A DNA stretch of 64,000 nt from assembly GCF_023008165.1 (NCBI RefSeq), contig NZ_JAKQZA010000007.1:62001-126000 (forward strand). The letters run 5' to 3'. The position numbers were made by a program, and so were the translations under genes. Positions 1 through 64,000 of this stretch are shown here, piece after piece; position 1 is the first letter of the stretch; every line of letters begins with the position of its first letter. The notes beneath the pieces were generated by a model. That model saw only the letters and a list, made by a program, of their open reading frames with translations, was not told the DNA's origin and did not search any database. Origin of the DNA: Kordiimonas laminariae. GTDB taxonomy: Bacteria; Pseudomonadota; Alphaproteobacteria; Sphingomonadales; Kordiimonadaceae.

Positions 1-1123
1 AACGACAGGTAACAGCATCACGCTTACACCAACAGTTGCTAACCTAAGCAACGTATCTTCAGATGCAAACATCAACGGCTTCGCTTCTGCTTTCACTGGT
101 GCGCTTACATCAGGCTCAGGCGATGCCGCTTTTGGTACAGTCGCAAACGCTGTAAACGGCTTTACAAGCAACGATCAGTTTACTGGTGCAGCTGAAAGCC
201 TTCTACCAACACTGAATACTGGTATCGTTCGTGAGGTGTATGAAACCCAAAACCAGGTTCTATCTCTGATCGAAGATCGTTTCTCCGGTTTCGGTGAAAG
301 CGCAGGCTTTGGTCTGTGGGGTCAGGCATTTGGCCGTACAGCTGATCAAGACGGCGAAAACAATCTTTCCCAAACTGGCTATGATGCTGATGCATATGGT
401 TTTGTGATTGGTCTTGATACACCGATTAGTGATGATGTTCGAGCTGGTGTAGCTTTCTCATACTCAGATATTGATATCGATGAGGTAGGCGGCGCTGGTG
501 AAGTAACTGGCATCGACAGCTACAGCATCAACGCTTACGCTGGTTTTGATGACGGCACATCCTTCCTGAACAGCTCACTTTCTTATGTGTTTGGTAATGC
601 GGACAGCGCACGCCTCAGCACACTTGATGAAACTATCCGTGGTGAGTTTGATGTGAACGAATTCTCCGCAAAGGTTGTTGGTGGTATCAAAACTGATTTC
701 TCAGGCATTGAGGTAACACCATTTGCAAGCCTTCAGTACGCATCTGTTGATCAAGATGATTATCAGGAAACTGGCGGCCTTGGCCTTAATATTGAAGCAG
801 ATAGTGTAAGCTACTTCGAAGGTGGTGTGGGCGTGAAATTCGCTGCTCCGACTGACTTCGGCAGCTACAAGCTCCTGCCTCAACTTTCTGTTGGATATTA
901 CTACGACTTTGCTGGTGATGAGCGCACATTGGGTGCTTCTTTCGCTGGCTCCAACAACTTCAACCTGATTGGTGCTGACCCTAGCCAATCAAGTTTTGAA
1001 GTGGATGCTTCTGTTGCGCTGCTCGCCGAGCGCGGCACTACAATTTCCCTCGGCTACGATGGGGAGTTCCGGTCTGGCTTTGATAGTCACGCAGCCACAA
1101 TCCGGGCACGCTTCCGTTTCTAA
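1..1123 (+). CDS. Autotransporter beta-barrel protein, 3' part (5' end outside window)
   Basis: The reading frame is open from the first bases of the window, so only the C-terminal part of about 373 residues is present. Its first 70 or so residues are Ser/Thr/Asn/Ala-rich, like a passenger or linker. The rest, starting near GFGLWGQAFGR, has the alternating polar/aromatic strands of an autotransporter beta domain (PF03797-like) and ends in RARFRF, the terminal aromatic signature recognised by the BAM complex. It should sit in the outer membrane and carry an unseen passenger. An internal GTG at 236 is not the real start. A strong terminator follows. The passenger function cannot be judged from here. 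Confidence 0.85.
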   Translation, partial: TTGNSITLTPTVANLSNVSSDANINGFASAFTGALTSGSGDAAFGTVANAVNGFTSNDQFTGAAESLLPTLNTGIVREVYETQNQVLSLIEDRFSGFGESAGFGLWGQAFGRTADQDGENNLSQTGYDADAYGFVIGLDTPISDDVRAGVAFSYSDIDIDEVGGAGEVTGIDSYSINAYAGFDDGTSFLNSSLSYVFGNADSARLSTLDETIRGEFDVNEFSAKVVGGIKTDFSGIEVTPFASLQYASVDQDDYQETGGLGLNIEADSVSYFEGGVGVKFAAPTDFGSYKLLPQLSVGYYYDFAGDERTLGASFAGSNNFNLIGADPSQSSFEVDASVALLAERGTTISLGYDGEFRSGFDSHAATIRARFRF

Positions 1124-1159
1124 AACGCAGCGCTACTTGTTCTACAGAAGCTAAAAAAA

Positions 1160-1183
1160 GGGCTACAGATTCGTCTGTAGCCC
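1160..1183. terminator. Bidirectional terminator, 10-bp stem with TTCG loop
   Basis: GGGCTACAGA and TCTGTAGCCC pair perfectly around a TTCG tetraloop. The hairpin is flanked by an A-run on the left and a T-rich tail on the right. It lies between the convergent autotransporter and spermidine synthase genes and can serve both. Confidence 0.9.
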
Positions 1184-1209
1184 TGCTTTATTTTATATGG
1201 CGCAAAAAT

Positions 1210-2073
1210 CTACTTACCGTTTTTGATAAGCCCATCAAGGCCTTTCACGGCAAAGCTCGGGATAGCAAATGCACCTGTATGAAGTGGGACATTATAATAA
1301 TCAAATTCAAGGCCAGAAGCTGCCACACGGCTCGCATCAAAATCTTTGATCGGATCATATTTCTTCGATGCAAACGTAAAGCTCCACATCCCGCCCGGGT
1401 ATGTGAGGTTTGAGAAGTTATAAAGCCATACATTTTCAAACACACCGTTCAGCACTTTGAGGAGTGACTGCTGCACATCAAGGGCATACCAGCTGTTTTC
1501 ACCTTGCGAAACAACGATACCATCATCAGAAAGGCAGTTCATAACATCGGTATAAAACTCAGCACCAAAAAGCGGCGCAGCTGGACCAATCGGGTCTGTT
1601 GAATCGACAAGGATCACATCAAACTTTTCTGATGCTTCCTTCACATATTTCACACCGTCCCCGATGATAAGTTCTATGCGTGGGTCATCAAGCGCAGAAG
1701 ATGTTTGCGGGATATGCTCTTTGCAGGCATTAACCACCATCGCATCAATTTCTACCATCACGCATTTTTCAACGCCTTTATGGCGGATCACTTCACGGGC
1801 AGTACCACCATCACCACCACCGATTACCAAAACCTTCTTCGGGTTTGGGTGCGTGAAAAGCGGCACGTGCGCAATCATATCATGGTAGGCGATTTCATCT
1901 TTTTCCGTCACCATAATCAGGCCGTCGTTCAAGAGCATTTTACCGTGCCCCTTGGTTTCCACCACATCCACGCTCTGGAACTCACTTTTGCCTGAGAACA
2001 GCACTTTTTCAACCTTCAGGCGCAGGCCTAGGAAGTCTTCAAATTTTTCTTCAATCCATAGATCAGAGTACAT
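1210..2073 (-). CDS. speE: Spermidine synthase (polyamine aminopropyltransferase)
   Basis: It transfers the aminopropyl group of decarboxylated AdoMet to putrescine, giving spermidine and methylthioadenosine in the cytosol. The product is about 287 residues, the usual SpeE length. It has the GGGDGG nucleotide loop near residue 86, the acidic MVEID strand end, and the VDSTDPIGPA motif carrying a catalytic Asp. The ATG at 2073 is chosen because AAGGAG lies 7 nt before it; a TTG 18 nt further upstream (2091) is less likely. The start lies inside the last codons of the upstream AdoMet decarboxylase gene (11-bp overlap), which indicates translational coupling and matched supply of the aminopropyl donor. 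Confidence 0.95.
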   Translation of the reverse strand: MYSDLWIEEKFEDFLGLRLKVEKVLFSGKSEFQSVDVVETKGHGKMLLNDGLIMVTEKDEIAYHDMIAHVPLFTHPNPKKVLVIGGGDGGTAREVIRHKGVEKCVMVEIDAMVVNACKEHIPQTSSALDDPRIELIIGDGVKYVKEASEKFDVILVDSTDPIGPAAPLFGAEFYTDVMNCLSDDGIVVSQGENSWYALDVQQSLLKVLNGVFENVWLYNFSNLTYPGGMWSFTFASKKYDPIKDFDASRVAASGLEFDYYNVPLHTGAFAIPSFAVKGLDGLIKNGK

Positions 2074-3025
2074 AATCTTCTCCTTGGGCAAAAACCTTGG
2101 TTGGTTCAGTAAATTTTGTTTGTGGGCGCAGGAAGCTTGCGAATTTCACATCATAGCCAGATGGCATTTTATAGCTCACCAGCTCCTTGCTTACATATTC
2201 TTCAGGGATCATTTCACTGATGCGGTCAGCAAAATCAAAATCATTATACGTCATCAAATCAAACGACGCCGGGCGCAGAACCTTCAGGATACGCGGCGCA
2301 TGTTCGATAAGGTCTACACTGCTTTCAAAGCTCACATAGCTGCTGTTCGCCTGCGGTGTAATATGAATGGTCAGGTAATCATCCCCTTTGATAGCATTCA
2401 GTGAGTAACCAAATGGTTCGAAGAGAAAATCATCCACCTGAAAGCCCGGGATAATCTCGTCGAGCTCAAGGAATTCAAACACATCGGCGCACGAAAGGGA
2501 TGGGTCTGTCAACTTCGTGGAAGCTTCACGGCCAATCTGGTACACGAGCAATTCGTATGTGCGGTCGCTATCCTGCGAACGGAAATCATTATCCACACTG
2601 AAAAGATACCCATGATGGCTATCAAGCTCTCCGAAACGGAAAGTTGAACCCGGCACATATTCATTAAGCAGCGCCACATCGTCAAGAACATTGCTATGCT
2701 GTTTGTGGCTAAAATATTCATTCTTGCGCTGGTAAATCACCTGCTCCACTGCATCTGTTCCAAACTTTTGCAGGAAATATTCCACAGCCTTCACAAGACG
2801 CGTTGTTCCACACGTAAGAATAAGCAGTCTGTCTGACCAAACAAACAAACTAGATTCTGATAAGAGAAACGCCTTACAGCGATCATTCGTTGTGCTGGAA
2901 AGTATCTGTGCATGGCATTTTTCCACCATATCTGCCCAGAAATCATTATAAGTATCATCAAGCAGATTGATCTTGTTACTGCTTAAGATAATTTCAGCTT
3001 TTTTTTCTGATCCTTCAAAGAACAA
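2063..3025 (-). CDS. speD: S-adenosylmethionine decarboxylase proenzyme, eukaryotic type
   Basis: It makes decarboxylated AdoMet for the SpeE encoded directly downstream. At 320 residues it is far longer than ordinary bacterial SpeD/SpeH and follows the animal enzyme. FFEGSEK at residues 2-8 matches human HFFEGTEK. LSESS at 55-59 holds the Glu57-Ser58 self-cleavage site that creates the pyruvoyl group. TCGTT contains Cys72, equivalent to human Cys82. GYS208 and TIH221ITP correspond to the processing residues Ser229 and His243, followed by SYVSFE. The start must be TTG at 3025, since an in-frame TAG lies 4 nt before it and GGAG is suitably placed. Class assignment is by motif reading; horizontal origin is inference. 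Confidence 0.93.
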   Translation of the reverse strand: MFFEGSEKKAEIILSSNKINLLDDTYNDFWADMVEKCHAQILSSTTNDRCKAFLLSESSLFVWSDRLLILTCGTTRLVKAVEYFLQKFGTDAVEQVIYQRKNEYFSHKQHSNVLDDVALLNEYVPGSTFRFGELDSHHGYLFSVDNDFRSQDSDRTYELLVYQIGREASTKLTDPSLSCADVFEFLELDEIIPGFQVDDFLFEPFGYSLNAIKGDDYLTIHITPQANSSYVSFESSVDLIEHAPRILKVLRPASFDLMTYNDFDFADRISEMIPEEYVSKELVSYKMPSGYDVKFASFLRPQTKFTEPTKVFAQGEDYVL

Positions 3026-3072
3026 TGCCTAGCTCCACAAAGAAATAGTCCTCGGTAAAATTGGGGGGATGA

Positions 3073-3096
3073 CATACCCTAACTTTTTAAGGTATG
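3073..3096. promoter_or_regulatory. Inverted repeat in the divergent polyamine promoter
   Basis: CATACC and GGTATG arms face each other across 12 nt in the 120-bp region between the divergent AdoMet decarboxylase and agmatinase genes. This could be an operator or an RNA hairpin. The regulator is unknown. Confidence 0.4.
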
Positions 3097-3110
3097 CGAG
3101 CAAGAAAATG

Positions 3111-3123
3111 ATACTGTCAGTAT
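3111..3123. promoter_or_regulatory. Perfect 13-nt inverted repeat ahead of agmatinase
   Basis: ATACTG-T-CAGTAT is a perfect inverted repeat lying 22 nt before the agmatinase ATG, where it would cover or follow the transcription start. It may be an operator for the speB-speA operon. No regulator gene is adjacent. Confidence 0.4.
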
Positions 3124-3145
3124 TCTTCTGCTGAGGAAAGTAAAA

Positions 3146-4057
3146 ATGAGCGAAAAGATTTGCGACATCACTGTCGCACTGAACACACCAGATGATCTTT
3201 ATTACTGTGCCGAAGAAGGTAGTGGCCTATACCGAAACAGCACGCACTTGATCGGCTTCGGATTTGATGGAACTGCTTGTTTTCGCAAGGGAACCCGCTT
3301 TGGCCCCGATGCTCTCAGGTACGTATCAGACGGTATTGAAAGCTTTTCACCCTACCAGAACGGCTGCACGGAAGACCGCAAGTTTTATGATCTAGGTAAT
3401 CTGAAGCTTGATGCCTCAACAGGTATTGAAGAACAGTGGAAATCAGCATCCAGTGATTTCGAAACTATCTTCAAAGATATTGATCTGGCTGGTGACAAAG
3501 TGCGAATCCTAACGATTGGCGGTGAACACAGCATTTCATACGCTCCTATCAAGCGGCATTTAGAAGCATACCCTGATATGGTACTATTGCATCTTGATGC
3601 TCATGCTGACCTACGGGATGGCTATGAAGGCTATCACTATAGCCACGCATCCATCATTCGCCGCTCGCTTGATCATTTCACAGATCAGAACGAACTTATT
3701 CAGTACGGTATCCGCTCCGGCACTCGCGAAGAATATGATTATATGCGTGAGCATAAAACCATCGCCACCAGCCGTGACGAGTTTCTCGAACGAGTGAAAG
3801 CTATTCCTGCTGAACGCCCAATTTACCTGACCCTTGATCTGGATTATTTTGATCCGGGCATTTTCCCGGGCACAGGCACGCCAGAACCGGGTGGTGAGGA
3901 TTTCCACTCGTTTATCAGTCTTATGAAAATTCTCCGCGAGAAAAACCTTGTGGGTGCAGACGTAGTTGAACTATCACCGCCCATCGACAGCACTGGCAAC
4001 AGCGAAGTATTTGCTGCAAAAGTGGTACGTGAACTTATTCTTGTTCTTGATAAGTAA
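3146..4057 (+). CDS. speB: Agmatinase (ureohydrolase family)
   Basis: It hydrolyses agmatine to putrescine and urea. The 303-residue protein carries the binuclear Mn ligands of the arginase/agmatinase fold: GGEHS (His128), DAHAD (Asp151, His153, Asp155) and DLDYFDP (Asp231, Asp233). The agmatinase-typical GTGTPEPGG follows. GAGGAAAG precedes the ATG at good spacing. The next gene, 12 bp on, is arginine decarboxylase, which makes its substrate; this supports agmatinase over arginase or guanidinobutyrase. The operon is divergent from the AdoMet decarboxylase/spermidine synthase operon, so the four genes form a complete arginine-to-spermidine route. Confidence 0.93.
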   Translation: MSEKICDITVALNTPDDLYYCAEEGSGLYRNSTHLIGFGFDGTACFRKGTRFGPDALRYVSDGIESFSPYQNGCTEDRKFYDLGNLKLDASTGIEEQWKSASSDFETIFKDIDLAGDKVRILTIGGEHSISYAPIKRHLEAYPDMVLLHLDAHADLRDGYEGYHYSHASIIRRSLDHFTDQNELIQYGIRSGTREEYDYMREHKTIATSRDEFLERVKAIPAERPIYLTLDLDYFDPGIFPGTGTPEPGGEDFHSFISLMKILREKNLVGADVVELSPPIDSTGNSEVFAAKVVRELILVLDK

Positions 4058-4069
4058 GGATTATCTGAA

Positions 4070-5983
4070 TTGGAAAACTGGACTATTGAACAATCTGAAG
4101 ACATCTACCGTGTAAGCCGGTGGGGTGGCACATTCTTTGATATTGGCGAAAACGGCAATATGCATGTTTTACCCGTTGAAACAGATCACAGCGTTCGTAT
4201 TGATATGCGTGCTGTGCTTGATGAGATTGTTCAGGAAGGTATCCAATTTCCCGTAGTACTCAGGTTCCATGATATTCTCCGCAGTCAGGTGGAACGCTTG
4301 AACCGCACCTTTGGTGAAGTAATCGCAGAAGCAGAATACGGCGCACCCTACCGCGGTGTTTACCCAATAAAAGTGAACCAAATGCGTGAAGTGGTGGATG
4401 AAATCACCCGTGCTGGTGCGCCTTTCCATTTTGGCCTGGAGGCTGGTTCAAAAGCCGAGCTTCTTTCTGTTCTAGCTTACCAAACCAGCTCTGAAGCACT
4501 TACCATTTGTAACGGCTATAAAGATGAAGAGTTCCTGCGCCTTGCCCTGCTTGGTAATAAACTTCGCCGTAACACAGTGGTGGTTATTGAGAAGTTTTCT
4601 GAAATCAAGCCGCTTCTGGATCTCGCAACTGAGATGAAAGTGAAGCCGATTATCGGCCTTCGCACTAAGATGCGCGTTACAGGCCGAGGCAAATGGGAAA
4701 GCTCTAGCGGAGAACGCGCTAAATTTGGCCTCAGTATTTCTGAAATCCTGAATGCCGTTGAGCTTATCGAAGCTGAGGGATACTTAGACAGCATTTCCCT
4801 GCTCCATTTCCATATCGGTAGCCAGCTCACTGATATTCGCTCAGTACAGGATGCTATAGACGAAGCTGCACGCATTTATGCCAAGCTCTATAAACTTGGT
4901 GTACCGCTCAAATATCTGGATGTAGGTGGCGGCCTCGGCATTGATTATGACGGCACCCGTTCAACCAGCGAAAGCTCTCGCAATTATTCCCTACAGGAAT
5001 ATGTAGAATCTGTGGTGTATGGCACCAAGCAGGTATGTGACCTTGAAGGAGCACCACACCCAACGCTGGTTAGCGAAAGCGGCCGCGCCATCACCGCACA
5101 TCATAGCTGCGTTGTAACCAAAGTGATCGGTGAGATTAAAAACGATACTGGCCTTGTGCCAACTGCAGCTGTTGAAGATGAACATATTCTTGTAACCAAC
5201 ATGCGTGATCTGGTTGAAAATCTGCATGACCTTCAAAACTATCAGGCTGCTCATAACGAAGCTCAGAAAATCAAGGAAGATGCGGAAGCTGGTTTCAAAC
5301 TGGGTGTGATCGGCCTTAAGGAACTTGGTCGCATTGAAACCATGTATTGGACTGTAATGCGCCGGGTGGAAGGTAACCTGGATACCCACGACAGTATGGC
5401 AGAAGAAAGCACCAGCCTTACTGAGCGCCTCTCTAGCCAATATCTCTGCAACTTCTCCGTCTTCCAATCTGCAGCTGATAGCTGGGCGATTGATCAGGTA
5501 CTCCCAGTTGTGCCCATCAGCCGTTTGAATGAAGAACCGACAAAAAACTGCTCGCTCGTGGACATCACCTGTGACAGCGACGGTAAAATCGCACAGTTCA
5601 TAGGCGATACTGTTACCAACAGCACCCTGCCTCTTCACGCGCTTAACGAAGAAGAACCATATTATATTGGCTTATTCCTGACTGGGGCCTATCAAGATGT
5701 GATGGGCGATATGCATAATCTCTTTGGTCGCCTGAATGAGGTACATGTTTCCTGCGATGATGATGATCCGAACGATTTTTATATCGAGGAAGTGGTAACT
5801 GGTTCCACGGCAGCTCAGGTACTGAAGATCATGCAGTATAACCCGGGTGCTATGGCTGACCGCGTGAAAGATGCCATTGATCAGGAAATCGCAGCAGGCA
5901 CAATTAAATCCAGGCAAGGCGTGAAACTCACAGACTTTTATGAGAATTGCCTTAAGGGTTATACCTACCTTAAAACGAAATAG
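4070..5983 (+). CDS. speA: Biosynthetic arginine decarboxylase
   Basis: This PLP enzyme of fold type III decarboxylates arginine to agmatine. The 637-residue protein aligns by eye with E. coli SpeA throughout. It has YPIKVNQ with the PLP lysine at about 101, the GLEAGSKAEL motif, LLHFHIGSQ, the glycine loop DVGGGLGIDYDGT, SESGRAITAHH, and the C-terminal DITCDSDGKI and GAYQDVMGDMHNLFG segments. The start is TTG at 4070: the agmatinase stop codon is in the same frame 12 nt upstream, no ATG intervenes, and TAAGGA sits 9 nt before the TTG. It is cotranscribed with agmatinase and ends at a strong terminator. Confidence 0.95.
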   Translation: MENWTIEQSEDIYRVSRWGGTFFDIGENGNMHVLPVETDHSVRIDMRAVLDEIVQEGIQFPVVLRFHDILRSQVERLNRTFGEVIAEAEYGAPYRGVYPIKVNQMREVVDEITRAGAPFHFGLEAGSKAELLSVLAYQTSSEALTICNGYKDEEFLRLALLGNKLRRNTVVVIEKFSEIKPLLDLATEMKVKPIIGLRTKMRVTGRGKWESSSGERAKFGLSISEILNAVELIEAEGYLDSISLLHFHIGSQLTDIRSVQDAIDEAARIYAKLYKLGVPLKYLDVGGGLGIDYDGTRSTSESSRNYSLQEYVESVVYGTKQVCDLEGAPHPTLVSESGRAITAHHSCVVTKVIGEIKNDTGLVPTAAVEDEHILVTNMRDLVENLHDLQNYQAAHNEAQKIKEDAEAGFKLGVIGLKELGRIETMYWTVMRRVEGNLDTHDSMAEESTSLTERLSSQYLCNFSVFQSAADSWAIDQVLPVVPISRLNEEPTKNCSLVDITCDSDGKIAQFIGDTVTNSTLPLHALNEEEPYYIGLFLTGAYQDVMGDMHNLFGRLNEVHVSCDDDDPNDFYIEEVVTGSTAAQVLKIMQYNPGAMADRVKDAIDQEIAAGTIKSRQGVKLTDFYENCLKGYTYLKTK

Positions 5984-5987
5984 CAGA

Positions 5988-6008
5988 AGCCCCGTACAAT
6001 ACGGGGCT
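5988..6008. terminator. Terminator after speA
   Basis: AGCCCCGTA and TACGGGGCT form a 9-bp stem with a 3-nt loop followed by TTTTTC. It lies between convergent speA and the pirin gene and may serve both. Confidence 0.85.
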
Positions 6009-6015
6009 TTTTCAT

Positions 6016-6711
6016 TTACATTGCCATATCAAACAGCAGTGCTTCACTGTCTTTAAGGGCTTTAAAACTAACTTCATCTTCGAAAGCCATCGCTACGGCA
6101 TCACCCGCGAAAAGGACTTCGCCATTTACCTCGGCTTCACCGGAAACCATTTGTAGCCAGAGCTTTCTATTATCTTCAGGAGCATAGGAAACTGTATCAC
6201 CAGCATCAACCAACGTTGAATACATTGAGATATCTTGGTGAATAGTCACAGAACCATGCCGCCCATCCTCACTACCAACCAGTTTCCAGGCGCCTTGCTT
6301 TTCCGACGCTGAAAACTGTTTTTGCTCATAGGATGGTTCAAGGCCCTTTGTGCCCGGCAATATCCATATTTGATAGAGATGAACTTCTTCATCACCTGCA
6401 AACTCGCTATGGCGAATACCCGTACCTGCTGTCATGCGCTGCACATCACCAGCTTTAATCACCGAGCCATTACCTAGTGTATCTTTGTGTTTCAAACCAC
6501 CACGCACCACGTAGGAAACAATCTCCATCTCCTGATGAGGATGAGTTGGAAACCCCATATTCGGGGCAATAATATCATCATTAATCACACGTAGGGAACC
6601 AAACCCCATAAACTGTGGGTCATAATAATCACCAAAGGAAAAACTGTGATGGCTCTTAAGCCAGCCATGATCAAAATAACCACGATCCTCGCTTCTTCTC
6701 ACTGTCAGCAT
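6016..6711 (-). CDS. Pirin family protein (YhaK/quercetinase-like bicupin)
   Basis: A cytosolic bicupin of about 231 residues. It shows the pirin core HSFSFGDYYDPQFMGFGSLRV, then PTHPHQEMEIVSYV and TAGTGIRHSEF, which supply the metal-binding His, His, His and Glu. Family members bind Fe or other metals; some show quercetin 2,3-dioxygenase activity, and the physiological role is generally unclear. ATG at 6711 is preferred over the upstream codon at 6768 because AAGGAG lies just before it and family proteins begin MLTVRRSEDRG-like. It stands alone, 118 bp from the divergent-side AraC gene, with no clear pathway partner. Confidence 0.88.
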   Translation of the reverse strand: MLTVRRSEDRGYFDHGWLKSHHSFSFGDYYDPQFMGFGSLRVINDDIIAPNMGFPTHPHQEMEIVSYVVRGGLKHKDTLGNGSVIKAGDVQRMTAGTGIRHSEFAGDEEVHLYQIWILPGTKGLEPSYEQKQFSASEKQGAWKLVGSEDGRHGSVTIHQDISMYSTLVDAGDTVSYAPEDNRKLWLQMVSGEAEVNGEVLFAGDAVAMAFEDEVSFKALKDSEALLFDMAM

Positions 6712-6829
6712 TTCGCATCTCCTTATTCTTAAACATGTTGAAGAAATAGGCGTTAGAGGACTAGGCACAAGCAGCGATAACTGACACTTAGCGTTCCAGA
6801 AAATGCAACATTAGATACTTTAAAGGTGC

Positions 6830-7540
6830 TTAGTATTTTCCAGTTTTCCTGAAAGCAAGCGGAGAGAAACCGGTTGCTCGATAAAACTGCCGGCTAAATG
6901 CGCTCTGGTCTGCATAGCCAACATTATTCGCGATTTCCGCAATGGGAAGTTTTGTTGTAAGCAACTGTTTTCGAGCCAGGTCCAATCTCAACTTAAGTAT
7001 CCATTGCCCCGTGGAAAGACCAAAGATATCACGGATACGACGATCGAGCTGATAAGGAGAAAAACCAGCTCTTTCCGACAAACTTTTCACGTCCGGTGGT
7101 AAGTATAGATGATTTTCCGTATACTCAATAACTGATTGCAATTGGGCATAATCTGCATGATTTTCATCAGGAGCACGCAAATCCTGTGAAACCCCAGCGA
7201 GCCCTAACAGGATACCCTCATCATCATAAACTGCATACTTGTTAGTCATACACCATCCGAGAGAACGATCCGGATAAGTATGAAGTTCCAGCTGGTTTAC
7301 GATGGGTTGGCCGCTAGATAAAACCTTCAGGTCTTGCTTTTCATAATCAGCACCAAGCGAACGTCCCTGCACCTCTGACGGTTTTTTTCCTATCAGTTCG
7401 CTCTTTCTGCGGAGGCCACATCTTTTAACAAGAGTTTCATTCACCACAGCATATTGTCCAGCTGTGTTTTTGATGAAAAACACAGTATCTGGCAAACAAT
7501 CAAATAATTCCTCTGTCGGGCAATAACGCTTGTCAACCAT
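6830..7540 (-). CDS. PAS-AraC family transcriptional regulator
   Basis: The protein has about 236 residues. The N-terminal 110 or so form a PAS-like sensor (LPDTVFFIKNTAGQYAVVN, GLAGVSQDLR). The C-terminal half is an AraC DNA-binding domain with two helix-turn-helix units (SLSERAGFSPYQLDRRIRDIFG and IAEIANNVGYADQSAFSRQF). The gene is divergent from the hydroxyproline operon, with a 140-bp shared promoter region, so it is the probable activator of that operon; the inducer is unknown. The ATG at 7540 is more likely than the TTG two codons earlier, though neither has a strong ribosome binding site. Confidence 0.87.
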   Translation of the reverse strand: MVDKRYCPTEELFDCLPDTVFFIKNTAGQYAVVNETLVKRCGLRRKSELIGKKPSEVQGRSLGADYEKQDLKVLSSGQPIVNQLELHTYPDRSLGWCMTNKYAVYDDEGILLGLAGVSQDLRAPDENHADYAQLQSVIEYTENHLYLPPDVKSLSERAGFSPYQLDRRIRDIFGLSTGQWILKLRLDLARKQLLTTKLPIAEIANNVGYADQSAFSRQFYRATGFSPLAFRKTGKY

Positions 7541-7683
7541 ACACAAAACCTATTTTCTGGTGGTTTAAGAAATTCATTTTATGCAAAAAATCAAGTTTAT
7601 ATCAAGATAATTGCCAAGACGTAAAAGAACCCCGATGATATTATCAATACTGCAATAACACGGTAGTCAAGAGGACGTTTACT

Positions 7684-8628
7684 ATGACAAACAACAGTAT
7701 TTTTTCTGGCTGTATGCCGGCGTTGATGACACCCTGCGACAATAGCGGAACGCCCGATTTCGCTGCTTTGGCGCAGAAGGGTCGTGAGCAGATCGACGCT
7801 GGCATGAGTGCTGTTGTTTACTGCGGATCGATGGGGGATTGGCCGCTTCTCACTGATGAAGAGCGAATGCAAGGGGTGGAAGCCCTTTGTGAAGCAGGTG
7901 TACCGGTTATTGTAGGCACTGGCGCCCAAAACACTAAACGTGCGGCAGCCCTAGCCGCACACGGGGCTGACGTTGGCGCCGCGGGCCTAATGGTTATCCC
8001 TCGGGTTCTTTCCCGAGGGATTTCTCCCACCGCACAGTATCATCATTTCTCGGCTGTACTAAAGGCAGCACCTGAACTTCCTGCTGTTATTTATAACAGC
8101 CCTTATTATGGCTATGAAACCAAAGCGGACCTCTTCTTTAAACTAAGAGAAGAAAATTCAAACCTTGTTGGCTTCAAGGAATTTGGCGGTGCTCAATCCC
8201 TTACTTATGCAGCAGAAAACATCACTTCAGGTGATGACAATCTCATTCTCATGGTAGGTGTAGATACTCAGGCATTCCACGGGTTTGTAAACTGTGGCGC
8301 AGGTGGCGCGATTACCGGTGTTGGTAACGCTCTGCCAACGGAAGTCTTGCGTCTTGTTGAGCTTTGTCAGCGGGCAGCGAAGGGCGATGCAGAAGCGCGC
8401 CGCCTTGCCTACGAACTCGATTCTGCCTTGCAGGTATTAGCTACCTTTGATGAAGGCCCTGATCTGGTTCTCTACTACAAACATTTGATGGTGCTGGAAG
8501 GCAACCCTGAATATACGCACCAATTAAATGATTTTGACCAGCTTTCCAGTTCTCAAAAAGCTTTTATCGAACAAGCATGGCAACAGTTCAGAAACTGGTG
8601 GGATAGCTGGCCAGGCAAGGTAGGGTAA
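7684..8628 (+). CDS. DapA-family lyase, probable 1-pyrroline-4-hydroxy-2-carboxylate deaminase
   Basis: A class I aldolase-fold protein of 314 residues related to dihydrodipicolinate synthase and N-acetylneuraminate lyase. The Schiff-base lysine is in LVGFKEFGG (Lys165) and the helper tyrosine in AVIYNSPYYGY (Tyr137). In hydroxyproline operons this family member deaminates and dehydrates 1-pyrroline-4-hydroxy-2-carboxylate to 2-oxoglutarate semialdehyde. That specificity is inferred from the next three genes: hydroxyproline epimerase, D-amino acid dehydrogenase and aldehyde dehydrogenase. AGAGGA precedes the ATG by 8 nt. It is the first gene of the operon, facing the PAS-AraC regulator. Confidence 0.87.
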   Translation: MTNNSIFSGCMPALMTPCDNSGTPDFAALAQKGREQIDAGMSAVVYCGSMGDWPLLTDEERMQGVEALCEAGVPVIVGTGAQNTKRAAALAAHGADVGAAGLMVIPRVLSRGISPTAQYHHFSAVLKAAPELPAVIYNSPYYGYETKADLFFKLREENSNLVGFKEFGGAQSLTYAAENITSGDDNLILMVGVDTQAFHGFVNCGAGGAITGVGNALPTEVLRLVELCQRAAKGDAEARRLAYELDSALQVLATFDEGPDLVLYYKHLMVLEGNPEYTHQLNDFDQLSSSQKAFIEQAWQQFRNWWDSWPGKVG

Positions 8629-8636
8629 TACCTTAA

Positions 8637-9566
8637 ATGCGAGTTATAGATTCACATACCGGGGGTGAGCCCACCCGCGTTATTATTGAAGGTGGCCCAG
8701 ATTTGGGCCACAACTCTATGGCAGAACGCCGCAAATTATTCGCACGCAAATTTGATAATTTCCGTACGAAGTCCATCCGTGAACCGCGAAGTTCGGACGC
8801 GGCGGTTGGTGCCCTTTTGTGCGAACCGGTCGATCCAAAGAATACTGCAGGTGTGATTTTCTTCAATACTGCAGGGTTTCTTGGAATGTGTGGTCATGGC
8901 ACTATTGGCCTGATCAACACACTGGCATATCTGGGGAAAATTAGTGAAGGCATTCATTATATAGAGACGCCAGTTGGCGTCGTGCAAGCTGAGCTTCTCT
9001 CTGATAACAAAGTGCGCATCGAAAATGTTGCCAGCTACCGGTTCAGGAAAAATGTAACTGTCCATGTGCCTGAAATAGGTGACGTAACGGGAGATATTGC
9101 CTGGGGAGGCAACTGGTTCTTTCTGGTACAGGATAGCCCTGTAGAGCTGATCACCGATAACATCATTGATCTTACTTACAAATCGCTCTGTGTCCGCCGT
9201 GCATTAGCTGCTAATAACATTACTGGCAAAAACGGTGCGGAAATTGATCATATTGAGTTTTTTGGCCCCTCAAAACTTAACGGTGTTAACAGCAAGAACT
9301 TTGTTATGTGCCCTGGGGGCGCTTATGACAGATCTCCATGCGGCACAGGCACCAGCGCCAAGGTGGCCTGCCTTGCTGATGATGGTAAATTAAATGAAGG
9401 CGAAAGCTGGCTACAGGAAAGTATTGTAGGCAGTGTATTTGAGGCCTCATATAGAAAAAACAGTGCTGGCGAGATCATCCCTTCCATTACTGGCAGTGCC
9501 TATATCTGCGGTGAAGCAAGATTAATTTTTGATGAGAACGATCCATTCCGCTTGGGAATGCCATGA
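8637..9566 (+). CDS. 4-hydroxyproline 2-epimerase (proline racemase family)
   Basis: It converts trans-4-hydroxy-L-proline to cis-4-hydroxy-D-proline. The 309-residue protein opens with IDSHTGGEPTRV and has both catalytic cysteines: Cys85 in GMCGHGTIG and Cys235 in DRSPCGTGTSAK. Two cysteines mark an epimerase/racemase; the Cys/Thr pair of 3-hydroxyproline dehydratase is absent. DIAWGGNWFFLV and NFVMCPG match known 4-hydroxyproline epimerases closely, and the operon context agrees. The ATG lies 8 bp after the previous stop. The TGA stop overlaps the next ATG by 4 bp. Confidence 0.93.
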   Translation: MRVIDSHTGGEPTRVIIEGGPDLGHNSMAERRKLFARKFDNFRTKSIREPRSSDAAVGALLCEPVDPKNTAGVIFFNTAGFLGMCGHGTIGLINTLAYLGKISEGIHYIETPVGVVQAELLSDNKVRIENVASYRFRKNVTVHVPEIGDVTGDIAWGGNWFFLVQDSPVELITDNIIDLTYKSLCVRRALAANNITGKNGAEIDHIEFFGPSKLNGVNSKNFVMCPGGAYDRSPCGTGTSAKVACLADDGKLNEGESWLQESIVGSVFEASYRKNSAGEIIPSITGSAYICGEARLIFDENDPFRLGMP

Positions 9567-10825
9567 CACAAGAACTATCAGATAGACCTACCATCATAAT
9601 CGGGGCTGGTATCATTGGCCTCGCTTGTGCACATTATCTATCTGCCGAAGGCCATAAAGTTCTTGTGCTTGATAGCGGCACTATTGCTTCTGGTTGTTCA
9701 GCTGGCAACTGTGGCCATATTATCCCCAGCCACATCCTGCCACTTAACTCACCGGAAGCCTTAAAAACTGGCCTGCTATCACTTGTTAACAGCAAATCTC
9801 CCTTCAGGATAAAACCACAGCTAAAACCATCTTTCTTAAACTGGATGTTTCAGTTCGCCATAAACTGCAAAACTGATAAAATGCTGGATACAGCAAGCCA
9901 TTTAAAGGCTATTTTAGACGCCGCTTTTGCTGAATATGAACAACTAATCGCAGCTAAAGTTTTTGACTGCAACTGGCATAAATCCGGCTTAATGTATGCT
10001 TTTAAAAATCAAAAAGCTCTGGATGGTTTTGCCAAAACAGATGACCTTCTCAACAAGAATTTTGGGCTTAAAGCCGAAAGGTACGAGGGAAATAATTTAA
10101 AGCAATATGACCCTGCTTTAAAAGAAGACCTCGCAGGAGGCTTTTTCTATAAAGACGATGCCTTGCTGGAGCCAGAAAACCTAACATTATCCTGGGCACA
10201 ACACCTCAAAAAGCGTGGTGTTTCCTTTATTGAGAATTGCGAGGTTTTAGGGATTGAACTCAATGGCAGGGTTGCAAGCAGACTAAAAACTTCCTCGGGC
10301 GTTCTTGATGTCGGGCAACTTGTTATCGCATCAGGAGCGTTATCAAATAGTTTCGCGCGTGATCTCAAATGCTCGATCCCAGTTCTACCGGGCAAAGGGT
10401 ATTCCATAACCTTACCAAAACCTGAAGTATCCCCAAGAACATCATTGATCATACCAGAAAAGAATGTGGCTATAACGCCCTTTAAGAATGAATTACGGAT
10501 AGGTTCCATGATGGAATTTGTAGGCTTTGACCGCACCGTGCCTGCTCACAGAATAGAACAACTACGCACAAGTGTTGATGATTACCTGCTGTCAGATATT
10601 TCTAGCCTTGAAGAAAAACAATGGTACGGATGGCGTCCCATGACATGGGATAGCTTACCGATGATTGGACGATTACCGGGTTTAGAAAACACATGCATCG
10701 CAACGGGTCACGGTATGATGGGGGTAATGCTTGCCCCTGCAACAGGCCGACTAATTGCTGAAATTATGACCGAGAAAGAACGCTACATCCCAGAAGCACC
10801 TTATTGCCCTGCTCGCTTTGGATAA
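9563..10825 (+). CDS. FAD-dependent D-amino acid dehydrogenase, probable cis-4-hydroxy-D-proline oxidase
   Basis: A DadA-type flavoprotein of 420 residues. The FAD dinucleotide fold is IIIGAGIIGLACAHYLSAEGHKV near the N terminus, and the C-terminal segment WYGWRPMTWDSLPMIGRLPG with TGHGMMGVMLAPATGR is typical of the DAO/DadA family. It should oxidise cis-4-hydroxy-D-proline from the upstream epimerase to 1-pyrroline-4-hydroxy-2-carboxylate, the substrate of the DapA-family deaminase in the same operon. It overlaps the epimerase gene by 4 bp (ATGA), so it is translationally coupled. It appears to be a single-subunit enzyme; no partner ferredoxin-like subunits are present. Confidence 0.88.
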   Translation: MTQELSDRPTIIIGAGIIGLACAHYLSAEGHKVLVLDSGTIASGCSAGNCGHIIPSHILPLNSPEALKTGLLSLVNSKSPFRIKPQLKPSFLNWMFQFAINCKTDKMLDTASHLKAILDAAFAEYEQLIAAKVFDCNWHKSGLMYAFKNQKALDGFAKTDDLLNKNFGLKAERYEGNNLKQYDPALKEDLAGGFFYKDDALLEPENLTLSWAQHLKKRGVSFIENCEVLGIELNGRVASRLKTSSGVLDVGQLVIASGALSNSFARDLKCSIPVLPGKGYSITLPKPEVSPRTSLIIPEKNVAITPFKNELRIGSMMEFVGFDRTVPAHRIEQLRTSVDDYLLSDISSLEEKQWYGWRPMTWDSLPMIGRLPGLENTCIATGHGMMGVMLAPATGRLIAEIMTEKERYIPEAPYCPARFG

Positions 10826-10869
10826 GCAGCTTCTGAGTGACATCTAGATATTTGAACGGAGATAAAACC

Positions 10870-12306
10870 ATGTCGATTTTTAAAAACTATATCAACGGTG
10901 AATGGGTAGCCGCTGACAATGCTATCTCAAACATCAACCCATCAAATACAAATGACATTGTTGGTGAATATGCACGTGCTGGCCAATCGCAGACACTTGA
11001 TGCAATTGCTGCAGCAGAGGACGCCAGCAAGACATGGCGTTACAGCAATATTCAGGCACGTTTCGATGCACTTGATTTCATCGGTTCTGAAATCCTTGCC
11101 CGTAAAGCTGAACTTGGTGAACTTCTTGCTCGGGAAGAAGGCAAAACTCTTCCAGAAGCGATTGGCGAAGTAGCTCGTGCGGGGCAGATATTCAAGTTTT
11201 TCGCGGGCGAAACGCTTCGTATCCAAGGTGATATGCTGGCCTCTGTCCGCCCGGGTGTTACTGTTGATGTAACCCGCGAGGCCGTTGGTGTTGTGGGTAT
11301 TATCACTCCGTGGAACTTCCCAATTGCAATCCCAGCATGGAAAATTGCACCCGCGCTCGCATACGGCAACACAGTGGTTATCAAGCCTGCTGAGCTCGTA
11401 CCTGGCAGCACATGGGCACTTACAGAAATTATTTCTCGCGCAGGCCTGCCTAACGGTGTTTTCAACATGGTAATGGGTGCTGGTCGCGAAGTAGGCCAAA
11501 CACTTCTGGATGACCCGCGTGTAAATGCGGTTTCTTTCACTGGCTCAGTTGGTACAGGCTCTCGCGTTGCAGCTGCATGTAGCGCACGAAACGCAAAGTA
11601 TCAGCTTGAAATGGGAGGTAAAAACCCTCTTATTGTGCTGAATGACGCTGATATTGACAACGCACTTGGATGTGCACTCAACGGCGCCTTCTTCTCCACA
11701 GGTCAGCGCTGTACCGCCTCTTCACGACTGATCGTTGAAGCATCCGTTTATGATGAATTCACAGAAAAGCTTCATGCGCAAGTAGCTGGCCTTAAAGTAG
11801 GTGATGCACTGGCGGAAGGCACCCAAATTGGCCCAGTTGTTGATCAGCGTCAACTTGACCAGAACCAGAAATATGTAGATATCGGAAAACAGGAAGGCGC
11901 AAACCTTCTTTGTGGTGGTGAACTGCTTGAAAGAGAAACACCGGGCTTCTATATGGCGCCGGCTCTCTTTGCAGATACAAACAATGATATGCGGATTAAC
12001 CGCGAAGAAATCTTCGGCCCAGTCGCGACAGTACTAAAAGCAAACAATCTAGATGAAGCAATATCCCTCGCAAACGATACCGACTTCGGTCTATCTGCAG
12101 GTATTTGCACCACATCCTTAAAATCGTCGAACCATTTCAAGCAAATGAGCCGCGCCGGCATGGTGATGGTGAACCTGCCAACAGCTGGTGTTGATTACCA
12201 TGTTCCATTTGGCGGCACTAAAGGTTCAAGCTATGGTTCCAGAGAACAAGGCCGCTATGCCGCAGAGTTTTACACAACTGTAAAAACTGCTTACTCGCTT
12301 GCTTAG
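10870..12306 (+). CDS. Aldehyde dehydrogenase, probable 2-oxoglutarate semialdehyde (2,5-dioxopentanoate) dehydrogenase
   Basis: An NAD(P)-dependent aldehyde dehydrogenase of about 478 residues. It has the cofactor segment GVVGIITPWNFPIAIPAWKIAPAL in two parts, FTGSVGTG, the general-base Glu in LEMGGKNP and the catalytic Cys in STGQRCTASS. As last gene of the hydroxyproline operon it should oxidise 2-oxoglutarate semialdehyde to 2-oxoglutarate, which enters the TCA cycle. The ATG at 10870 is chosen because GGAG lies 8 nt upstream and ALDH homology begins there; a codon at 10837 has no such site. A terminator follows within 25 bp. Confidence 0.9.
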   Translation: MSIFKNYINGEWVAADNAISNINPSNTNDIVGEYARAGQSQTLDAIAAAEDASKTWRYSNIQARFDALDFIGSEILARKAELGELLAREEGKTLPEAIGEVARAGQIFKFFAGETLRIQGDMLASVRPGVTVDVTREAVGVVGIITPWNFPIAIPAWKIAPALAYGNTVVIKPAELVPGSTWALTEIISRAGLPNGVFNMVMGAGREVGQTLLDDPRVNAVSFTGSVGTGSRVAAACSARNAKYQLEMGGKNPLIVLNDADIDNALGCALNGAFFSTGQRCTASSRLIVEASVYDEFTEKLHAQVAGLKVGDALAEGTQIGPVVDQRQLDQNQKYVDIGKQEGANLLCGGELLERETPGFYMAPALFADTNNDMRINREEIFGPVATVLKANNLDEAISLANDTDFGLSAGICTTSLKSSNHFKQMSRAGMVMVNLPTAGVDYHVPFGGTKGSSYGSREQGRYAAEFYTTVKTAYSLA

Positions 12307-12327
12307 GCACAAGCCTATAAGCACTAT

Positions 12328-12356
12328 CAGGCCTCCGTTAGCTCCTCGGAGGCCTG
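12328..12356 (+). terminator. Terminator of the hydroxyproline operon
   Basis: CAGGCCTCCG pairs perfectly with CGGAGGCCTG over a 9-nt loop, followed by the T-containing TATTATT. It lies 21 bp after the aldehyde dehydrogenase stop. Confidence 0.75.
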
Positions 12357-12360
12357 TATT

Positions 12361-12378
12361 ATTGGTAGCGCTACCAAT
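12361..12378. promoter_or_regulatory. Perfect 18-bp palindrome, LacI-family-like operator
   Basis: ATTGGTAGCGCTACCAAT is a perfect palindrome with the central CG dyad typical of LacI/GalR-family operators. It lies about 90 bp before the TauE/SafE permease start and just after the hydroxyproline operon terminator. No LacI-type regulator gene is present in the window. Assignment to this permease is inference. Confidence 0.55.
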
Positions 12379-12470
12379 CACGCTTTTATCACACATTACG
12401 TTTCATAATTTGCAACACTTCCACACTAAATAACGTGTATGGTGGCCTCGTAAATTTTGGAGCATGTTGC

Positions 12471-13214
12471 GTGGAAACTGATACTACATTCTATCTGGTA
12501 GCTGCCATTGCCGTTATTTTTACCGGTATATCAAAAGGTGGGTTTGGTGGTGTTGCACTGTTAGCGGTGCCCCTATTAGCGCTTGTAATGCCTGCAACTA
12601 CCGCTGCGGCTGTTATGCTCCCTCTTCTTCTCGCTATGGATGCTTTAGGTATCTGGGAATATCGACGCGAGGCTGACTGGAGCCATCTGAAATTACTATT
12701 ACCCGGCGCCATTGTTGGTATCATAGTTGGTACCCTCACTGCTTCTTTTGTAAATGATCAGATCATCCAGTTTATTGTTGGCGTCATAGCAGTTGTGTTC
12801 GTGCTCTACCGCTGGTGGCCCAAGCAAAAGAATACTGATGGTTCCGATGCTCCAACACCTTTAGGGATTTTTTGGGGTAGCATCGCTGGTTATACCAGTT
12901 TTATTGCTCACGCAGGCTCTCCGCCATTTCACGTATATATCCTCCCGAAACAGCTATCGCCCCGTATGCTTACAGCTACAGCAGTTTGGTTTTTCGCAAT
13001 TGTAAACTTGGTAAAACTGCCTGCATATTTTCTAGCATCGCAAATAAGTATCGAAACTCTGGTTATATCAGCATCGCTTTTACCATTAGTGCCAATAGGT
13101 TTTTTCCTTGGGGTGTGGATGAACAAACGTGTTCCTGAGGCAATATTTTACAGAATTATCTATGCCGCTGCCTTCGTTATAGGCCTGAAACTTATGGCTT
13201 CCTCAATCACATAA
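12471..13214 (+). CDS. TauE/SafE family membrane permease
   Basis: An integral membrane protein of about 247 residues with roughly seven or eight hydrophobic helices. The TauE/SafE motif ISKGGFGGVALLAVPLLAL is near the N terminus and the repeat-like SFIAHAGSPPFHVYILPK lies in the second half. Members export or import sulfite, sulfoacetate or other organic anions; the substrate here is unknown. GTG at 12471 is preferred because GGAG lies 8 nt before it; GTG 12435 lacks a binding site. The gene follows a perfect LacI-like palindrome. It could serve hydroxyproline metabolism by position only, since a terminator separates it from that operon. Confidence 0.85.
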   Translation: METDTTFYLVAAIAVIFTGISKGGFGGVALLAVPLLALVMPATTAAAVMLPLLLAMDALGIWEYRREADWSHLKLLLPGAIVGIIVGTLTASFVNDQIIQFIVGVIAVVFVLYRWWPKQKNTDGSDAPTPLGIFWGSIAGYTSFIAHAGSPPFHVYILPKQLSPRMLTATAVWFFAIVNLVKLPAYFLASQISIETLVISASLLPLVPIGFFLGVWMNKRVPEAIFYRIIYAAAFVIGLKLMASSIT

Positions 13215-13332
13215 TTTTTAAAAAGCATATTTTAGTGAATGGTTTAGCCTTCTCTTACGTACAAACTAATAGAGAATAACGGCAGCGCTTCTAAAAGCGC
13301 GCTTCTAAACTTGCTTTGAGGAAATGGGGCCA

Positions 13333-14805
13333 ATGAAAAAACTAATAAAAAACAAATATTTATGGATAGGCGCATGTATTGTTGCAGGTAGCGCATATGC
13401 CTTTCAATCATCATCCACGGAAGCAGTCGCAACTGGTACCACTTACGAAACATCGCCAACCAACAGAGGTGATATCACCCGTTCAATTGCTTCTACAGGT
13501 CGAGTAGAAGCGTTGGTCACTGTTGAAGTTGGCTCTCAGCTTTCAGGCAACATTGAAGAACTCCATGCCGACTTTAACGATGAAGTAAAAAAAGGCCAAC
13601 TCGTCGCCAAAATTGACCCGCAAACCTTTCAACAGAGGGTACACCAATCCCAAGCAGACCTTGAAGCAGCAAGAGCGAATTTAGCCGTTCAGGAAGCAAC
13701 TGTTCTTCGCGCAAACGCCACTCTTGTGCAAGCACAACGCGATTATGATCGACAGCTTCCTCTCCAGAAAGATGGGGCCATATCGGAAGCCGCACTTGAT
13801 GCTACCCGTGCAGCTCTGGAAAGTGCCAAAGCAGGCGTGCAGATTGCGGAAGCTCAGGTGATCAGCGCCAAAGCATCCATTAAACAGCGTGAGGCATCTC
13901 TAGCGAATGCCCAAATTGACCTTGAGCGTACTGACATTCGTTCTCCGATTGATGGAGTTATCATTGAACGAAATGTGGATCAGGGACAAACTGTTGCCGC
14001 AAGCTTCTCAGCCCCAGTACTATTCAAAATCGCACAAGACCTGAAACAAATACAGATTGAAGCCAGCGTTGACGAATCTGATATCGGCCGAGTGCGTGAA
14101 GGCAACGAGGTTACATTCCAAGTGGATGCGCATGAAGGTACAGAGTTCACCGGTACCGTGGCTCAGGTTCGCCTATCACCACTGGAGCTAAATAACGTAG
14201 TAACCTACACCGTTATCATCAATGCTCGGAATGACCGTCAACTTCTGCTCCCGGGTATGACCGCGAATATGGAAATTAAAACCGGACAGCGTTCTGATGT
14301 ACTCAGAATTCCAAATACAGCGCTCCGGGTACGTGCTTCTGATGAAATGAAAGCTGCCCAACAAGCAGCGCAAGAAGCAGCAAAACCACAGGGCCAACGC
14401 GGCGGTCGTGGCGGCGCACGTTTTGCACAAATGTTTGAAGCGATTGGAGCTAGTGATGAACAGCGGTCTGCCATTCAAGCTGACATGCAGCAGGCAATGC
14501 AAAGCCTGAGAGCTCAAATGCAAAATGGCGGTGATAGAAGCGCAATGCGTGATTTGTTCCGTGCACGTTCTTCAGCAGTTCTTAAGCGCCACCTTACCGA
14601 TGAACAATATAAGAAATATGAAGAACTTCAGCGCCAAAGAGCTGAAATTCGCCGTGCTACTGTTTGGGTAAAGGAAGAAAACGGTGCAATCAAAGCTGTT
14701 CCTGTTCGTATTGGCATTGCCGATAGCAGCCATACGGAAGTGATCGGTGATAATCTGCCCGAAGGTGCCGAGGTAATCACCCGCGTTCGTAAGGCAACCC
14801 AATAA
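13333..14805 (+). CDS. MacA-like periplasmic adaptor of an ABC efflux system
   Basis: A membrane-fusion protein of about 490 residues. An N-terminal anchor (residues 8-24) is followed by a lipoyl/barrel-sandwich half, a long alpha-helical hairpin (about 100-200), the second lipoyl half (RSPIDGVIIERNVDQGQTV) and beta-barrel. It links the MacB-like transporter to an outer membrane channel; no TolC gene is nearby. Residues about 338-442, rich in Gln, Ala, Arg and a GGRGG stretch, interrupt the membrane-proximal region and are longer than in E. coli MacA. ATG 13324 is also possible, but its AGGA is too close. The stop overlaps the ATPase start by 1 bp. Confidence 0.88.
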   Translation: MKKLIKNKYLWIGACIVAGSAYAFQSSSTEAVATGTTYETSPTNRGDITRSIASTGRVEALVTVEVGSQLSGNIEELHADFNDEVKKGQLVAKIDPQTFQQRVHQSQADLEAARANLAVQEATVLRANATLVQAQRDYDRQLPLQKDGAISEAALDATRAALESAKAGVQIAEAQVISAKASIKQREASLANAQIDLERTDIRSPIDGVIIERNVDQGQTVAASFSAPVLFKIAQDLKQIQIEASVDESDIGRVREGNEVTFQVDAHEGTEFTGTVAQVRLSPLELNNVVTYTVIINARNDRQLLLPGMTANMEIKTGQRSDVLRIPNTALRVRASDEMKAAQQAAQEAAKPQGQRGGRGGARFAQMFEAIGASDEQRSAIQADMQQAMQSLRAQMQNGGDRSAMRDLFRARSSAVLKRHLTDEQYKKYEELQRQRAEIRRATVWVKEENGAIKAVPVRIGIADSSHTEVIGDNLPEGAEVITRVRKATQ

Positions 14806-15542
14806 TGAGCCCCTCAGCAATACAGGTAAGCACTGGCGCACCGCTTATTGCCTGCAATGGTCTTAGAAAAGAATACCGGATGGGATCGGAGGTTGTTCAT
14901 GCCCTAGACGGCGTAAGCTTCAACATTGGCGAAGGTGAACTTATTTCCATTATGGGAGCATCCGGTTCCGGGAAATCAACCCTTATGAACATGCTTGGCG
15001 TACTTGATACACCAACATCCGGTGGTCTTCATATTGAAGGGAATGATATAGCAAAAATGAATCGTGATGATCTCGCCCGCCTCAGAAATCACACACTCGG
15101 TTTTGTATTTCAAAACTTCAATCTGTTACCTCGCACATCAGCTGTTGAGAATGTGAAGCTGCCACTTATGTACGGCAACCTTCATGGTTTTAACGCCGAT
15201 GAACGAGCAAAAGAATGCCTAGAGTTAGTCGGCCTTGGTGACAGAATGGACCACCATCCCAACCAGCTTTCGGGCGGTCAACAACAACGGGTTGCCATTG
15301 CACGCGCACTCGTGAATGGCCCACGCATTATTCTTGCCGATGAGCCAACTGGTGCACTTGATTACAAAACCGGCAAGGAAATTCTTCAACTGTTCAGGAA
15401 GCTGAATGAGAGCGGGATCACCATGATTATTGTTACCCACGATCAGGAAGTAGGCGAATTCTGCGATCGCCAGCTTGTTTTTCGTGATGGGAAACTCCTA
15501 TCAGACAGTAATAATCTACAGAGTATGGGAGCCGCAGAATGA
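14805..15542 (+). CDS. MacB-type ABC transporter ATP-binding protein
   Basis: A 245-residue ABC ATPase of the MacB/LolD/FtsE group. It has Walker A GASGSGKST, the Q-loop in FVFQNFNLLPRTSA, signature LSGGQQQRVAIARAL, Walker B RIILADEPTGALD and switch histidine VTHD. E. coli MacB fuses ATPase and permease; here they are separate genes. It overlaps the adaptor by 1 bp upstream and the permease by 4 bp (ATGA) downstream, so the three proteins are made together. It would power a mechanotransmission-type exporter for a peptide, lipid or macrolide-like substrate. Confidence 0.93.
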   Translation: MSPSAIQVSTGAPLIACNGLRKEYRMGSEVVHALDGVSFNIGEGELISIMGASGSGKSTLMNMLGVLDTPTSGGLHIEGNDIAKMNRDDLARLRNHTLGFVFQNFNLLPRTSAVENVKLPLMYGNLHGFNADERAKECLELVGLGDRMDHHPNQLSGGQQQRVAIARALVNGPRIILADEPTGALDYKTGKEILQLFRKLNESGITMIIVTHDQEVGEFCDRQLVFRDGKLLSDSNNLQSMGAAE

Positions 15543-16771
15543 GTATTATCAAATGCTTCCAGATCGCGTTTATTGCACTGCGCCTGAACGCACTCCGTAG
15601 CTTATTAACCATGCTCGGCATTATCATCGGCATCGCGTCTGTTATTGTCATGGTATCAATTTCAGATGGTGCCCAACAGCAAATTGACGAACGCATCAAC
15701 AGTCTTGGCACTAACATGCTGATGGTACGCCCGGGCTCCAGTTTCTTTGGTGGGCGAAGAGGCGGCGCCGGTTCTGCCCCTCCGATGACGGAAACCGATG
15801 TTTCAGTACTAAAGGAACTAAACTTTGTGGAAGGTGTATCAGGCTATCTACGTTCAAGTGGCGCTATGGTATTTTCCGGCACCAACTGGCAGGCAGAAGT
15901 TGCGGGTATTCACCCAGATTATATTGATGTTCGCCAGTGGGAAATAGAAGAAGGCCGAAACTTTACTGAACGAGAGGTAAAAACTGGCGGCAAGGTTGCT
16001 CTAGTAGGCCAAACCATCATTAACGAACTTTTCAGTGGCAATGATCCCATCGGCCAGCGTTTCCGCATCAAAAACATCCCTTTTACTGTGGTTGGCACCC
16101 TGAAAGGCAAAGGGCAATCTTCCTGGGGTCAAGACCAGGATGATATTGTCATGGTGCCTATTTCAACTCACCGAATGCGGGTAAGCGGTCGTAGGTCTAG
16201 CGCATCTGTTAATTCTGTTGGTTCAATATCTCTTACGGTCGATCCGGGGTTCGATATCTCTGAAGCTGAAGAAGAAATTAAATATGTGATGCGAGACAAA
16301 CGCAAAATTTCACCGGGTTCAGAAGATAATTTTTCGGTAAGAAATCTATCTGAGTTTATTGAAGCTCGTTCGGCTACCCAGCGAACACTGGGCGTTTTAC
16401 TTGCTGCGACAGCTGCGATTTCTCTCGTAGTTGGCGGCATCGGCATCATGAACATCATGCTGGTATCGGTGACGGAACGTACGAAAGAAATTGGCCTCAG
16501 GATGGCTGTAGGTGCGAGGGGCATTGATATTCTGAATCAGTTCCTTGTGGAATCTGTCGTACTCTGCCTTGTAGGTAGCGTGATTGGTATTGGCATTGGC
16601 TTTGGCCTAACGGAGCTTATTGGTTCACTTGGCGAATGGCCTGTACTCATCAAAAGTACCACAATTTTGATCGCCGTTGGCGCAGCCGCCTTTGTGGGCG
16701 TTTTCTTTGGTTTCTACCCTGCCCGTCGAGCATCCCAACTTGATCCGATTGATGCACTCAGGACCGAATAA
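15539..16771 (+). CDS. MacB-type ABC transporter permease (FtsX/MacB domain)
   Basis: A 410-residue permease with one N-terminal membrane helix (LRSLLTMLGIIIGIASVIVM), a large MacB-PCD periplasmic domain (about residues 50-260) and three C-terminal helices beginning near LGVLLAATAAISLVVGGIGI. The cytoplasmic coupling motif ERTKEIGLRMAVGAR lies between them, and the C terminus is FGFYPARRASQLDPIDALRTE, a family hallmark. A Gly/Arg-rich loop FFGGRRGGAG occurs early in the periplasmic domain. It works with the preceding ATPase and adaptor as a tripartite efflux pump. Confidence 0.93.
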   Translation: MSIIKCFQIAFIALRLNALRSLLTMLGIIIGIASVIVMVSISDGAQQQIDERINSLGTNMLMVRPGSSFFGGRRGGAGSAPPMTETDVSVLKELNFVEGVSGYLRSSGAMVFSGTNWQAEVAGIHPDYIDVRQWEIEEGRNFTEREVKTGGKVALVGQTIINELFSGNDPIGQRFRIKNIPFTVVGTLKGKGQSSWGQDQDDIVMVPISTHRMRVSGRRSSASVNSVGSISLTVDPGFDISEAEEEIKYVMRDKRKISPGSEDNFSVRNLSEFIEARSATQRTLGVLLAATAAISLVVGGIGIMNIMLVSVTERTKEIGLRMAVGARGIDILNQFLVESVVLCLVGSVIGIGIGFGLTELIGSLGEWPVLIKSTTILIAVGAAAFVGVFFGFYPARRASQLDPIDALRTE

Positions 16772-16799
16772 GCAAACACTTGCTGCCTGAAAGCAAAAA

Positions 16800-16829
16800 C
16801 ATTAGGGTGCGCCTGAATGCACCCTAATG
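16800..16829. other. 11-bp perfect hairpin between macB and the flavoprotein gene
   Basis: CATTAGGGTGC pairs with GCACCCTAATG over an 8-nt loop and ends 13 nt before the next start codon. On the plus strand no T-run follows, so it is not a classical terminator. On the minus strand it runs into GTTTTTGC. It may be a weak terminator, an RNA-stability element or a translational control hairpin. Confidence 0.55.
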
Positions 16830-16842
16830 ACAGGAAACAGAA

Positions 16843-18072
16843 ATGCCATCGCTGCCAAGTGAAGTTGAAATTGCTATTATTGGCGGCGGCCCAGCAGGTC
16901 TTATGGCGGCAGAAGTTTGTGCTGAAGCTGGCTTTAAACCGCATATTTTTGAACGCATGCCTACTCCAGCTCGCAAATTCCTTATGGCTGGAAAATCTGG
17001 CCTTAATATCACTCACGGCGAGCCACTGGATAAATTTCTAACACGCTATTCAGAAGGCTCAGAAGAAATTAAACCTGCAATTAAAGCTTTCACCCCCAGT
17101 GATATGAGAGTCTGGGCTGACGAACTGGGTACAGAAACCTTCGTTGGCTCCTCTGGTAGAGTGTTCCCAAAGGTTATGAAGGCCTCTCCACTCCTACGCG
17201 CGTGGCTAAAAAAGCTGGAAAACCTTGGTACGACACTTCACACACGCTGTCACTGGCAGGGCTGGAACGACGAAGCACTCCATTTTAACACCAGTGAAGG
17301 CCCCCGATATATAAAGACAAAAGCAACCATTCTCGCGCTTGGTGGTAGCAGCTGGCCTAAACTTGGCGCTGATGGCAGTTGGTTTCCGCAACTTCAACAA
17401 TACGGCGTAAATGCCACCGAATTTCAGCCATCTAATTGTGGCTTTGAGGTGAACTGGTCTGATCACTTCAAGGAACGTAATGCAGGCGAACCAATTAAGA
17501 ATACTATTTTAAGCTTTAGCTCCAACCGGGTTCAGGGCGATTTTGTGATAAGTGGATACGGTTTGGAAGGCAGTGCAATCTATGCTCTCTCTTCCCATAT
17601 CCGCAGAGCTATCAGTACTGGCAAACAGTCGGCCATTTTGACATTAGACCTAACACCAGACCGCAGCCTTGAACGCTTAAAAGCCTCACTCAGCAGATCT
17701 AAGGGCAAAAAAAGCTTTTCCACACACCTCAAACGAACAACTGGTCTCAGTGGTGTTAAAGCTGCATTGATACGTGAGTGTCTGGATGAAACCACTCGAA
17801 ATGATCCAGCGCTATTAGCTGCAGCCATTAAAGCCCTTCCCATCCATATTGACGCTCCGCGACCTATCGAGGAAGCCATCAGTACGGCTGGCGGTGTGAT
17901 GTGGAACAGTTTGGATAAAGATCTAATGCTGAAAGTTATTCCCGGCACCTTCTGCGCTGGAGAAATGCTGGATTGGGATGCGCCTACTGGTGGCTACCTT
18001 CTAACGGCCTGTATGGCACAAGGCAGGCAAGCAGCGCGCGGTGCTATAAAATACCTAAAATCCAACAGCTGA
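16843..18072 (+). CDS. NAD(P)/FAD-dependent oxidoreductase, BaiN/HI0933-like (TIGR03862 type)
   Basis: A 409-residue flavoprotein. It has the FAD fold IIGGGPAGLMAAEVCAEAGF at residues 8-27 followed by the acidic strand end IFERM. It also has the family motifs ARKFLMAGKSGLNITH, FVGSSGRVFPKVMKASPLLRAW and LALGGSSWPKLGADG, and a C-terminal GTFCAGEMLDWDAPTGGYLLTACMAQGRQAA that closes the FAD site. The HI0933/BaiN family includes bile-acid flavin reductases, but most members have no known substrate. It is separated from macB by a hairpin and is probably monocistronic. Confidence 0.88.
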   Translation: MPSLPSEVEIAIIGGGPAGLMAAEVCAEAGFKPHIFERMPTPARKFLMAGKSGLNITHGEPLDKFLTRYSEGSEEIKPAIKAFTPSDMRVWADELGTETFVGSSGRVFPKVMKASPLLRAWLKKLENLGTTLHTRCHWQGWNDEALHFNTSEGPRYIKTKATILALGGSSWPKLGADGSWFPQLQQYGVNATEFQPSNCGFEVNWSDHFKERNAGEPIKNTILSFSSNRVQGDFVISGYGLEGSAIYALSSHIRRAISTGKQSAILTLDLTPDRSLERLKASLSRSKGKKSFSTHLKRTTGLSGVKAALIRECLDETTRNDPALLAAAIKALPIHIDAPRPIEEAISTAGGVMWNSLDKDLMLKVIPGTFCAGEMLDWDAPTGGYLLTACMAQGRQAARGAIKYLKSNS

Positions 18073-18243
18073 TACGATTGATTCAACCTTTAAACTCACA
18101 CAAGTTATTTTTTATCTGCCTGCTCTGACTATTTACTCTTTCAATCAGGTAGTTTTTCTGTCTTTAAACCCCACAAAATTCGTGGAAAATCGCCCACTTC
18201 CCTTGGCGCGGCGATATTAGTGTAATTTTTTTGACGTTTTCTC

Positions 18244-18272
18244 TTGCGCATAGGAAATCTTCGGATTATACC
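18244..18272 (+). promoter_or_regulatory. Probable promoter of the tRNA-Thr pair
   Basis: TTGCGC at 18244-18249 and TATACC at 18267-18272 are separated by 17 nt, matching a sigma-70-type promoter, about 45 bp before the first tRNA. A short hairpin (GCTTCC-GCA-GGAAGC) lies in the leader. Assigned by eye only. Confidence 0.4.
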
Positions 18273-18316
18273 CTAGCTCGCTTCCGCAGGAAGCACCCTG
18301 TTTAGGATGGTTACAT

Positions 18317-18392
18317 GCCCGTATAGCTCAGTTGGTAGAGCAGTTGATTTGTAATCATCAGGCCCGCGGTTCGAGTCCGTGTGCGGGCACCA
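18317..18392 (+). tRNA. tRNA-Thr (anticodon TGT), copy 1
   Basis: A 76-nt cloverleaf with encoded CCA: acceptor GCCCGTA/TGCGGGC, D arm GCTC-AGTTGGTA-GAGC, anticodon loop TTTGTAA with anticodon TGT, a five-base variable loop, and TTCGAGT T-loop. The anticodon stem GTTGA/TCATC carries a T-T mismatch at 28-42 that also occurs in the second copy. It decodes ACA and related threonine codons. Confidence 0.96.
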
Positions 18393-18421
18393 TCCTGAAA
18401 CAGAGATGCTTTTTCAAGCAT

Positions 18422-18497
<76 letters not shown>

Positions 18498-18633
18498 CTT
18501 TCCTCAAAAACCTCTCTCAAACTTATATACACATATAGCACTTTAGTATGCTGTATTGAGTTCTCGGTTGAGCTTTTCAACTCATCCTTTAAGCTGGTTT
18601 TATAAAAATATAAAACATAGCGAGGATAAAGTA

Positions 18634-19470
18634 ATGAAGAAGCTTCTGTTTGCAGCCATAATACTGCTCTTTAGCACAGCCACTTTTGCCGACGATTATC
18701 TCATTGAAGAAATAGAATTCCCTAGTCAAGGCATACAGCTTTCTGGTTCGCTAGTGTTGCCCACCGATAAACCTATAAAAGCTACTGTTGTATTTGTTCA
18801 TGGTTCAGGCAAACAAACCCGAAACCTACACTGGGCCAAACGTTTTGCTGATGCTGGCATTGCTGCACTCGTTTATGATAAACGCGGAGCAGGTAAATCT
18901 GGCGGCATATATGAAAGCAACCAAAGCGTAAGCGGACCAAACATCGCCTTGCTTGCAGACGATGCCGTCGCTGCAGTGAAAGCGGTTCAAACACACCCAA
19001 ATACCAGCACCATCCCGGTTGGACTAACTGGTATAAGCCAAGCAGGCTGGATCGTACCTATTGCTGCTGAAAAAGCGGACAATGTGGATTTTATGGTGTT
19101 GTGGAGTGGGCCAGTTTGCAAAGTCAGCGAAGAAGATATCTATAGTAAATACACGCGCGATTTAGATAGTAAGCGTGTACCTAGTTACGCAGAGGCATTA
19201 AATGCCAGAACCAGAGAATACATTTGGCCAGACTTTCTGGGTAAAAACAGCGATCCATCTGAAAATTTAGCGCGCCTTGCTATTCCTGGTCTCTGGGTAT
19301 TCGGAGAACAAGACGGCAGCGTACCAATTGACCTCTCGGTATCGCGTCTGAAAACCCTCATTAGCGCAGGCAAACCGTATGAATATATATTATTCTCCAA
19401 CCTTGGTCATAACAATATGACTGAGACATTCAATACCGTAACTGACTGGATAGACAGGCAACATCATTAA
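18634..19470 (+). CDS. Secreted alpha/beta hydrolase
   Basis: A serine hydrolase of about 278 residues. A cleavable signal peptide (MKKLLFAAIILLFSTATFA) is followed by a mature protein starting near DDYLIEE. The oxyanion region is VFVHGSG, the nucleophile is Ser135 in TGISQAGW, and the acid and histidine are probably Asp227 (FGEQDGSVP) and His259 (NLGHNN). It resembles the dienelactone hydrolase/peptidase-like clan; the substrate is unknown. ATG 18634 is used because GAGG lies 8 nt upstream and it starts the signal peptide; the longer frame from 18556 would mask it. It follows the tRNA genes as a single transcription unit. Confidence 0.87.
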   Translation: MKKLLFAAIILLFSTATFADDYLIEEIEFPSQGIQLSGSLVLPTDKPIKATVVFVHGSGKQTRNLHWAKRFADAGIAALVYDKRGAGKSGGIYESNQSVSGPNIALLADDAVAAVKAVQTHPNTSTIPVGLTGISQAGWIVPIAAEKADNVDFMVLWSGPVCKVSEEDIYSKYTRDLDSKRVPSYAEALNARTREYIWPDFLGKNSDPSENLARLAIPGLWVFGEQDGSVPIDLSVSRLKTLISAGKPYEYILFSNLGHNNMTETFNTVTDWIDRQHH

Positions 19471-19568
19471 GCATACAAAACAAATGAGGTGCATCAGAGT
19501 TTTATTTCTATCTTGGCTGCTACATCTTCCAAGTGTATGGTGCCGCTGATATTTCTGGGGAATTTAGA

Positions 19569-20612
19569 ATGTATTCGAGCGGTTTTAATAATAACATCCA
19601 TGTTTCTTTCTGCGCGTACGCAACAGCTGCAATGGATGTACGTGTCGGCCAACCTGTTGAGGCCTTGCGCATGTTAGGCGCCAACATCCAATTGAATGAA
19701 AGATCGTTAAAATTCATTAGCGATGTACCACAAGATGAACCCAAAGTGCTTGTACTTCAGCGTTCCTTTCTTAGTAAGACAGATTGGCCGAAGGCCGTAA
19801 AAAGCTGCATTGAACGGGATTGGGTCTTTGTTGTTGAATATGATGATTACCCGGAAAATCCATTTAATGCAGCAAAACGCGCTGCATCACTTGATTGGGT
19901 ACGTTTCCAGATGTGTCACGGCGTCCAGTGCAGCACTAAACCACTAGCCGATGCATTTCTAACTCATAATAGCGAAGTTGCCCTATTCGAAAACCAGTTG
20001 ATGCGCATGCCAGCACCGGCCTTGAAACCAAAAGATAGTATCCGTGTTTTCTTTGGTGCACTTAACCGCAAGAACGCCTGGGAACCCCTTATTGATGTAT
20101 ACAATAAGGTTATCGCTGATCACCCAGAGATCGAGCCTGTTATCCTATTCGATAAAGAATTTTTTGAGGCTATTGAAAGCCCCAATAAAAAGTTCAGCCC
20201 TCTTGTGAAATATAATGAATATATTCGTATTATTAGCAGCTGCGACGTTGTTCTCACCCCGCTTGATGGTTCAGTGTTCAACCGCTACAAAAGCGATATT
20301 AAATTTCTGGAAGCAGGTTCTGGCGGAGCTGCGATGATCGCTAGCCCAACCGTTTATGCGGATACCATTGTCCATGAACATAATGGCTTGATTGCAGATA
20401 CACCTGAAGAGTGGGAACAAGGCTTTCGACGCTTAATCGAAGATAAAGCTCTACGTGAAAAACTGGGCCGCAATGCCAAAAATTACGTTACGAGAAATCG
20501 TATGCTTATGCAGCATGCCCATAAACGGCTTGAGTGGTACCAGCATCTCTGGAACAACAGACACGCCATCAACGAGCGGTTGTTTAGTGATTTTCCAGAG
20601 TTAAAGCCTTAA
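19569..20612 (+). CDS. Glycosyltransferase family 1-like protein
   Basis: A cytosolic protein of about 347 residues. The C-terminal half has GT-B glycosyltransferase features: SSCDVVLTPLDGSVFNRYKSD, the donor-site-like IKFLEAGSGGAAMIASPTVYADTI and HNGLIADTPEEWEQGFRRLIEDKALREKLGRNA. The N-terminal half is less conserved. It resembles CgeB/YkvP-type glycosyltransferases; sugar and acceptor are unknown. The start is uncertain: ATG 19569 has GGGGA 7 nt upstream, while GTG 19533 would add 12 residues. It is not in a polysaccharide cluster, and a terminator separates it from the convergent metH. Confidence 0.75.
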   Translation: MYSSGFNNNIHVSFCAYATAAMDVRVGQPVEALRMLGANIQLNERSLKFISDVPQDEPKVLVLQRSFLSKTDWPKAVKSCIERDWVFVVEYDDYPENPFNAAKRAASLDWVRFQMCHGVQCSTKPLADAFLTHNSEVALFENQLMRMPAPALKPKDSIRVFFGALNRKNAWEPLIDVYNKVIADHPEIEPVILFDKEFFEAIESPNKKFSPLVKYNEYIRIISSCDVVLTPLDGSVFNRYKSDIKFLEAGSGGAAMIASPTVYADTIVHEHNGLIADTPEEWEQGFRRLIEDKALREKLGRNAKNYVTRNRMLMQHAHKRLEWYQHLWNNRHAINERLFSDFPELKP

Positions 20613-20614
20613 AC

Positions 20615-20645
20615 AAAAAGCCACTCCGATATGAAGCGGCTTTTT
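20615..20645. terminator. Bidirectional terminator between glycosyltransferase and metH
   Basis: AAAAAGCC and GGCTTTTT form an 8-bp stem around a 15-nt loop that can pair a little further. T-runs on both strands suit the convergent genes. Confidence 0.75.
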
Positions 20646-20649
20646 TTAA

Positions 20650-23277
20650 TTAGTAACCGAGATTAGGCCTGATCCAACGCTCAATCGTTTCAATATCACT
20701 GTCACGACGCTCCACATAATCTTCAACCTGATCTTTACCAACTTTACCTACACCAAAATAACGCACCTCTGGATGGGCAAAATAATAGCCGGATACTGAG
20801 GCTGTTGGCATCATGGCAAAGCTATCAGTAAGTTCGATACCTGTCTCTTCCTGTGCATTCAGTAGACGAAAAAGCTCAGGCTTTTCTGAATGGTCTGGGC
20901 ATGCGGGATAACCGGGAGCCGGGCGAATACCTTGATAACGTTCCTGAATAAGCTCTTTGTTTGTGAGGTTTTCATCCCGCGCATACGCCCAAAACTCTTT
21001 CCGAACGCGCTCGTGCATACGTTCAGCAAACGCTTCAGCAAGGCGATCAGCAAGTGCCTTGAGCATGATTTCATTATAATCATCATGCGCAGCTTTATAG
21101 CGCTCTACATGCTCATCAATACCGTGGCCAGCAGTTACCGCAAAACCGCCCATATAATCAGGCTTCGACCCAACTGGCGCGATGAAATCAGAGAGACAAT
21201 CATTTGTGCGCCCAGCGCGCTTTGATACCTGCTGCCTTAGGCAGTGGATAGTTGACAGTTCCTCACCTCGGTTATCACCCGTGTAGAGCTTGATATCATC
21301 GCCTTCACTGTTCGCGGGCCAGAAACCAATCACACCTTTTGCCGTAAGCCATTTTTCATCCACAATCTGCTTCAGCATCGCTTGTGCGTCTGCGTAAAGG
21401 CTTGTAGCACTTTCACCAACAACTTCATCTTCGAGGATTGCAGGGAATGAACCCGCAAGCTCCCATGTGCGGAAGAAAGGTGTCCAGTCAATACGCTCAA
21501 CTAGATCTTCAAGTGGATAATCTTCAAATACTTTTGTACCAAGGAAACTTGGCTTCACCGGTGTGAAAGCCTCAAAATCTGGCATCGCTTTATTTTCACG
21601 AGCGGCTTCTATGCTGACAAGCCTGTCTGCCTTTGGTTTCGCAAGGCGTTTTTCAAGGATATCAGCATATTCAGCTTTGGTGTTGGTCACAAAACCAGCC
21701 TTCAGGTCTTCAGATACCAGCGTACTGGCAACACCTACTGCGCGAGATGCATCAAGTACGTGGGTAATTGGCCCTGTGTAAGTCGGGGCAATCTTAACCG
21801 CCGTATGCACCTTGCTTGTCGTGGCTCCACCAATAAGAAGCGGCATATCCATGCCTTTACGCTCCATCTCGGTCGCGACAGTTACCATTTCGTCAAGAGA
21901 TGGTGTGATAAGGCCAGAAAGACCAATCATATCAGCATCATGATCATTCGCAGCCTTGAGGATATCAGCCCACGGCACCATCACGCCCATATCAATCACT
22001 TCGAAGTTGTTACATTGCAGCACAACACCAACGATGTTTTTACCGATATCATGAACATCACCTTTTACGGTTGCCATGATGATCTTGCCTTTGGCTTTGG
22101 AACCCTCTTCTTTTTCATCTTCAATGAAAGGCTGAAGATAATTTACCGCCTGTTTCATAACGCGTGCGGACTTCACCACTTGCGGCAGGAACATCTCACC
22201 GGAACCAAACAGATCACCCACCACGTTCATGCCGTCCATCAGTGGACCTTCAATTACCTGAATAGGGCGCGCAAACTGCTGACGTGCTTCCTCTGCATCT
22301 TCTTCAATGAAATCATTGATACCTTTAACGAGCGCATGTTCTATCCGCTTGGCAACAGGCTCTTCCCTCCAGGAAAGATCTTCCTTACGTTCTTTGATAA
22401 GACCACGGTATTCATCTGCCACATCAAGAAGACGCTCAGTCGCATCATCACGGCGGTTCAGGATTACATCTTCCACCCGCTCACGAAGCTCATCAGGGAT
22501 ATCTGAATAGACCGTAAGCTGGCCCGCATTCACAATCCCCATATCCATACCAGCCTTAATGGCGTGATACAGGAACACACTGTGCATTGCCTCACGCACC
22601 GGGTTATTACCACGGAAAGAGAAAGAGATATTAGATACACCGCCGGAAACTTTGGCGTATGGCAGATGGGTTTTAATCAGGCGCGTCGCTTCAATGAAAT
22701 CCACACCATAATTGTTATGCTCTTCGATACCCGTCGCCACCGCGAAGATATTTGGATCAAAGATGATATCCTCGGGCGGGAAGCCAACTTCATTCACCAG
22801 CACGTCATAAGAGCGCTTACAAATCTCAAATTTGCGCTCGATAGTATCGGCCTGCCCCTGCTCATCAAACGCCATCACAACAACAGCGGCACCATAGCGC
22901 ATAATTCGTTTCGCCTGTTCAACGAAAGGCTCCTTGCCCTCCTTCAAGCTGATAGAATTCACCACAGCTTTACCCTGAACACACTTTAAGCCTGTTTCAA
23001 TCACAGACCATTTGGAGCTATCAATCATAACCGGAACTCTGGAAATATCCGGTTCCGCAGCGATCAACTTCAAGAATCTCTCTATCGTATCCTCAGCATC
23101 AAGCATGGCGTCATCCATGTTGATATCGATAATCTGCGCGCCACCTTCTACCTGATGGCGGGCAACAGTTACTGCTTCTTCGTAATTCTCTTCAAAAATC
23201 AGTTTTTTGAACTTGGCGGAACCCGCAACGTTTGTGCGTTCACCAACATTGATAAACTGTGCAATTGGCTTGGTCAT
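20650..23277 (-). CDS. metH: Cobalamin-dependent methionine synthase, folate/B12/activation part
   Basis: It transfers methyl from 5-methyltetrahydrofolate to homocysteine through cobalamin, with the separate homocysteine-binding subunit. The 875 residues carry, in order, the pterin-binding domain ([25 protein letters not shown]), the B12 cap and the B12-binding domain with the axial-ligand motif [13 protein letters not shown]. The C-terminal AdoMet-binding reactivation domain follows ([15 protein letters not shown]). The N-terminal homocysteine domain of E. coli MetH is absent because it is encoded 5 bp upstream as its own gene, a split common in alphaproteobacteria. It is last in the metF-metH operon. 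Confidence 0.95.
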
Positions 23278-23282
23278 ATCAG

Positions 23283-24356
23283 CTACTCAACAGGTTCCAT
23301 ACAGTTAATTTTAACAGGGTCAATACCTGAAAGTTTCATAACAGGCTCAAATACCGGTACCTTGCGCGGGGCTTTACCTTCCGCCGCCTTCGCGATAGCT
23401 ACAATATGATCCGGTGTAGTGCCACAACACCCACCTGTAATATTCAGCAAGCCCTCTTCAGCCCAGCCACCAAGCAATCCACCCGTAATTTCAGGCGTTT
23501 CATCATACTCACCCATCTCGTTCGGCAGGCCCGCATTCGGATATACGCACACCAGTGTATCAGCGATATCTGAAATGGTTACCGCATGCGGTCTTAGCTG
23601 TTCTGCGCCAAAGGCACAGTTAAGACCGATAGACCAAGGTTTGGCATGGCGAACGCTGTTCCAGTAAGCCTCGATAGTTTGCCCTGAAAGATTCCGGCCA
23701 GACATATCCGTGATTGTACAGGAAAGCATCACCGGAAGACGTACACCTTTTTCTTCAAATACTTCTTCTGTCGCGAAAATTGCAGCTTTTGAATTCAAGG
23801 TATCAAACACTGTTTCAATCAGGATGATATCCACCCCGCCTTCAATTAGGCCCTCAACCTGTTCTTTATAAGCAGCAGCTACTTCATCAAATGTAACAGA
23901 ACGGTACCCCGGGTTATTCACATCTGGTGATACGGAAAGCGACTGGTTCATCGGCCCGATAGAACCTGCAACAAAACGCGGTTTTTCAGGAGTTTTCGCT
24001 GTCCATTCATCCGCTACACGGCGTGCAAGCTTCGCGCCCTCAACGTTAATTTCTTTGGCAAGAGACTGCATATCATAGTCCGCCATAGAAACGCTGGTTG
24101 CGTTAAAGGTGTCTGTCTCAATGATATCAGCACCAGCAGCAAGAAACTCGCCATGGATTTTCGCAATCACATCAGGCTTCGTGATAACGAGCAAATCGTT
24201 ATTGCCTTTGAGATCAAGATGATAATCTTTAAATCGCTCACCACGATAATCTGCTTCCTCAAGCCCTTCTTTCTGGATCATTGTGCCCATGGCACCATCC
24301 ATAATAAGGATACGTTCTTTGGCAAGTTTCGTGAGCGTTTCTGTTACTATACTCAT
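23283..24356 (-). CDS. metH: Methionine synthase, homocysteine S-methyltransferase part
   Basis: The 357-residue protein is the Hcy-binding TIM barrel corresponding to the first domain of MetH. It has [10 protein letters not shown] near residue 19 and the zinc ligands in GLNCAFG (about 250) and [10 protein letters not shown] (about 313-314). It binds and activates homocysteine and must associate with the C-part encoded next. The two genes are 5 bp apart with independent starts, so this is an authentic split, not a frameshift. It shares its first base with the metF stop and is cotranscribed with it. Confidence 0.94.
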
Positions 24357-25276
24357 TATTCTGTTCCTAACCCAACTGGAGGCCTAAGCCCCAGCATATG
24401 GCAAATTGCATATGTTAGCTCTGCACGGTTAAGTGTGTAGAAATGGAAATCTCTCACACCACCAGTATATAAGCGGCGGCACATTTCACTTGCTACACTC
24501 GCGGCTACCAGGTTCCTCGTTTGCGGGCGATCATCAAGCCCTTCGAAGATATCACCCAGCCATGCTGGAACGTTTGCCCCGCATGCACCGGCAAAATTCT
24601 TCAATGTTTTGAAATTTGTTACTGGGAGAATGCCAGGCACGATCGGCACATCAATTCCAAAAGATTGGCAGTGGTCCACAAACCGGAAATAGCTGTCTGC
24701 CTCAAAGAAAAACTGAGTGATAGCTCGCGTCGCGCCAGCATCAATCTTGCGCTTCAAGTTATCTAGGTCAGCGGCCAAATTGGGGCTATCAGGGTGAATT
24801 TCCGGGTAAGCGCCGACGGAGATATCAAAATCACCAATTTTCTTGATACCTGAAATAATATCCGCTGCGTTTTGGTATCCATCTGGATGCGGCACATATT
24901 TATCAGCACCCTCTTCTGGATCACCACGCAGCGCCACAATATGACGAACACCAGCATCCCAATAGTCCTGAATAACTTCATCCACTTCACCTTTGGAAGC
25001 ACCAACACATGTAAGATGAGCTGCCGGTTTCAAGGATGTTTCATCCAGAATACGCTTCACTGTTTTATGGGTACGCTCACGGGTAGAACCACCAGCACCG
25101 TATGTAACAGAAACAAAACTTGGGTTAAGCTCCTCAAGCTTTTTCACAGAAGCCCATAATGTTTCTTCCATTTTCTCCGTTTTGGGCGGGAAAAATTCGA
25201 AAGATACATTCACGTCTTTCACGGGTTCAGCGAAAAGCGAACTCGCACGTCCGTATGGGTCATTAATAGGGGCCAC
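24356..25276 (-). CDS. metF: 5,10-methylenetetrahydrofolate reductase
   Basis: It reduces 5,10-methylene-THF to 5-methyl-THF, the methyl donor for MetH encoded downstream. The product is about 306 residues with [15 protein letters not shown] near the N terminus, [52 protein letters not shown] and ITQFFFEAD, all MTHFR hallmarks. GTG 25276 is chosen because GAGGAG lies 7 nt before it; the longer reading from 25342 overlaps the upstream gene and has no family support. The start is 4 nt after the upstream stop, so it is coupled to the ArsR-methyltransferase gene. Confidence 0.93.
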
Positions 25277-25280
25277 TGGC

Positions 25281-26222
25281 CTACTCCTCACCTGATGATA
25301 CTTGCCCAAATTGCCAAAGTGTAACGCGCAGTTTACCACCATCCAGATGCTTCACTGCTTTACAAGCCAGCCCAGCCTGCTCCCCCATTTGGATCATTTC
25401 CTCTTCCGCAAAACCAAGCCTGCGGTGCGCATGATCCGCGCGCAAAAACTCTTCCTGATGTGGTGCAAAATCTGCAATCAACAGTTCACCATTGTGCACC
25501 AACGCTCTTGCAGCTTCCTTAATGGCTTTTGATGGCTCATCAGCGAAATGAAGTACCTGATGAAAAACCACGAGATCCTGGCTAGCATCCCCAACACCCA
25601 GTTCATACATATCACCTTGGCGAACCTGGCTGTTCTCAAGCCCTTTATTAGCAAGGTTACCACGTGCCACTGCCAGCATTTCGCGAGAAACATCAAGCCC
25701 TAGCCCTTGAGATGCGTAAGGCGCAAATAGTTCAAGCATCCGCCCTGTGCCTGTCCCAACATCAAGCAAACGGGAAACCTGCTTTTTCCCTTGAAGCTCT
25801 ATCAGCGCTTCTTCAACCTGCCCTTCTGCAACATGAAGAGAACGAATTTCGCCCCAACTTGCTGCATTTTCCCTGAAATAAGACTGTGCCTTTTCAAAAC
25901 GCTCTTCACGGATATCGGCAAGTGCCAGTAAATCTTTTGAAAACTCAGGGTCGCCCAAAGGCACCAAATCAATAATCGCCTTATTCAAAGCACCATTTTT
26001 ACCTTGGTCTGCCAAACGGTAAAAAACTGTGGTGCCTTCCTGAAAACGATCAAGCACACCTGCTTCACACATGAGCTTTAAATGACGAGATACACGAGGC
26101 TGGCTTTGATCGAGAATATTAACAAGCTCACCAACAGTAAGTTCACCTTTAGCAAGCAGTGCCAATATCCTAAGGCGAGTAGCCTCTGCCGCGGCTCGCA
26201 GAGCTGATAAAAGCAGTTCCAT
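25281..26222 (-). CDS. ArsR-family regulator fused to a SAM-dependent methyltransferase domain
   Basis: A 313-residue two-domain protein. Residues 1-85 form an ArsR winged helix (LRILALLAKGELTVGELVNIL, QPRVSRHLKLMCEAGVLDRF, GTTVFYRLAD). Residues about 140-300 form a class I methyltransferase fold with SAM motif LLDVGTGTGRMLELF and the motif-IV-like DLVVFHQVLHF. First in the operon with metF and split metH, it is probably a repressor that senses SAM or SAH and controls methyl-cycle genes, as described for SahR/SamR-type ArsR regulators. Whether the domain methylates or only binds SAM is not known. Inverted repeats lie directly upstream. Confidence 0.87.
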   Translation of the reverse strand: MELLLSALRAAAEATRLRILALLAKGELTVGELVNILDQSQPRVSRHLKLMCEAGVLDRFQEGTTVFYRLADQGKNGALNKAIIDLVPLGDPEFSKDLLALADIREERFEKAQSYFRENAASWGEIRSLHVAEGQVEEALIELQGKKQVSRLLDVGTGTGRMLELFAPYASQGLGLDVSREMLAVARGNLANKGLENSQVRQGDMYELGVGDASQDLVVFHQVLHFADEPSKAIKEAARALVHNGELLIADFAPHQEEFLRADHAHRRLGFAEEEMIQMGEQAGLACKAVKHLDGGKLRVTLWQFGQVSSGEE

Positions 26223-26251
26223 ACATGACCCTCATTTTCAAACGAGACTCA

Positions 26252-26284
26252 ATATAAAGGTTTCTTTATATAAGTAAAGCTTTA
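26252..26284. promoter_or_regulatory. Two adjacent inverted repeats, probable operator of the met operon
   Basis: ATATAAAG-GTTT-CTTTATAT (26252-26271) is a perfect 8-bp-arm inverted repeat. TAAAGCTTTA (26275-26284) follows within 3 nt and reuses the same AAAG/CTTT half-sites. The pair lies 30-62 bp upstream of the ArsR-methyltransferase start, inside its expected promoter. It is a good candidate autoregulatory site. Confidence 0.6.
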
Positions 26285-26447
26285 TTTTATTAACCATCCA
26301 TTAACCACACTTCATCTTTTTGTGAATGAAGCTTTTCATCAAAGGATGGTAAAGAGACTTTAAAGTGCGTCACACCTTAGCCATATTGTACGGCTACTGC
26401 ACCTGTTTTAAGTATTGATAAATATATGAAGAATGTATGAGGAAACT

Positions 26448-27218
26448 ATGCCCACTATTTTTTCCCCTAAAAAGTTGGCTGCCGCTGCATTAATCGCTCT
26501 CACCAGCGCTTGTGCTTCCACTCAAGGAACGACTGACCCGAATGACCCATGGGAAGGCTATAATCGTGCGGCTTATGGTTTCAATAAGGCTGTTGATCAA
26601 AACATCTATCGCCCTGTTGCCTCCGTTTACCAGACAGTTATCCCAGAGCCGCCACGACAGGGTATAAGCAACATTATGCGCAACCTTCGTGAGCCTTGGG
26701 TTTTGGTGAATGACATTCTTCAGTTTAAGTTTAAGCGCGCAGGCACAACACTGAGCCGTTTAGTTGTAAACACAACAATTGGCCTCGGCGGTATTTTCAA
26801 AATTTCTGAAAGTATGGGCATTCCGTACCACTCTGAAGACCTTGGCCAAACGCTAGCAGCCTGGGGTGTTGGGGATGGTCCATATTTCATCATCCCATTT
26901 GTAGGTCCATCAAATGGTAGAGATGCTATCGGTTTCGGCACCTATGTTTTTGCAGATCCCGTTACAATCGGTATCGCAAAGCTTAATGTGAAAGGCCTGA
27001 ACCTGACTCGTACGGGTGTAGATGCGCTTGATCAGCGTGCACGTGCTCATAACGTAATCAATTCCATTTATGAAGATGAAAATGGGTATGAACTAATGCG
27101 CTCAGCGTATCGCCAAAACCGCCTGTTTGAAATCCATGATGGCAACCCTCCATCAGAGGACGATGATCTCTTTGATGAACTTGAAGATGATGAAACATCT
27201 GACGAAAATGGGGAATAG
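26448..27218 (+). CDS. mlaA: MlaA (VacJ) family lipoprotein
   Basis: An outer-membrane lipoprotein of about 256 residues of the Mla phospholipid retrograde transport system. A lipoprotein signal ends in LTSAC, followed by the family core: DPWEGYNRAAYGFNKAVDQN, QGISNIMRNLREPWVLVNDILQ, VNTTIGLGGIF and DLGQTLAAWGVGDGPYFIIP with PFVGPSNGRDAIG. The C terminus is a strongly acidic tail (about the last 25 residues, many Asp/Glu). ATG 26448 gives the compact lipoprotein signal and follows GAGGA; ATG 26433 is possible. No MlaBCDEF genes are adjacent. Confidence 0.92.
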   Translation: MPTIFSPKKLAAAALIALTSACASTQGTTDPNDPWEGYNRAAYGFNKAVDQNIYRPVASVYQTVIPEPPRQGISNIMRNLREPWVLVNDILQFKFKRAGTTLSRLVVNTTIGLGGIFKISESMGIPYHSEDLGQTLAAWGVGDGPYFIIPFVGPSNGRDAIGFGTYVFADPVTIGIAKLNVKGLNLTRTGVDALDQRARAHNVINSIYEDENGYELMRSAYRQNRLFEIHDGNPPSEDDDLFDELEDDETSDENGE

Positions 27219-27228
27219 AGAATATATT

Positions 27229-27247
27229 AAGGGGCATCATGCCCCTT
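27229..27247 (+). terminator. Terminator after mlaA
   Basis: AAGGGGCA and TGCCCCTT form an 8-bp stem with a 3-nt loop followed by a T-run, 11 bp after the stop. Confidence 0.88.
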
Positions 27248-27353
27248 TTTTTCCACATCAATAGCCGATCACAGATAATTTAATCTGCCTCGGATGGATT
27301 TTCTCTAAAATTTGAAGTAGTATAGATTCTATTGGGGGGAAAAGGTATTTAGT

Positions 27354-28013
27354 ATGAAGCGTTTAAAGAGTTTTATTGTATCAGCAGCTATAGTTTGTTC
27401 TTCTTTATTCTCCACGTCAGCACAAGCAACATTCAACATTGATGTATTTCATGTGGCAAACAGACAGTTTAGCACTTCCAGCATTTTTTCTGATCCTCGA
27501 TTGACCAGCCTACTTTCTGGAACACCTGATTTCAGCTTCGAAAATGAAGTGATTTCCTATAACGATGCTGTTCTGAACAGCGGTGCGTTACGTCCTCTTT
27601 TTGGTCCTCCAGTGGTTCTGCCAAGCAATACATCAAACGCATTTGTATCCCGTACCAGCGGGTATTTTAATGTGGCAGAAACAGGGACATATTCCCTTTT
27701 ATTTCGTTCGGACGATTCAACCCGCTTCAACATCAACAGTGGACAACGCACGCTGACACAGATCAACTTTGGCATTACCTTCCATACTGTTGAACTTGCA
27801 GCAGGCCTCAATCACTTTACACTTGAACACTTTGATCAGGGCGGTCCTGGATTACTGGAAATTGCTATCGCAGAAGGTAACACACGCAATGTAAGCAACT
27901 TCAGCGCTCTTCGCTCTGCAGCCCCTGTCCCAGAGCCTACATCAGCATTCCTGTTATTAAGTGGCCTAGGCGGTATGGCCTATCTTCGAAGACGAAAAAC
28001 AGCCACCGTTTAA
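27354..28013 (+). CDS. PEP-CTERM sorting domain protein with PA14-like region
   Basis: A secreted 219-residue protein. The signal peptide ends near TSAQA. Around residues 100-180, GYFNVAETGTYSLLFRSDDST and VELAAGLNHFTLEHFDQGGPG resemble a PA14 carbohydrate-binding fold. The C terminus is VPEPTSAFLLLSGLGGMAYL followed by RRRK: a PEP motif, hydrophobic helix and basic tail, the signal recognised by exosortase. The protein is therefore likely exported and anchored or released at the surface, possibly in biofilm matrix. AAAGG lies 8 nt before the ATG. No exosortase gene is in the window. Confidence 0.87.
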   Translation: MKRLKSFIVSAAIVCSSLFSTSAQATFNIDVFHVANRQFSTSSIFSDPRLTSLLSGTPDFSFENEVISYNDAVLNSGALRPLFGPPVVLPSNTSNAFVSRTSGYFNVAETGTYSLLFRSDDSTRFNINSGQRTLTQINFGITFHTVELAAGLNHFTLEHFDQGGPGLLEIAIAEGNTRNVSNFSALRSAAPVPEPTSAFLLLSGLGGMAYLRRRKTATV

Positions 28014-28035
28014 TTCATATATCTTTTCCCAAATA

Positions 28036-28065
28036 AAAACGCCGCCCTATACAGAGCGGCGTTTT
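28036..28065. terminator. Bidirectional terminator
   Basis: AAAACGCCGC pairs perfectly with GCGGCGTTTT over a 10-nt loop, between the convergent PEP-CTERM and molybdenum dehydrogenase genes. Confidence 0.88.
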
Positions 28066-28087
28066 CTGTTTCCGTGAGTATATCAGA

Positions 28088-30349
28088 TCAAGTACTTAAC
28101 TGATCTTTGATTGGCAGCCTGCGAATACGCTTACCAGTGGCCGCAAAGATCGCATTAGTAATGGCTGGTGCCACTGGCGGCACACCTGGCTCACCTACAC
28201 CACCCGGAACTGCATCGCTTTCAATGATCGCTGTTTCTACCGGCGGGCATTCACTCATGCGGCACACAGGGTAACCATCAAAGTTTCCTTCAACGATAGC
28301 GCCATCTTTCGCTGTAATCTCACCATGCATCGCAATAGACATACCGAAGAGGACAGCCCCTTCCATCTGCGCTTTCACACGGTCCGGGTTCACTGCAACA
28401 CCACAATCAACCGCCATCCAGGCATTTGTTACCTTTAGCTCACCGTCAGTCACCTCAACTTCAGCAGCGCAAGCAACATAGGAAACGAAACTACGGTGCA
28501 CACTAATACCAATACCTTTGCCTTTTGGCATATCTTTACCGTAACCAGACATCTGCACCACTTTATCAAGCACAGCTTTCAAGCGGGCTGTATCAACAGG
28601 ATGGCGCTCTAGGCTTTCACCATAGTTGCTGTATTGAGGATCACGTGGGGCGCCAGGCTGTTTCACCAGATCAACACTTGGGTTGATCTTGCGGTCAAAA
28701 CCAATCAATTCCATCCACATATCAGCAGTATTTTTGCCTTCGCCTTGTGCAATTTCATCTACCATTGAACCAACGGCGAATGCCTGCTGGATATTAGCTA
28801 CTGATCGCATCCAGCCAATACGTACATGAGCTGGCGCTTTACCGGTATCCACCTGCATATTTGCTGTATCAAATGGCATATCAAGAAGACCAAGGCCAAG
28901 CTCGAAAGCACCCGGCTGGTCAGCTGCAGGGTTAAAGGTAGCACCAATAGATGGATACGCGGCTTTATGCTTCCAAGCGGTTACCTTGCCGTCTTTCACA
29001 CCAACATTCACACGCTGTGCTGCAACGGTGTGATAGTAGCCGTGGCGAACATCATCTTCACGGCTCCACACCATTTTAACCGGGCGCCCAACAGCTTTAG
29101 CAACAAGCGCTGCTTCAACGGCGAAATCAGGCTTAGATTTACGGCCAAACGCACCACCAAGCAGTGTTGCTTCTACATAAATTTCTTCAGGTTTTTTGCC
29201 AACGAATGCAGCAACTGTTTCCTGTACAGATGTTGGATCCTGACAGCAAACCCACATCTTCAGATCATCACCATTCCACTCAGCCGTCGCGGCTGGCGGC
29301 TCCATCGGGATATGATGTTGGTGCGGTACATAATAATCTGCGCTATATGTTTTTGATGCTCCTTCAAGAGCTGCATCCACATCACCGCGTTTCATATGTG
29401 TTACGCTATCACCATCAATGGATTTCCAGAGCTGTTTTTCATATTCAGCGGAATCGTAAGAAGCGTTTGCCCCGTCTTCAAACTGCGCATTCAGTGCTTC
29501 ACGGCCCTTCATCGCAGCCCATGTATTTGAAGCCACAACAGCAACACCACCAACCGGCTTAAAGAGTGCAGGCATTTCAAGCGCAGGAAGCTCAACTACA
29601 TCAAGCACACCATCCACAGCCATAGCCGCTGCTTTATCGTATGACGTTACCTTGCCCCCCACAACTGGCGGGCGCGCTGCAACGGCAAACACCATATTTG
29701 GACGAATGGTATCCTGACCGAACTGGGTACCCCCGGTTAAAATCTGCTTCATATAGATGTTACGTTGAGGTTTACCGATAAACGTGCGGTCTGCCTTTTT
29801 CTTCAACTGCACATCTTTTGGTACCTCAAGTTTTGAAGCTGCCACAACAAACTTAGAGAAGTCTTCAGATTTACCGGTGATCTTATTGATCACTCTGTGT
29901 TTTTTAGCTTCCACATCGGAAACTGAGACACCCCATTCGTTAGCTGCCGCCTGCTCAATCATCATACGCGCCGCAGCGCCTGCCTGACGAAAAGCATCAT
30001 AGAATTTCCGGATAGAGGTAGAACCATCAGTGTTCTGATCACCAAAGCGAGCTTTATCACCAAAAGCAGCTTCAATATGAAGACGACCCCAATCAGCTTC
30101 AAGCTCATCAGCGACAACTTGTGGCAAACCCGTACGGCTACCCTGTCCCATTTCTACGCGGTGAACGAATACATGAGCAGTACCATCAGGCTTAATTGCT
30201 AAATACCCTGAGGACACTAATTCTTCCTCACCCCGTGCGGCTGCCATAACATGGTTGGATAACATCGGCGCAGCGAGAATAAGGCCTGAAGTAACACCAG
30301 CAGTTTTAAGAAAACCTCGACGTGATACATTTTCAAGATGCTTGCTCAT
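28088..30349 (-). CDS. Molybdopterin-dependent aldehyde/isoquinoline oxidoreductase large subunit (IorB-like)
   Basis: The xanthine-oxidase-family Mo subunit has 753 residues. An N-terminal twin-arginine signal, [20 protein letters not shown], directs export. Characteristic segments include [49 protein letters not shown] and, near the C terminus, [16 protein letters not shown] and [14 protein letters not shown] with the catalytic Glu. Such enzymes hydroxylate aldehydes or N-heterocycles in the periplasm. The 2Fe-2S subunit is encoded 2 bp upstream. No FAD subunit is present, so electrons probably pass to a cytochrome. The substrate is unknown. Confidence 0.9.
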
Positions 30350-30351
30350 GA

Positions 30352-30801
30352 CTATGCCCCCGCTGCCTGGCGAATAGCCTTTTTAATACGCTCATACGTA
30401 CCACAGCGACAGATATTACCTTCCATCGCATCAACAATTTCTTCATCACTCGGATTCGGGTTTTCACTCAAAAGAGACGCCGCCTGCATAAGCTGGCCGG
30501 ACTGACAATAACCACACTGCGGCACATCATTTTCTGCCCATGCCTTTTGAAGCGCAGTCAGCTTATCACCACTCCCCAATCCTTCGATCGTTGTGATGTT
30601 TGACCCTTCAACATCTTCCATAAACGTTTGACAAGAACGTACAGCAGCACCATCAACATGCACCGTACAAGCGCCACACAGCCCTTCACCACAACCAAAC
30701 TTGGTTCCAGTCATGCCCGCGATGTCTCGTAGATACCAAAGAAGCGGCATTTCCGCATCACCACCATATGACACGGCCTTACCATTGACTTTAAAGTCCA
30801 T
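30352..30801 (-). CDS. 2Fe-2S subunit of the molybdenum oxidoreductase (IorA-like)
   Basis: The 149-residue electron-transfer subunit has a plant-ferredoxin cluster (Cys37, 42, 45 and 57 in CGEGLCGAC and SCQTF) and a second all-helical cluster (Cys96, 99, 131 and 133 in CGYCQSG and NICRCG). This is the standard small-subunit layout of the xanthine oxidase family. It lacks its own signal peptide, so it probably rides out with the Tat-exported large subunit after cofactor insertion. Only 2 bp separate it from the large-subunit gene, which follows in the same operon. Confidence 0.93.
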   Translation of the reverse strand: MDFKVNGKAVSYGGDAEMPLLWYLRDIAGMTGTKFGCGEGLCGACTVHVDGAAVRSCQTFMEDVEGSNITTIEGLGSGDKLTALQKAWAENDVPQCGYCQSGQLMQAASLLSENPNPSDEEIVDAMEGNICRCGTYERIKKAIRQAAGA

Positions 30802-31025
30802 GGAGATTTCCCCTCTGAATTGTCTTCCTAAGAGACGTTACTATATATCAAGAGGATCATTTGTCTAAACAACTTATGTTTATCTCATCACTACAAAGAA
30901 GCATCAAAAACGCTTTTTCCTCGCAAATTTAGTATATTTACATTATTGTTAACAATCTACGCGTACATTGTTCTTGGTGTAATCCTAAGAACGTAAAATT
31001 TGTGTGATGAAAAGGCACAATAAAC

Positions 31026-31679
31026 ATGAATAATTTGCTGAAGAAGATAGGGGTTATCTGCGGCATTGCTATGTGCAGTACAGCAGCTCAAGCAACATAT
31101 GGGTATATTGATGCTGAATCAGACCCAGGCACATATAGTCCCGTTACACTGGGTGATGATATTAACGTTTCTGCCTGCGGTTCATCGGTTAATGATGTGA
31201 CCTATGGTGGCAGTTACGGTCTCTGCACCCTTTCCTATCTTGGTGAGTTCTCGCTCACGTGGCAGTTATCACTGAACAATACTGTTGTATCGACAACCAC
31301 TTATTCCGGTTCAAACGCGGTTAACGGTTTAAATCATACGATAAACACAGGTGTTGGTTCTGCCATTACAGTTGCAGGCACATATACTTTAGGCCTGATC
31401 ATTGATATCCCTGATAGTTATGACTGGGTTTTACTTCCGAACGGCTATTGGTACCGTGCTGGTAGCGATTCCGGTATTGTTATCAATGGAATCACCTACG
31501 GAAACTATAGTGGTGCCACTAGTGGCTCACCTAATATCAATGGCTTTCGTAATACTGGTGTTGCCTTCTCGGAACTTACAATCAACCCTGCGACGATTCC
31601 GGAACCAAGCGCTGCGTTACTGCTTTTGCCTGCTTTTGCCGCAATTGCTGCCAGACGCAGAAGAAAGACAGCCAAATAA
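31026..31679 (+). CDS. PEP-CTERM protein, paralogue A
   Basis: A secreted 217-residue protein with a signal peptide ending near AQA. A conserved body follows: SDPGTYSPVTLGDDINVSAC, YGLCTLSYLGEF, INTGVGSAITVAGTYTLGLI and NINGFRNTGVAFSELTINPA. The C-terminal sorting signal is IPEPSAALLLLPAFAAIAA plus RRRRK. It shares most of these blocks with the gene 210 bp downstream, so the two are tandem paralogues of unknown function. They are likely exosortase substrates at the cell surface. The body looks like a beta-sandwich, but I do not recognise a named domain. Confidence 0.83.
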   Translation: MNNLLKKIGVICGIAMCSTAAQATYGYIDAESDPGTYSPVTLGDDINVSACGSSVNDVTYGGSYGLCTLSYLGEFSLTWQLSLNNTVVSTTTYSGSNAVNGLNHTINTGVGSAITVAGTYTLGLIIDIPDSYDWVLLPNGYWYRAGSDSGIVINGITYGNYSGATSGSPNINGFRNTGVAFSELTINPATIPEPSAALLLLPAFAAIAARRRRKTAK

Positions 31680-31704
31680 ACCTGGCAATCTGTTAGAAAA
31701 ATTC

Positions 31705-31732
31705 GAAAGCTCCATCTAATTATGGGGCTTTC
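31705..31732 (+). terminator. Terminator between the PEP-CTERM paralogues
   Basis: GAAAGCTCCAT pairs with ATGGGGCTTTC (one G-T pair) over a 6-nt loop, followed by ATTTTG. It separates the two paralogous genes, which therefore have their own promoters. Confidence 0.75.
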
Positions 31733-31890
31733 ATTTTGCGCTAAAGCTCAATATTTCCCGCCAACCTCTCGAAAACTCACAAAGCGTTGATGAAGTGATC
31801 ATTGCAATAATCACTACTTTTAGTTACAGATGAACAGAATCGTATTGAAATATGCGCGCAGTAGGGGTCGTTCCTTTTTAGGAATATAGT

Positions 31891-32571
31891 ATGTATAAGT
31901 TTGTAAAGCGACTAGCCGCAACAATTTCAGTTGCACTTCTTGGGCTTAATAGTGCTCATGCAACTTTCAACATCGGTGTTGATGTATTTTCTGATCCCGG
32001 GACATATGATCCTGTAGCTTTAGGCGAAACACTTAATCTTAGTGCGTGTGGTTCAGATGTCCGCCAATCAGTTCGTGGTGGGTCTACGCCCTCGGCCAAC
32101 AGAATTTATGGCCTCTGTACACTTGATGATCTTACAGATTTCACAATAACCTGGAATCTCACTATCAACAACGTTACGCAAATTATCGCCTCAGGCTCCG
32201 GCGCGAACGCTTCAAGTGTGTTGAACCTTGCAGTGAATACAGGCATTGGGTCACTTTTCACCGCACCTGGTACTTATCAGCTTGGTCTGATTGTTGATAT
32301 TCCAAGCACTGCAGCAAGCTTTGTTCTTCCGGATTCAAACATTGGTTTTTCACAGTGTGATGCTGGTATTCGGATTGATGGCATTACATACGGCACAAAC
32401 CCAACATGTAGCCTCAGTTTCTCTCCAAACATTAATGGTCACAGAAACACAGGTTTTGCCTCCACATCCCTAACGATCAATCCAGCCACAATTCCTGAGC
32501 CAAGTGCAGCACTATTGCTACTACCGGTGATGGGAATGGTTATGGCCCGCCGTAGAAGCAAAAACGCATAG
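31891..32571 (+). CDS. PEP-CTERM protein, paralogue B
   Basis: A secreted 226-residue protein. The signal peptide ends near NSAHA. The body repeats the blocks of the upstream paralogue: FSDPGTYDPVALGETLNLSAC, YGLCTLDDLTDFTITWNLT, VNTGIGSLFTAPGTYQLGLI and NINGHRNTGFASTSLTINPA. The sorting signal is IPEPSAALLLLPVMGMVMA plus RRRSK. AGGA lies 7 nt before the ATG. It has an extra cysteine pair (QCDAGI, PTCSL) not found in paralogue A. Function unknown; surface display by exosortase is inferred. Confidence 0.83.
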   Translation: MYKFVKRLAATISVALLGLNSAHATFNIGVDVFSDPGTYDPVALGETLNLSACGSDVRQSVRGGSTPSANRIYGLCTLDDLTDFTITWNLTINNVTQIIASGSGANASSVLNLAVNTGIGSLFTAPGTYQLGLIVDIPSTAASFVLPDSNIGFSQCDAGIRIDGITYGTNPTCSLSFSPNINGHRNTGFASTSLTINPATIPEPSAALLLLPVMGMVMARRRSKNA

Positions 32572-32583
32572 ATTTAATAAATG

Positions 32584-32608
32584 AAAAAGCCCGTGAATCG
32601 GGCTTTTT
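32584..32608. terminator. Bidirectional terminator
   Basis: AAAAAGCCCG pairs perfectly with CGGGCTTTTT over TGAAT, between the convergent PEP-CTERM paralogue B gene and the small hypothetical gene. Confidence 0.9.
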
Positions 32609-33058
32609 TTATGTTTTGAATTCAATCTCGGTAATCTTCGCTCTTACATTGCCCAGTTGCCATGTATGCGGCACTTGCCTAACAATATAGTACCGTATAG
32701 CAGACATTTGCCAAACTTCATTTGGCCCAAGAGGCTGTACAGGTTCACCAGACTCCCTTCCCTGGTGTACAGGATGTAGCTTCTTTTCAAACACCACCTG
32801 ATTTTCATCATTGAGAAACTCAACAGTTACCTGAATATGCTCAATGGTAGATACCCCATTATTGCGCACCTTAAACCATACAATTGGCATTCCTGTGGTC
32901 TCTCCCACATTGCCTCTACCAGCATACAATTCTTCAATGGTGAGAAACTGAATATATTCCTCTGCACTGTACGGAGCAGGATTATCTCGCTGCATTGCAT
33001 ATACGACACCACTTAACACAACTAGAATTGTTCCCGTTATCATCAGGATACGCTTCAT
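32609..33058 (-). CDS. Hypothetical membrane-anchored or secreted protein
   Basis: A protein of about 149 residues. Its N-terminal hydrophobic segment (residues 4-22) is a signal peptide or anchor. The mature part contains PIVWFKVRNNGVSTIEHIQVTVEFLNDENQVVFEKKLHPV and an aromatic stretch ending near IRYYIVRQVPHTW, a pattern like the small FxLYD-type beta-sandwich domains that follow the sequence of an extracellular interaction domain. I do not recognise a family with certainty. ATG 33058 is preferred over GTG 33061 because GGAGG lies 6 nt upstream. It is monocistronic. Confidence 0.7.
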   Translation of the reverse strand: MKRILMITGTILVVLSGVVYAMQRDNPAPYSAEEYIQFLTIEELYAGRGNVGETTGMPIVWFKVRNNGVSTIEHIQVTVEFLNDENQVVFEKKLHPVHQGRESGEPVQPLGPNEVWQMSAIRYYIVRQVPHTWQLGNVRAKITEIEFKT

Positions 33059-33303
33059 CACGACCCTCCCCAGTCAATCAAGTGAAAGTTTACGATGAAT
33101 GTAATGTTATTATATAAACTAAGTTTATACCAGCCCTAAACCTGCTTTAATTGTATTAAATATAGTTAAAGCAGCATCACAAATAGAATACGCGCAATCG
33201 ATGGAACTCTTCGCGCCTGGTTATGCTGACACGAAGTAGATACTAAACATGATTTCAATGCAGAGCCCCACTTTACCGGGCAATTAATGCACTTTTAAAA
33301 GAT

Positions 33304-34077
33304 CTATGGCTGTGGGCGCTGGAATACCCACTTTTTACCGTCAGACAAATCAGGTTGGAATGTATAACCACCTTCACTGAAAGCTTTTAGTGCTTCAGGG
33401 TTATCAATGCGGTTATCAATTACATAGCGAGCCATCATACCGCGGGCCTTTTTGGCAAGGAAAGATACCACACGTGCTTTACCATCTTTTACATCCTGAA
33501 ACACGGGCGTAATGATCTCGGCCTTGAGAGCCTTTTGATCTACAGCCTTAAAATATTCATTAGATGCCAGATTGATCAGCACTTGGTGCTCTACGCCTGC
33601 CATATCCTTATTCAGTGCCTTTGAAATCAGGTCGCCCCAGAAGGCGTATAGATTAGCACCGCGCTCACTTGTAAACTTGGTACCCATCTCCAGCCTGTAG
33701 GCCTGCATCAAATCAAGCGGCTTCAATAGCCCGTAAAGGCCTGACAGAATACGAATGCGGCCATTTGCATACTCGCGGTCTTCGTCGTTCAATGTTGCGG
33801 CATCAAGGCCTACATATACATCACCCTGAAATGCATCTATGGCTGGACGTGCGTTAGTTGGAGTGAAAGGCGTTTTAAAAGCCTTAAACCGCTGCACATT
33901 CAACTCCGCGAGATTATCCGAAATCCCCATCATAGCCTTGAGGTCTTCAGCCTTCAGAGTTTTAGCTACTTTCACCAGTTTTTTAGCCTGTGTAAGCATC
34001 GCAGGGGTATCTGCATCCGTACGGAGGTTTTCACTTTCGAAATCAAGTTTCTTTGCGGGAGAAAGAACGATAAGCAT
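33304..34077 (-). CDS. yaaA: Peroxide stress protein YaaA
   Basis: A 257-residue protein of the DUF328/YaaA family. It begins MLIVLSPAKKLDFE and contains LMGISDNLAELN-like (MMGISDNLAELN), GDVYVGLDA, RILSGLYGLLKPLDLMQAYRLEMG and INLASNEYFKAVD, the family's conserved blocks. In E. coli YaaA limits free iron and DNA damage during peroxide stress and has a DNA-binding fold. The gene starts 14 bp after the MFS transporter gene on the same strand, so the two probably share a transcript. Confidence 0.94.
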   Translation of the reverse strand: MLIVLSPAKKLDFESENLRTDADTPAMLTQAKKLVKVAKTLKAEDLKAMMGISDNLAELNVQRFKAFKTPFTPTNARPAIDAFQGDVYVGLDAATLNDEDREYANGRIRILSGLYGLLKPLDLMQAYRLEMGTKFTSERGANLYAFWGDLISKALNKDMAGVEHQVLINLASNEYFKAVDQKALKAEIITPVFQDVKDGKARVVSFLAKKARGMMARYVIDNRIDNPEALKAFSEGGYTFQPDLSDGKKWVFQRPQP

Positions 34078-34091
34078 GACGAATTTCCACT

Positions 34092-35294
34092 TTAATTAAC
34101 TAATGATGCTGCCTTACGAGGCTCTAACCACAAAGCCCACCAGAGCGTCACCAGTGAGGCTATTACCAGCATCACAAACGCGGCCTGATTAACGAGGCTC
34201 CAACCATATGTATCCAAGATAATGCCCGCAGCGAAGGATGCAACCGCAGACATGCCGAACACGAGAAATTCATTAAGCCCCTGCACTCTCCCTTTCTCTG
34301 CATCTGAATGAACTTGAGTGAGTAAACTACTGCCTCCGATAAAACAGAAATTCCACCCAAGACCAAGAGCAATAAGTGCCACAGAAAACTGCCAAATCTG
34401 AATACCTGAAAGAGCCGTTATAAAAGCGATAGCAAACATCACATGCCCTAATAACAAAATTGGAACCAGTCCGAAACGGCTGATTAAATGCCCCGTAAAT
34501 AGGCTTGGCAGAAACATGGCAATAACATGCCCCTGAATAACTCTGGCGCTCACATTTGTACCAAACCCGCAAGCCTCAATAGCAAGTGGGGTTGCTGTCA
34601 TCACAAAACTCATCATCGCGAAGCCTAATGCGCCGTTTATGACGGCCACAATAAATTTAGGTGTTCTGACAATTTTTGATAGCGGGCGAGTTTCCCCTTT
34701 ATCTTCAGTGTTCTGAACAGTTAGCGGCTTATCCAGAGGCTTAAGAAAAGCAATGGGTACAAAAATCAGTGTTGTCATCATCACAACAAAAACAAACGCG
34801 CCCATAAAACTGTACGGTGCAAAACTATCATTCAGATAAAGTGTTGCGGACGGAGCAAATACCGCAGCAATAAGCCCACCAACAAGCACGAGAGAAAGCG
34901 CACGTGGTGCATGGGTCGCAGGAACGCTTTCAGCAGCAGCAAAACGGTAATATTGCGCGCTTGACTGAAACGGCCCCAACAGTGCCATCGCTGCACAGAG
35001 CATATAAAAATCACCAAAATACAGAGACGCCGAAGCAACAAGCCCCGCGAGTAAACCAAACCCGGCACCAAGCCGAAAACCAAATCGCCTAGAATACCGC
35101 TGCATGAGCATTGACATAGGCCCGGTTGAAAGTGCTGTGGCTGCAATTACCAGCGAGGTTGGAAGCGTGGCAAACTTTGGGTCAGCAGCCAATAATTTCC
35201 CGGCAAGACCAGAGAAGGTTACCGCTGTCATGGACACGGCTAGAAAACAAGCTTGGGCAAACAAAAGTAAAAAAACATTTCTATTCTGAAGCAC
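34092..35294 (-). CDS. MFS transporter
   Basis: A 400-residue integral membrane protein with about 12 hydrophobic helices in two halves joined by a charged loop near residues 190-205 (VQNTEDKGETRPLSKI). The first half carries MQRYSRRFGFRLGAG, a loop 2-3 motif typical of major facilitator proteins. The start is probably GTG at 35294, with a weak AGAG upstream. The substrate cannot be read from the sequence; the partner yaaA hints at a stress role but does not prove one. A 14-bp palindrome lies in its promoter region. Confidence 0.85.
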   Translation of the reverse strand: MLQNRNVFLLLFAQACFLAVSMTAVTFSGLAGKLLAADPKFATLPTSLVIAATALSTGPMSMLMQRYSRRFGFRLGAGFGLLAGLVASASLYFGDFYMLCAAMALLGPFQSSAQYYRFAAAESVPATHAPRALSLVLVGGLIAAVFAPSATLYLNDSFAPYSFMGAFVFVVMMTTLIFVPIAFLKPLDKPLTVQNTEDKGETRPLSKIVRTPKFIVAVINGALGFAMMSFVMTATPLAIEACGFGTNVSARVIQGHVIAMFLPSLFTGHLISRFGLVPILLLGHVMFAIAFITALSGIQIWQFSVALIALGLGWNFCFIGGSSLLTQVHSDAEKGRVQGLNEFLVFGMSAVASFAAGIILDTYGWSLVNQAAFVMLVIASLVTLWWALWLEPRKAASLVN

Positions 35295-35313
35295 GCGTAA
35301 AACTCTCTGAATT

Positions 35314-35327
35314 ATTGAATATTCAAT
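35314..35327. promoter_or_regulatory. 14-bp perfect palindrome upstream of the MFS-yaaA operon
   Basis: ATTGAATATTCAAT is a perfect palindrome about 20 bp upstream of the MFS start codon, where it could block transcription. It is AT-rich, so chance occurrence is possible. Confidence 0.35.
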
Positions 35328-35511
35328 GGCTAAACATTAGTGGCTGATTGCGCAAACAAATTCGCCCAAAGCCCTATAACACTTTCCATTAAGTGCTGAA
35401 AACCCGCACAAATTAAGGGATTCCATTAATTAGCCCACAAGTGCAGATTTCAGTTGCAAAGGAAACTTTTTTCACCGACAAAGATTTCTAAACGTCAAGG
35501 AAATAACGCTT

Positions 35512-35931
35512 ATGAACAGGTCCACTTTCTTTTCAGTATTCGGCTGGGTTGCTGCCATCATCCTTATTATCTTTTTCGGATTTGTTGGTAGTATCAAATT
35601 CGTTGGCTGGCATGTTGAGATGACACAGAACTTCCTTGGCTATTTCGAGCGTTTTGGCTTGAACCGTGAACTTATGGCAATAGTCGGCGCTATTGAAACC
35701 TTCAGTGCGGTTACCTTGGTGTTGTACCGCAGACACTGGATTGCTTCATATGGCGCTTTGGGCATTATGATCACATCTATCGGCGCCATTGGTTTTCATT
35801 TGATATACGACAGTGTTGCAGAAGCAATTCCCGCGATCACGACATATGCACTTTCCACCTACGTATTCAGCCAAAACCTTGATATTCTAAAAGCAAAGTT
35901 TGCACCTAAAGAAACAACCGAAGAACAATAA
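35512..35931 (+). CDS. DoxX-like small membrane protein
   Basis: The 139-residue protein has four hydrophobic segments (about residues 10-30, 55-73, 80-98 and 105-122). The DoxX-like pattern includes GSIKFVGWHVEMTQNFLGYF and AIVGAIETFSAVTLVLYRRHW. DoxX-like proteins are poorly characterised membrane proteins, some linked to redox partners. It lies 25 bp before the PLP-dependent lyase gene on the same strand and is probably cotranscribed. ATG with AAGGAAAT upstream supports the start. Confidence 0.78.
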   Translation: MNRSTFFSVFGWVAAIILIIFFGFVGSIKFVGWHVEMTQNFLGYFERFGLNRELMAIVGAIETFSAVTLVLYRRHWIASYGALGIMITSIGAIGFHLIYDSVAEAIPAITTYALSTYVFSQNLDILKAKFAPKETTEEQ

Positions 35932-35956
35932 TAAAATCCAACAGAGGGATATCCCA

Positions 35957-37240
35957 ATGACAAAAGATTACCGTAAAAAATCAATCGGTAACCACCGCCT
36001 GAGCCCCGAAACACAAATGATGGGTTATGGCTATGACCCAAAACTCTCGGAAGGTTCTCTAAAGCCACCGGTATTTATGACATCCACATTCGTGTTTGAT
36101 AAAGCACAAGACGGTAAAGAGTTTTTTGAGCTTGCATACGGCAAACGCGAAGCGGAACAAGGTGAAGAGCCAGGCCTGATTTATTCCCGTATCAATAATC
36201 CAAACCTAGAAGTTCTAGAAGATCGGTTGGCATTGTGGGAAAACGCTGATAAAGGCCTTACTTTCTCAAGCGGCATGGCGGCGATTTCTACTTGTCTTTG
36301 GGCGCATCTTCGCCCTGGTGATGTGATTGTGTATTCTGCGCCAATCTATGGCGGTACAGAGTATCTTATCCGTAATATTCTACCGGAATACGGCATCAAA
36401 GCTGTTGAATTTGAATCTGGCGGCACAGAGCCAACACTTGAACCAGCTATCGAAGAAGCGAAAAAGCTTGGCCGTGTTGCAGTAATTTATACAGAAACAC
36501 CAGCCAATCCAACGAATGGCCTTGTTGATCTAAATGCCTGCCGTGACGCTGCCGATAAACTTGGTGAAGAAACAGGCACACGCCCTGTTATTATGACAGA
36601 TAACACCTTCCTTGGCCCAGTATGGCAGCACCCGCTTGAGCATGGTGCGGATATTGTTATCTACTCACTTACAAAATATGTGGCTGGCCACTCTGATGTT
36701 GTAGCAGGTGCAGCTGTCGGTAGCGCTGAACGTATGGGCCCTGTCGCAGGCTTCCGTACAATCCTCGGCACAATGTGTGATCCGCACACTGGTTGGCTGA
36801 TTATGCGCTCTCTTGAAACGCTTAAACTCCGTATGTCAGCTGCTTCTGAGAATGCTAAAAAGATTGCTGAATTCCTCCGAGATCACCCTAAGGTCGGTAA
36901 AGTTCATTACCTTGGTTTCCTTGAAGAAAACCACCCATGTTACCGCATTTTCAAAGAGCAATGTGGCGGTCACGCAGGTGCAACATTTGCCTTTGATGTA
37001 AACGGTGATGAAGCTGCGGCGTTCCGCGTGCTTGATGCACTCCAGGTTATTAAACTTGCGGTAAGTCTAGGCGGTACAGAAAGCCTTATGGAACATCCAT
37101 TCGCTATGACACACTCTGATGTACCTGATGACGTAAAAGAACGCCTCGGTATTACAGAGTCCATGCTCCGCATTTCTGTTGGTGTTGAAAACGCTGATGA
37201 TCTGATCGCTGATCTATCCCAAGCGCTAGACGCAATGTAA
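35957..37240 (+). CDS. Cys/Met metabolism PLP-dependent enzyme (cystathionine gamma-synthase/methionine gamma-lyase family)
   Basis: A fold-type I PLP enzyme of about 427 residues. It has FSSGMAAISTCLWAHLRPGD, YGGTEYLIRNILPEYGIK, TETPANPTNGL, MTDNTFLGPVWQHPLEHGADI and the PLP lysine in YSLTKYVAGHSDVVAG. The C-terminal SLGGTESLMEHPFAMTH is typical of gamma-lyase/synthase members. It acts on a sulfur amino acid (methionine, cystathionine or O-acylhomoserine); which one is not decidable here. ATG 35957 is used because AGAGG precedes it and the family begins there. The methyl-cycle operon is 10 kb away. Confidence 0.9.
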   Translation: MTKDYRKKSIGNHRLSPETQMMGYGYDPKLSEGSLKPPVFMTSTFVFDKAQDGKEFFELAYGKREAEQGEEPGLIYSRINNPNLEVLEDRLALWENADKGLTFSSGMAAISTCLWAHLRPGDVIVYSAPIYGGTEYLIRNILPEYGIKAVEFESGGTEPTLEPAIEEAKKLGRVAVIYTETPANPTNGLVDLNACRDAADKLGEETGTRPVIMTDNTFLGPVWQHPLEHGADIVIYSLTKYVAGHSDVVAGAAVGSAERMGPVAGFRTILGTMCDPHTGWLIMRSLETLKLRMSAASENAKKIAEFLRDHPKVGKVHYLGFLEENHPCYRIFKEQCGGHAGATFAFDVNGDEAAAFRVLDALQVIKLAVSLGGTESLMEHPFAMTHSDVPDDVKERLGITESMLRISVGVENADDLIADLSQALDAM

Positions 37241-37245
37241 TTAAA

Positions 37246-37278
37246 AAAGGGAAGTAAGCCCACCGCTTGCTTCCCTTT
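37246..37278. terminator. Bidirectional terminator
   Basis: AAAGGGAAGTAAGC pairs with GCTTGCTTCCCTTT (one wobble) over a 5-nt loop, between convergent genes. Confidence 0.88.
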
Positions 37279-37302
37279 CTACCCTCGCCCGTTTTCCTCG
37301 GG

Positions 37303-37770
37303 CTACTTCATAATTTCTTTCTTAAACTCGGCGCAATCACCATCATGGTGCATATCAATGCCGTACAGGAATTTCCAACCATCCTTCGATTTAGCCAATG
37401 TGAACTGGTTAATACCGCACCCAACAAACTTACCTTTATAAGTAAGCTCAAACGGCGCCCAAACAGTCGCCAGTTCTGGTGATGCAGAAAGTGTTTTCAC
37501 ACCAAACACCTGTTCATCAGCATCGCCATCTTCCTGCGTATCAACCCAACTAATCCAGCGTTCAAAAGTGCCTTGCTGTAACGTGCCATCTGGTTTCAAA
37601 CGGTCAAGCCGTGCGTCTGCCACCACCATTTCGCGGATAGCACCACCATTACCGGCGCGCATCGCATCAAAAAGTTTGATAACCATATCTTCAGGACTTA
37701 CGTCACTTGCCCCTGCAGCGGTTGATGAAAGAGCCATAAGTGCCCCAACCATTACATGTTTCTTAATCAC
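37303..37770 (-). CDS. Secreted NTF2-like (SnoaL/DUF4440-type) protein
   Basis: A protein of about 155 residues with a signal peptide ending near STAAGA. A small alpha+beta cone-like domain follows: SPEDMVIKLFDAMRAGNGGAIREMVVADAR, WISWVDTQ, ATVWAPFELTYKGKFVGCGINQFTLAKSKDGWKF. This matches the nuclear transport factor 2 superfamily; such secreted members have unknown ligands. GTG 37770 is preferred because AGGGG lies 7 nt before it and the signal peptide then starts properly; a codon at 37797 would add nine residues. It is encoded just after the sensor kinase on the same strand, 93 bp apart. Confidence 0.72.
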   Translation of the reverse strand: MIKKHVMVGALMALSSTAAGASDVSPEDMVIKLFDAMRAGNGGAIREMVVADARLDRLKPDGTLQQGTFERWISWVDTQEDGDADEQVFGVKTLSASPELATVWAPFELTYKGKFVGCGINQFTLAKSKDGWKFLYGIDMHHDGDCAEFKKEIMK

Positions 37771-37862
37771 CGTATTTCCCCTCACTTCCACATTCACCGA
37801 TATAGAAAGAACGAGCGAAACAAAAGCGATATTATTCCTTGCTAAACGAAGGTTAAAACGGC

Positions 37863-39440
37863 TTAAGCTTCTTCGATAATGCGTTCATTTGGAAGGTAAA
37901 TGGTAAAGCTCGAGCCAACATCCATGGTGCTTTCAAGCTCAACCCTGCCATCATGCATATCAACAAAAACCTTCACCAATGCAAGACCAAGGCCTGTGCC
38001 TTCATGGTTTTTACTAAGCGCTGATGCAGCTCGTACAAATGGTGAGAAAACCAATTCCTGATCTTCTTTTGGAATACCAATACCGCTGTCTTTAACGTTA
38101 ATTGCTAACTCACCGCTATCTGTAACCCAAGAGGCGATTTGCACATTATTGCCACCTGCCGGAGTAAATTTCACAGCATTAGACAGGAGGTTAAGAACAG
38201 ATTGTTTAAGACGTAAACGGTCTCCGTTAACTTTAGGTAGGTCTTCATTTGGGGGTAACTTCAGGTCGATCTGGAAACCTTTTTGCAGCGCCTGCCCACC
38301 AATAAGCGCAAGGCTTTCATGGAACATTTTCACCACATCAACAGTTTCTTCTTCCATGTTGAACTGGCCAGCTTCAATTTTAGCCAAATCAAGCACCTCA
38401 CCCAGAATATCGGAGAGATGTTCACTGGAGTTTCGAATGTCCTGAAGATACTCACGGTATTTTTCATGACCAATTGGCCCGAACATCTGATCAGCCATAA
38501 TGCTTGAGAAACCAATAATCGCATTAAGCGGTGTGCGGAGTTCGTGGCTCACGTTTGCAAGGAACACACTTTTCGCTCGGTTCGCGGCTTCGGCCTGCTC
38601 TTTAGTAACCAAAAGCTCCATAGTGGTTTTCTTGGTACGCTCAACTTCCTGTTCAAGTTCCCAGGACCGTTTACGTAGTGTTTCCTCAGACGATGAAAGT
38701 GCTTTGTTTGTTGATCTAAGGTTATCAATAAGCACCTGCACCGCATCAAAAGACAGGTTAATCTGGCTCGCAAGAAGGCCAAGCTCATCTTTGCGGTGTT
38801 TTTTATGAACCGCGATCCTTTGTTCTCTAGGTTGTTCAGGGTTAATCGCAGAAATCTTTTCCACAATCTGAACAAGGGATTTTGTAAGCCCTTGGTGGAA
38901 CGCGAAATAAAGGAGAAGCACGAGCAAAAGGTTGCGTACAAGCCCTGACATAAAGGTTGTTACAGCACGCGAGAAGAAAGGCTGCAAACCCACAGCTCGG
39001 TCAACTACAACGCGCAAGCTGCCTGGCTGATCCGCCATGGTATCTGGTAGTTCAAGTTCACGTTCGTAGGTGGAAATATCTGTGATTAACTGCCTGGCGA
39101 CCCGTACACTATTTGTGCCGAAACCTGAGGTATCCTGCTGGTCTGCAGAAAGTACGGCTCCGTGATCATCAAGGATAGCCGCTTCCGCGATATAATCATA
39201 TTCCATCAGGCCGGAGACAACCTCTGTCGCCAAATCGGAATCAAGGATAAGTACAGCTCGTGTCGCAGCTTTTTGCGCCACCGCCAAACTTTTATTCACC
39301 TTCTGATCAAGCAGATCACCTTCTTCAAGATAATCAAGATACACCTGACCGGCTGATAAGATTAAACCTACAACAAATGCAATAATTACTGCTGTACGCG
39401 CTAGCTTAAACGATAATCTGTCTGACCAATGCAGTTTCAA
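37863..39440 (-). CDS. Membrane sensor histidine kinase
   Basis: The 525-residue kinase has two membrane helices (about residues 16-37 and 165-183) enclosing a periplasmic sensor of about 125 residues. A HAMP-like linker and coiled coil (about 185-290) follow. The catalytic core has the phospho-acceptor His299 in FLANVSHELRTPLNAIIGF, N box NLLSNAVKFTP (Asn421), DSGIGIP and GTGLGLAL. It resembles the alphaproteobacterial PleC/DivJ-like cell-cycle kinases in its HisKA region. There is no receiver domain and no adjacent response regulator, so it is an orphan kinase with an unknown signal and partner. Confidence 0.93.
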   Translation of the reverse strand: MKLHWSDRLSFKLARTAVIIAFVVGLILSAGQVYLDYLEEGDLLDQKVNKSLAVAQKAATRAVLILDSDLATEVVSGLMEYDYIAEAAILDDHGAVLSADQQDTSGFGTNSVRVARQLITDISTYERELELPDTMADQPGSLRVVVDRAVGLQPFFSRAVTTFMSGLVRNLLLVLLLYFAFHQGLTKSLVQIVEKISAINPEQPREQRIAVHKKHRKDELGLLASQINLSFDAVQVLIDNLRSTNKALSSSEETLRKRSWELEQEVERTKKTTMELLVTKEQAEAANRAKSVFLANVSHELRTPLNAIIGFSSIMADQMFGPIGHEKYREYLQDIRNSSEHLSDILGEVLDLAKIEAGQFNMEEETVDVVKMFHESLALIGGQALQKGFQIDLKLPPNEDLPKVNGDRLRLKQSVLNLLSNAVKFTPAGGNNVQIASWVTDSGELAINVKDSGIGIPKEDQELVFSPFVRAASALSKNHEGTGLGLALVKVFVDMHDGRVELESTMDVGSSFTIYLPNERIIEEA

Positions 39441-39553
39441 GAAAAAATCCCCTGCGATTCCACTCTTAACATTATACCTTGGTGAACAACCCTAAATATT
39501 CGGTTTACAGAAACCGATAATCTCGCCTATTGACAAAAAAAACGGTATTTTTT

Positions 39554-39973
39554 TTACCACTTGCCGATATTCTCCATCGAAGCCCACGGTTCCTGCGGTT
39601 CTAGGCGTCCACCTTTTTGTAATAGCTCGATAGAAATATTATCCGGGCTCCTGATAAAGGCCATATATCCATCGCGCGGAGGGCGATTAATAACCACGCC
39701 TTTATCCATCAAACGTTGACAGGTTTCGTAAATATCATCCACCGCATAAGCTAGATGACCAAAGTTACGGCCCTCATCATATTCTTCCGGATCCCAGTTA
39801 TATGTAAGCTCTACCTGAGCATCCTCGTTGCCTTCAGCCGCGAGGAAAACAAGCGTGAAACGCCCTGCTTCCACTTCTTTCCGGCCTACTTCCCTAAGCC
39901 CAAGCTTGTTACAGTAGAAATCCATAGATTCTTCAAGGTTCGTTACCCGAACCATTGTATGGAGATATTTCAT
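39554..39973 (-). CDS. gloA: Lactoylglutathione lyase (glyoxalase I)
   Basis: It isomerises the methylglyoxal-glutathione hemithioacetal to S-lactoylglutathione. The 139-residue protein begins MKYLHTMVRVTNLEESMDFY and has the four metal ligands at the E. coli GloA spacing: His5, Glu55 (QVELTYN), His73 (FGHLAYAV) and Glu116 (SIELLQ). ATG 39973 follows AGGAAAATAAG and lies 1 nt after the upstream stop. The longer reading from 40066 overlaps that gene and is rejected. It is coupled with the free-methionine sulfoxide reductase gene; both serve detoxification. Confidence 0.95.
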   Translation of the reverse strand: MKYLHTMVRVTNLEESMDFYCNKLGLREVGRKEVEAGRFTLVFLAAEGNEDAQVELTYNWDPEEYDEGRNFGHLAYAVDDIYETCQRLMDKGVVINRPPRDGYMAFIRSPDNISIELLQKGGRLEPQEPWASMENIGKW

Positions 39974-39974
39974 C

Positions 39975-40448
39975 TTATTTTCCTGAGAAAACTTTACCAA
40001 GAATGCGTTCGAGCCATTCTTTATCTGTTTCATCAAATGCTGCGTGCTGTTCTGAATCCACATCAAACACAGCGATTAGCTCACCAGCTGTGTTTATCAC
40101 TGGCACAACAATTTCACTGTTCGAGCGGCTATCACAGGCAATATGATTTGCTAATGCATGCACATCTTCAACCACTTGGGTTTCAAGGGTTTCAGCAGCT
40201 GTACCACATACACCGCGACCAAATGGAATGCGCAAACACCCAAGCGTACCTTGATAAGGCCCAACAACCAGCACACGTTCCTGCGCTGGATCAACTACAT
40301 AAAAGCCAGTCCAGAAATAAGTTTCCGGAAAGGCGAGCGATAGCAGGCAAGAAACAGTTGCCATTTGCGCTGTTACATTCTCTTCGCCTTCAAGAACCGC
40401 CAAAATCTGGCTTTCTGTGGTTTGGTATATGTCCTGCTTACTCATCAC
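39975..40448 (-). CDS. msrC: Free methionine-(R)-sulfoxide reductase (GAF domain, MsrC)
   Basis: It reduces free Met-R-SO to methionine using a GAF-fold active site. The 157-residue protein has the three catalytic cysteines at the same spacing as E. coli fRMsr: Cys71 (GCLRIPFGRG), Cys81 (GVCGTA) and Cys105 (HIACDSRSNSEIVVP). FDVDSEQHAAFDETD near the C terminus is also characteristic. The codon after the first Met is another Met, so the start may be one codon later. It forms an operon with glyoxalase I downstream. Confidence 0.93.
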   Translation of the reverse strand: MMSKQDIYQTTESQILAVLEGEENVTAQMATVSCLLSLAFPETYFWTGFYVVDPAQERVLVVGPYQGTLGCLRIPFGRGVCGTAAETLETQVVEDVHALANHIACDSRSNSEIVVPVINTAGELIAVFDVDSEQHAAFDETDKEWLERILGKVFSGK

Positions 40449-40608
40449 ACATCCATAGTCTTTAATTTATACAAGGCCAACACCCCTAAAGGTTTAACAC
40501 CTTCACTTATACGATTGGATATTTGCCTACCATATTTAGAAAGTAGTTGCAGAGATTTTATTGCGAATATGTGAACAAAACCAAGATTTATACTGTTCGG
40601 CATAAAAA

Positions 40609-40631
40609 AAGCCCCGGAAAAACCGAGGCTT
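40609..40631 (-). terminator. Terminator of the Gly-Glu repeat lipoprotein gene
   Basis: On the minus strand AAGCCTCGG pairs with CCGGGGCTT (one G-T pair) over TTTTT and is followed by a seven-T run, 25 bp after the stop codon. Confidence 0.85.
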
Positions 40632-40655
40632 CGTCTTTTCTATGCTTTTGTAGAT

Positions 40656-41573
40656 TTATTCTAGGCCAAGCGCCAAGAGCTCAATCTGTGAAGCGGCGCC
40701 ATAAAGCTGGCCAGCTTCTGTTGTCAACGTTTCTGGAGGCATAATACCCGGCCAAAGTGGTTTCAAACCTTCAATGATAGCTACCGCTTTACCAACAACC
40801 TCTTCCTCAGCAGCAGTAGATTTAGAAGATGTCTCAAGAATAGCCTTCGCGATGTTTGTGAAACCGAATGCATCCTGATATTCGTGTGCATTCTGCATTT
40901 TACCGTCTACAACAGCAATTGCATACTCTTCACCAGCCGTGCGGAGAAGCGCAACAGCAAGCTTCAACTTTTCAGCAGCAGTGCCGCTTGCCGCAGATAC
41001 AAAGCCTTCATTCTTCGCAATTGCGGCTGTTACAGTTGCATAACCAGCAGCCACGGCCGCATCACCTTTTTCGCCCTCAACAGCTGTTGCAAGCATTTCA
41101 AGCTCTTCAGCAAATCCTTTAGAGCCGCGTGCTTCAAACGCAGGTACAACTTCAGCATAAAGCTCACTCTTCGGGTGCTTCATATGCATTTTAGCGTGAT
41201 CGATATGGCCTGCTTTATAAAGCTCATTACCCACAAAAAGGTGGCCGCGCATAAGGCCAAGTTGTGTTAGGTATGCCAGATCATCTTTCGCGAGTTCAGC
41301 ATCAGAAGCAGCGCCTTCGCCCTCTCCTTCTCCCTCGCCTTCACCAGCAGGGGCAGGGGCAGCGTCACCCTCGCCCTCACCTTCTCCTTCGCCTTCACCG
41401 CCAGAAGAAGCAACTTGTGATGTTTGGGAACCGTCAACAACAACCTGATGGCCTTCGCCTTCACCTTCCCCCTCGCCTTCACCTTCTCCGCCTGTGGCAC
41501 AGCCGCTCAGCGCTGTAACACTAGCAAAGGCAATAGCGCTCATATTCGTCCAAAGCTTGGTACGCTTTTCCAT
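40656..41573 (-). CDS. Lipoprotein with three Gly-Glu repeat blocks, iron-locus associated
   Basis: A 305-residue protein. The lipoprotein signal ends in ALSGC with the lipidated Cys at 25. Three acidic (Gly-Glu)n blocks occupy about residues 29-41, 59-69 and 77-87, separated by short linkers (one with APAPA). A soluble helical domain follows, with a histidine cluster (His111, 123, 126, 130, 133) in GHLFVGNELYKAGHIDHAKMHMKH. I do not recognise the family. The gene is divergent from piuC across a Fur-like site and next to a ferric-iron ABC transporter, which suggests a periplasmic metal-related role (inference). Its DNA is repetitive GGCGAAGG-like sequence in the repeat region. Confidence 0.85.
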   Translation of the reverse strand: MEKRTKLWTNMSAIAFASVTALSGCATGGEGEGEGEGEGEGHQVVVDGSQTSQVASSGGEGEGEGEGEGDAAPAPAGEGEGEGEGEGAASDAELAKDDLAYLTQLGLMRGHLFVGNELYKAGHIDHAKMHMKHPKSELYAEVVPAFEARGSKGFAEELEMLATAVEGEKGDAAVAAGYATVTAAIAKNEGFVSAASGTAAEKLKLAVALLRTAGEEYAIAVVDGKMQNAHEYQDAFGFTNIAKAILETSSKSTAAEEEVVGKAVAIIEGLKPLWPGIMPPETLTTEAGQLYGAASQIELLALGLE

Positions 41574-41631
41574 TGATCCTACCCCTTCAAAATTGACAAA
41601 AAAACATGCGGGTTTAATTTAGTTGATCGGC

Positions 41632-41651
41632 AGATTAATCATGATTAATCT
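41632..41651. promoter_or_regulatory. Perfect 20-bp palindrome in the divergent iron promoter
   Basis: AGATTAATCATGATTAATCT is a perfect palindrome in the 112-bp region between the Gly-Glu lipoprotein gene and piuC. It does not match the Fur consensus. Regulator unknown. Confidence 0.6.
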
Positions 41652-41655
41652 ATTT

Positions 41656-41676
41656 TGCAAACAATTCTCATTATTA
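41656..41676. promoter_or_regulatory. Fur-like box upstream of piuC
   Basis: Read on the minus strand the site contains AATGAGAATTGTTTGC, close to proteobacterial Fur boxes with GAGAAT cores. It ends 10 bp before the piuC start and lies between divergent iron genes, so iron repression of both is likely. Confidence 0.6.
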
Positions 41677-41685
41677 TAAAAGATC

Positions 41686-42348
41686 ATGCAAATTTTTCTC
41701 GATAATATCTTAGATTCCCACACACTCAAGGCCATTACAGATTCTTTATCAAATGATGCGCTTTATGAGGACGGAAAGAAAACCGCAGGCCGCACCGCGC
41801 GCCGGGTGAAATCAAACCTTCAGGCTCGCCCTGATGCTGTTGAAGTGAAAGGGGCCTTAAAACTTATTGAGAAAGCGCTGATGAATCATCCTGTATTCAA
41901 AGCGGCTGCACTCCCTCAGAAATTCGCGAAACTCATGATCAACCGGTACGGCCCCGGTATGCAGTATGGCACGCATGTGGATGACCCGATTATCGCTGGC
42001 ACACGCACTGATCTTTCTTTCACCTTGTTCTTGTCTGATCCAAAAACATACGAAGGTGGTGAGCTGGTACTCTGCAAGCATGATGGGGAAGAAAAGGTAA
42101 AACTGCCTAAGGGCGCGCTTACCCTCTACCCGTCCACCACACTACACCATGTAGCTGAAGTAACAGAAGGCACCCGCATCGCCGCCGTTGGGTGGGTGCA
42201 AAGCCGTGTTCGCCTTGCCGAGCATAGAGAAATTCTGTTTGACCTGCATACGGCGCTCGCGCAGCTGCCAGACACAGACGAAAACCTCGAGGCTCGCATG
42301 CAAACTCTCAAGGCAAAAAGCAACCTCACCCGCCTTTGGGCAGATTAG
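41686..42348 (+). CDS. piuC: Fe(II)/2-oxoglutarate hydroxylase, PiuC/YbiX family
   Basis: A 220-residue PKHD-type dioxygenase. The iron ligands are His97 and Asp99 in YGTHVDDP and His155 in TTLHHVAEV, with the 2-oxoglutarate-binding Arg164 in EGTRIAAVGW. FTLFLSDPKTYEGGEL is also family-typical. Family members are iron-regulated and found beside siderophore receptors or iron transporters; a substrate protein or siderophore has not been firmly shown. The start lacks a strong ribosome binding site but agrees with the family. It faces the Gly-Glu lipoprotein gene and converges on the fbp genes at a shared terminator. Confidence 0.93.
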   Translation: MQIFLDNILDSHTLKAITDSLSNDALYEDGKKTAGRTARRVKSNLQARPDAVEVKGALKLIEKALMNHPVFKAAALPQKFAKLMINRYGPGMQYGTHVDDPIIAGTRTDLSFTLFLSDPKTYEGGELVLCKHDGEEKVKLPKGALTLYPSTTLHHVAEVTEGTRIAAVGWVQSRVRLAEHREILFDLHTALAQLPDTDENLEARMQTLKAKSNLTRLWAD

Positions 42349-42358
42349 GCAAATAAAA

Positions 42359-42380
42359 AAGGGAGCTAAACAGCTCCCTT
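42359..42380. terminator. Bidirectional terminator between piuC and fbpA
   Basis: AAGGGAGCT pairs perfectly with AGCTCCCTT over AAAC, flanked by an A-run on the left, between convergent genes. Confidence 0.85.
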
Positions 42381-42404
42381 AAATCACTCTATGGCGTTTA
42401 AAAC

Positions 42405-43424
42405 CTAGTTCCAGCCCGCGCGGTCAAAGATACGTACAGCAGCAGCTTGGTTTATACCCAGTTCACTTGCATTAATTGTATCTTCCTTGAACTCGCCCAT
42501 CTGCTTCACAACATCAGTAACATTCGCGCCCTTAACAACCGGGTACTCATTATTACCTTCAACAAACAGGTATTGAGCACGGTTTTCTGTTAGGTATTCA
42601 ATGAATTTGATCGCGTTTTCACGGTTTGGTGCATACTTAAGCACACCCGCACCGCTGATGTTCACGTGTGTACCTGATGTTTCCTGGTTCGGATAGATCA
42701 CACCAACCTGTTTGCCCACTTCATTACCGCTTGCAAGCAAACGTGCCAGATAATAGGTGTTCACAATTGAAAGTTCACACTCACCGGAAGCCACCGCACG
42801 GATGTTTGCTGTATCATTCCCTTGTGGACGGCGGCGGAAGTTTGCCACAACGCCTTTTGTCCATTCTTCCGCTTTCTCTTCACCAACGCGGCCAACCATA
42901 GCAGCGAGAAGCGAGATATTATAAATATTGGAAGACGAACGAACGCAAATCTGACCTTTAAACTCAGGCTTCGCCAGATCTTCATAAGTGTTCAGGCCTT
43001 CAGGCTTACCTTTTGCGGCATTATAAATAATCACGCGAGCACGCTTGGAAAGACCATACCACTGACCTTTCGGGTGACGAAGATGTGCTGGCACACGCTC
43101 TTCCAGAACAGCAGACGTAAACGGTGCGAAGATACCTTTTTGCTCTGCGCGGTACAGACGCCCAGCATCCACAGTAATGAGAATATCAGCAGGGCTGTAT
43201 TTACCTTCGTTCAGGATACGTTCAATGAGCGTATCGCTCGCTGCTTCAATCAAGTTAACTTTAACGCCTGTCTGTTTTTCAAAATCAGCGTAAAGCGCGA
43301 GATCAGTATCATAGTGGCGTGCGCTATATACATTCACAACACCATCCGCATTTGCTGAGCTCGCGAACAAGCCTGTTACTGCCATCGCTGCGGCCATTGC
43401 TGTCTTCGTAAATTGGCGAATCAT
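42405..43424 (-). CDS. fbpA: Ferric iron ABC transporter substrate-binding protein (FutA/FbpA)
   Basis: A periplasmic 339-residue binding protein. The signal peptide ends near SSANA. The family pattern is clear: VVNVYSARHYDTD at the start of the mature part, LYADFEKQTGVKVNLIEA, ADILITVDAGRLYRAEQKG, a tyrosine pair in NTYYLARLL that coordinates Fe(III), and HVNISGAGVLKYAPN. It captures ferric ion for the FbpB/FbpC importer encoded alongside. AGGGG precedes the ATG. A Fur-like inverted repeat lies 27 bp upstream, between it and the fbpC stop, so fbpA can be expressed at a higher level on its own. Confidence 0.94.
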   Translation of the reverse strand: MIRQFTKTAMAAAMAVTGLFASSANADGVVNVYSARHYDTDLALYADFEKQTGVKVNLIEAASDTLIERILNEGKYSPADILITVDAGRLYRAEQKGIFAPFTSAVLEERVPAHLRHPKGQWYGLSKRARVIIYNAAKGKPEGLNTYEDLAKPEFKGQICVRSSSNIYNISLLAAMVGRVGEEKAEEWTKGVVANFRRRPQGNDTANIRAVASGECELSIVNTYYLARLLASGNEVGKQVGVIYPNQETSGTHVNISGAGVLKYAPNRENAIKFIEYLTENRAQYLFVEGNNEYPVVKGANVTDVVKQMGEFKEDTINASELGINQAAAVRIFDRAGWN

Positions 43425-43450
43425 GGTATCCCCTATTTTCTTTCATATTT

Positions 43451-43469
43451 ATTGATAGTAATTATCAAT
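43451..43469. promoter_or_regulatory. Fur-like inverted repeat upstream of fbpA
   Basis: ATTGATA-GTAAT-TATCAAT is a perfect 7-bp-arm inverted repeat resembling the GATAAT/ATTATC arms of Fur boxes. It lies 27 bp before the fbpA start in the 72-bp fbpC-fbpA gap. Confidence 0.6.
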
Positions 43470-43496
43470 AACAAAATTAATTGTCCAGCCTCTGGA

Positions 43497-44546
43497 TTAT
43501 TTTTGGTGATGGAAAACGAAGAATTCCTTCGAAGCAGCAGAGAGACGAACATTATCCCCTACTGAAAGGTTATCTGCGTTTGGAACCGACACTCGAAGTG
43601 GAGCAAGGGATGGTGCCGCCTCAACCGGCAACAAAAACACCAACCAACTGCTTCCAACAAAGCGAATATCTGCAATACGAAGCGATGCTTCTTCCACCTT
43701 TTCTAACTTAAGGCCACTTGGCCGTACAACGAGCGTACAATTCTTACGTTCAGATGTGTCAGCCTTAGGGCAGCCAATGCTGCCGTAATCCGTGAGGTAA
43801 CCAGTTTCTGTGCAAAGCGCGGGAATGGTTTGCGCATTCCCAAACAGCCCAGCCACCGTTGGATCAACCGGGTTTTCATACAGTTCCTTAGGCGTAGCCG
43901 CCTGAACAATTTTCCCGGCATCAAGCACTGCGATCACATCCGCCATTTCCATCGCCTCTGATGGATCATGCGTTACAAGGATTGTGGTTGTCCCACTTTC
44001 CTTAAGCGTACGGCGCGCAGATTCCCTGAGCGCACGGCGGAGTGTGCTATCAATACTTGCGTATGGTTCATCCATCAACAGAACGCGCGGCTTTGGTGCG
44101 AGTGATCTTGCCAGCGCTACACGTTGTTGCTGCCCACCTGAAAGGGTGTGGGGATACCTGTTTTCAAAATCCGGCAGCCCGATGGACTTCAAGAGGCTTG
44201 AAGCAATTGCCTCTTTTTCCGCTCTGGTCTTTCCCTCAAGACCAAAAGCGATATTCTCCGCAAGGGTCATATGCGGAAACAGTGCATTTTCCTGAAACAT
44301 TAAACCAACAGGGCGATCTTCTGGCGCGGGTTCATCCCCCGGTGTTGCCAGTGTTTCACCGTCTACCAAAATCTCACCAGCCTGAAGTGGCTCAAGGCCA
44401 GCAGCTAAACGCAACATAGTACTTTTACCGCCACCTGACGGGCCTAAAAGACAGGTGATTTCACCAGCTTTTGCTTCGAGGTTTACATTCTTCAGAACGG
44501 CGTTATCACCGTAAGCATGAGAAATATTTTGGAAAGTTAAGGTCAT
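43497..44546 (-). CDS. fbpC: Ferric iron ABC transporter ATP-binding protein
   Basis: A 349-residue ABC ATPase of the Fe3+/spermidine-putrescine importer type. It has Walker A GPSGGGKST, Q-loop MFQENALFPHMT, signature LSGGQQQRVALARSL, Walker B RVLLMDEPYASID and VTHDPSEAMEMAD. A C-terminal TOBE-like regulatory region (about 260-349) follows. It energises the FbpB permease, whose gene is divergent 148 bp away. The same strand continues to fbpA after 72 bp. The ATG lacks a clear ribosome binding site. Confidence 0.92.
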   Translation of the reverse strand: MTLTFQNISHAYGDNAVLKNVNLEAKAGEITCLLGPSGGGKSTMLRLAAGLEPLQAGEILVDGETLATPGDEPAPEDRPVGLMFQENALFPHMTLAENIAFGLEGKTRAEKEAIASSLLKSIGLPDFENRYPHTLSGGQQQRVALARSLAPKPRVLLMDEPYASIDSTLRRALRESARRTLKESGTTTILVTHDPSEAMEMADVIAVLDAGKIVQAATPKELYENPVDPTVAGLFGNAQTIPALCTETGYLTDYGSIGCPKADTSERKNCTLVVRPSGLKLEKVEEASLRIADIRFVGSSWLVFLLPVEAAPSLAPLRVSVPNADNLSVGDNVRLSAASKEFFVFHHQK

Positions 44547-44694
44547 AAACAGGAAATGCTTTGTCTTTTTACTTGAAATTGAACCCTAATCTAATGAAGA
44601 AGATATTCCAAGCCTGCTTCATAGTGTGAGACGGATTATCACAGGGTATTCATTTCACCAAGAAGATAGGCGCTTTTTAGTTCGGGATTGTTTT

Positions 44695-46326
44695 ATGAAA
44701 AAACTCAGTGGCACAAGTTATGGATGGCAGCTTTCAAGTTTGCTGATTTCCACTCTTATCGCTGTGCCAATGGTGTTTATTATCATAAGCCTGTTTTCCG
44801 GTTCTGACCCTGCATGGACCCACCTGAAGGAAACAATCCTACCAAGCTATATTGGCAACACAGTTCTATTGATGGCACAGGTTGCCCTCTATTCCACCAT
44901 TATAGGTGTCTCCACCGCATGGTTAACTGCAGCCACACAGTTCCCGGGTAGGAAATTCTTCTCCTGGGCGCTTATGCTGCCGCTCGCTGCCCCTGCTTAT
45001 ATCGTGGCCTATGTGTATACCGACCTGCTTGATTTCAGTGGCCCCGTGCAAACTGCTTTCAGAGCGATCACTGGCTATGAAGCGGGGGATTATATGTTCC
45101 CGCAAATTCGGTCATTAACAGGTGCAGCCCTTATGCTGAGCCTTGTGCTCTATCCTTATGTTTATATGCTGGCGCGAGCTTCCTTTGTTCAGCGATCCGC
45201 TACCCTGTTTGATGCCGCACGCACGCTGGGCGCCCGTCCACTAAAGGCATTCTTCAAAATCGCTCTACCTGCTGCGCGCCCCGCAATCGCCGCGGGCCTA
45301 GCGCTTGTACTGATGGAAACACTCGCTGATTTTGGCGTGGTGGAATACTTCGGCATCCCCACCTTCTCCACAGGTATTTTCAGAACATGGTTCGCGATGG
45401 GGGAGAAAATGGCAGCCATGAAACTGGCAGCCGTGATGTTCATTATCGTGGCATTCCTTGTTGTGCTTGAGAAATGGAGCCGTAAGGGGACCACGCAAAG
45501 CGCCCATGCCCGTGATGCTGCCATGAACCGCGCACCACTTAAGGGCATGCAAGCCGTTGGTGCTGTTTTAATCTGCGCGCTTCCTGTGCTTCTTGGATGT
45601 GTAATTCCGCTCGCAGTTCTCGGCAATCTAGCCATCACTGTGGGTGACCCAAAACTCGGTTATGATTTCAGCGAATTCACCATTAACAGCATTTCGGTTG
45701 CAGGGATGGCCGTTGGTGTCGCCCTCATTGCGGCACTTATGCTTACGTATGCACAGCGTATTGCACCAACAAAAACAACGACGGGCGCCATTCAAATCTC
45801 CACTCTTGGCTATGCTCTTCCCGGTGCGATGCTCGCGATCGGCTTACTTGCGCCACTTTCCCAACTTGATCGCTGGTTGGCTGAATTCTTTGAAACCACC
45901 TTTGATTGGCGCTCTGGCCTTTTGCTTACTGGCACAGTGACAACACTGGTATATGCCTATGTAGTACGCTTCCTGACAGTAGCCTACAACACCACCTCAA
46001 GCGGACTTGAGCAGATACCACCGATTTATGATCAAGCGGCACGCAGCCTTGGCGCAAAACCATTCAGACTAGTGAAAGAAATCCATTTCCCCCTAATGCA
46101 GCGCTCAGTGGTAGCAGCAGGTATTTTAATTTTCGTGGATACAATGCGAGAGCTACCGGCAACTCTACTTCTAAGGCCGTTTAATTTTGAAACGCTGGCA
46201 ACACGAGTTTACCGTTTGGCGGGGGATGAACGCTTGGCGGAAGCTTCCACTGCCGCCATCGCGATTGTTTTAATTGGCCTGATCCCGGTACTTACACTGA
46301 ATAAGCTGACAGACCGAAAACACTGA
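44695..46326 (+). CDS. fbpB: Ferric iron ABC transporter permease (two-domain)
   Basis: A membrane protein of about 543 residues with two BPD-transp-1 domains. The first (about residues 50-250) has the coupling EAA motif in AARTLGARPLKAFFKIALPAARPAIAAG. The second (about 330-540) has AARSLGAKPFRLVKEIHFPLMQRS. About 12 hydrophobic helices are seen. It forms the iron-import channel with the FbpC ATPase and FbpA binding protein. ATG 44695 is used because hydrophobic homology starts there; a codon at 44626 would add 23 residues. Its stop abuts the convergent yceI stop without a visible terminator. Confidence 0.93.
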   Translation: MKKLSGTSYGWQLSSLLISTLIAVPMVFIIISLFSGSDPAWTHLKETILPSYIGNTVLLMAQVALYSTIIGVSTAWLTAATQFPGRKFFSWALMLPLAAPAYIVAYVYTDLLDFSGPVQTAFRAITGYEAGDYMFPQIRSLTGAALMLSLVLYPYVYMLARASFVQRSATLFDAARTLGARPLKAFFKIALPAARPAIAAGLALVLMETLADFGVVEYFGIPTFSTGIFRTWFAMGEKMAAMKLAAVMFIIVAFLVVLEKWSRKGTTQSAHARDAAMNRAPLKGMQAVGAVLICALPVLLGCVIPLAVLGNLAITVGDPKLGYDFSEFTINSISVAGMAVGVALIAALMLTYAQRIAPTKTTTGAIQISTLGYALPGAMLAIGLLAPLSQLDRWLAEFFETTFDWRSGLLLTGTVTTLVYAYVVRFLTVAYNTTSSGLEQIPPIYDQAARSLGAKPFRLVKEIHFPLMQRSVVAAGILIFVDTMRELPATLLLRPFNFETLATRVYRLAGDERLAEASTAAIAIVLIGLIPVLTLNKLTDRKH

Positions 46327-46881
46327 TTAGTGGGAAGCCACCACTTTAATCTTCAGCTCAATATTTTTTGAAACCCACGCAGCATCGGCGTCTGACTGCA
46401 CACCAAGATCGTAAGCGATACGATCAATCGAATGGCTCGCATTCATTTCGGCAATATTGCCGCTCGTATCCAGCGTAAACGCAAGGGTAAGCGGTAAGGT
46501 TTTATCACGGATTTGAAGTGTTCCTTCAGCCGTATAAGCATTCCCGCCTGTGTGGGCGAAAGTTACCGCTTCAAAAACAGCTGTTTTAAACGTATCAACC
46601 TTGAACCAGTCCTCACCTTTCAAAGTACCGTCATAAAGGCCGTTGCCTGTTTTCGCTGTTGATGGATCAAAAGTTACTTTCACCTTTGAAGCCGCAAGAT
46701 TCGAGGCATCAAAATTGATATCTGCCTGCCATTTTTCAAATACGCCGGTAAATTCATTCCCTGCATGGGTACCGCCAAAACGTACCTCGCTTTTGCTGTG
46801 ATCCACTTTCCAATCCGCCGCAAAAGAAGCGCCAGCAATCAATACAGATGCAATGGCACCAATTATAAAGTTTTTTATCAT
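46327..46881 (-). CDS. YceI family periplasmic protein (1)
   Basis: A secreted 184-residue lipocalin-like protein. A signal peptide ends near ASFA, followed by the YceI pattern WKVDHSKSEVRFGGTHAGNEFTGVFEKW and a KTLPLTLAFTLD strand; a KNIELKI strand is near the C terminus. YceI proteins bind polyisoprenoid or amphiphilic ligands such as ubiquinone-like lipids and are often partnered with cytochrome b561. It is the last gene of a yceI-cytochrome b561-yceI operon and shares its first base with the cytochrome stop. Confidence 0.9.
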   Translation of the reverse strand: MIKNFIIGAIASVLIAGASFAADWKVDHSKSEVRFGGTHAGNEFTGVFEKWQADINFDASNLAASKVKVTFDPSTAKTGNGLYDGTLKGEDWFKVDTFKTAVFEAVTFAHTGGNAYTAEGTLQIRDKTLPLTLAFTLDTSGNIAEMNASHSIDRIAYDLGVQSDADAAWVSKNIELKIKVVASH

Positions 46882-47492
46882 TATTCTTCTTCTCGCTGTA
46901 CTGGAGTTTTCAGGAACGGCAGCATGCGCACAAGCGTATTATCTTTTGCAATTACATGATGCTTCAGTGCTGCACCAATATGCAGAACGATAAGTGCGAT
47001 ACCGCCATATGCAATCACTTCATGCATTTCCTTGAACACACCTTCCCATTCCTGTTTGCCCGCCATATCAAGGCTTGAAAGCGCATGCAGATGCGGTACT
47101 TCAAACTGGTTGAAATACATGGTTGGAAGGCCCCACGGGCTTGCAGAAACCATCAACCACCCCGTTATGGGAAGGCCAATCATCAAGGCATAAAACAGAA
47201 AATGAGTGGTGTGTGCCGCCATACGTTCCCATGCAACCATGCCTGACGGCATTGCTGGCGCCTTATGGGTAAAGCGCCAGATAAGGCGAACAACACTAAG
47301 CACCAACACCGTAAGGCCGATTGATTTATGGATTTGGTAAACCTCAAACGCAGTTGCCTGAGTTTCCTTTTCCTTAATCGCGCCTGTCATCCAGATACCT
47401 GCTGCCATCAAACCAATAATCGCAAAAGCAATCAACCAGTGCAGAAGGATGGCAACTTTGGTGTAACGCTCTGTATTATTCGCCGCGCTCAT
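46881..47492 (-). CDS. Cytochrome b561
   Basis: A 203-residue di-haem membrane cytochrome of the bacterial b561 group. About four membrane helices include LLHWLIAFAIIGLMAAGIWM with the first haem-binding histidine (His18), IHKSIGLTVLVLSVVRLIWRF, and a last helix near HEVIAYGGIALIVLHIGAALKHHVI. It passes electrons between the quinone pool and periplasmic partners. Flanking yceI genes on both sides form one operon (2-bp gap and 1-bp overlap), as often seen in proteobacteria. The partner acceptor is unknown. Confidence 0.92.
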   Translation of the reverse strand: MSAANNTERYTKVAILLHWLIAFAIIGLMAAGIWMTGAIKEKETQATAFEVYQIHKSIGLTVLVLSVVRLIWRFTHKAPAMPSGMVAWERMAAHTTHFLFYALMIGLPITGWLMVSASPWGLPTMYFNQFEVPHLHALSSLDMAGKQEWEGVFKEMHEVIAYGGIALIVLHIGAALKHHVIAKDNTLVRMLPFLKTPVQREEE

Positions 47493-47494
47493 AA

Positions 47495-48112
47495 TTACTT
47501 AGCTTTCTGAAATTCAGCGTCGATATTGAAGGTAACTTCATCACCGATGTAAGGCACAAGGTGTGTGAAACCAAATTCAGAACGCTTCAATGTACCTGTT
47601 GCGTTAAAACCAACCGCTGGTACTTTCGCAAATGGATGAGCATCTGTTGCGCCAATAAGCGTTGCATCAAGTGTCATATCTTTTGAAACACCCAGCATTG
47701 TTACTGTGCCGTGGATTTTCGCTGTTTTATCGCCTGTTTTTTCAACAGATTTGGAAACAAACTCAATCTTCGGGAACTTGCTGCTGTTCAAAAATTTAGG
47801 ATCGTTCGCGATTTCACCGTTGAAATCGGTCTCGCCCGGATAATCTGTTTCAACAGATGTCACATCAATCACTGCCTTCACAGATGATTTGCTTACATCA
47901 TCTACATCAAGGTTTAGATCAATATCAAACTTAGTAAAACGTGCATTGTAAACTGAGAGGCCCAGGTGGCTGATTTTCCATGTCACGCTCGCATGTGTTG
48001 GATCAACTTTATAAACACCTGATGGCGCCGCTACATCAGCTGCCATTACAGGCGCAGCGATTGAACCAAGTGCGAGAGATGCACCAATTACAGCCGTTTT
48101 TAGTAACTTCAT
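47495..48112 (-). CDS. YceI family periplasmic protein (2)
   Basis: A secreted 205-residue paralogue of the other YceI protein of this operon. A signal peptide ends near APVMA. The mature part has GVYKVDPTHASVTWKISHLGLSVYNARFTKFD, the FNATGTLKRSEFGFTHLVPYIGDEV block and KDMTLDATLIG. It follows the E. coli YceI pattern more closely than its neighbour. It is the first gene of the operon, 2 bp before cytochrome b561. Lipid or quinone binding is known for the family; the role here is inferred. Confidence 0.92.
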   Translation of the reverse strand: MKLLKTAVIGASLALGSIAAPVMAADVAAPSGVYKVDPTHASVTWKISHLGLSVYNARFTKFDIDLNLDVDDVSKSSVKAVIDVTSVETDYPGETDFNGEIANDPKFLNSSKFPKIEFVSKSVEKTGDKTAKIHGTVTMLGVSKDMTLDATLIGATDAHPFAKVPAVGFNATGTLKRSEFGFTHLVPYIGDEVTFNIDAEFQKAK

Positions 48113-48315
48113 TATAAAACTCCTCGTCTGAATGTGTTTTGCATACTCTCACAGTGCGAATTCAATCACGAGAACCTACAAAAAATGTATCAACATTCTG
48201 ATTTTATTGACAAACGACAGGCCCGAATACTCAACACCGACAAACCTGCAAATTTTCACATTACAAACTTAGGGAGATTTTTCTGCTCACAAAAGCGCGA
48301 TTTTTGCGACAATGC

Positions 48316-48332
48316 GTTCCAAAATTTGGAAC
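48316..48332. promoter_or_regulatory. 17-nt perfect inverted repeat beside the sorB stop
   Basis: GTTCCAAA-A-TTTGGAAC has perfect 8-bp arms and lies 1 bp after the sorB stop and about 200 bp upstream of the yceI operon. It lacks a T-run, so it is more an operator-like site than a terminator. Confidence 0.45.
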
Positions 48333-48333
48333 A

Positions 48334-48780
48334 CTATTCCTTATTTGAAGAAAAATGTTCTACGAGATAACGATGGATAAGCGCACGTTCTTCTGCTTCC
48401 AGTTCTGGCATATTCTGCTTTTCAACCATCCAATTGAGAAGATAATCCCATCGTTCTGGCGTCACACGCTGCTGCATCACAATCGCCAAACTATGGCAAG
48501 AAGCACAGTAAGCAGCCACCTCTTCATACCCTTCTGTGCGCGGTAAACCCCAATAATCATCATTCGGGTCAAACTTGCTACTACGCGCGATCGCAGAACG
48601 TTTAATCAAAGGATCAAGGGCGTTAAAGGTATCTTTGTACTGGATAGAGCCATCATAGACAGCGGCCATAGCTTCCACACGAGTATTCCGGTGCTCTTGC
48701 AGCTCCTTATCTACTTCCGGTATCTCTGCTTCGCTACACGCAGCGAGCATCAATACACTGATTATAACAGCACGCATCAA
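48334..48780 (-). CDS. Monohaem cytochrome c lipoprotein, probable sulfite dehydrogenase electron-transfer subunit
   Basis: A 148-residue protein with a lipoprotein signal (LMLAAC, lipidated Cys15) and one haem-binding motif CASCH (Cys92, Cys95, His96). A likely Met axial ligand lies in the QNMPEL region. It is encoded 5 bp after the sulfite-oxidase-type molybdoenzyme and should carry its electrons to the respiratory chain, as SorB does for SorA. Ordinary SorB is soluble; here the lipid anchor is unusual. The stop is followed at once by a palindrome. Confidence 0.85.
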   Translation of the reverse strand: MMRAVIISVLMLAACSEAEIPEVDKELQEHRNTRVEAMAAVYDGSIQYKDTFNALDPLIKRSAIARSSKFDPNDDYWGLPRTEGYEEVAAYCASCHSLAIVMQQRVTPERWDYLLNWMVEKQNMPELEAEERALIHRYLVEHFSSNKE

Positions 48781-48785
48781 AGCAC

Positions 48786-50045
48786 CTAAACCGCAAATAC
48801 AGCAACACGGTGCTGCATGTTATTCAGATATCCTTTAGGGTTCCAGCCAGGCACCACTGAAGGCTGGCTTGTTCCAGTATGATCTGTAGCTCGTGCCCAA
48901 ACCTCATAATATCCAGCCTTCGGGAAGGTAAGCATTGCCTTCCAGTGCTGCCACGCGAATTTATTCACTGGTTTATCCAGTTTCGCTTTTTGCCATGTAG
49001 CGCCGAAATCAATAGAGACTTCCATCTCAGATACATCACCCTGCCCGGACCATGCATGACCGCGGATTTCAATCTCTTCCCCCAGCTTCACGCGACTACC
49101 CGTTACAGGGTATGTAACCAGCGATTTCACAGGCATTTCGTGGATGATAACCATATCCTCCTTTGGCACTTCCGTACCCGGGCTAACAGGGTACGCAGGC
49201 ATACGGTATGCCGTACCTGTCATCTTCGGACCATCATGGATTTGGTCTCTGATTTGAATACGCTTAAGCCATTTCTGTGAGCATGAGCCCGGCCAACCCG
49301 GCACCACTAGACGCATCGGAAAACCATTAAGCACAGGAAGCGGTTCACCGTTCATCTCGAACGCAATGATGCTATCTTCTTCTAAGGCTTTAGCAATTGG
49401 AACACCTCGCGAGATTGGCGCTTTCTCAGGATCACCAGACAAGTGCATATCCACACTGTGGTGGGCTGTGTAAACGGCTGTATCTTTAACGCCAGCTTTC
49501 TTCAGCACGTCACGGAGGCGTACCCCTGTCCACTGAGGGCACCCGATAGCACCTAACGACCACTGGTTACCAGAAGCGCCCGGTTCATAGAACTTACGGC
49601 CATTGCCGCCGCATTCTATCCACAGCTGTTTGGTAACCACTTCAAAATTACGTTTTAGGTCTGCAATCGACAACGTTAGAGGCGTTTCAACTTCACCATC
49701 AATAGTGATTGTCCAACTATCAGCTGGGTGCTCTTCATAATCCGGCACAATACCGTTATTGCGTACAAACAACCTGCTTGCAGGTGTGATAGCATCATCC
49801 AACAAATGCGCTGGTGTTTCCATGTTAATCGGGCGAGCATTGAGCAGCGTGAGACCTTCCTTCTGGACAATAAGCGCTTCATCATCCAACCCAACATCGT
49901 CATTCGCATAAGCGACAGGCAATAGGCCTTTAGGCATGTTCTTCAAAAATGGAATATCTGTGCCAAGCATGAAAGCGGCGGAACCAACGCCCCCCAACAA
50001 CAGCTTTCTGCGTGAAATATTCATTGCCGCCTTTTTATCTGCCAT
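48786..50045 (-). CDS. Sulfite dehydrogenase (sulfite-oxidase family molybdoenzyme)
   Basis: It oxidises sulfite to sulfate in the periplasm. The 419-residue protein has a twin-arginine signal ISRRKLLLGG, a molybdopterin domain with the molybdenum-ligand Cys145 in WIECGGNGRKF, AIGCPQWTGVRLRDVL, RLVVPGWPGSCSQKWL and the C-terminal dimerisation domain (from VTYPVTGSRVKLGEEIEIRGHAWSG). The adjacent cytochrome c lipoprotein is its electron acceptor. GGAGG lies 5 nt before the ATG. Two TauE/SafE sulfite-export-like permeases elsewhere in the window could be related, but no link is visible. Confidence 0.92.
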   Translation of the reverse strand: MADKKAAMNISRRKLLLGGVGSAAFMLGTDIPFLKNMPKGLLPVAYANDDVGLDDEALIVQKEGLTLLNARPINMETPAHLLDDAITPASRLFVRNNGIVPDYEEHPADSWTITIDGEVETPLTLSIADLKRNFEVVTKQLWIECGGNGRKFYEPGASGNQWSLGAIGCPQWTGVRLRDVLKKAGVKDTAVYTAHHSVDMHLSGDPEKAPISRGVPIAKALEEDSIIAFEMNGEPLPVLNGFPMRLVVPGWPGSCSQKWLKRIQIRDQIHDGPKMTGTAYRMPAYPVSPGTEVPKEDMVIIHEMPVKSLVTYPVTGSRVKLGEEIEIRGHAWSGQGDVSEMEVSIDFGATWQKAKLDKPVNKFAWQHWKAMLTFPKAGYYEVWARATDHTGTSQPSVVPGWNPKGYLNNMQHRVAVFAV

Positions 50046-50211
50046 GTTTGCCTCCCAAAACTCGGTAAATTAGTAGCAAGCTCTTACAGAGAAGAATTAA
50101 ACGCAAGAAGAAACATAAAAAACAACAGTTTTGTGAAATACTAATACTGTATTTTAGAAATTATTTTTAACTACATTCTATCTAGCGGAAATTATTAGGT
50201 TAGAAATGCAA

Positions 50212-50239
50212 AAAGCCGAGCACCTGAGTGCCCGGCTTT
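50212..50239 (-). terminator. Terminator of the bkd operon
   Basis: AAAGCCG and CGGCTTT, with an inner GCAC/GTGC pairing and one mismatch between, form a hairpin just downstream of the lpd stop. On the minus strand it runs into TTTTGC. Confidence 0.78.
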
Positions 50240-50261
50240 GGAATTTAAGGAGCTCCAGACC

Positions 50262-51653
50262 TTAGATATGTAGAGCGTGTCCAAGGGCTTTAAGCGCTGC
50301 TTCCTGGAAACCTTCACTTTGTGTTGGGTGCGCATGAATTGTACCTGCCACATCTTCAAGACATGCACCCATTTCAAGGGCAAGTGAGAAGGCCGCTGAA
50401 AGTTCAGCAACACCTTTACCCACAGCCTGAATACCAAGCACAAGGTGGTTATCTTTACGCGCAACGATACGAACAAAACCAGTTTCAGCTTCCATTGTCA
50501 TCGCTCGGCCATTAGCTGCGAACGGGAAGACACCGATTTTAGTTTCATAACCCGCAGCTTCCGCTTCTTCAGGTGATAGGCCAGCTGTCACGATTTCAGG
50601 GTCTGTGAAACAAACGGCTGGGATAGAAACTTTATCGAACGTGCGGTTCATGCCAGAGATGATCTCAGCAACCATTTCACCCTGTGCCATGGCACGGTGG
50701 GCCAGCATTGGCTCGCCTGTTAGGTCACCAATCGCATAAACGCCTGTCATGGATGTTTCGCATTTGTCGTTAATCGCAACAACGCGGCCATTCATGGTTA
50801 GATCAAGCTCTTCAAGACCAAAGCCTTCTGTTTTCGCACGGCGACCAACAGTTACGAGAATTTTACTTGCTTCCAGTGTTTTATCACCATCTGTTGTTTC
50901 AACAGTAAGCGCGGTACCGTCTTCGTTAGCTGCTTTAGCCTTCGTATTCAGAAGCACTTCAATACCAAGGTCTTTAAGGCTCGCCATAATCGGCTTAGAA
51001 AGATCAGCATCATACTGTGGCAGGATACGCTCAGCAGCTTCAACAACTGTAACTTTCGCACCCATTTTCGCGTATGCTGTACCTAGCTCAAGGCCGATAT
51101 AACCACCGCCGATAACCACCAACTTCTCAGGCACACCATCAAGCGAAAGCGCTTCTGTAGAAGAAATAATATTACCACCAAATGGCAGGCTTGGGATTTC
51201 AACAGGCACACTACCAGTTGCCAAGATTACATTCTCAGCCTTGATAGTTACGTCGCCCTCATCGGTTGCCACCAAACAAGTTTTACCGTCAACCATCTTG
51301 CCCCAGCCTTTAACAAGCTGTGCTTTGTTCTTTTTAAGAAGGCCAGCAACACCACTGTTCAAGCGCTTTACGATGCTGTCTTTCCATTCAATGGTTTTAG
51401 ACAAATCAATAGATGGCGCCCGAACACTGATACCCAGCACATTTTCACCAGTGAAATGCATGGATTTTTCAAATTCATCAGCAGCGTGAATAAGGGCTTT
51501 AGACGGAATACAGCCAACATTCAGGCATGTACCGCCCGGTGCCTGCCCATCTACAATCACGGTATCAAGACCAAGCTGCCCCGCACGAATAGCAGCAACA
51601 TAGCCCCCCGGCCCCGCGCCAAGCACGAGAACTTTACAGTTAATCGTTTTCAT
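50262..51653 (-). CDS. lpd: Dihydrolipoyl dehydrogenase (E3)
   Basis: It reoxidises the lipoamide of the E2 encoded upstream, passing electrons through FAD to NAD. The 463-residue flavoprotein has GAGPGGYVAAIRAGQLGLD, the redox-active disulfide GGTCLNVGCIPSK (Cys43, Cys48), NAD fold VIGGGYIGLELGTAYAKMG and the catalytic His-Glu pair in HAHPTQSEGFQEA. It ends the operon of E1 alpha, E1 beta and E2 genes, as in branched-chain 2-oxoacid dehydrogenase clusters. The gap to E2 is 2 bp. Confidence 0.95.
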   Translation of the reverse strand: MKTINCKVLVLGAGPGGYVAAIRAGQLGLDTVIVDGQAPGGTCLNVGCIPSKALIHAADEFEKSMHFTGENVLGISVRAPSIDLSKTIEWKDSIVKRLNSGVAGLLKKNKAQLVKGWGKMVDGKTCLVATDEGDVTIKAENVILATGSVPVEIPSLPFGGNIISSTEALSLDGVPEKLVVIGGGYIGLELGTAYAKMGAKVTVVEAAERILPQYDADLSKPIMASLKDLGIEVLLNTKAKAANEDGTALTVETTDGDKTLEASKILVTVGRRAKTEGFGLEELDLTMNGRVVAINDKCETSMTGVYAIGDLTGEPMLAHRAMAQGEMVAEIISGMNRTFDKVSIPAVCFTDPEIVTAGLSPEEAEAAGYETKIGVFPFAANGRAMTMEAETGFVRIVARKDNHLVLGIQAVGKGVAELSAAFSLALEMGACLEDVAGTIHAHPTQSEGFQEAALKALGHALHI

Positions 51654-51655
51654 AA

Positions 51656-52963
51656 TTAGCGCTCCATGAAGAGAGTTGCAGGGTTTTCAAGCAGTTGCTT
51701 AATACGCTGGATAAATTCAGCAGCATCCCAACCATCAATAATGCGGTGATCAAACGATGAAGAAAGGTTCATCATCTTACGCGGTACAAAACCACCATCA
51801 CGCCATTCAGGGCGGGTCGCTACTTTGTTCACGCCAACAATCGCAACTTCTGGGCTGTTCATCACAGGTGTAGAAACAATGCCGCCCATCTTACCGAGGC
51901 TTGAAAGCGTGATTGTTGAGCCTGTCAATTCCTCGCGAGAGATAGAACCATCACGCGCAGCATTTGCAAGGCGTTTTGCCTCGTTCGCAAAATCATTGAT
52001 TTCCATTGCTTCACAGTGGTTCAGCACTGGCACCATAAGGCCGCCTGGTGTTTGCGCAGCCATACCAATATGAACACCGCCATATGTGTAAAGCATGTCA
52101 TTGCCGTCATCATAGTGGCTGTTCAGCTTTGGATAATCTTTGATCGCCATAACCATCGCCTTCATGATGAAAGGCAGGATTGTTAGCTTCGGATCATCTT
52201 CCTTACGTGTCGCGTTCATATGCTCACGCAGTTCTTCAAGCGCTGTTACATCAATCTCATCAACATAAGTGATGTGCGGAATACGCTGTTTGGCATCCTG
52301 CATACGCTCAGCAATTTTGCGGCGCAGGCCGATAACTTTTGTCTCTTCAACAGATGTATCAGCACGCTTTGATGAACCACCAACCGGTGCAGAAGCGCCA
52401 GAGATATAATCTTCAAGATCTTCGTGCGTGATACGGCCTACAGGGCCAGTACCAAAAACATACTGTAGTTTCACACCTGCATCAGCGGCACGTTTGCGCA
52501 CAGCAGGAGAAGCGATTGGCTTCTCACCTTCCTTGCGTGGTGCGCCAGATGTTGCTTTCTTTGCAGAAGCCACTGGCTTCTTCACAACAGCGGTTTTCTT
52601 TGGCGCAGGAGCTGGAGCCGGCTCAGCTTTCGCTTCAGGCTTTACTTCTTCTTTCGGCGCTTCTTCAGCAGCAGGTGCTGGCGCGTCAGCTTCAGCCGAA
52701 ATCATCGCTTCGTTGCCTTCACCTTCCACTTCAAGTGTGATAATCACGGCGCCAACTGGTGTCATATCACCGATTGTGCCAGAGATTTCTTTCACCACAC
52801 CATCAACCGGGCTTGGGATTTCAACCGTTGCTTTGTCTGTCATTACAGCAGCGAGAACGTCATCCTCTTTGACAACGTCACCAACGCTTACATTCCATTC
52901 TACGATTTCAGCTTCGGTAATACCTTCACCAACATCTGGCATCTGGATTTTATGCAGTCCCAT
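51656..52963 (-). CDS. bkdB: Branched-chain 2-oxoacid dehydrogenase E2 (dihydrolipoyl acyltransferase)
   Basis: The 435-residue core subunit has a single N-terminal lipoyl domain (Lys44 in VMTDKATVEIPSP). A long Ala/Pro/Lys/Glu-rich linker (about 95-150) is followed by the E1/E3-binding domain (SPAVRKRAADAGVKL to HEDLEDYI, about 155-190) and the catalytic domain with SFDHRIIDGWDAAEF near 405, carrying His and Asp. It shares one base with the upstream E1 beta stop and is 2 bp from the E3 gene. The separate E1 alpha and beta genes and the context favour branched-chain over pyruvate substrate. Confidence 0.9.
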   Translation of the reverse strand: MGLHKIQMPDVGEGITEAEIVEWNVSVGDVVKEDDVLAAVMTDKATVEIPSPVDGVVKEISGTIGDMTPVGAVIITLEVEGEGNEAMISAEADAPAPAAEEAPKEEVKPEAKAEPAPAPAPKKTAVVKKPVASAKKATSGAPRKEGEKPIASPAVRKRAADAGVKLQYVFGTGPVGRITHEDLEDYISGASAPVGGSSKRADTSVEETKVIGLRRKIAERMQDAKQRIPHITYVDEIDVTALEELREHMNATRKEDDPKLTILPFIMKAMVMAIKDYPKLNSHYDDGNDMLYTYGGVHIGMAAQTPGGLMVPVLNHCEAMEINDFANEAKRLANAARDGSISREELTGSTITLSSLGKMGGIVSTPVMNSPEVAIVGVNKVATRPEWRDGGFVPRKMMNLSSSFDHRIIDGWDAAEFIQRIKQLLENPATLFMER

Positions 52964-53979
52964 TATACCGCCTCCATCATAGCTTTGAGTTCACGGCCAA
53001 CACGTGCTGGACCAGGGAAATAATCCCATTCCTGTGCGTGTGGGTATGGTGTGTCGTAACCGGCTACACGAACAACCGGGCTTTCAAGGTGGTAGAAGCA
53101 ACGCTCCTGAACCTGAGCCGCAAGCTCAGCACCAAAACCAGATGTTTGTGTTGCTTCATGAAGCACCATGCAGCGGCCTGTTTTCTTCACTGATTCAACA
53201 ATCGCATCCACATCAAGCGGTAGCAGTGAACGCAGGTCAATGATTTCAGCATCAATGCCTGTTTCTTTCACAGCAGCTTCTGCAACATAAACCATCGTGC
53301 CGTATGTAAGGATAGTAACGGCTTTCCCTTCACGGAAAGTAGAAGCTTTACCAATCTCTACAGTGTAATGGCCTTCAGGCACATCACCAAGCGGGTGCTT
53401 GGACCAGTTGCTCGCAGGGCGATCATGGTGCCCATCGAACGGACCGTTATACAGGCGCTTTGGCTCAAATACGATTACAGGATCAGGATCTTCCATCGCC
53501 GCAATCAACAGGCCTTTTGCATCATATGGGTTTGACGGAATAACCGATTTCACACCAGCAACGTGGGTGAAAAGTGATTCCGGGCTCTGGCTGTGTGTCT
53601 GCCCGCCAAAGATACCACCACCAACTGGAGTACGGATCGTAATCGGTGCTGTAAACTGCTCGCCAGAACGGTAACGAAGGCGTGCTGCCTCTGATACAAT
53701 CTGGTCATACGCTGGATAGATATAATCAGCGAACTGGATTTCGACACATGGACGCAAGCCATAAGCAGCCATACCAATCGCCGCACCTACAATACCGCTT
53801 TCGTTAATCGGGCTATCGAACACACGGTTCTTGCCGTATTTATCCTGAAGGCCGTGCGTACAGCGGAATACACCACCGAAATAACCAACATCTTCACCGA
53901 ACACGACAACATTGTCGTCTTCAGCCATTTTCACATCCATTGCATCGCGAATGGCTTCAATCATAGACATTTGCGGCAT
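52963..53979 (-). CDS. bkdA2: Branched-chain 2-oxoacid dehydrogenase E1 beta subunit
   Basis: The 338-residue transketolase-like beta subunit has MIEAIRDAMDVKMAEDDNVVVFGEDVGYFGG at the N terminus, GLRPCVEIQFADYIYPAYDQI, TIRTPVGGGIFGGQTHSQSPE and the C-terminal ALTLSA-like LHEATQTSGFGAELAA. With the alpha subunit it forms the thiamine diphosphate site that decarboxylates 2-oxoacids from leucine, isoleucine and valine. It is 3 bp after E1 alpha and shares one base with E2. PGWYGDGI-type pyruvate-specific features are not evident. Confidence 0.92.
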   Translation of the reverse strand: MPQMSMIEAIRDAMDVKMAEDDNVVVFGEDVGYFGGVFRCTHGLQDKYGKNRVFDSPINESGIVGAAIGMAAYGLRPCVEIQFADYIYPAYDQIVSEAARLRYRSGEQFTAPITIRTPVGGGIFGGQTHSQSPESLFTHVAGVKSVIPSNPYDAKGLLIAAMEDPDPVIVFEPKRLYNGPFDGHHDRPASNWSKHPLGDVPEGHYTVEIGKASTFREGKAVTILTYGTMVYVAEAAVKETGIDAEIIDLRSLLPLDVDAIVESVKKTGRCMVLHEATQTSGFGAELAAQVQERCFYHLESPVVRVAGYDTPYPHAQEWDYFPGPARVGRELKAMMEAV

Positions 53980-53982
53980 TGG

Positions 53983-55221
<1,239 letters not shown>

Positions 55222-55244
55222 CTAGACTGTTTCTGTGACAATAC

Positions 55245-55259
55245 GTCAGCAATGCTGAC
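55245..55259. promoter_or_regulatory. Inverted repeat upstream of bkdA1
   Basis: GTCAGC-AAT-GCTGAC has perfect 6-bp arms, 36 bp before the bkdA1 start, within the 296-bp intergenic region. It could be an operator of the bkd operon or a leader hairpin. The rest of this gap shows no gene. Confidence 0.35.
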
Positions 55260-55505
55260 TTAATTTTCGCCGAGAATGCAATTTTTTTTCGCGAATTACA
55301 AGGGGAATCATTTGTGTTCACGGGCTGGTTACCAACAGGCACAGCGCCAACACATCAGAAAAAACAACAATTGCACCCGGTTACACCCCAATTTGGCGCG
55401 GCATCATACCACAGATAGAGGACAGATAGTCGCCTAATCTTAAGTGCTCTTGTTTGTGGCGCTCGCTACCCTAGATACATTTAAGCGATAAACGAGGAAT
55501 GAAAT

Positions 55506-56180
55506 ATGAAAGTAACAGACGCACTCAATAGCCGCATTTCCACACGCGCTTTTCTGGATACCCCAGTAAGCAAGGAAACCATCACAGAACTTCTTGAGCG
55601 CGCGAGCCATTCGCCTTCAGGCGGCAATCTTCAGCCCTGGAAGGTGATTGTGGTTGCTGGTGAAGAAAAAGAAGCTGCTTCCATGGCCGCAAAGATGGCG
55701 CTGGCGAATAACCCCAAGGGTGAAGCAGAAGGCGAACTTTCCATTTACCCCACTGATCTAAAAGAACCATACAGAAGCCGCCGCTATAAAGTGGGCGAAG
55801 ATATGTATGCGCTTCTTGGTATTCCGCGTGAAGATAAAGCCGCGCGTTTTCAGTGGCTCGTGAACAACTTTGATTTCTTCGGCGCGCCTGTTGGCCTGTT
55901 TTTCGTGATGGACGAATGTATGGGCAAGGGCCAATTCGCACACCTCGGCATGTTTATGCAGTCTATAGCTCTCGTCGCTGCGGAAATGGGCCTCGCCACC
56001 TGCATGCAGGAAGCATGGGGCATGGCTCGCACATCACTTCATAAGCATTTCGAATTGCCGGAAACAGATGTTTTATACTGCGGTATGGCCCTCGGCTTCG
56101 CAGACAATGACGCGGAGGTGAACCAGCTTAAAACCGACCGCGCTTCTGTAGAAGAATTCACGAGTTTTAAGGGGATTTGA
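55506..56180 (+). CDS. Nitroreductase family protein
   Basis: A cytosolic FMN-dependent oxidoreductase of 224 residues. The N-terminal NSRISTRAFLDTPVSKETITELLERASHSPSGGNLQPWKVIVV carries the FMN-binding SRRSxR-like and SPSGGN motifs. The C-terminal half has GMFMQSIALVAAEMGLATCMQEAW and YCGMALGFAD. Family members reduce nitroaromatics, quinones or flavins with NAD(P)H; the physiological substrate is unknown. GAGGAAT precedes the ATG. It stands alone, divergent from the bkd operon. Confidence 0.9.
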   Translation: MKVTDALNSRISTRAFLDTPVSKETITELLERASHSPSGGNLQPWKVIVVAGEEKEAASMAAKMALANNPKGEAEGELSIYPTDLKEPYRSRRYKVGEDMYALLGIPREDKAARFQWLVNNFDFFGAPVGLFFVMDECMGKGQFAHLGMFMQSIALVAAEMGLATCMQEAWGMARTSLHKHFELPETDVLYCGMALGFADNDAEVNQLKTDRASVEEFTSFKGI

Positions 56181-56194
56181 TATCCTTAAAACAT

Positions 56195-56599
56195 CTACCA
56201 CACTAATAGTGACGCTGAAATCAATTTGCCACGACAAGGTTCCATTATAACCGTGAAACCTCCATCAAGTGTAAATGGAGCATCCGCCGTTGGGTTATCA
56301 AAATTAAAGCGAGCATAAATTACTCCCTCAATCGACTTTAAACCGATATCGCCTGGCCTATCTAAAGCAACCCCTTCAGTTGCGGCTTCCAAACCTTGTG
56401 AAATTAGATACTCTTTAAGCTCATTTTGCTTTTCTTGGATTAGCTTAGATAAATTTATAGGCGCCCCACAAACTATCTCATGATCAGCATCAACCCATCT
56501 AAAGCCATTAGTGTATCGGGTATTTTCAGCATGCTTCGGTGCGCAGGCAGATAATAGAAAGGCAAACCCTAAAAATGAAATTGTCCAATTAGTCCGCAT
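56195..56599 (-). CDS. Hypothetical lipoprotein
   Basis: A 134-residue protein with a lipoprotein signal (FAFLLSAC, lipidated Cys at about 19). The mature part has two more cysteines (IVCGAP and EPCRGK) that may form a disulfide, and the segment VIYARFNFDNPTADAPFTLDGGFTVIMEP. I do not recognise a family. The gene is convergent with the nitroreductase gene (14 bp between stops) and upstream of the M1 peptidase terminator. Its base composition is more AT-rich than its neighbours. Confidence 0.65.
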   Translation of the reverse strand: MRTNWTISFLGFAFLLSACAPKHAENTRYTNGFRWVDADHEIVCGAPINLSKLIQEKQNELKEYLISQGLEAATEGVALDRPGDIGLKSIEGVIYARFNFDNPTADAPFTLDGGFTVIMEPCRGKLISASLLVW

Positions 56600-56644
56600 A
56601 ATTCACCAAAATCAGTTATTAGCAGCATTATACATTATTCACAA

Positions 56645-56674
56645 AAAAGGCGAAGCCGTGAAGCTTCGCCTTTT
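56645..56674. terminator. Terminator of the M1 peptidase gene
   Basis: AAAAGGCGAAGC pairs perfectly with GCTTCGCCTTTT over a 6-nt loop, with T-runs on both strands, 24 bp past the M1 peptidase stop. Confidence 0.9.
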
Positions 56675-56697
56675 GTTTTTTCTAGTACAGTAGAAAC

Positions 56698-59046
56698 TTA
56701 CTGGGCGGTTTCGCCAGCGCGTTCCATCATGGTCTTTCTGCCACCACGGCGCTTAAAGAGTTCAACACGGCTGCGCACAGGACGGCGTGGCCAGTAGTTG
56801 TTCTCAAGGTCTGCGTCCGCTGTTTCCCGCTTCGGATCAAGCGTGATGGATTTGATTTCTTTTTCAGTCATCACGAGCTTTGAAACCTTGTTTGGGTTAC
56901 GGCGCCACAGCTCAGCAGGCCAGCGCTTCATTTCCTTTGTGCCGTCTGTGTATTCGATTTCAACAATCACAGGCATCACAAGGCCGCCTTTGTTGGTGAA
57001 CTCAAGGAAATAGAAGTTTTCTGCTGAATTCAGTGCTTCTTTTTCCCAATCAGACAGGCCGTCGAGCAGGCGCTGATACGCGCCCCGGTCCGCTTCAAGC
57101 ACAGCTGTTTGAGGATGCTCATTATAGAAATCCTGCAGCTCTGGGCGTTCAAGCACACGGCGGCGTACATCTTTGTGGCGCTCTACTACAAGGGGCGTGC
57201 CCTTCTCTGCTTCACGCTCGGCGTTATAAGCCGCTTCCACATCAGGGTTCTTGGTGTTCACCGTACCCCATGTCACTTTATCAAGTGAGATATCCACATG
57301 ATCAGTGGTGTAGAACCAACCGCGCCAGAACCAATCAAGATCATAACCAGAGGCATCTTCCATCGTACGGAAGAAATCAGCCGGGTACGGGCGCTTGAAT
57401 TTCCAGCGGCGCGCATACTCTTTGAACGCATGATCGAACGCCTCGCGGCCCATCACAGTTTCACGGAGAATGTTAAACGCCACGGCAGGCTTCTGGTAAG
57501 CATTAGCACCAAACTGGATGAGAGATTCAGGATCTGTCATTACAGGCATCTGGTTCTTGCTTGTCATAAAGCGGATGATTGTGTGCGGTGCACCACTGTT
57601 ACCCGGCCAGCCTTCTTCCCATTCGCGGTGTGCAAGGCCCTGTAGGAAAGTATTGAAACCTTCGTCCATCCAGAACCAGTCACGCTCAGGCGTGTTCACG
57701 ATCATTGGGAAATAGTTGTGGCCAACTTCGTGGATAATCACACCAATCAGGCCGTATTTTGTACGGCGGCTGTATGTACGCGAACCGTCCGCATGCTCTG
57801 TCGGGCGTGGCGGATTAAAGCTGATCATCGGATATTCCATACCGCTTGTTGCAGAGTTTACAGACTGCGCCGTTGGGTATGGGTATGGGAATGTATATTT
57901 AGAATATACTTCCAGTGTGTGAACGATTGCTTCTGTGGAATATTTATCCCAAAGCGGCATACCTTCTTCAGGATAGAATGACATTGCCATGATAGTGCGG
58001 TCATCTTCTGCCTGGTAATGGCCCATTGCATCCCACACGAACTTACGAGAAGAAGCCCACGCAAAATCACGCACGTTTTCAGCGCGGAAGTTCCATGTTT
58101 TTGTATCTGTCGCTTTGCCTTTTTGGGCTTCAAGCGCTTCTTCCTTGGTTACGATGAAAACAGGACGTTTAGCTGTTTTTGCTGTCTCAAGGCGTTTACG
58201 CTGCTCTGATGTTAGAACATCTTTACCGTTTGCAAGTTCACCTGTCGCAGAGATGATATGATCTGATGGTACAGTGATTTCTACATCATAATCGCCAAAC
58301 TCTGTCTGGAATTCACCAAGGCCGTAGAAAGTGCGGTTATTCCATGCACCATTATCGGTATAACCTGCAACACGCGGATACCACTGGCCAAGGTTATAAA
58401 TTTTGTTACCGTCTTTTTCAAAATGGTGGAAACCAGAACGCTTAATGGCAATCTGCTTACTTTCCACAATATTGTAGGACCATGTGATATTCAGCTCATG
58501 GCTTGCACCCGGCTTAAGCGGCTTTGGCAGATCAATCCGCATCATAGTGCGAACGATACTGTATGGCAGTGCTTTACCGCCCTTGCCTGTTACCGAACCA
58601 ATTTTGAAACCACCATCGAAGTTCTCGCGGTATTTCATGCGCTCAAGGTTCGTGAAACTCATGCGCTTGGTTGGGTTATTTGGTGTGGTCAGATGATCAT
58701 CCGAATGTTTTGCAAAACGGTTCTGATCAAGCCTTACCCAAATATAACTCAGCGTATGTGGTGAATTGTTTGTATACGTGATTTTCTCAGAGCCCGTGAT
58801 GCTTTGATTATCATCATTCAGCGTTACACGGATTTTATAATCCGCACGCTGCTGCCAATATTCCGGCCCAGGATGGCCAGAGGCAATCCGCTGGTCATTT
58901 GGTGTTGGCAGGCTTTCATCAAGTTGACGAAACTTATCTTCATGGCCTGGTTGTTTTGATTGTTTGATCTGCGCATACGCGGGCGCATGCGTGAAGGAGA
59001 ATACTCCCACTGCAAGCACACAGGCCTGCAAGAAACCCTTGAACAT
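56698..59046 (-). CDS. M1 family metallopeptidase (gluzincin), secreted
   Basis: A zinc peptidase of about 782 residues. A signal peptide ending near APAYAQ is followed by the M1 N-terminal beta domain (from YWQQRADYKIRVTLND). The catalytic domain has substrate motif SATSGMEYPMI and zinc site VIHEVGHNYFP (HEVGH), with the third ligand in MDEGFNTFLQG. The C-terminal part is beta-rich and basic near the end. Such bacterial M1-like enzymes trim peptides in the periplasm. ATG 59046 is used because GGGAG precedes it by 6 nt; the longer reading from 59112 would hide the signal. Confidence 0.9.
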   Translation of the reverse strand: MFKGFLQACVLAVGVFSFTHAPAYAQIKQSKQPGHEDKFRQLDESLPTPNDQRIASGHPGPEYWQQRADYKIRVTLNDDNQSITGSEKITYTNNSPHTLSYIWVRLDQNRFAKHSDDHLTTPNNPTKRMSFTNLERMKYRENFDGGFKIGSVTGKGGKALPYSIVRTMMRIDLPKPLKPGASHELNITWSYNIVESKQIAIKRSGFHHFEKDGNKIYNLGQWYPRVAGYTDNGAWNNRTFYGLGEFQTEFGDYDVEITVPSDHIISATGELANGKDVLTSEQRKRLETAKTAKRPVFIVTKEEALEAQKGKATDTKTWNFRAENVRDFAWASSRKFVWDAMGHYQAEDDRTIMAMSFYPEEGMPLWDKYSTEAIVHTLEVYSKYTFPYPYPTAQSVNSATSGMEYPMISFNPPRPTEHADGSRTYSRRTKYGLIGVIIHEVGHNYFPMIVNTPERDWFWMDEGFNTFLQGLAHREWEEGWPGNSGAPHTIIRFMTSKNQMPVMTDPESLIQFGANAYQKPAVAFNILRETVMGREAFDHAFKEYARRWKFKRPYPADFFRTMEDASGYDLDWFWRGWFYTTDHVDISLDKVTWGTVNTKNPDVEAAYNAEREAEKGTPLVVERHKDVRRRVLERPELQDFYNEHPQTAVLEADRGAYQRLLDGLSDWEKEALNSAENFYFLEFTNKGGLVMPVIVEIEYTDGTKEMKRWPAELWRRNPNKVSKLVMTEKEIKSITLDPKRETADADLENNYWPRRPVRSRVELFKRRGGRKTMMERAGETAQ

Positions 59047-59160
59047 ACTGTTCTCCCCTAAATTATGCCCTTGGTGTTGGCCTAAGGCATGCCCAATAAC
59101 TCGAGCATGCACCCTATCGGGAGAATTTCAAGATTACAATCTTATGCGGTGAACCGAAGT

Positions 59161-59928
59161 TTAGCTGCGATAATATACATCGAAGAAGAAATATGCGGTG
59201 ATCACTATACACATCAAAGTTACAAACGTGCGCACATACTGGTCTGGCAGCTTGCGGGCAATCCGCGCTGCCACATAACCGCCTGTGAGCGTACCCAGCA
59301 GCATAACACTGCCTTCATACCATGCGATTGCCCCTTGCACAGCAAACAGCACCACCGCAATAATCGCTACGCAACTGGAAACCACCAGCTTCAACCCATT
59401 CATTGAGTTGATATTGGTGTAACCCGCCAGCACCAGATAGGCGAGAAACAGGATACCCTGCCCCGCATTGAAGAAACCGCCGTAAGTGTTAATCGCCAGA
59501 AGAAACAGGATAATGAGTGCGCTACTGATAAACGTGCGCTCACCTTTCCCGGCTCCCATAAGGCGCTTGTTGATTTTCCCGCCAAAGATAAACAGCACAG
59601 TGGCAAACAGCATCAGCCATGGGATTACTTCCTCAAAAACCGTTGGTGGTGTTTGCAACAGCAGCCACGCGCCCATAGCACCGCCAAGCAGCGCAAACCC
59701 AATATATTTCGGCAGCTCTTTTTTATAACGGATCATATCATGCCGGTAAGCAAACGCCCCGCTGATATAGCCTGACATAGAAGCATAAGTATTGGTCGCA
59801 CCTGCGATAATCGGCGGCACACCAACAGATAAAAGCGCCGGGAAAGTGATAAAGCTGCCACCACCCGCAAGGCTGTTTAAAATACCGCCAAAGAACCCTG
59901 CGGCAAAAAGAAGGATAATTTCATACAT
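59161..59928 (-). CDS. TauE/SafE family permease (2)
   Basis: A 255-residue membrane protein with about eight hydrophobic helices. It has the TauE/SafE start FAAGFFGGILNSLAGGGSFITFPALL and the repeated segment FFNAGQGILFLAYLVLAGY in the second half. It is closer to the YfcA-type subgroup than to the other permease in the window. Export of sulfite or organosulfonates is known for some members; the substrate here is unknown. It is in its own transcription unit, upstream of the M1 peptidase gene. Confidence 0.86.
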   Translation of the reverse strand: MYEIILLFAAGFFGGILNSLAGGGSFITFPALLSVGVPPIIAGATNTYASMSGYISGAFAYRHDMIRYKKELPKYIGFALLGGAMGAWLLLQTPPTVFEEVIPWLMLFATVLFIFGGKINKRLMGAGKGERTFISSALIILFLLAINTYGGFFNAGQGILFLAYLVLAGYTNINSMNGLKLVVSSCVAIIAVVLFAVQGAIAWYEGSVMLLGTLTGGYVAARIARKLPDQYVRTFVTLMCIVITAYFFFDVYYRS

Positions 59929-60095
59929 AAGCGTGGGTATAGCAAAGAGAGGAAAGAAGACAAAGCGCTAGCTTTTATATCAGCGAACTTTACATGAAGT
60001 ACTTCGATATAAGAACTATCACACAAACCAATTCAAAGTGTAATCCAGTCTGCCAAATACTCTCATGCACGCCATATGCATTATAGGTTATTCAC

Positions 60096-60659
60096 CTATT
60101 TTTCCCACTCAGTAAGCCTATCATATACGTCCTGATGAATTTTATTAAGATTTGGTATATCTTCCTCAAGATAACGCACGGTATATATCATATCATGATA
60201 AATACCGAAGCTAGAGCAGGTATTATTCCGTCCAATTGTACCGCAAGATATAACATCTTCAGTGCCATCTACTCTCTGTATTTGATATAGCCAATTCAGA
60301 TTATTCTCATATGGGTATGTTTTGACCAACCCCTTCAAATCAATGTGGTGTGTTTTCTTTACCCCCTGAGCTACCGAGGCGCATGCGTTAGGCAGCATAT
60401 TATACCCTTTTCCATCTAACGAAGAACATAACCCCCGCATAGGTTTTATAATAAAGCCTATATAATGCAACCTATCCATTTCTGGATATAATTTCACAAT
60501 AGGGTAGCTATGTTGGCTGGGAGGTAGAAAGAATATATCACCTTGAACAAGAAACTTGTTAGGTATCTCGAATACACTACCATTTACATTGAAAGTGTTC
60601 GTCTGATTATCGCAAGCTGTGACCATCAACAACATTATTATAACGATTAACTTTCCCAT
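60096..60659 (-). CDS. Hypothetical lipoprotein, AT-rich
   Basis: A 187-residue protein with a lipoprotein signal (MLLMVTAC, lipidated Cys16). The mature part is mostly beta-rich, with four further cysteines (LCSS, NACAS, ISCGT, NTCSS) that could pair. No family is recognised. The coding DNA and its flanks are visibly more AT-rich than the neighbouring genes, which may indicate acquisition or fast evolution. It lies 43 bp after the metallophosphoesterase gene on the same strand and may be its partner or an independent unit. Confidence 0.65.
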   Translation of the reverse strand: MGKLIVIIMLLMVTACDNQTNTFNVNGSVFEIPNKFLVQGDIFFLPPSQHSYPIVKLYPEMDRLHYIGFIIKPMRGLCSSLDGKGYNMLPNACASVAQGVKKTHHIDLKGLVKTYPYENNLNWLYQIQRVDGTEDVISCGTIGRNNTCSSFGIYHDMIYTVRYLEEDIPNLNKIHQDVYDRLTEWEK

Positions 60660-60702
60660 CTACTTTCCAACATATTTATAATGAATACGCTATGCTCAAT
60701 GA

Positions 60703-61998
60703 TTACCTTTCAGGCACACGAGATACGGCGGAGAATATTCCGAAAAAGGCTTTCAAATCTTTCATATTGAAGAGACTGAAAGATCGGGTTTGATAGGCAT
60801 TATCTTCAAATCGTTCCTTTAGAAGTGAGAGTTGCTTTATAACAGGCTGCCCTTCTTCAAACACCAAAGCTTCCTTTGAGAAGTGGGTATTTTCCACGAT
60901 ATAAATATCACCACCGAACTTTGGAGCTAATGTTTCCGCCTGGCTATGGCCCACAACAAGATAATCCACACCAAACTGCTGTTTCGTGCGGTCGATCAAG
61001 CTTTGATCAGCTTCCGGGTAATACTCCATGGCGTGCGCATACCCGCGGTATTGAGTTAGCGAGTGATTACCGTGTGTGAGGGCAAAAACATCATCCGAAA
61101 TTTCAGAATAATTATCCAGCGCTTCGCGGTTCAACGCATTCAGTTCTTCAATGGTTTTACCACTCTTCAGCAAAAGTTCACTAATGCCGCCGTGCATATA
61201 AAGCACATTATTGATTTTCGCCATTACTGGCTTGGTGCGAAGCCACTGCCCTAGAACGGTGGCATTACGGAGAGCTACGGGGTACGGCATCATCTGTTCA
61301 ATCGCCCACAGGTGCTCTGCTTCAACGCTTTTGATAAGCCCAATGAATGCATATTGTTCGTGATTTCCTAGAAGGATATGCACCTTACCGCCATAAGCTT
61401 CTGCCTGCTGTTCCAGGTCATACAGGAACCAGAGAAGATCATATACATATCTGCCGCGGTCAAACATATCACCTGCGACAACCAAATGACCACCACCGAA
61501 AGCCCAGTTACCAGCCGCGTTTAACACACCTGTATCAATCCCCCAGCGGAGGAAATAACCAAGATTTCCTTCTAAATCAGATGTCACGGCAACAGGGCCA
61601 TCTGTGATGAAGGTTGCCGCATCATTTGCTTTGGCAGGCGGGTAAAAATCATAGCTGTAGGCTTTATCACCGCAAGTGACCTTAAGCGGATCATACTCGC
61701 CAACTTCAGCGGTATGCACACTATTGCCGCACACCCACTGAGCAGCAAAACTCTTGTCCGCCTTGCGTTCTACAATTGGTCCCTGAATATGCTGAATGTT
61801 AGGTTTGTCAGCGGTAATGGAAAAATCCGCTCGCCAACGGATGCTGGAGCCACCAGACAACGGCAGCATGATAGCTTGATAAACCCCGCCACTGGTACGT
61901 ACGACAGTAGCATTTTCAAGCCACACTCCGAAAACCACTACAAAAAGAAGCAGTAACGCAGACGCAGCTTTTAAGAGCCGTATTCCCCATTTTTTCAC
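60703..61998 (-). CDS. Calcineurin-like metallophosphoesterase, membrane-anchored or secreted
   Basis: A phosphatase of about 431 residues. An N-terminal hydrophobic segment (about residues 8-26) is followed by a beta-rich region of about 120 residues. The phosphoesterase core has SDLEGNLGYF, VVAGDMFDRGRYV, ILLGNHEQY, MHGGISELL and VVGHSQAET, giving the binuclear metal ligands. It resembles the Shewanella-like/ApaH-type phosphatase group. It likely acts in the periplasm; the substrate is unknown. GTG 61998 is preferred over GTG 62013 because GGGGGA lies just before it. Confidence 0.85.
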   Translation of the reverse strand: MKKWGIRLLKAASALLLLFVVVFGVWLENATVVRTSGGVYQAIMLPLSGGSSIRWRADFSITADKPNIQHIQGPIVERKADKSFAAQWVCGNSVHTAEVGEYDPLKVTCGDKAYSYDFYPPAKANDAATFITDGPVAVTSDLEGNLGYFLRWGIDTGVLNAAGNWAFGGGHLVVAGDMFDRGRYVYDLLWFLYDLEQQAEAYGGKVHILLGNHEQYAFIGLIKSVEAEHLWAIEQMMPYPVALRNATVLGQWLRTKPVMAKINNVLYMHGGISELLLKSGKTIEELNALNREALDNYSEISDDVFALTHGNHSLTQYRGYAHAMEYYPEADQSLIDRTKQQFGVDYLVVGHSQAETLAPKFGGDIYIVENTHFSKEALVFEEGQPVIKQLSLLKERFEDNAYQTRSFSLFNMKDLKAFFGIFSAVSRVPER

Positions 61999-62062
61999 GA
62001 TGTTCCCCCACACTAAAATTCATACGCTTTAGTATGGGAATTTTTCTTAATATTACAATATC

Positions 62063-62845
62063 TTAACTTTGCGCCATCATAGTAAAGAACGCAGCGGCTT
62101 CGGCGTCTGCGGGGAAAACAAGTTCCAGCCTTAACTCATCAAGCACAATGGCATTAGGTTCAGAAAACTGCGCGATCATCGTCACCGTATTAATCACCGT
62201 ATCTCCTATCTTGAGCTTAGGGCACAGCGCCAGTTCGTGCGGCCCTAAATGAAGCGGTTCAGGCACATCTGAAAGATAGGCTTTCGCCCGCTCTGCCAAT
62301 TCCTGCATCCTCTCATCCGCTGGCGCTTGAAGGGCTTCACTACGCAGGCGGCGGTAAAATGCCCAGGCAACCTCAGGGAAATTCACCACCATATCTCTGA
62401 ACATACCCGGTGCCATGAACGCATCCACAAGGTTCGGGGTATCCGCACCAGGCGCCATAAACAATTTTTTCCCGGCTTCGTTGGTTTCAACAAGGTTCCA
62501 CCAGCGGTCAACCACATAAGCGGGGAATGGGTCCTGCTGCGCGAGCAGACGAACAAGCGCGTCTTTATAAGGTGTTACCGCCTGATCAGAGATGGTAACC
62601 TCGGCATACTGGGGAGCAAGGCCTGCAAGCTCGAACAGTTTGTTCCGATCACGGAGAGGAATTTCAAGTGCTTCCACAACCTTATGCACTGTATCTTCCT
62701 TGGGGCGCGATCTACCCGTCTCCATAAAGCTGATATGCTTTTGGGAAACCTCGGCCCGAAGGCTCAGTTCAAGCTGGCTATGCCCCCTGTGCTGTCGCCA
62801 CTGTTTCATCAACCTGCCGAAACCGCTTTGTGCCTGTGCTGTCAT
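62063..62845 (-). CDS. XRE-family regulator with MmyB-like ligand-binding domain
   Basis: A protein of about 260 residues. Residues about 8-70 form a Cro/C1 helix-turn-helix (GRLMKQWRQHRGHSQLELSLRAEVSQKHISFMETGRSRP). Residues about 90-255 match the MmyB-like PAS-type ligand-binding domain: PFPAYVVDRWWNLVETNEAG, FPEVAWAFYRRLRSEAL and LRLELVFPADAEAAAFF. Members bind small lipophilic ligands and often control an adjacent divergent gene. AGGAGG lies 5 nt before ATG 62845. The divergent small membrane protein gene 122 bp away is the obvious target (inference). Confidence 0.9.
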   Translation of the reverse strand: MTAQAQSGFGRLMKQWRQHRGHSQLELSLRAEVSQKHISFMETGRSRPKEDTVHKVVEALEIPLRDRNKLFELAGLAPQYAEVTISDQAVTPYKDALVRLLAQQDPFPAYVVDRWWNLVETNEAGKKLFMAPGADTPNLVDAFMAPGMFRDMVVNFPEVAWAFYRRLRSEALQAPADERMQELAERAKAYLSDVPEPLHLGPHELALCPKLKIGDTVINTVTMIAQFSEPNAIVLDELRLELVFPADAEAAAFFTMMAQS

Positions 62846-62967
62846 ATCTGCCTCCTGTTCTCTCGAAATCAGCATACACGAGCAAAAACCTGCCGGCTAT
62901 TACCTGTTAGGGAATTGCTGCCATTACCTCATAAGCCATACAATCAGCCTCAACACAGGAGGCGAAA

Positions 62968-63288
62968 ATGAACAACACATTTTTCTGGAAACTGATCTTA
63001 GGTATCTTCACAGCCATTACATTATATGCGGTTTTTGCGGGCAGCCTTTCAGCCGCGTTTGATGGCTTGATGGTCATGGGTCCATGGGGGTTACAGGTAA
63101 GCTTTGATCTGGTTATTGCTTTTGGTATCTGCAATTTCTGGATTTGGCAGGATGCAAAAAGAAAAGGGATTAACCCACTCCCTTACCTTCTTGGCACCCT
63201 GCTTACGGGCAGCATCGCCATTCTTTTCTATATGGCGAAACACACAGGCAAAACCGAGCTTCACGGCAACACAGTTGCAGCGGAATAA
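62968..63288 (+). CDS. Small membrane protein, DUF2834-like
   Basis: A 106-residue protein with three hydrophobic segments (about residues 7-25, 45-60 and 74-90). The central segment FDLVIAFGICNFWIWQDAKRKG followed by LPYLLGTLLTGSIAILFYM resembles small DUF2834-type membrane proteins, but the assignment is tentative. AGGAGG lies 5 nt before the ATG, an unusually strong site. It is divergent from the XRE/MmyB regulator, which probably controls it. Confidence 0.7.
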   Translation: MNNTFFWKLILGIFTAITLYAVFAGSLSAAFDGLMVMGPWGLQVSFDLVIAFGICNFWIWQDAKRKGINPLPYLLGTLLTGSIAILFYMAKHTGKTELHGNTVAAE

Positions 63289-63302
63289 CCTCCCGCCGCG
63301 CT

Positions 63303-63340
63303 AGCTACTCCGTCTTTCGCGCTTACCTGACGGGGTAGCT
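63303..63340. terminator. Terminator-like hairpin between convergent genes
   Basis: AGCTACTCCGTC pairs with GACGGGGTAGCT (one G-T pair) over a 14-nt loop, between the convergent DUF2834-like and GIY-YIG genes, reaching the GIY-YIG stop codon. The T-run is weak. Confidence 0.55.
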
Positions 63341-63599
63341 ATTTAAGAGTTTCGAGTAGTTCTTTCCTGAATTTTCGGTCCCGCTTCAGATGCCATTCCC
63401 GGCTCATAGCTTCACCGCGGGTTTTAAATTCTTCTGTATGAAGGATTTGCCACTGCCTGCCGCGCGTTGATTTCGCACCTTTTCCACTGTTATGGGCAGC
63501 CAGACGTTTATCTAAATCATTGGTCCAACCCACGTAGGTTTGGGCGCGTCCACCGTCCTTTGTGCCTAGCACATACACATAACAAATTTCATTCAGCAT
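63339..63599 (-). CDS. GIY-YIG endonuclease domain protein (YhbQ/UPF0213-like)
   Basis: An 86-residue single-domain protein of the GIY-YIG superfamily. YVYVLGTKDGG and TYVGWTNDLDKRLAAHNSGKGAKSTRGR provide the GIY/YIG-equivalent strands (YVY and YVG) and the conserved Arg; Glu is in EAMSREWHLKR. Small members such as UPF0213 are widespread in bacteria with an uncertain DNA-related role. No target or partner gene is visible. The stop overlaps a terminator-like hairpin. Confidence 0.88.
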   Translation of the reverse strand: MLNEICYVYVLGTKDGGRAQTYVGWTNDLDKRLAAHNSGKGAKSTRGRQWQILHTEEFKTRGEAMSREWHLKRDRKFRKELLETLK

Positions 63600-63674
63600 T
63601 GACGCGGTTCCATTTTACTTTGGCAGCTTATGCATATTATTCTGCTCACCAATCGCAACTATAATCAGTTTGGC

Positions 63675-63956
63675 ATGAACAGCACACTCATTATCGCCGC
63701 TTATTTAGGTACGCTCAGTTTTATAACACTATGCATGTATGGATGGGATAAACGCGCCTCGATTAAAGGTAATTGGCGGGTAAAGGAAAATACCTTGCAC
63801 CTGTTCGCCATTCTCGGCGGCTGGCCTGGCGCGATTTGTGGGCAAAAGCTCTTTAAACACAAAACGAAGAAACGGTCGTTTCGCATCCGTTTCTTCGCTA
63901 CATGTTTTATAAATATCGCAGCCGGTATCTGGCTCTATCAACGCTTTATTCTTTAG
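63675..63956 (+). CDS. DUF1294 family small membrane protein
   Basis: The 93-residue protein has two hydrophobic stretches with the DUF1294 core CMYGWDKRASIKGNWRVKENTLHLFAILGGWPGAICGQKLFKHKTKKRSF between them. Its function is unknown in any species to my knowledge. ATG 63675 starts at the first hydrophobic segment; an in-frame ATG at 63630 would add 15 polar residues and has a slightly better upstream GGCAG, so the start is uncertain. Confidence 0.82.
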   Translation: MNSTLIIAAYLGTLSFITLCMYGWDKRASIKGNWRVKENTLHLFAILGGWPGAICGQKLFKHKTKKRSFRIRFFATCFINIAAGIWLYQRFIL

Positions 63957-64000
63957 CCGTCGCTGCGCAACGTGGATCAGCTTTCTGAAGCGCTGCGATT

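Follow-up and report, generated by a model that had tools for sequence, protein, structure and literature searches.

A eukaryotic-type S-adenosylmethionine decarboxylase in a spermidine gene cluster of Kordiimonas laminariae, and conservation of its putative putrescine pocket alongside speE

The window, by which we mean the whole 64,000-nucleotide stretch of Kordiimonas laminariae DNA analysed here (contig NZ_JAKQZA010000007.1, positions 62,001 to 126,000), contains the four polyamine genes listed in Table 1. The genes speE and speD are read one way and speB and speA the opposite way, and this layout bears out two claims of an earlier sequence-only reading, namely that speD lies in a polyamine cluster and that it overlaps speE. 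The overlap amounts to 29 nt with the TTG start of speE; an alternative ATG at 2073-2071, with AAGGAG 6 nt before it, is possibly the better start and would shorten the overlap to 11 nt. The speD frame likewise starts with TTG, with GGAG 7 nt upstream, and its protein begins MFFEGSEKKAEI. Judged by their families, the four genes are a complete route from arginine through agmatine and putrescine to spermidine. For the carboxyspermidine route, no nspC match reached the curated cut-off (409 bits) in 31 genomes; strong matches below it came from G032 (376.5 bits) and G038 (350.7 bits), both of the same order as the window, and none of the 19 genomes of the window's genus held a strong match. The nearest solved structures to SpeE are the spermidine synthases 1inl (272 bits) and 1iy9 (263.8 bits), which we take to be bacterial, followed by 6o65 and 1xj5 (about 231 bits), taken to be from plants, and 2o05 (203 bits), taken to be human; on its sequence, the window SpeE is of the bacterial type.

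Table 1 Features of the spermidine gene cluster, in window coordinates
Feature	Position	Strand	Basis or remark
Terminator-like hairpin between speE and the convergent autotransporter gene	1159..1184		hairpin scan
speE, spermidine synthase	1210..2091	-	NF002010, 346.6 bits, over cut-off
speD, class 2 S-adenosylmethionine decarboxylase proenzyme, 320 aa	2063..3025	-	PF01536, fold match, tree
Glu234 (human Glu256), putrescine pocket	2324..2326	-	alignment
Asp154, Thr156, Glu158 (human Asp174, Thr176, Glu178), putrescine pocket	2552..2566	-	alignment
Leu70 at the human Lys80 place	2816..2818	-	alignment counts
Predicted self-cleavage site, Glu57-Ser58 codons	2852..2857	-	aligned with human E67-S68
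Glu11 (human Glu15), putrescine pocket	2993..2995	-	alignment
Lys9 at the human Leu13 place (Arg in potato)	2999..3001	-	alignment counts
Divergent intergenic region, 120 bp	3026..3145		between speD and speB
Inverted repeat CATACCCTAA-N4-TTAAGGTATG	3073-3096		speD-speB intergenic region; same in G013
speB, agmatinase, divergent to speD	3146..4057	+	TIGR01230, 196.7 bits, cut-off 174.3
speA, biosynthetic arginine decarboxylase	4070..5983	+	NF003763, 810.2 bits, and TIGR01273, 715.7 bits, both over cut-off

The inverted repeat in the divergent region is a possible operator. In the 20 gammaproteobacterial loci inspected, no CATACC/GGTATG pair lay within 400 bp upstream of speD, and an operator common to the gammaproteobacterial clusters was rejected on that ground. 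Terminator-like hairpins such as the one behind speE numbered 10 in 5 kb, against 5.2 expected from shuffled sequence. The autotransporter gene beside speE changes faster than its neighbours: it is about 88% identical between sister species (best alignment, L008 against L007), while the neighbouring genes are 97-100% identical (L008, window -3523 to 1120). Elsewhere in the window we observed two tandem tRNA-Thr(TGT) genes (18317-18497), a methionine synthase present as two adjacent reading frames (a homocysteine S-methyltransferase of 357 aa and a remainder of 875 aa; 20650-24356), and a row of genes at 6833-12306 (AraC-type regulator, DHDPS-like protein, proline racemase family protein, FAD oxidoreductase, aldehyde dehydrogenase) that presumably resembles a hydroxyproline catabolic cluster.

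Profile, residue and model comparisons confirm the speD product as a class 2 (eukaryotic-type) AdoMet decarboxylase and not a SpeD/SpeH. The protein matched PF01536 with 196 bits (cut-off 22.2; E 1.2e-57) over residues 2-298, and PF02675, the class 1 SpeD/SpeH family, gave no match at a maximum E-value of 10, a setting at which the HMMER filters remove most matches above 0.1. Its score against NCBIfam TIGR00535, 151.6 bits, falls under the curated cut-off of 233.15, which marks it as a divergent member of class 2; that cut-off was presumably set on eukaryotic members. The animal-type proenzyme motifs read from the letters (FFEGSEK, Glu57-Ser58, Cys72, Ser208 and His221) were all found in place, and the last four align with human Glu67-Ser68, Cys82, Ser229 and His243. 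Across 91 bacterial class 2 rows the Glu-Ser cleavage site is identical in all, and the equivalents of human E67, S68, C82, S229 and H243 are invariant; Ser58 is the predicted pyruvoyl precursor. An AlphaFold2 model built from an alignment of 52 sequences including the window's, all of which match PF01536, had a mean pLDDT of 92.7 and a pTM of 0.91. With this model, the best PDB matches in Foldseek were human AdoMetDC proenzyme structures (TM up to 0.82), aligned over the whole length, while Thermotoga maritima SpeD aligned over about 110-120 columns. A search of the genome for AdoMetDC genes of both classes gave this one class 2 gene and zero class 1 (PF02675) genes.

We then compared the enzyme with the putrescine site of its human counterpart. 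The five residues of the acidic pocket (E15, D174, T176, E178 and E256) are all kept in the window enzyme. We take Thr176 to be a putrescine-pocket residue of the human enzyme, and Lys80 to have a role in that putrescine-activated enzyme. D174, E178 and E256 were taken from the titles of human mutant structures, a table in PMC3686867 places Glu15 and Asp174 in the human putrescine site, and a phrase in the same paper, 'Leu in place of Thr', concerns Thr176 in the pocket. Since all five residues are present, we predict that putrescine stimulates the window enzyme, a prediction we hold with somewhat better than even confidence. Two replacements common to the bacterial clade count against it. The human Lys80 place is Leu, Ile or Val in 91 of 91 bacterial rows, and human position 13 holds 88 Lys, 2 Arg and 1 gap, a signature of the bacterial clade.

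The strongest alternative builds on these two replacements. In the potato enzyme Arg18 presumably fills the putrescine pocket, and Lys9 might do the same here, which would make the window enzyme a plant-like constitutive one on which putrescine has no effect. Position 13 is basic in 90 of the 91 bacterial rows and Lys80 is lost in all 91, which favours this, but the potato enzyme has Val for Asp174, Arg at human 111 and His at human 285, where the window has Asp154, Ile97 and Tyr260; among the plant-type marks (basic 13, 111 and 285, and loss of Asp174) only basic position 13, as Lys9, is found in the window. We regard this alternative as unlikely, although it deserves to be taken seriously, and the comparative pattern described next also bears on it. 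The potato enzyme needs no putrescine, according to passages in PMC3686867 and PMC5201418.

When departures from the pocket were viewed across the bacterial class 2 genes, we noticed that they seemed to go with the absence of speE, so that the first test of this linkage was made after the fact. A gene was counted as linked if the fetched locus held any speE match, and as unlinked if none lay in the fetched stretch, typically 6 kb per side, with a shorter flank of 1.7-3.5 kb on one side at a contig end for L044, L045, L049 and L054; the counts cover the fetched loci only, and the spermidine synthase of an orphan's genome may lie elsewhere. In this first set, the five pocket residues were intact in 54 of 54 speE-linked rows compared with 6 of 25 unlinked ones, the six being from Ferrimonas, Marinomonas and Pokkaliibacter. 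One locus, L042, has speA and speB and no speE, and its pocket reads ENTQE. Linked rows have 50 invariant columns, and the four of these most often changed in the remaining 19 orphans were pocket positions: E15 (kept in 42%), T176 (53%), D174 (63%) and E256 (68%); E178 was kept in 95% of these 19. The nine catalytic or AdoMet columns were kept in 100% and the 36 other columns in 99% on average. When five columns were picked at random 100,000 times from the 41 non-catalytic ones, only 2 picks were kept as poorly as the pocket. Of the phylogenetically independent pairs in the first set alone, five agreed with the pattern, none ran against it and one was tied (p 0.0625).

For a fresh test, the prediction was written down beforehand and 34 further loci were fetched, which with five fetched earlier made 39; the 19 of these that were less than 97% identical to rows L009-L088 formed the fresh set. 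Here the pocket was intact in 8 of 8 linked and 2 of 11 unlinked loci (Fisher p 0.0007). Seven of the 19 were not wholly fresh, being the same genes as L089, L090, L092 and L094-L097, whose residues had already been counted but whose neighbours had not been viewed. The 12 wholly unseen loci gave 6/6 linked versus 1/6 unlinked (p 0.015), and 6/6 versus 1/4 (p 0.033) once two close sisters were set aside. The unlinked exceptions of the fresh set were L156, with Val at the human Glu11 place, and L162, a Shewanella-like row. Combining both sets, all five residues are intact in 62 of 62 speE-linked and 8 of 36 unlinked bacterial class 2 genes; the catalytic residues stay in the unlinked genes, apart from a few cases (L156, L161). 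For the two sets together, a tree inferred with the pocket columns left out has nine independent pairs on supported branches, of which on average 7.6 favour the pattern, 0 oppose it and 1.4 are without a difference (sign test: median p 0.0078, range 0.0078-0.031).

The pocket is thus kept alongside speE and often lost elsewhere, for which the simplest reason would be that putrescine binds there and matters for the operon enzymes. Whether putrescine stimulates the enzyme as in animals was a question raised by the sequence-only reading, and it gains comparative support from this pattern. The pattern also tells against the plant-like alternative: the pocket is intact in 62 of 62 speE-linked rows although Lys9 is kept in 95% of orphans, and a pocket already filled by Lys9 would not be expected to follow linkage. 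A wider proposal is that bacterial class 2 enzymes are putrescine-gated through a rewired pocket, with Lys13 for Lys80, and that the gate is selected in spermidine operons and shed by many catalytic orphans; we put the chances of this at about even. If it is true, the gate-less orphans would be decarboxylases outside putrescine control, perhaps reflecting another use of decarboxylated AdoMet. The linkage pattern was not found in the open-licence PMC papers searched, and we regard it as new, in contrast to the eukaryotic descent of bacterial class 2, which a passage of PMC10407285 already has in print.

The orphan class 2 genes, those without speE in the locus, are mostly from Colwelliaceae. 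A lost pocket together with kept catalytic residues was observed in L015, L024, L032, L040, L044-L046, L049, L051, L055 and others, and in at least two assemblies an orphan occurs beside a linked copy (Litorilituus lipolyticus, L055 with L034; a Colwellia MAG, L045 with L027). Two divergent class 2 proteins, L120 and L161 (269 and 279 aa as extracted frames), have largely lost the pocket, and L161 carries Asp at the human Glu8 place. No common biosynthetic theme emerged near the orphans among ten proteins from seven loci. Nine Colwellia-type loci have three neighbouring families in common, represented in L015 by a beta-lactamase-family protein, a Cons_hypoth95 methyltransferase-like protein and a DUF416 protein.

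Class 2 genes proved rare in bacteria, as had been supposed. They occurred in 11 of 397 genomes sampled across the phylum, of which two belong to the window's genus, and in 1 of 387 genomes (264 genera) drawn from the window's class, the sole positive being the window's own genome, with G013 outside that draw. Among 98 relatives, class 2 was present in two, the window genome and G013, whose copies are 98% identical and lie in the same gene order, and class 1 in ten. By comparison, 32 of 118 genomes in the family of G700 carry class 2, the G700 protein being identical to that of Thalassotalea sp. G2M2-11. G700 is of the window's phylum but of another class, which places the window genome in Pseudomonadota outside Gammaproteobacteria, with Alphaproteobacteria the probable class by elimination; a search for a 16S gene gave none, and the best plasmid matches to MetH were mostly alphaproteobacterial, with Klebsiella and Aeromonas records scoring almost as high. 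In the class of G731, whose class 2 protein most resembles that of Shewanella, an evenly spread draw of 370 genomes contained 1 with class 2. When genomes of 84,980 species were scanned with a pattern, 309 class 2 coding stretches came up; the best 80 of these belong by record title to Gammaproteobacteria, Bdellovibrionota and one Deltaproteobacteria MAG, and are 41-58% identical to the window speD (tblastn). The nearest bacterial relative outside the genus has 59% identity. Carriage by a mobile element or virus was considered and dropped, since the phage, plasmid and viral collections held no relative at the sensitivity used.

In a careful tree of 86 rows, the window and G013 fell inside a 45-row bacterial class 2 clade (support 100/99), apart from human and potato; the corresponding 47-row clade of a quick tree (support 99) comprises Colwelliaceae, Kangiella, Psychrosphaera, Algicola and other Gammaproteobacteria. 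Constraining the window and G013 to group with the human and potato rows cost 25.5 log units (p-AU 0.0067); the tree is unrooted, contains these two eukaryotic rows, and has long branches leading to human, potato, L096 and L097. The branch of the window and G013 is itself long (0.44), which suggests that a transfer event was not recent, or that the donor is unsampled. For speE, speB and speA too, bacterial relatives come from these loci. Among the best 80 of the 309 loci, 22 have all four genes arranged divergently as in the window (Thalassotalea, Colwellia, Kangiella, Psychrosphaera and kin), and a further 4 have speB, speD and speE so arranged, with no speA match in the locus. The L009 cluster is identical to the window's at 58% for speD, 79% for speE, 63% for speB and 61% for speA. 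In trees limited to rows selected by way of speD and a small number of class 1 neighbours, SpeE groups with the clade bacteria in 28 rows (86), or in 29 when one Bacteriovoracaceae row is included (96). The sister group of the window SpeA consists of 23 of these bacteria (98), and SpeB lies, less sharply, in a 30-row group (100) without resolution against a Halobacteriovorax row. SpeE of the window type is confined to the same 2 of 98 relatives that have class 2, other matches being at most 40% identical, so speD and speE probably came together.

These comparisons suggest another bacterium as the probable source of speD and its cluster, the donor being most simply a gammaproteobacterium of the Colwellia/Kangiella clade or an unsampled relative thereof. 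The GC content of the cluster, 46.3% against 46.7% for the window, carries no foreign mark. No empty site was seen around the pirin homologues of six other species of the genus, because these homologues (52-61% identical) are flanked by genes unmatched in the window's neighbourhood.

Other histories fare worse. Class 2 might be bacterial in origin and have passed to eukaryotes, or both might have inherited an older fusion, as the diversity of the bacterial clade (Gammaproteobacteria, Bdellovibrionota and the MAG titled Deltaproteobacteria) and its separation from the two eukaryotic rows would allow; we consider this improbable against the reverse direction stated in a passage of PMC10407285, where class 2 is called a eukaryotic invention, encoded by some bacteria, with a phylogeny pointing to an original eukaryotic source. 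Vertical inheritance in the window's class, with loss nearly everywhere else, would accommodate the 98% identical speD genes of G000 and G013 in the same surroundings, but is very improbable with class 2 in 1 of 387 genomes of the class and 2 of 98 relatives and with the nearest sequences outside the genus being gammaproteobacterial. Transfer from or to eukaryotes, which the sequence-only reading had raised, finds no support for the window gene. Direct acquisition from a eukaryote would explain why the gene is of the eukaryotic form, and the source stated in PMC10407285 lends it some colour; the nesting in the bacterial clade, the AU rejection and the arrival of the gene with bacterial-type speE, speB and speA make it scarcely credible, and we rejected it on the class 2 tree and AU test with two eukaryotic rows. 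A bacterial class 2 profile scored human alpha chains highest among solved structures (up to 140.8 bits; T. brucei 127.0, potato 93.3), but this ranking and the N-terminal traits are likenesses, not evidence of transfer from animals. Finally, a switch of substrate to arginine or ornithine, of the kind some class 1b SpeD homologues have made and which a passage of PMC10407285 calls widespread among SpeD homologues, is hardly to be believed with full speA and speB next door, speE overlapping, and Phe3, Glu4, Glu7, Leu55 and Phe202 kept at human AdoMet or active-site places. The place of human Glu247, which PMC3686867 lists among the AdoMet contacts, holds Gln225 in the window enzyme and Gln in 86 of the 91 bacterial rows.

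We therefore return to the reading of a spermidine-serving enzyme. As families and residues suggest, SpeA would convert arginine to agmatine and SpeB agmatine to putrescine, the SpeD proenzyme would cleave itself at Glu57-Ser58, form its pyruvoyl cofactor and yield decarboxylated AdoMet, and SpeE would combine this with putrescine into spermidine. Putrescine would bind the acidic pocket, which is conserved and lies between the two beta sheets, and would stimulate processing and/or activity; stimulated in this way, SpeD would sense the product of speA and speB before AdoMet is spent. Taken as a whole, a spermidine-serving class 2 enzyme that is stimulated by putrescine, in a cluster from a gammaproteobacterium or an unsampled relative, is the account we consider likely.

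The evolution of AdoMetDC controls is called an open question in a passage of PMC5201418. Putrescine control is established in human and reported absent in plants, and trypanosomes largely use a partner protein instead. A pocket that is kept in operons and repeatedly lost in orphans amounts to a natural experiment with many replicates, and the bacterial enzymes are testable in E. coli. The result also corrects, for the window gene, a tempting story of direct eukaryote-to-bacterium transfer.

Among known systems, the closest are the bacterial class 2 enzymes of Thalassotalea, Colwellia and Kangiella, and then of Bacteriovorax, Shewanella and Ferrimonas. The window enzyme shares with them the processing site, the catalytic residues, Lys at human 13 and a hydrophobic residue at human 80, and differs in belonging to another class of Pseudomonadota, in its long branch and in its own possible operator. 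Human AMD1 (1msv, 1jl0, 1i7b) has the same fold, the Glu-Ser site and the five pocket residues, but at 31% identity Lys80 and Leu13 are replaced and Glu247 is Gln. Potato AdoMetDC (1mhm) agrees in fold, cleavage site and a basic residue at human 13; it is 30% identical and, unlike the window enzyme, has lost Asp174 and carries Arg at human 111 and His at human 285. The class 1b SpeD of T. maritima (1vr7, 1tlu) matches half of the window fold (TM 0.61-0.64 depending on the target), whereas the window protein gave no PF02675 match. Fungal and protist class 2 enzymes are described in a passage of PMC5201418 as having a proline (T. brucei P31) and a long N-terminus; at the P31 place, located through the match of T. 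brucei E36 to human E15 given in that paper, the window has Ser6, and its protein begins MFFEG. In this short N-terminus without a proline at the P31 place, the window enzyme is like human AMD1.
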